A DNA stretch of 23,921 nucleotides from a virus: positions 1 through 23,921 of IMG/VR virus record IMGVR_UViG_3300050821_011038; one strand, given 5' to 3'. The notes beneath the pieces are model-generated. The model searched no databases and was not told where the DNA came from. It worked only from the letters and a program-made list of their open reading frames with translations. Shown here piece by piece: positions 1 through 23,921 of the stretch (its first letter is position 1; every line of letters begins with the position of its first letter). A program made the translations under genes and the position numbers.

Positions 1-1
1 C

Positions 2-310
2 TCGGGCTTTCCGGTCTGGGGACTCGACAACGGTAATCGTTACTTCTTCCACCCCTTCCAAATGAAGGCTGGAAAGGGAATTGATGATAAGGGAGCCGCC
101 ATCCCTATGATGGTCACGTGCGGGAATGCTATTGCCACGGTTACCGGTTGCGGGAAGACCGTGCAGATGGCTAAAAAGGACGCCTACGGGCATGTGGATC
201 AATTGGAAATCCCGAATTCATTGATGTATCGCACCGACATCGGGGACCGGCTGGAGAAGCAGTTGCCCGTGTTGCAAAAGTATGGCTACTGCACCAGTTG
301 GATTTACTAA
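2..310 (+). CDS. Unidentified late protein, 5'-truncated by the window edge
   Basis: The frame is open from base 2 to a stop at 308-310, so the gene begins left of the window; the ATG at 62 is only an internal methionine. The visible 102 residues start SGFPVWGLDNGNRYFFHPFQ and end in a Tyr/Trp-rich tail (YGYCTSWIY). I see no signal peptide, membrane segment or known catalytic motif. It lies 12 bases ahead of a tail-type gene in the same operon, so a virion or virion-assembly role is likely by context only. The family is not recognised. Confidence 0.75.
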   Translation, partial: SGFPVWGLDNGNRYFFHPFQMKAGKGIDDKGAAIPMMVTCGNAIATVTGCGKTVQMAKKDAYGHVDQLEIPNSLMYRTDIGDRLEKQLPVLQKYGYCTSWIY

Positions 311-322
311 TCGGAGTCTGCC

Positions 323-559
323 ATGACCGTTGGAGTCTCGTTAGTACCTCCAGTCCCGCCTGCGGGAGTTAATGCGCAATGGTTGCAGCAGTTGCAGGCT
401 ACGGTGAATTGGAATTTCGCGGCTACGTCAACGACTGCGCAGCGGCCTGCGAAGCCTGTGATCGGCCAGCATCTCTTCGATACGAGTTTGAATATCCCGA
501 TTTGGTGTAAGTCGTTGAATCCGGTAGTGTGGGTGAATGCCTCGGGTACTGCGGTTTAG
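323..559 (+). CDS. Small tail-associated protein with the QRPxxPxIGQ...FDT motif (paralogue 1)
   Basis: This 78-residue protein has the pattern QRPAKPVIGQHLFDTSLNIP followed by a Trp-rich end (VVWVNASGTAV). The same motif occurs in many phage tail fibre and tail-associated proteins, usually as a small C-terminal module. Here it is a free-standing gene. It has a clear paralogue at 2748-3020. The start is supported by a CGGAG site about ten bases upstream. It follows the truncated gene by 12 bases and is followed by one copy of the oriented intergenic repeat at 568-590. A structural role in the tail or adhesin complex is inferred from family resemblance and position; the exact function is unknown. 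Confidence 0.75.
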   Translation: MTVGVSLVPPVPPAGVNAQWLQQLQATVNWNFAATSTTAQRPAKPVIGQHLFDTSLNIPIWCKSLNPVVWVNASGTAV

Positions 560-567
560 GGTTTCTC

Positions 568-590
568 ACCGGGATTAATAAATAGTAATT
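568..590 (+). repeat. Oriented intergenic element, late sub-type, copy A
   Basis: ACCGGGATTA followed by ATAAATAGTAATT, preceded by a T-rich flank. It lies between the genes ending at 559 and starting at 620, in the sense of transcription. It shares core and orientation with the copies at 4936 and 7037. Unlike the early copies it lacks the right-hand CCCGG arm. Confidence 0.85.
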
Positions 591-619
591 TGCGACGAAA
601 ATAGGAAAAGGAAACTGTC

Positions 620-1138
620 ATGCCGGGTCCGGGCGAAGCTGATTACTACAGTTCGGGAAATTGGAACTTCACGTGCGATTTATGCGGCAGGAAGAATAAA
701 TCTTCCATGGCTATGTTCACGTGGAATGGCTTGTACGTTTGCAAGCACCATCGTGAAATCAGAAATCCACAGGACTTTCTTCGCGGCGTAAAAGACAATC
801 AGAGCGTCCCCTGGTCCCGTCCCTATCACCCGCCTCTCTGCGACAACACGGAGTTTCCTTACGTGCAAGTCTGCACCTTGCAGGGAACCAATGCAATCCC
901 CGGATTTGCTATTCCTGGTTGTGCCGTCCCGGCCTATGTGAACACGTCCTTCTACCCGTCGATCGTGCGATACCGTGGATGGGCTATTCAGGATACCTAC
1001 GGATGCCCAATACTCGACACCAACGGGCAACCGATCTATCCGCCTAACACGCCCTCATCAACGAATCCCCCGCCCCCCGGCGGCTATGGCTATTACCTAA
1101 ACATCAATTTCTACCTAAACGAGAGCACCCTCCTATGA
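620..1138 (+). CDS. Zinc-finger-like phage protein in the virion module
   Basis: The 172-residue protein has an N-terminal putative zinc site, CxxC at residues 19-22 and CxxH at 41-44, then the segment RNPQDFLRGVKDNQSVPWSRP. This combination is familiar from uncharacterised phage proteins coded next to tail genes. The middle and C-terminal parts are rich in Pro, Gly and Tyr, including a PPPPGGYGYY stretch, suggesting an extended structure. The start has an AAAGGAAA site. The stop overlaps the next start as ATGA, so translation is probably coupled to the large fibre-like gene. Its role is unknown; an assembly or structural part is inferred from position only. Confidence 0.75.
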   Translation: MPGPGEADYYSSGNWNFTCDLCGRKNKSSMAMFTWNGLYVCKHHREIRNPQDFLRGVKDNQSVPWSRPYHPPLCDNTEFPYVQVCTLQGTNAIPGFAIPGCAVPAYVNTSFYPSIVRYRGWAIQDTYGCPILDTNGQPIYPPNTPSSTNPPPPGGYGYYLNINFYLNESTLL

Positions 1139-2733
1139 AGCGTCTCTTTCTTATCTTTGGGTTGCTCTGGTCAGCCCTAGCCAGTGCTCAGTTCACCCCG
1201 GGGCAGCTGCTCACCGCGCAGGAGCTGAACAGTCAATTCGCTCTTTATGCGCCGCTGGCAGGAGCCACCTACACCGGCTCTGTAACCGTCCCCACGTTGA
1301 CTGTCACAGGGACCTTTACTCTTCCTGCTTCTACGGTCCTGCCGAATGGGGTCACTGCAACCGAACAGGGTTACCTCGACAACTCTTCTTTAGTCGCTAC
1401 TAACAGTTTCGTTAAGCGCTCTATTTTGGCAGCTACCGGTACTATCCCAATTGCTAATGTCACGGGGGGCATCTACAATTTCCAGACAACCGGCTCTGGA
1501 GCGCAGATCGTAGTTCTAGCTTCTGGCGGTGCAATCACGGGAGTCCTCACCATCGCCGTTCCCGGCACTACCTATCAAGTCGGGGATTGCCTCTTGATGG
1601 TCGGGGGCAACGGAGATGCCATCCTTCGGGTAACTTCCCTATCTGGTAGCGGGGTTGCCGGAGCATCGGTAGTCTATGGAGGTACCGGATATACAACCGG
1701 CGCGCAATTGGCCGGTATGCCCCTCCCACCGGGCTCCCGCGATGGTGTTATCTCGGGCACCCTCACCAGCAACCTCACCATCATCATCCCTGCAGGCACC
1801 TATCTTCAGGGCTCCCGCAGAATTGTATTCAACAACAACACCACAGGGGCCTTCACCACTACTATAAAACTCTCCAATGGGTCAGGAGGTTCCACTGGTA
1901 CTGGAGTTGTTCTTCCTCAGGGAACCAACAACTCGGCCTCCGCAATCCTCTACACTGACGGGCAGAATGATGTCTGGTTAGCAGACTCCCCTCTCGGGAT
2001 TGGTGCAGTCTCTACAGGTTCTGTCACCAACTGCTCTGGGACGTCCTCTGCACTTAATTTCACAACTGGTTCTGGATTCAGTTGCAATGCGACTATCAAT
2101 GCACTGACTCTTGGTGGGGCTACTTTCGCAGCCCCCGGCCCAATCGGATCGACCTCTACGAGTTCTGGAGCGTTCTCTTCTATCAGCACCCCTTCGGCCA
2201 CTATCGGTGGGGGCACCATCAACGGTACTTCCGTAGGAGCGACTTCTCCTAGTACTGGCGCTTTCACCACCCTATCTTCCACTGGGGCTACCTCTTTGAC
2301 TGGGGTAACCGGTGGAACTTGTGCAGGAGCTGGCCTTATCGGTCAATGCATTAATTCCAACATACCTTCAGGGTCTGCTGTGGCCTTGACAACAGCAGTT
2401 GTAGGGAATGTCACTTCCGTTTCACTGACAGCTGGGAATTGGCTTTGCTATGGAAATTTGGCTTTCTCCCCGGCAGGTACTACAGTCACCAGTTCTCAGG
2501 GAGGCTGGATCAGCACAGCATCAGCTACCAATCCAACCCCCCCGAATGCTGGATCTGAGTTTTTTAGTCAGGCTATGAACACTGTAGCAGGTACTAATGG
2601 AAATATTTGGCCTGTCGGATTTACAATGGAAAATTTGACCACCACTACCACAGTGTTTTTAGAGGCTCTGGCTAACTTCACGACCTCAACGGAATCTGTC
2701 TATGGATATATCAATTGTATCCGATGGCATTAA
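1135..2733 (+). CDS. Large fibre-like virion protein with an N-terminal signal peptide
   Basis: This 532-residue protein is Ser/Thr/Gly-rich and low in complexity, as expected of phage fibre or adhesin shafts. Residues 1-18 look like a Sec signal peptide: MKR, a hydrophobic core (LFLIFGLLWSALA), then ASA-Q as a candidate signal peptidase I site. Next comes FTPGQLLTAQELNSQF, a segment often seen near the start of phage fibre proteins. Repeated STSPSTGAFTTLSSTGATSL-type units lie near residues 340-390. The last ~130 residues look like a compact beta-rich head domain ending YGYINCIRW. Translation is coupled to the previous gene. A secreted or membrane-passing virion protein would be unusual. Receptor binding is inferred, not shown. 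Confidence 0.75.
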   Translation: MKRLFLIFGLLWSALASAQFTPGQLLTAQELNSQFALYAPLAGATYTGSVTVPTLTVTGTFTLPASTVLPNGVTATEQGYLDNSSLVATNSFVKRSILAATGTIPIANVTGGIYNFQTTGSGAQIVVLASGGAITGVLTIAVPGTTYQVGDCLLMVGGNGDAILRVTSLSGSGVAGASVVYGGTGYTTGAQLAGMPLPPGSRDGVISGTLTSNLTIIIPAGTYLQGSRRIVFNNNTTGAFTTTIKLSNGSGGSTGTGVVLPQGTNNSASAILYTDGQNDVWLADSPLGIGAVSTGSVTNCSGTSSALNFTTGSGFSCNATINALTLGGATFAAPGPIGSTSTSSGAFSSISTPSATIGGGTINGTSVGATSPSTGAFTTLSSTGATSLTGVTGGTCAGAGLIGQCINSNIPSGSAVALTTAVVGNVTSVSLTAGNWLCYGNLAFSPAGTTVTSSQGGWISTASATNPTPPNAGSEFFSQAMNTVAGTNGNIWPVGFTMENLTTTTTVFLEALANFTTSTESVYGYINCIRWH

Positions 2734-2747
2734 CTTAGGAGTTCAGC

Positions 2748-3020
2748 ATGGCTGAGCAAGGGTCATACCCACTGAATGGTCGGGCGTTAGGTCCAACAGA
2801 TACTTGTACTGGAGTGGTGACAGGACAAACTGCTGATATAACTTTATCAGTATTGGCGTCTTTTATTCTGGCGAATTCCCCGGCATCTGGCCCAACGTCT
2901 CAGCGTCCTAATCCTACTTTTATTGGACAGCCTTATTTTGATACAACCTTGGGATTCATGGTGTGGTGTTCTCAAATTCTCCCAGCTGTCTGGGTAGATA
3001 GCGCAGGAGTTTCATTATGA
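2748..3020 (+). CDS. Small tail-associated protein with the QRPxxPxIGQ...FDT motif (paralogue 2)
   Basis: The 90-residue protein contains SQRPNPTFIGQPYFDTTLGF and ends AVWVDSAGVSL. It aligns along its C-terminal half with the 78-residue protein at 323-559 (QRP, IGQ, FDT, WC, VWV). It lacks a signal peptide or membrane helix. A TAGGAG site precedes the start, and its stop overlaps the ATG of the next fibre-like gene. The two small paralogues each sit just ahead of a signal-peptide-bearing fibre gene or its leader, which suggests duplication of a small adhesin module. The biochemical role is unknown. Confidence 0.75.
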   Translation: MAEQGSYPLNGRALGPTDTCTGVVTGQTADITLSVLASFILANSPASGPTSQRPNPTFIGQPYFDTTLGFMVWCSQILPAVWVDSAGVSL

Positions 3021-4510
3021 AAAAGCTACTTGCATTGTTGGTAGGTTTGCTGGTAGTGGTGGGTTCTTCTGCCCAAACCTTTCCTGTAAATAATTTAACA
3101 GTTAGTGGGACTTCTCAGTTCACTGGACAAGGGAACTTCACACTGTCTCCGACAGCTCCGACTCCAACGACTGGGGATAGTTCAACTAAACTCGCTACGA
3201 CGGCTTTCGTACAGGCGTCTGTGGTGACTGGAGTTCCGACGGCCAGTAGTAACGCCGCCCTGGAAGCCATTTCAACTGTTGGTAATAATGAAGTCTGGAG
3301 ATTGGGGTTTACTCTTGCGGGAGACTCCCCGCCACTTCTCTACGTGGCCTCCACCTCTGCCTGCACTTTAAATGCAGGAGCTGGTGACAATGGCTCTCAG
3401 GTTAAAAGCGCCAACAATCTCTGCTGGTTGGCTTCTTTCAGTTCTCGGGAATACGACGTTCACGAATGGGGGGTTACGGGAAATGGCACCACAGACGACA
3501 CAGCCGCGATACAAGCTGCGATTAACTACGCCCAGACTTCTGGGGGCTCTACCCTTTATTTTAGTGCTGGGATTTATAAATATACCAGCCTCTCCGTTAC
3601 AGCGAGCCTTCATATTAAGGGTGTCTCACGCAATGCAACATTCTTCCTGCAGAACAGCACGACTAATGTAGGCATAGTCGTAAATACAGTTTCAGGGTTC
3701 TACATAGAAGGTGTTTTCTTCTCCAACGTAGCAACTCCGACTGCAGGAGCTGCTATTTCATTGTCAGCCCCCTCCGGGAACAATGCTGAGAGCGTAATCC
3801 GGGACTGCGCTTTTGCTGTTAATTGGATTGGTGTGGAGACGATCAGTGCAGCACAGTATGTTATTGATAGCAATTACTTCACGCAGGATGTAAGTGCTGG
3901 ACTATTAGTGCAGAATCAGGCAAATGTAGATAGTGGGGATTCGGTAGTAACTAATAATGTATTTTCGAATATAGGATCGACAGCTGTGGGAATATTACAG
4001 TATTCTTCAGGAGGATTGAAGATTATTGGGAATAAGCTGATTGGAGGTGGTTATGGATATGAAATGCAACTGGCGGCTTCGGCTTCCACTTCCGACCTGG
4101 TCTTCTCTGGTAATAGCGTAGAGAACCAGGTAGTTGCAGGTTTGCAGATGAGTAATCCTGGTGGCGCTGGAACTTTATTTTCGAATACGGTCATCTCAGG
4201 AAATCAATTTGCAGGTCAGTCTGCCCCCATAGCTCTTAGCGATACTCATACGGGGTGGTTGTTGGGCGTAGCGATAACAGGAAATGTTATCAATCTGTCG
4301 GGATCAGGGACAGTTGCAGGTATTACAGTAACAGCAGCCACAGCCTTCAGTGTGTCGAGTAATGTAATTTTAGGGAACGGTGGGACATCCTTCGGTATTA
4401 TTGTTGGGGCGGGGGCGGTTAATGGTCTCATTTCTCCGAACACTTACAGTAACTTGACCACAAATATCAGCAATTCTTCCGGGACTACGGTTGTAGTTAC
4501 TGTACCTTAA
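3017..4510 (+). CDS. Tailspike-like protein with pectate-lyase-type beta-helix and signal peptide
   Basis: This 497-residue protein starts with a signal-peptide-like segment (MKKLLALLVGLLVVVGSSAQ). Then comes PTTGDSSTKLATTAFVQ, widespread in phage fibre and spike N-termini. From about residue 148 the sequence DVHEWGVTGNGTTDDTAAIQ is the standard opening of the pectate-lyase-3 family right-handed beta-helix (GVtGdGttDDTaAIQ). The following ~300 residues show the regular Asn/Gly-rich hydrophobic turns of a parallel beta-helix (GNxIxN, SGNxF). Such proteins bind and often cleave capsular or O-antigen polysaccharide. I cannot identify catalytic acids, so enzymatic activity is unproven. The ATGA overlap couples it to the gene before. 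Confidence 0.8.
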   Translation: MKKLLALLVGLLVVVGSSAQTFPVNNLTVSGTSQFTGQGNFTLSPTAPTPTTGDSSTKLATTAFVQASVVTGVPTASSNAALEAISTVGNNEVWRLGFTLAGDSPPLLYVASTSACTLNAGAGDNGSQVKSANNLCWLASFSSREYDVHEWGVTGNGTTDDTAAIQAAINYAQTSGGSTLYFSAGIYKYTSLSVTASLHIKGVSRNATFFLQNSTTNVGIVVNTVSGFYIEGVFFSNVATPTAGAAISLSAPSGNNAESVIRDCAFAVNWIGVETISAAQYVIDSNYFTQDVSAGLLVQNQANVDSGDSVVTNNVFSNIGSTAVGILQYSSGGLKIIGNKLIGGGYGYEMQLAASASTSDLVFSGNSVENQVVAGLQMSNPGGAGTLFSNTVISGNQFAGQSAPIALSDTHTGWLLGVAITGNVINLSGSGTVAGITVTAATAFSVSSNVILGNGGTSFGIIVGAGAVNGLISPNTYSNLTTNISNSSGTTVVVTVP

Positions 4511-4519
4511 GGACATGTC

Positions 4520-4921
4520 ATGGCCAGCACAAATTTCCAGGATTATAACGAGAACAATCCAATTGTTTCATCGTGGCTGAATGATATTAACAAAGGGATT
4601 TACACTCCAGCCGGAGTTCCGAAGACTGCCACTCAATCGGCAGCAGCTTTTGTAAGATTTTCAATTGTTGGTGGGGTAGTGGCCATCGAGCAGTCGGTGA
4701 ACGTTTCTACAGTGACGAGAACCTCAGCTGGGATATATACAATTAACTATGCTGTGGCATTGACTGGAGCTTTAAATGCCTACGGATTTTCTATAGACGA
4801 GCCTGGATTTGTTTTTAGGAGTGGTGAAACTGCCGGGCAAGTGACTATTGGAGTGACCAATCCGGCAAATACTTCTTTTGATCCAAATTTTGTTAGTGTG
4901 ATCGTGTTTGGGGCTAACTGA
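4520..4921 (+). CDS. Small tail protein with the NPIVSSWLNDIN N-terminus
   Basis: The 133-residue protein begins MASTNFQDYNENNPIVSSWL. This resembles the conserved N-terminus found in many phage tail fibre or tailspike proteins (NPIV.SWLNDVN). The rest is beta-rich and hydrophobic, ending FVSVIVFGAN, and could be a small head or cap domain. An AAGGA site lies nine bases before the start. It closes the virion part of the operon; a copy of the oriented intergenic element and the lysis genes follow. A structural role is inferred from similarity; it may be a stand-alone attachment domain whose fibre partner is one of the two upstream proteins. Confidence 0.7.
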   Translation: MASTNFQDYNENNPIVSSWLNDINKGIYTPAGVPKTATQSAAAFVRFSIVGGVVAIEQSVNVSTVTRTSAGIYTINYAVALTGALNAYGFSIDEPGFVFRSGETAGQVTIGVTNPANTSFDPNFVSVIVFGAN

Positions 4922-4935
4922 GAGGTTGATTTTTA

Positions 4936-4958
4936 ACCGGGATTAATAGAAAGTAATT
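4936..4958 (+). repeat. Oriented intergenic element, late sub-type, copy B
   Basis: ACCGGGATTA followed by ATAGAAAGTAATT, with a TTTTTA flank on the left. It lies between the last tail gene and the holin gene. The right-hand CCCGG arm is absent, as in the other + strand copies. Confidence 0.85.
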
Positions 4959-4983
4959 TACATACAAAACATCGGGGGCAAGG

Positions 4984-5208
4984 ATGCCAATCGTGGATGA
5001 TCTCAAAAAACACGCAATGTCTGCCGTGGTGATGGTATCCCCTCCAGCCGGAGTGTCAGTTTGGCTGACTTTGGGGAACCATTTGGATAACTGGATAAAG
5101 TTGGCGACATTGATCTATATCATCGGGCAGATTGCTTTTCTCGGGGTGAAAGCATGGCTGCTCTTAATTAAGAAATTGAGGGTGGATGATGGCGACGGAG
5201 AAATTTGA
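4984..5208 (+). CDS. Probable holin
   Basis: This 74-residue protein has two candidate membrane segments, at about residues 12-30 (AMSAVVMVSPPAGVSVWL) and 37-60 (WIKLATLIYIIGQIAFLGVK). It ends in a charged tail (KKLRVDDGDGE). Size, topology and position directly before, and overlapping, the endolysin gene fit a class II holin. Holins accumulate in the inner membrane and open holes that release or activate the endolysin. The start has a GGGGCAAGG stretch just upstream. The opposite-strand frame here is a shadow. Function is inferred from topology and context, since holins share little sequence. Confidence 0.75.
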   Translation: MPIVDDLKKHAMSAVVMVSPPAGVSVWLTLGNHLDNWIKLATLIYIIGQIAFLGVKAWLLLIKKLRVDDGDGEI

Positions 5209-5659
5209 GACGTGCTGGGGGCTGCTCCTGCAGAATGAGGGTGGCTACACGGTGGATGATGGGGGGGCCACTCGCTATGGGATCACTGCCAGAGTCGCCT
5301 ATCAATATGGCTATCGTGGCGCTATGCAGGAACTTCCTGAAAGAACTGCAGAAACCATCGCATGTCAGGAATACTGGATGCCGTACCAGTGCGATCTGTT
5401 CCCGACTCCAATTGCATTTCAGATTCTGGATACTGTCTACAATGGTGGGCATCCCATCTTGTGGCTACAGGAAATCATCGGCGGACATCAAACAGGGCAG
5501 GATCTCGCTGACGTGATCAGTTTTATGAATCCGTGGGAAGTTGTCGCCCGGTTTAATGCCAAGCGGCTTCGCTATCTTGCATCACTCAAACAGCAGATGT
5601 ATGCTGATGGGCGTATGAACCGATTGGCCGGAAATCTCGAACAAGGGAATCTTCAATGA
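5186..5659 (+). CDS. Endolysin, glycoside hydrolase 108 type (N-acetylmuramidase)
   Basis: The 157-residue protein carries the GH108 signature near its N-terminus: NEGGYTVDDGGATRYGITA, with Glu18 in the EGGY motif as the expected catalytic acid. The C-terminal part (about residues 85-150), including FNAKRLRYLASL and DGRMNR, matches the peptidoglycan-binding half usual in this family. It should cut the glycan backbone of peptidoglycan to lyse the host at the end of infection. The length is typical of the family. No signal peptide is seen, so export through the holin is expected. It overlaps the holin gene by 23 bases. The start could be the ATG at 5186 or the adjacent one at 5189. Confidence 0.88.
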   Translation: MMATEKFETCWGLLLQNEGGYTVDDGGATRYGITARVAYQYGYRGAMQELPERTAETIACQEYWMPYQCDLFPTPIAFQILDTVYNGGHPILWLQEIIGGHQTGQDLADVISFMNPWEVVARFNAKRLRYLASLKQQMYADGRMNRLAGNLEQGNLQ

Positions 5660-5895
5660 CTAAGGGGCAATATGCTCAGTGGGCGGCTGCCTTGGTTCTC
5701 TTTAGTGCATGGGTGTATCTTGTCATTGCGCAAGTCAAGGGAGCCGATGATATTATCACTTGCATTAAAGACGGGCTCGGAGCCTTCGGCCTCTATTGCT
5801 GGAACGAACGGGCAGTCAGCAAAGGCATCGATCTTGCAACAGCAGCAAACGGGGGTGGGCCAGGTTCGGCTCAGCCTTTTCAACCTCCACAATGA
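5656..5895 (+). CDS. Small lysis-cassette membrane protein (second holin or antiholin candidate)
   Basis: The 79-residue protein has an N-terminal membrane helix (about residues 9-27, AAALVLFSAWVYLVIAQV). A second amphipathic or hydrophobic stretch lies at 31-49 (DDIITCIKDGLGAFGLYCW). A Gly/Pro/Gln-rich tail follows. The ATG overlaps the endolysin stop as ATGA, so it is translationally coupled. Two short hydrophobic segments in a lysis operon suggest a holin or antiholin. A spanin is possible but there is no lipobox and no long periplasmic coiled coil. No nested Rz1-like frame was found. Confidence 0.65.
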   Translation: MTKGQYAQWAAALVLFSAWVYLVIAQVKGADDIITCIKDGLGAFGLYCWNERAVSKGIDLATAANGGGPGSAQPFQPPQ

Positions 5896-5920
5896 TGTGG
5901 AATCTAAAGAGGAAATAGCA

Positions 5921-6271
5921 ATGACGACTTCTACCAATGTTAGCACGAATATCTTCGGTGAACTGGCAGCACTGGTCGCCTCCCAGGTCTTCCCTCCGGT
6001 GTTGACATTAGTGAACACCACCCTGGCTGATATTGAAGCCAACCCGCAAGAGTGGCTGAATCCGGCTTCGGCAGTTCCGAAGGGGACCGCATTTGTGGCG
6101 AATCTGGTGGCTACACTCCCGACGATTGAAAATGCAGCAGTGCCCGCAACGGCGCAGCTGATGAGCGCGGTGCTGAGTACTCTGTCGGCGAAGCTGACCT
6201 CGGTGTCGGGTACGGTCACCCCCGCGTCGGTTGGTGCGGAGATTGGCAACACGATCATCAGCAAGACTTAA
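5921..6271 (+). CDS. Unidentified small Ala/Thr/Val-rich protein
   Basis: The 116-residue frame starts MTTSTNVSTNIFGELAALVA after an AAGAGGAA site; the open frame extends upstream to 5672, but that part only overlaps the preceding gene. The protein is alpha-helical in character (ALVASQVFPPVLTLVNTTLA, then NAAVPATAQLMSAVLSTLSA). It has no clear membrane helix, signal peptide or motif that I recognise. It lies in the lysis region between the small membrane protein and the NlpC/P60-like hydrolase. Function unknown. Confidence 0.7.
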   Translation: MTTSTNVSTNIFGELAALVASQVFPPVLTLVNTTLADIEANPQEWLNPASAVPKGTAFVANLVATLPTIENAAVPATAQLMSAVLSTLSAKLTSVSGTVTPASVGAEIGNTIISKT

Positions 6272-6281
6272 AGGAAAGGCG

Positions 6282-6749
6282 ATGGGCGCAATCACACTGC
6301 AGTTTGTTGAAGGTTCCGGCCTGGGTGCCGGGATGATTAAGTGGTTCGGGCATGGGAAATACTCGCATGTGGATTGTGTCCTGCCGGATGGGCATCTGCT
6401 TGGGGCTAGGAGTGACAAGGTTCAAGGGATTCCTCCGGGAGTGCAGATGCGACCGGCGGGTTATACAGGGAAAGAACCAACCGTGCGAGTGGTGATTCCC
6501 TGCACCGTAGAGCAAGAGCATATATTCTATGGGTTCTTGCTGGAGCAAATTGGGAAGCCCTACAACAAATTGGGGATTGTGGCATTTTTCTTCGCTACGG
6601 GCTGGACGAAGGTCGGTCAATGGTTTTGCAGCCAATTGCAGACTGCGGCTATGCAAGAGGCTAAGCTGCTGCCGGAGTTGAGCGAACTGCCGAATAAGAT
6701 CGACCCGGATGATTTGCGGCTGCTGGTTTCCGCTGTGTGGGGTGTGTGA
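6282..6749 (+). CDS. Permuted NlpC/P60 (YiiX/YebB-like) papain-fold hydrolase
   Basis: The 155-residue protein starts at MGAITLQF after an AAAGGAAAGG site; the longer frame from 6231 overlaps the previous gene and is not needed. The segment GKYSHVDCVLPDGHLLGA holds a candidate catalytic His (residue 29). The later segment GQWFCSQLQ holds a candidate Cys (residue 116). His before Cys is the circularly permuted NlpC/P60 order seen in YiiX-type proteins. KPYNKLGI between them is also typical. Such proteins cleave amide or thioester bonds in peptidoglycan peptides or other acyl substrates. Position after the endolysin suggests an accessory wall hydrolase, but the substrate is not shown. Confidence 0.65.
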   Translation: MGAITLQFVEGSGLGAGMIKWFGHGKYSHVDCVLPDGHLLGARSDKVQGIPPGVQMRPAGYTGKEPTVRVVIPCTVEQEHIFYGFLLEQIGKPYNKLGIVAFFFATGWTKVGQWFCSQLQTAAMQEAKLLPELSELPNKIDPDDLRLLVSAVWGV

Positions 6750-6889
6750 TGACTAAACCACTACTCAAGAAGATTGCTGGTCATTGGGGGTATTTTTCGA
6801 ATCCCGACACCCCAGACGAATGGCTTAATTCTGCTGCATTATTTTGTAGATGGTTAAATGGTCATGCGGAGCGTCCAAAATGCCACTGA
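6749..6889 (+). CDS. Small hypothetical protein (46 aa)
   Basis: ATG at 6749 overlaps the hydrolase stop (TGATG) and the frame runs 46 codons to TGA at 6887-6889. The product begins [20 protein letters not shown] and contains [20 protein letters not shown], Trp-rich and basic. There are no membrane segments. Coupling to its neighbours and an in-phase start support a real gene. Function unknown. Confidence 0.55.
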
Positions 6890-7029
6890 AGAAAGGGAAA
6901 TCCAAAAAGACTGTTGCCAGCAATATACGTACCGAAATGAAATCTGGCAAACCACAAAAACAAGCCATTGCAATCGCAATGTCGAAGGCTGGGAAGAGTA
7001 ATAAAATGAAACGGAACCTGAAAAAGTAG
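6880..7029 (+). CDS. Small basic phage protein, [22 protein letters not shown] type
   Basis: The frame starts inside the end of the preceding gene and codes for 49 residues, about one third Lys or Arg. The stretch [20 protein letters not shown] and the following [12 protein letters not shown] closely match a short basic protein found in many phages, usually near virion genes (I recall it as DUF6496-like). It may bind nucleic acid or a virion part, but no function is established. It is the last gene of the + strand operon; an element copy and a terminator follow. Confidence 0.75.
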
Positions 7030-7036
7030 GTTTTCA

Positions 7037-7059
7037 ACCGGGATTAATAAAAAGTAATT
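7037..7059 (+). repeat. Oriented intergenic element, late sub-type, copy C
   Basis: ACCGGGATTA followed by ATAAAAAGTAATT with a TTTTCA flank. It sits after the last late gene and 14 bases before the bidirectional terminator, so no gene lies downstream of it in its own direction. That position argues against a promoter role. Confidence 0.85.
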
Positions 7060-7070
7060 CAGGTAAAAAA

Positions 7071-7096
7071 TAGGCTCTCGAAACTGAGAGCCTTTT
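7071..7096. terminator. Bidirectional intrinsic terminator between convergent operons
   Basis: Stem GGCTCTC/GAGAGCC (7073-7079 with 7086-7092) has a six-base loop. It is followed by TTTTG on the + strand and flanked by AAAAAAT on the left, giving ATTTTTT on the - strand. It lies between the + strand gene ending at 7029 and the - strand gene ending at 7101. Confidence 0.88.
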
Positions 7097-7100
7097 GTTC

Positions 7101-14496: not shown

Positions 14497-14833
14497 GTTC
14501 TGTTTCCTTATCCCAAAGTCTCATGTGTAATTCGAACTCCCTGCGGATGACTTCATCAGGGAGGATTTCAGTTAGTTCGGGTTCCCATGCAAGTATCAGA
14601 GAGCCGTGGACGGTATAGCGGGAGGGTCCGGGGTGTTGCTCGCAATAGCCTCCGATGATCCGCCATTCCCGGTTGGAGCCGTCTACGGGCATCCTCGCCC
14701 ATATTTCCCCGCACGTAGGACAGAACATTGCGTAGGGCTGAGGTTGCTGGGTTTCGGCATGCACGAATCGGAGATGATCTTCAGAAGATCCCAAATAGTC
14801 CGAACCCAAGTGAAAATGGCGAATAAAAGCCAT
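14459..14833 (-). CDS. Putative zinc-binding phage protein (124 aa)
   Basis: Residues 38-67 carry CPTCGEIWARMP and, later, GYCEQHPGP, giving a CxxC...CxxH metal site. The N-terminus is MAFIRHFHLGSDYLGSSEDH. Proteins with this CGxIWAR zinc site are common in phage early operons and of unknown function. The C-terminal half is charged and includes LPDEVIRREFELHMRLW. It starts eight bases after the nuclease gene stop. Confidence 0.7.
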   Translation of the reverse strand: MAFIRHFHLGSDYLGSSEDHLRFVHAETQQPQPYAMFCPTCGEIWARMPVDGSNREWRIIGGYCEQHPGPSRYTVHGSLILAWEPELTEILPDEVIRREFELHMRLWDKETEHDHRTSRAVGSS

Positions 14834-14841
14834 AGTAGTTA

Positions 14842-15882
14842 CTATCCCAACATATCGCGGAGTTCGCTGCCAAGTGCTTCTCCGTCACCCGCAAGCACTC
14901 CGGGCAATTCAGGGGCAGCTGGAGCACCCTCTGGACGCGCGAACCCCCACTTTCGTTCGTAGGCAGCAACGGATATTTCGGTACGCTCCAGAGGGTCCCA
15001 CACTCTTTGCACGAAATGGGCTGGTAGCCATTCGTCAGGCGTACTGGATTTGCAAATACGTTGAAATCCACATCCACCATATTCTGTACATGCTCCGTCG
15101 AGGTCATAATCCCAATACCCCTCTTCCCAACATTGAATCATCCTGCGGATATCTCGCAGGGTCTGTTTTTCCCCCAGGTCTATTTCATGCTGACTGCGGT
15201 AGGTGGGGACTTCCAGAGTGTCGTATTTGGTCTTGAGGATAGACACGCCACGGACGATAGTCCCCTGCGGCTTTATACCCTGCTGTAGCAGAGCCCAGTT
15301 GTAGCCAGTGAATTGGGATCGCATCTCCCACTGACGGGACCAGGTCGCTCCCAATGCGGAAGTGGTCTTTTCATCATAATTCCATATTCCCGTGCCGTGG
15401 CGATTTGCGACCATGTCACTGCGTCCTGTATACAGGATGGGATTACCAGTAACAGGATGATTAATGGCCAAAGGTTCGGCGAACGAGAATTCAATTCCCT
15501 TTCTCCCTGAGGGTAGAGTAATCGGCTCCGCACCATCACCCCCGAGAGGGTAGTTGAAGAGATAGAACTCGAAAGCCCCGAGCATGCGCTCAAGGGACTT
15601 CGCAGAATCCGGGGGGCATTCGAAATCACCGTAGCTCTTGATGAGGGCTGACATACCGATTGCTTCAGCGTCGGAGTCGGATTTTCCGTCTACGTAATAG
15701 GCTTCGCGGGCTGCTTCGATTGCTGATGCGAATGCGCCACCGGCGACGAGATGGACGGATTTCTGAACTCCTTTCCAGTGCTCGACGTAGGACAGGAAGA
15801 ATTTTTGTGGGCATGCTCGGAAGGCAGCGAGTAAGGTGCTGTCGATCGTATGTGGGAACATGGGGCGGAATTTGGTCGTCAT
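14842..15882 (-). CDS. PD-(D/E)XK nuclease, Cas4/RecB-like
   Basis: The 346-residue protein has GRSDMV (Asp156), then NYDEKTT (Asp170-x-Lys172) and QFTGY (QxxxY, Gln190-Tyr194). These are the ordered motifs of Cas4/RecB-family nucleases. Cys24 (FRACPQKF) with Cys265, Cys271 and Cys277 (CTEYGGCGFQRIC) suggests the iron-sulphur cluster of Cas4/AddB enzymes. Expected activity is metal-dependent exonuclease on DNA ends. In this operon it would supply single strands to the Sak4 ATPase and SSB-like protein. No cas1, cas2 or CRISPR array is nearby. It ends GSELRDMLG, resembling the shared C-terminal peptide of other early proteins here. Confidence 0.88.
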   Translation of the reverse strand: MTTKFRPMFPHTIDSTLLAAFRACPQKFFLSYVEHWKGVQKSVHLVAGGAFASAIEAAREAYYVDGKSDSDAEAIGMSALIKSYGDFECPPDSAKSLERMLGAFEFYLFNYPLGGDGAEPITLPSGRKGIEFSFAEPLAINHPVTGNPILYTGRSDMVANRHGTGIWNYDEKTTSALGATWSRQWEMRSQFTGYNWALLQQGIKPQGTIVRGVSILKTKYDTLEVPTYRSQHEIDLGEKQTLRDIRRMIQCWEEGYWDYDLDGACTEYGGCGFQRICKSSTPDEWLPAHFVQRVWDPLERTEISVAAYERKWGFARPEGAPAAPELPGVLAGDGEALGSELRDMLG

Positions 15883-15883
15883 A

Positions 15884-16177
15884 TCAGCCCTCGATCGCCA
15901 GCAAATTATTAATTTGGCTCTGGATGTCGGTAACTTTTGCCTGGAATTCAGCCGAGATGCGTCGTTTCTCTTCCTGCAGTTCTTTGAGTTTTAAGTCTTT
16001 TGGATCAAGTTCCTGAATTTCAAATGTAATTGTGGTTTCGTTGACGACTTCTGCCCCTTGATAGGTCGGATATGGCCAGACAAAGTAATCTACAGATGGG
16101 ACGCAATCGCGTTTTTCTGCATCCCATCGGGCGACGGCTTTAGCCATCAGATAGACCGGCAATTCAATTGTCTTCAT
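15884..16177 (-). CDS. Hypothetical protein with C-terminal coiled coil (97 aa)
   Basis: The N-terminal part (MKTIELPVYLMAKAVARWDA) is followed by an aromatic segment (VDYFVWPYPTYQG). Residues ~55-95 form a charged heptad-like helix (DPKDLKLKELQEEKRRISAE) ending INNLLAIEG. Oligomerisation through this helix is likely. The start is preceded by the GAGGCTCAA leader, and the stop meets the nuclease start as TGATATG. Function unknown. Confidence 0.7.
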   Translation of the reverse strand: MKTIELPVYLMAKAVARWDAEKRDCVPSVDYFVWPYPTYQGAEVVNETTITFEIQELDPKDLKLKELQEEKRRISAEFQAKVTDIQSQINNLLAIEG

Positions 16178-16204
16178 TTTGAGCCTCTGTAGTGGTACTA
16201 CGGT

Positions 16205-16714
16205 TTAGTTGCTTCCGAGCAGCTTTTGCAATCCATCTACAGCCGGACCTTCGAGCCCTGACAGAATCTGCGCGCGGAACGAACGACGGAGATTTGCCTT
16301 ATAGGCTTCCTGTACGAGTCGTTCGATTTCTTTGTTTCGGTCTGCATTAGCCATGTAATCGGAGAAGTCCAGCTTCTGCACGACCCATCGAAGGGCGTAA
16401 TTCGCTCCCGGCTCGACAACTACCTCTTCATCCACGTCGATGACTGTAGCTGCCTTCAGTTGATTTGCCGCTTCTACCAATACGATATCGAATGGCTTCA
16501 CGTCCAAATGTGTGACGTAGGAGTAGAGTTTAAAATCCGTCTCCCCTGTGTTACGAACCCCTAGGCTCTCCAGCAAGTCCATTGCCGGTGCGCGTTGTTC
16601 TTCATCCAATTTCATCCCATCGATTGATGAGTTCTCGCGGATCAGTGAAAAAGCCACTTTGATCGTCTTTGCATCTTCACGCAGGAGTGCTGCGATATTC
16701 CTTTCGGTTGCCAT
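16205..16714 (-). CDS. Hypothetical phage protein (169 aa)
   Basis: The N-terminus (MATERNIAALLREDAKTIKV) leads into a beta-rich middle (LDVKPFDIVLVEAANQLKAA, then VIDVDEEVVVEPGANYALRW) that resembles a small SH3-like barrel. A charged helix follows (ADRNKEIERLVQEAYKANLR). The C-terminus is VDGLQKLLGSN, similar to the shared LLxELG-type tail. GAGGCTCAA precedes the ATG. Proteins of this shape occur in other phages, without a known role. Confidence 0.7.
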   Translation of the reverse strand: MATERNIAALLREDAKTIKVAFSLIRENSSIDGMKLDEEQRAPAMDLLESLGVRNTGETDFKLYSYVTHLDVKPFDIVLVEAANQLKAATVIDVDEEVVVEPGANYALRWVVQKLDFSDYMANADRNKEIERLVQEAYKANLRRSFRAQILSGLEGPAVDGLQKLLGSN

Positions 16715-16743
16715 TTGAGCCTCTTAAATAAGTGGTACTACGG

Positions 16744-16977
16744 TTAAATTCCCAATTCCTTCAACAGATCATCCGAGTTCACATCCTCCGGTTTTTGCTT
16801 CTTCGGCCGCGTTGCGGAACCTGCAGCCGCACGGGCCTTTGGCTTCGGAGCTTCCAATTGCGCGCGCTCCTTGCGAATTGCCTCGATTGCGATTTTCATT
16901 TCTTCGATTGAGAGTTGGCCAGCTGCGGCACGCGCTCGCCAGTCTTGGATTTGAGAGTCGATGATTTCAGAGGGCAT
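16744..16977 (-). CDS. Small protein with flexible linker and LLKELG C-terminal peptide
   Basis: I place the start at 16977 (MPSEIIDSQIQDWRARAAAG), with GGAGG six bases upstream; the longer frame overlaps the previous gene. The 77-residue protein is a helix (SIEEMKIAIEAIRKERAQLE), then a Lys/Pro/Ala-rich linker, then KKQKPEDVNSDDLLKELGI. The final 20 residues closely resemble the end of the 199-residue protein at 20832-21431. That design, with a short peptide on a flexible arm, suggests a binding partner for a common protein. Function unknown. Confidence 0.75.
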   Translation of the reverse strand: MPSEIIDSQIQDWRARAAAGQLSIEEMKIAIEAIRKERAQLEAPKPKARAAAGSATRPKKQKPEDVNSDDLLKELGI

Positions 16978-17155
16978 CGAAGACCTCCGGGTCGTATGAA
17001 CGCCACATTGCATACAGGTCGGGAGAGCTAAATGAATTACAGATAGAAAAACCTTCTACCTGACGTTTTAGAAGGATCACTAATTGATCGTGCAACTCTT
17101 CAGGGATGAGTACGAACTTCACACCGTCGATTACGGCTTCACGTGGATGGTGCAT
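16967..17155 (-). CDS. Small hypothetical protein (62 aa)
   Basis: Starts MHHPREAVIDGVKFVLIPEE with AGGAG upstream, and ends WRSYDPEVFDAL overlapping the next gene by 11 bases. It contains a hydrophobic helix (LHDQLVILLKRQV) too short and charged for a membrane span. No known motif. It is the first gene after the element copy at 17177-17206. Confidence 0.6.
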   Translation of the reverse strand: MHHPREAVIDGVKFVLIPEELHDQLVILLKRQVEGFSICNSFSSPDLYAMWRSYDPEVFDAL

Positions 17156-17176
17156 CAGGCTGCTCCTATGGGTTAT

Positions 17177-17206
17177 TTACCGCGATTACTAATTATTAAT
17201 CCCGGT
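17177..17206 (-). repeat. Oriented intergenic element, early sub-type, copy E
   Basis: - strand ACCGGGATTAATAATTAG, then TAATCGCGGTAAATAA, with a TTTTCA flank. It lies 22 bases ahead of the 62-residue gene start and between it and the helicase stop. Confidence 0.88.
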
Positions 17207-17216
17207 TGAAAACTAG

Positions 17217-18533
17217 TCACGCAAGATATAATTTCTTTTGTGCTCGACTGCAGGCAACATAGAGGCAAGAAAAGGCTTCTTTCCTATTACGATTGTATAA
17301 GGTATCTTGAAAATCTACGAATACATTCCGATAGGTACTGCCCTGGGAACGATGCGCTGTAATCGCGTAGGCGAATCTGATGTCATGGAATAGGTCTTTC
17401 AGGTCCCAGAATCTACGCCATAGCTTCGGATTCGCGTGGGCTTCGTGCGCGAGGATTTGGCAATCATTTTCATGCTGCTGCTTACTAGCTGGGTGGATTA
17501 CTAATAGCCGGATTACCTGATTTTCTTCCGTGCGGCACTTGAGTTCCAGTGCGTGATACTTCGGTTCCAGTGGGTGTTTGCACTCAATTACCCCCTCTAC
17601 GATTGCCTCGTCATCTGTGTGAAGTAGTAATTCATCATTCCGCTCACAAGGTCCAGCTGCCACAACCCGATCCCCAACCAAGAAAAATCCTGGTTGAGCC
17701 TCTGCGCCGAAGATAGCTGCTCGGGCAATCTGGTTGTATTCATCGACTTTGATGTTCCGCCAGCTGATAACTTTTGTCGTGCGACCATCCGCGAATTCCC
17801 CCCGAGATGCCGCAGCAAAGATCTGCTTTCGGAAGTCGATCTTAGAGAGCTTCCACACCCCTTCCTGCCCGTTGTTGTCACTTTTGATCGTGACGCACGG
17901 CGATGGGGAGAAAATAACCTGGCGGATGTCGGAAACCAGCGAAAGGATTTGATTGTCATGTCGCATTACTCGGGTGAGTTGCACGCCCAATTCGCCCTGA
18001 AGGGCCAGACTCTCCGACTCCTTCACCGGAGGTAGCTGCGCCGGATCGCCCATGAAAACAATCTTCAGGTTGAACTTGTCAGCGATATCCCCGAGCAACC
18101 CGAACAAATGCGCATTCACCATCGAGGCTTCATCTACGACAATGACATCCAGATCGGATAGGTCGACAGGTTTACCATGGGCGATTTGCTTGGTTTCTCC
18201 GTTCTTGTCTACTCGTAATCCGAGGAGCGAATAGATAGTGCAGGCTTCGCCCACGATCTCCCGTAAGACTTTTGCTGCCTTGTTCGTTGGAGCAGTGTAA
18301 GCAAATCGAGCATGAGACTTCCCAACTCTGCGGACGACCTCTCGCATGCAGGATGTTTTTCCTGTCCCAGCGTATCCTCGGAAGCAGAAATACCAGTCGA
18401 AGACTTGGGGACTGGAGATGAAGCTGAGGAGTTCTTCGATTGCCTGTAGCTGGTCCGGGATAAATTCGAAGGGCGCTTCGACTTGGTAGAGGGACGAGTC
18501 CGCCCCGGTTTCTTGAATTTCTTCATGATTCAT
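17217..18533 (-). CDS. SF1B DNA helicase, Dda/RecD-like
   Basis: The 438-residue protein has ordered superfamily 1 motifs: Q-like FIPDQLQAI (24-32), motif I GYAGTGKT (53-60), Ia TAPTNKAAKVL, II VVDEAS (132-137), III GDPAQLPPV (162-170), V AITAHRSQGS (about 390-399) and VI LYVACSRAQKKLYL (C-terminus). These, with the length, fit phage T4 Dda and the helicase part of RecD2: 5'-3' DNA unwinding driven by ATP. It should help replication start, fork progress or recombination with the polymerase and Sak4 ATPase. The leader is a variant AAGGCTCACCC of the common GAGGCTCA site. No N-terminal primase or zinc domain. Confidence 0.92.
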   Translation of the reverse strand: MNHEEIQETGADSSLYQVEAPFEFIPDQLQAIEELLSFISSPQVFDWYFCFRGYAGTGKTSCMREVVRRVGKSHARFAYTAPTNKAAKVLREIVGEACTIYSLLGLRVDKNGETKQIAHGKPVDLSDLDVIVVDEASMVNAHLFGLLGDIADKFNLKIVFMGDPAQLPPVKESESLALQGELGVQLTRVMRHDNQILSLVSDIRQVIFSPSPCVTIKSDNNGQEGVWKLSKIDFRKQIFAAASRGEFADGRTTKVISWRNIKVDEYNQIARAAIFGAEAQPGFFLVGDRVVAAGPCERNDELLLHTDDEAIVEGVIECKHPLEPKYHALELKCRTEENQVIRLLVIHPASKQQHENDCQILAHEAHANPKLWRRFWDLKDLFHDIRFAYAITAHRSQGSTYRNVFVDFQDTLYNRNRKEAFSCLYVACSRAQKKLYLA

Positions 18534-18573
18534 GGGTGAGCCTTCAATTGACTGTGTCAGCTTGCTGACGTAA

Positions 18574-18741
18574 TTAAACCGGGAGATTATCTCTCAGCTG
18601 TTTCAAAAGCTTTTCTACGTTCTCATCTTGCGCCGCTCTGGTCGTTTGCATGGCAATTTCCAAAGCCCATACCAAAACACCAGATTCCATTGGGGATTCC
18701 ACTGTGATCACCACAGGAGAGAAATTTCTTTCTATTTTCAT
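18574..18741 (-). CDS. Small hypothetical protein (55 aa)
   Basis: The ATG overlaps the DUF4406 stop as ATGA. The product starts MKIERNFSPVVITVESPMES and ends with a charged helix (DENVEKLLKQLRDNLPV). A beta hairpin plus helix is likely. No motif is recognised; coupled translation supports a real gene. Confidence 0.6.
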   Translation of the reverse strand: MKIERNFSPVVITVESPMESGVLVWALEIAMQTTRAAQDENVEKLLKQLRDNLPV

Positions 18742-19196
18742 AGCTTTTCATCCAACACAGGTGAATAGAAAACTTGCAGCCCAAGCATCTCTGCAATTCG
18801 ATGCTCCCACTTAGCTCCTTTGCTATTTTGCCAATCCGGGAGCATCAGTATGCTATCACATTCAGGGAGGGCACGGACGCAGAAGGCCATGCAGTAAGAC
18901 CAGAGTGCGTCGTCTTTCAAGGGGTCAATCGGCCCTTCAATGTGCATCGGATTGAAGATCGAGCAACCTGCAGATAGCAGCATCTGCTGAGCCAGCCGAA
19001 ATTGAGGGCGGTTTAGATCTTTGATGCCCGTCACAGGCCCGGAGATGTACACCATCGTATTCGGCTGAGGAGTTTGCACCCCAAGGGGCCACAGGTCGCA
19101 CGATCTGTAATCCATCGCGCCGTGCGGGGTCTTTCCTAAGTCAGATGGTTTCAACCAGCAGCTGACTGCTGCATCACGTCGTTCGAGGGGGATCAT
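18738..19196 (-). CDS. DUF4406 protein (nucleoside deoxyribosyltransferase-like fold)
   Basis: The core from residue 48 reads MVYISGPVTG, then NRPQFRLAQQMLLSAGCSIF, NP, LPECDSILMLPDWQNSKGAK and EHRIAEMLGL. This is the DUF4406 pattern, a fold related to nucleoside 2-deoxyribosyltransferases. The YISGP loop and the SKGAxxE segment are the family's characteristic sites. Phage copies are widespread; nucleotide salvage or modification is suspected, not shown. Residues 1-47 are an extra N-terminal part with two Cys and no match that I know. The ATGA overlap with the repressor gene supports the long form. Confidence 0.82.
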   Translation of the reverse strand: MIPLERRDAAVSCWLKPSDLGKTPHGAMDYRSCDLWPLGVQTPQPNTMVYISGPVTGIKDLNRPQFRLAQQMLLSAGCSIFNPMHIEGPIDPLKDDALWSYCMAFCVRALPECDSILMLPDWQNSKGAKWEHRIAEMLGLQVFYSPVLDEKL

Positions 19197-19423
19197 GGTT
19201 TGTCGAGTCCTAAAAGAAAGTCAGAAGGGCAATCTAATACCTGGCACATTGCTACGAAAGTATCGAGAGAGGGTTTCACGCCTCGGTTCTCATAGCCGGT
19301 GATAGCTGCAACGGGTACGCCGCATAGAACAGCGAATTCCCGTACATGAAAGCCTCTGCGTTTGCGCTCTTGCTTTAGGCGATCTCCGAGCGGGGTAAGG
19401 CCTTGGATTTTCTCAACACCCAT
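19193..19423 (-). CDS. XRE-family (Cro/CI-like) helix-turn-helix regulator
   Basis: The start is placed at 19423 (MGVEKIQGLTPLGDRLKQER) with GGAG upstream; the longer frame overlaps the RHH gene. Residues ~12-70 are a typical HTH_3 domain: REFAVLCGVPVAAITGYENR, then GVKPSLDTFVAMCQVLDCPS. The 76-residue length leaves no dimerisation or cleavage domain, so it is closer to Cro or a simple repressor than to a RecA-sensitive CI. It is coded in the middle of an operon whose promoter contains an inverted repeat (20404-20421), a plausible binding site. Confidence 0.85.
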   Translation of the reverse strand: MGVEKIQGLTPLGDRLKQERKRRGFHVREFAVLCGVPVAAITGYENRGVKPSLDTFVAMCQVLDCPSDFLLGLDKP

Positions 19424-19424
19424 C

Positions 19425-19637
19425 TCAAATCTCCAGACTCTCTTCAATCTCAGAGAAAGTCCCGTCGAGTTTCTGGAAATACTCCCGAGTCAGGTTTTCA
19501 AAGAACTTCGACTTGTCCCCATGTGGTACACGGTTTTCGACTTCCGACTTGAGATGATCCTCAAGTCGGTCATTGAGGTCTTTCGGAAGGGTGAATCCGA
19601 CGCGGACTGGTGGGACGGTTTTACGGGGGCGGCCCAT
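19425..19637 (-). CDS. Ribbon-helix-helix-like small regulator
   Basis: The 70-residue protein begins MGRPRKTVPPVRVGFTLPKD and continues LNDRLEDHLKSEVENRVPHG. A basic N-terminus, a short beta strand (VRVGFTLP) and two helices fit an Arc/MetJ-type ribbon-helix-helix DNA-binding protein. Similar GRPRK...LPKDL...RVPxGxxSxF proteins are common in phages. The ribosome site is AAGGAA. It precedes and nearly touches the XRE gene, so the two regulators are made together. Targets are unknown. Confidence 0.65.
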   Translation of the reverse strand: MGRPRKTVPPVRVGFTLPKDLNDRLEDHLKSEVENRVPHGDKSKFFENLTREYFQKLDGTFSEIEESLEI

Positions 19638-19640
19638 AAG

Positions 19641-19802
19641 TTATTCCTTATCTAGTGTTGTAATACGTAATACCCAATAACCATCCTCTCTACAGACCCA
19701 ATCTCCTAATGAAATAGAGTTGCCTTCGGAATCTTCCACTTCAATAAAACGACCTGATTCAGGTCCGGGGGGCCCGTCGAAAACAATATCAATATGACTC
19801 AT
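19641..19802 (-). CDS. Small phage protein, DGPPGPESGRFIEVED type
   Basis: The start at 19802 (MSHIDIVFDGPPGPESGRFI) is preceded by GGAG and overlaps the preceding stop by one base (TGATG). The 53-residue product contains EVEDSEGNSISLGDWV and WVLRITTLDKE, forming a small beta-rich fold. FDGPPGPExGRFxEVED proteins are very common in phage early regions, with no assigned function. Confidence 0.8.
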   Translation of the reverse strand: MSHIDIVFDGPPGPESGRFIEVEDSEGNSISLGDWVCREDGYWVLRITTLDKE

Positions 19803-19903
19803 CACCAATCTCCTTTGAAAGTTGTTCCACACACATGACACTGCCAATAATACGGTCGAATTCTTTTGAATGGGCTTGTTCCACACCTTGGGCAGGGGGC
19901 CAT
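19802..19903 (-). CDS. Tiny zinc-ribbon protein (33 aa)
   Basis: ATG at 19903 lies nine bases after AAGGAG, and the stop TGA overlaps the next ATG. The product starts MAPCPRCGTSPFKRIRPYYW and contains CPRCG and CHVCG, two zinc knuckles 18 residues apart. This is a complete treble-Cys-pair ribbon in a very short protein. The start, stop coupling and metal motif together support a real gene although it is short. It may bind DNA, RNA or a protein; function unknown. Confidence 0.75.
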   Translation of the reverse strand: MAPCPRCGTSPFKRIRPYYWQCHVCGTTFKGDW

Positions 19904-19909
19904 AGAGAA

Positions 19910-20365
19910 TTACTCCTTAATAGAAACAGGGATATCAGCCCAGCCTTGCTGCGGGTAGCAACTCGGGCACATAGTAACAGGCTGTGGACGAATTTCAACC
20001 TCACGCGGTAGTCGTGAGAGTTCGAAGTTATCCTTCGGAGCTACGTAGTTGAAGCATCGGAGTCGGAGTTGCTCTTTCTTGATGAAGACCCCTTCGACGC
20101 GTTGATGCTCAGAATGGCAGGTTGAGCAGACCTGAGAATGGATGAGAAGCACCACACAGAGGTCTTTCCAGCCTTCCGCACGATCTTTGATTTTTTTGAC
20201 ATCGGCGTAGTGGGCTTCGACTTCCGGCCCGGTCATCCAGCCAGCTGTCTTTGGGAGAATGGCTCCTTTTTTGGAAGCTTTCTGAGCTTGCTTTTGTTCG
20301 CGTTCTTTCTTAAGGATATCGAGAGATTCCCCTAAGAGGTCATCTAGTTCTATGTCGATTGTCAT
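19910..20365 (-). CDS. Putative zinc-binding protein, first gene of the regulator operon (151 aa)
   Basis: The start at 20365 (MTIDIELDDLLGESLDILKK) follows the GAGGCTCAA leader; the frame extends upstream only through promoter DNA. A charged helical N-terminus is followed by GAILPKTAGWMTGPEVEAHY. CSTC at 80-83 and CPSC at 133-136 form a split zinc site. The N-terminal IELDDLLGESLD has some likeness to the shared LLxELG peptide. Being first in the operon with RHH, XRE and DUF4406 genes suggests an early role. Function unknown. Confidence 0.7.
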   Translation of the reverse strand: MTIDIELDDLLGESLDILKKEREQKQAQKASKKGAILPKTAGWMTGPEVEAHYADVKKIKDRAEGWKDLCVVLLIHSQVCSTCHSEHQRVEGVFIKKEQLRLRCFNYVAPKDNFELSRLPREVEIRPQPVTMCPSCYPQQGWADIPVSIKE

Positions 20366-20396
20366 TTGAGCCTCACTGTTGGTTGACCGACAACTA

Positions 20397-20425
20397 ATTA
20401 TGAGTTTTCCACACGGAAAACGCAA
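20397..20425 (-). promoter_or_regulatory. Candidate promoter with embedded operator for the regulator operon
   Basis: - strand -35 TTGCGT (20420-20425), 17-base spacer and -10 CATAAT (20397-20402). The spacer is almost filled by an inverted repeat GTTTTCC-GTGT-GGAAAAC (20404-20421). A dimeric repressor bound there would block polymerase. The -35 is weak. The operon downstream codes for XRE and RHH regulators. Confidence 0.55.
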
Positions 20426-20448
20426 CTCAGAGATTTATTTGAGTTTTC

Positions 20449-20477
20449 AACGGGGATTACTAATTGTTAATCCCGGT
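20449..20477 (-). repeat. Oriented intergenic element, early sub-type, copy F
   Basis: - strand ACCGGGATTAACAATTAG, then TAATCCCCGTTG. It lies between the terminator of the structured RNA and the promoter at 20397-20425. Right arm CCCCG pairs with left CGGGG, so the copy is close to palindromic. Confidence 0.85.
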
Positions 20478-20484
20478 TAGAAAT

Positions 20485-20520
20485 GGAAAACGCCCCTGAC
20501 TCGGGGGAGAAAGGGGCGTT
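20485..20520 (-). terminator. Intrinsic terminator candidate ending the structured RNA
   Basis: Stem AACGCCCCT/AGGGGCGTT (9 bp; 20489-20497 with 20512-20520) with a 14-base loop. On the - strand it runs into TTTTCC. The T-tract is short, so efficiency is uncertain. Confidence 0.65.
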
Positions 20521-20524
20521 GGGA

Positions 20525-20780
20525 GCAGTAAGGCACAACCAGGGAGGCTCAGACCGTGGTCTATTACTGCAGAATGCTTTGCAAATACCCTTATCGCGGG
20601 GTGGTAGATCGGCCACCACAGCCTCATTACCTGTTCGGCTGGTTAGTTCCGAACCCCCTGGATAAGGGTACTTAGGGGGAGGCAGAGTAACCTAAGTCTC
20701 GTCTGCCTCCCGGCTCCCCTCCTTTTATCAGCTAGGGGCCGCTGCCTCCGCTTTCGCGGATCTTAAAGCGGGGTACTTGA
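20525..20780 (-). ncRNA. Candidate structured non-coding RNA downstream of the 199-aa gene
   Basis: About 310 bases without a gene are dense in perfect helices. TACCCTTATC/GATAAGGGTA (10 bp, 20586-20595 with 20661-20670) encloses three hairpins: GGTGG/CCACC (20600-20617), CAGCC/GGCTG (20619-20641) and GGTT/AACC (20641-20655). Outside lie GGGAGGCAGA/TCTGCCTCCC (10 bp, 20677-20686 with 20702-20711), GCAGTAA/TTACTGC (20525-20570) and TCCGC-GAAA-GCGGA (- strand, 20747-20760). The GAAA tetraloop and the following terminator favour the - strand. The multibranch part recalls a cloverleaf but the middle loop is 13 bases, so it is not a standard tRNA. A long 3' UTR is the alternative. Confidence 0.55.
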
Positions 20781-20831
20781 CTCGACACTACTAGGCCAAT
20801 TGACTTTTCGCTTCCTCGTTCCCCCTGACTC

Positions 20832-23921: not shown

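Follow-up and report, generated by a model that had tools for sequence, protein, structure and literature searches.

Most phage antisense RNAs described so far act on a single gene. In bacteria, S. aureus RNAIII and Listeria LhrC carry C-rich UCCC loops that serve as anti-Shine-Dalgarno seeds and block several mRNAs, and we know of no case among these RNAs in which the target set switches with the loop between close relatives. The c4 RNA of phages P1 and P7 has loops complementary to the region of the ribosome-binding site (RBS) and blocks translation of a phage gene; its specificity differs between related phages, which is heteroimmunity (PMC12197685). The sar RNA of P22 and the OOP RNA of lambda are small phage antisense RNAs that exert post-transcriptional control on phage mRNAs, and VpdS and PreS are trans-acting phage small RNAs (sRNAs) (PMC12197685). 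Bacterial sRNAs derived from 3' untranslated regions (3'UTRs) are also known (reviewed in PMC9438474).

The present study deals with an RNA locus in a 23,921-nt stretch of viral DNA (the window). The RNA is very probably a switch that controls a group of the virus's genes, since one of its hairpin loops complements the RBSs of these genes and since loop and RBSs have changed together in relatives.

Locus and Strand

The RNA lies in a 466-nt gap (20366-20831) between genes 20832-21431 (199 aa) and 19910-20365 (151 aa) of a dense minus-strand operon, which bears out the gene-free stretch in a packed operon described in an earlier note on this DNA. The minus-strand fold is 4.5 standard deviations below dinucleotide shuffles (z -4.5), with none of 100 shuffles as stable. 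Because the plus-strand fold is nearly as good (z -4.2), strand and function were taken from homologues and not from fold energy; this comparison confirms the structured RNA and assigns it to the minus strand. The homologues (L008/L013, L009/L051, L010/L052, L011/L053, L031/L046 (five identical contigs), L042/L054, and L055) were found in viral contigs, which were searched by neighbouring genes and by pattern. Pattern-scan matches in genome contigs were discarded as chance, the partner strand being missing, as was L037, by inspection a chance match in coding DNA. A direct DNA search of phage records with the locus found nothing.

No covariance model of Rfam 15, which includes curated phage antisense RNAs, matched the window locus at the gathering threshold, and nothing of note appeared even at E<=10. 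Together with strong compensatory changes in the homologues, whose lack the earlier note had itself named as a refutation, this upholds its proposal of a structured RNA without earlier description. Its alternative of a tRNA or tRNA-like RNA (cloverleaf, T-loop, anticodon model) was rejected, as ARAGORN found no tRNA gene anywhere in the window and Rfam at E<=10 listed no tRNA in 20350-20850. Among seven relatives, Rfam gave a single match, to an unrelated tRNA. ARAGORN placed tRNA genes (Asn, Ile) at L013 4221-4295 and L042 11229-11302, beside or inside the RNA locus, with the 199-aa gene on one side and the 3' hairpin on the other.

Architecture of the RNA

In the homologues the RNA falls into three modules. 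The 5' module is a pseudoknot, the middle domain is exchangeable and the 3' module is a hairpin, behind which comes a stem-loop resembling a terminator:

20747-20760, minus strand: GAAA-tetraloop hairpin UCCGC-GAAA-GCGGA (L008 counterpart CCCC-GCAA-GGGG)
20716-20744, minus strand: 5' module, H-type pseudoknot CAGC-GG-CCCCU-A-GCUG-AUAAAAGG-AGGGG, from covariation
20677-20711, minus strand: 10-bp hairpin of the middle region, 10/10 bp at 20677-20686/20702-20711
20586-20670, minus strand: middle domain, 10-bp helix (20586-20595/20661-20670) closing a two-arm junction
20525-20570, minus strand: 3' module, hairpin with 11-nt loop GUCUGAGCCUC presenting the anti-RBS seed, from covariation
20544-20551, minus strand: seed UGAGCCUC, invariant in class A homologues, complement of six RBSs
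20485-20520, minus strand: terminator-like stem-loop AACGCCCC...GGGGCGUUUUCC

The two 10-bp helices, the 7-bp helix and the GAAA-loop hairpin that had been named earlier were all present in a structure check of the window. Across seven homologues, stem 1 of the pseudoknot covaries (CG/GC/UA), as does stem 2 (CCCCU, CCCGU, and GCCGU with AGGGG, ACGGG, and ACGGC), while the single-stranded segments GG, UA, and AAAAGG do not vary. The earlier reading of three arms of 4, 5, and 5 bp gives way to a two-arm junction, which the homologues back and whose arm loops pair together: UAAUCA/UGAUUA in L013, UAGUCA/UGACUA in L052 and ACCA/UGGU in the window. In the window and four relatives, 28 of 30 cells of this pairing are paired (slid controls 1 to 14), and two positions have two-sided change. 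The middle domain is replaced in L031/L046, L054, and L055. Loop 20691-20697 of the middle hairpin is able to pair with 20670-20676; the pairing is striking in the window, otherwise occurs only in L008/L013 and was rejected as a general feature. The 3' hairpin, with its 7-bp helix (20525-20531/20564-20570), has two-sided changes at 8 of 13 pairs, and 97% of cells are paired vs 30–46% when slid; the loop seed UGAGCCUC is unchanged across the homologues while the stem pairs covary. As for the terminator of the earlier note, the stem-loop at 20489-20520 resembles one, but its T tract is short and weak and it does not pass a strict terminator scan. Since the pseudoknot and middle domain are missing from most relatives, they are regarded as accessory, probably with a role in stability or processing.

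The Adjacent Gene and the Transcript

21506-21534, minus strand: predicted promoter TTGACA-17-TATAGT for the transcript spanning 199-aa gene and RNA (11/12 consensus matches)
20832-21431, minus strand: 199-aa gene, always directly upstream of the RNA

This promoter-like site was the only one listed in a promoter scan of 20300-21560, and an identical sequence stands upstream of the 199-aa orthologue in L031. As no site lies nearer, the RNA is suggested to be the 3' untranslated part of the 199-aa gene transcript, so that its level would follow that gene. The RNA may be a 3'UTR-derived sRNA: it lies downstream of a coding sequence, the sole promoter-like site is 5' of the 199-aa gene, and the stem-loop at its end resembles a terminator but has the weak T tract.

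The 199-aa protein has no Pfam or PHROG match. A fold search with its predicted structure (mean pLDDT 80.5) gave no PDB match at E<=0.001, and among viral proteins four matches below E 0.001, all without names. Neighbouring genes have no Pfam match above cut-off and weak or no PHROG matches, for which PHROG gives no function. The 199-aa and 241-aa (23142-23867) proteins are paralogues (30% identity, E 2e-11); the former is encoded upstream of the RNA, and the latter is among the putative targets of the RNA in many phages.

A further promoter-like sequence, TTGCGT-17-CATAAT (20397-20425, minus strand), was read from the sequence before the 151-aa gene and is absent from the promoter-scan list. 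Both the terminator-like stem and a copy of a palindromic element lie upstream of it, and L010 and L031 have similar sequences. The palindromic element (core ATTACTAATTAGTAAT flanked by CCGGG/CCCGG) has about eight dispersed copies, mostly intergenic, occurs in relatives too and may be an operator or other shared phage signal:

560-601, 4928-4970, 7029-7071, 10200-10245, 13059-13103, 17170-17214, 20441-20485, and 22508-22552: copies of the palindromic element

Complementarity of the Loop to Ribosome-Binding Sites

The earlier note saw the structure but missed its most informative feature, the anti-RBS loop. The loop seed UGAGCCUC is the exact complement of GAGGCUCA, and GAGGCTCA/GAGGCUCA occurs in eight copies in the window vs 0.79 expected by chance; one copy complements the hairpin loop, one lies inside the helicase gene and six stand before starts. 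Six of the seven minus-strand copies are 2–5 nt upstream of open reading frame starts (69-241 aa; start sites in these RBS counts are automated calls), where GAGG forms a Shine-Dalgarno core at proper spacing for genes of 69, 87, 97, 151, 169, and 241 aa. The motif is found upstream of genes on the minus strand only, with none at the plus-strand operon of the window. The predicted target sites are:

20367-20374, minus strand: RBS GAGGCUCA of the 151-aa gene (19910-20365), which has two CxxC motifs; predicted duplex -17.1 kcal/mol
16180-16187, minus strand: RBS of the 97-aa gene 15884-16177, from octamer and duplex prediction
16716-16723, minus strand: RBS of the 169-aa gene 16205-16714, from octamer and duplex prediction
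22501-22508, minus strand: RBS of the 87-aa gene 22236-22499, from octamer and duplex prediction
22768-22775, minus strand: RBS of the 69-aa gene 22556-22765, from octamer and duplex prediction
23871-23878, minus strand: RBS of the 241-aa gene 23142-23867 (paralogous to the 199-aa gene), from octamer and duplex prediction
18537-18543, minus strand: probable seventh target, AGGCUCA (7/8), Dda-like helicase gene 17217-18533

The helicase is the exception among targets mostly without assigned function, and the AGGCUCA heptamer also precedes the helicase in L013, L046, L052, L053, and L054. Predicted loop-RBS duplexes range from -14.8 to -19.0 kcal/mol for the six targets and reach -11.7 kcal/mol at the helicase site. 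Only three of the other 23 minus-strand leaders are at -10 kcal/mol or below, and the energies set the six targets apart from all remaining minus-strand leaders. The CUCA extension of the octamer is not part of the 16S complement and is explained by the loop. Pairing between loop and RBS is strongly supported by these comparisons.

Joint Change of Loop and Target in Relatives

Ninety-six distinct viral contigs carrying the 199-aa gene were gathered through the 199-aa family. They contain at least 10 hairpin-loop classes, for example UGAGUCUC, UUAGUCUCC, and UUGCCUCC; the hairpin with its anti-RBS loop is often <100 nt from the 199-aa stop codon, the phage's own RBSs carry the complement, and in several phages the loop-bearing hairpin is itself terminator-like. 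The class B loop UGAGUCUC would pair with a GAGACUCA leader. Examples of loop and RBS pairs in the contigs, with one or two contigs in each of classes F to O, are:

Loop UGAGUCUCC, RBS GGAGACUCA: L066, L067, L071, L083, L086
Loop UUAGUCUCC, RBS GGAGACUA: MW202489.1 (L044), L091, L092; L093 has CUAGUCUCC
Loop GCGAGUCC, RBS GGACUCGC: L076, L161
Loop UUGCCUCC, RBS GGAGGCAA: L081, L097
Loop GUAGCCUCC, RBS GGAGGCUAC: L107
Loop AUGGCUCC, RBS GGAGCCAU: L113, L128
Loop UUGUCUCCC, RBS GGGAGACAA: L151, L153
Loop UGGGUCUCC, RBS GGAGACCCA: L148
Loop UUAGACUCC, RBS GGAGUCUAA: L144
Loop GCGCCUCC, RBS GGAGGCGC: L134, L140

A matrix of loop classes against RBS motifs, with labels assigned by inspection after looking, is strongly diagonal. 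In phages with the UGAGCCUC loop, 53 of 60 GAGGCTCA copies are at RBSs, as against 0 of 13 in the 47 contigs (755 kb) without an assigned loop class. Within their own groups, the RBS counts are 11/11 for GGAGACTCA, 7/7 for GGAGACTA, 7/8 for GGAGGCAA, 3/3 each for GGAGGCTAC and GGAGCCAT, 6/6 for GGGAGACAA and 4/4 each for GGAGACCCA and GGAGGCGC, and these motifs are rare elsewhere. Two permutation tests are independent of the labels. When contigs were swapped, using 9-mers in hairpins <=150 nt from the stop codon, own loops matched 80 genes vs 25.5 +/- 5.3 for swapped loops (z 10.2, maximum 50 in 5000 permutations); the null takes in same-class swaps, which makes the test conservative, and the contigs are related, hence not independent. 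Two target families, the 151-aa family and the 199-aa paralogue, carry RBSs that follow the loop through six and nine classes; in orthologue-level swaps the observed mean was never reached in 5000 permutations (z about 5–6). Contigs fetched later repeat the pattern in six of about 14 cases (L161, L162, L183, L188, L202, and L205). Comparison among the phages establishes the hairpin, its complementarity to the targets, their Shine-Dalgarno position and the joint change of loop and target.

No clear matching hairpin was seen in 47 of the 96 contigs, perhaps because some are partial and others lack the system or use other hairpins. By inspection, the related Microcystis phage Mel-JY34 has no matching loop, and GAGGCTCA was not found in 20 kb of MW202489 or of Mel-JY34, both of which have related 199-aa and polymerase genes. 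The public complete phage record MW202489.1 (20000-40250) carries the system, unannotated, with loop UUAGUCUCC and GGAGACUA leaders.

Proposed Mechanism and Alternatives

The favoured reading, held with considerable confidence, is a phage antisense regulatory RNA that would keep a group of the phage's own early-operon genes from being translated. The RNA would form the 3' untranslated end of the 199-aa transcript, from which it may be cut free; its 11-nt loop with UGAGCCUC would pair with GAGGCUCA, an extended Shine-Dalgarno sequence 2–5 nt before the starts of at least six (probably seven) genes, all in the same operon region on the minus strand. Occupation of these RBSs would repress translation of the set jointly as the 199-aa transcript accumulates. 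The seed is complementary to several mRNAs and kept by compensatory change, as in trans-acting sRNAs. Short intermolecular pairing of loop and Shine-Dalgarno sequence is the sole explanation found for complementary sequences that may vary as long as they vary jointly, within a stem kept by compensation. Pairing alone leaves the sign of regulation unset; repression is suggested by its position over the Shine-Dalgarno sequence, where it is established for c4, sar, and C-rich-loop sRNAs. We infer transcription of the RNA, its action in trans, repression as opposed to activation, and its timing.

An improbable alternative is a switch acting in cis only, in which the RNA and the next gene (151 aa) would share a polycistronic transcript and the loop would fold back on the RBS of that gene. 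The 151-aa gene is indeed among the two most constant targets across classes and lies 200–700 nt downstream of the 199-aa stop codon in many relatives. In the window, however, a terminator-like stem and a promoter-like sequence stand between the RNA and this gene, and five more genes, to about 4.7 kb downstream and 3 kb upstream, have the complement, as do eight genes in L061. It is more doubtful still that GAGGCTCA and its class variants are operators or translational-repressor sites, the hairpin copy being autoregulatory. Repeated phage octamers can be operators, and the adjacent 199-aa protein has no assigned function, but the hairpin carries the complement of the RBS and not the same RNA sequence, the target copies are at Shine-Dalgarno spacing before start codons, the loop-presenting stem is kept through compensatory changes, and the sequences vary freely among phages yet remain complementary to the loop. 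A general anti-Shine-Dalgarno decoy for host mRNAs or a 16S rRNA mimic, matching phage RBSs only incidentally, draws on the CCUCC that class A loops have in common with the 16S rRNA 3' end and is the least credible, because complementarity runs four bases beyond the Shine-Dalgarno core into a CUCA that 16S rRNA leaves unexplained and that varies with the loop between phages, because loops UGAGUCUCC and GCGAGUCC lack CCUCC, and because relatives without the loop do not use the motif.

If the antisense reading is true, the phage would have an RNA regulon whose targets follow from a one-line rule, a Shine-Dalgarno octamer that needs nothing but the sequence to be read, and its relatives would supply matched loop-target pairs as a natural series with joint change. 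This would account for an otherwise unexplained RBS motif and predict targets in unannotated genomes; swapping loops and leaders makes the evolution of RNA specificity testable, and the pairs would be ready-made orthogonal translation switches. Tentatively, the gene programme of this phage group might be run in part by a private, fast-diversifying loop-RBS code. The codes of related phages would be mutually incompatible, so that the RNA would also be a factor of specific immunity against co-infecting phages with the same code.

Comparison with Known Systems

A full-text search of a literature library with few subscription journals found no earlier description of the system. As in c4, the loop is complementary to RBSs of phage genes, but c4 acts on the ant mRNA, whereas here at least six genes have a common site, at least 10 loop classes co-vary with their targets, and the 199-aa neighbour is without known counterpart. 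Neither homology to c4 (no Rfam match) nor an ant-type antirepressor neighbour (no Pfam match above cut-off) was found. The described targets of sar and OOP are single phage genes, whereas the short pairing proposed here is repeated at many loci. RNAIII and LhrC likewise have hairpin loops with C-rich anti-Shine-Dalgarno seeds; they are bacterial RNAs with bacterial targets, in contrast to a phage's own genes. Like 3'UTR-derived sRNAs, the RNA would be the last part of a coding transcript, and it closes at a terminator-like stem-loop; it differs from these and from VpdS and PreS in that its targets would be the phage's own genes with one common RBS octamer. Overall, the proposed mechanism is closest to c4 and the C-rich-loop sRNAs, without membership of a described family by the tests applied here. 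Antisense RNA acting at the RBS is already known, and the new part is the multi-gene regulon with loop classes that change together with their targets.
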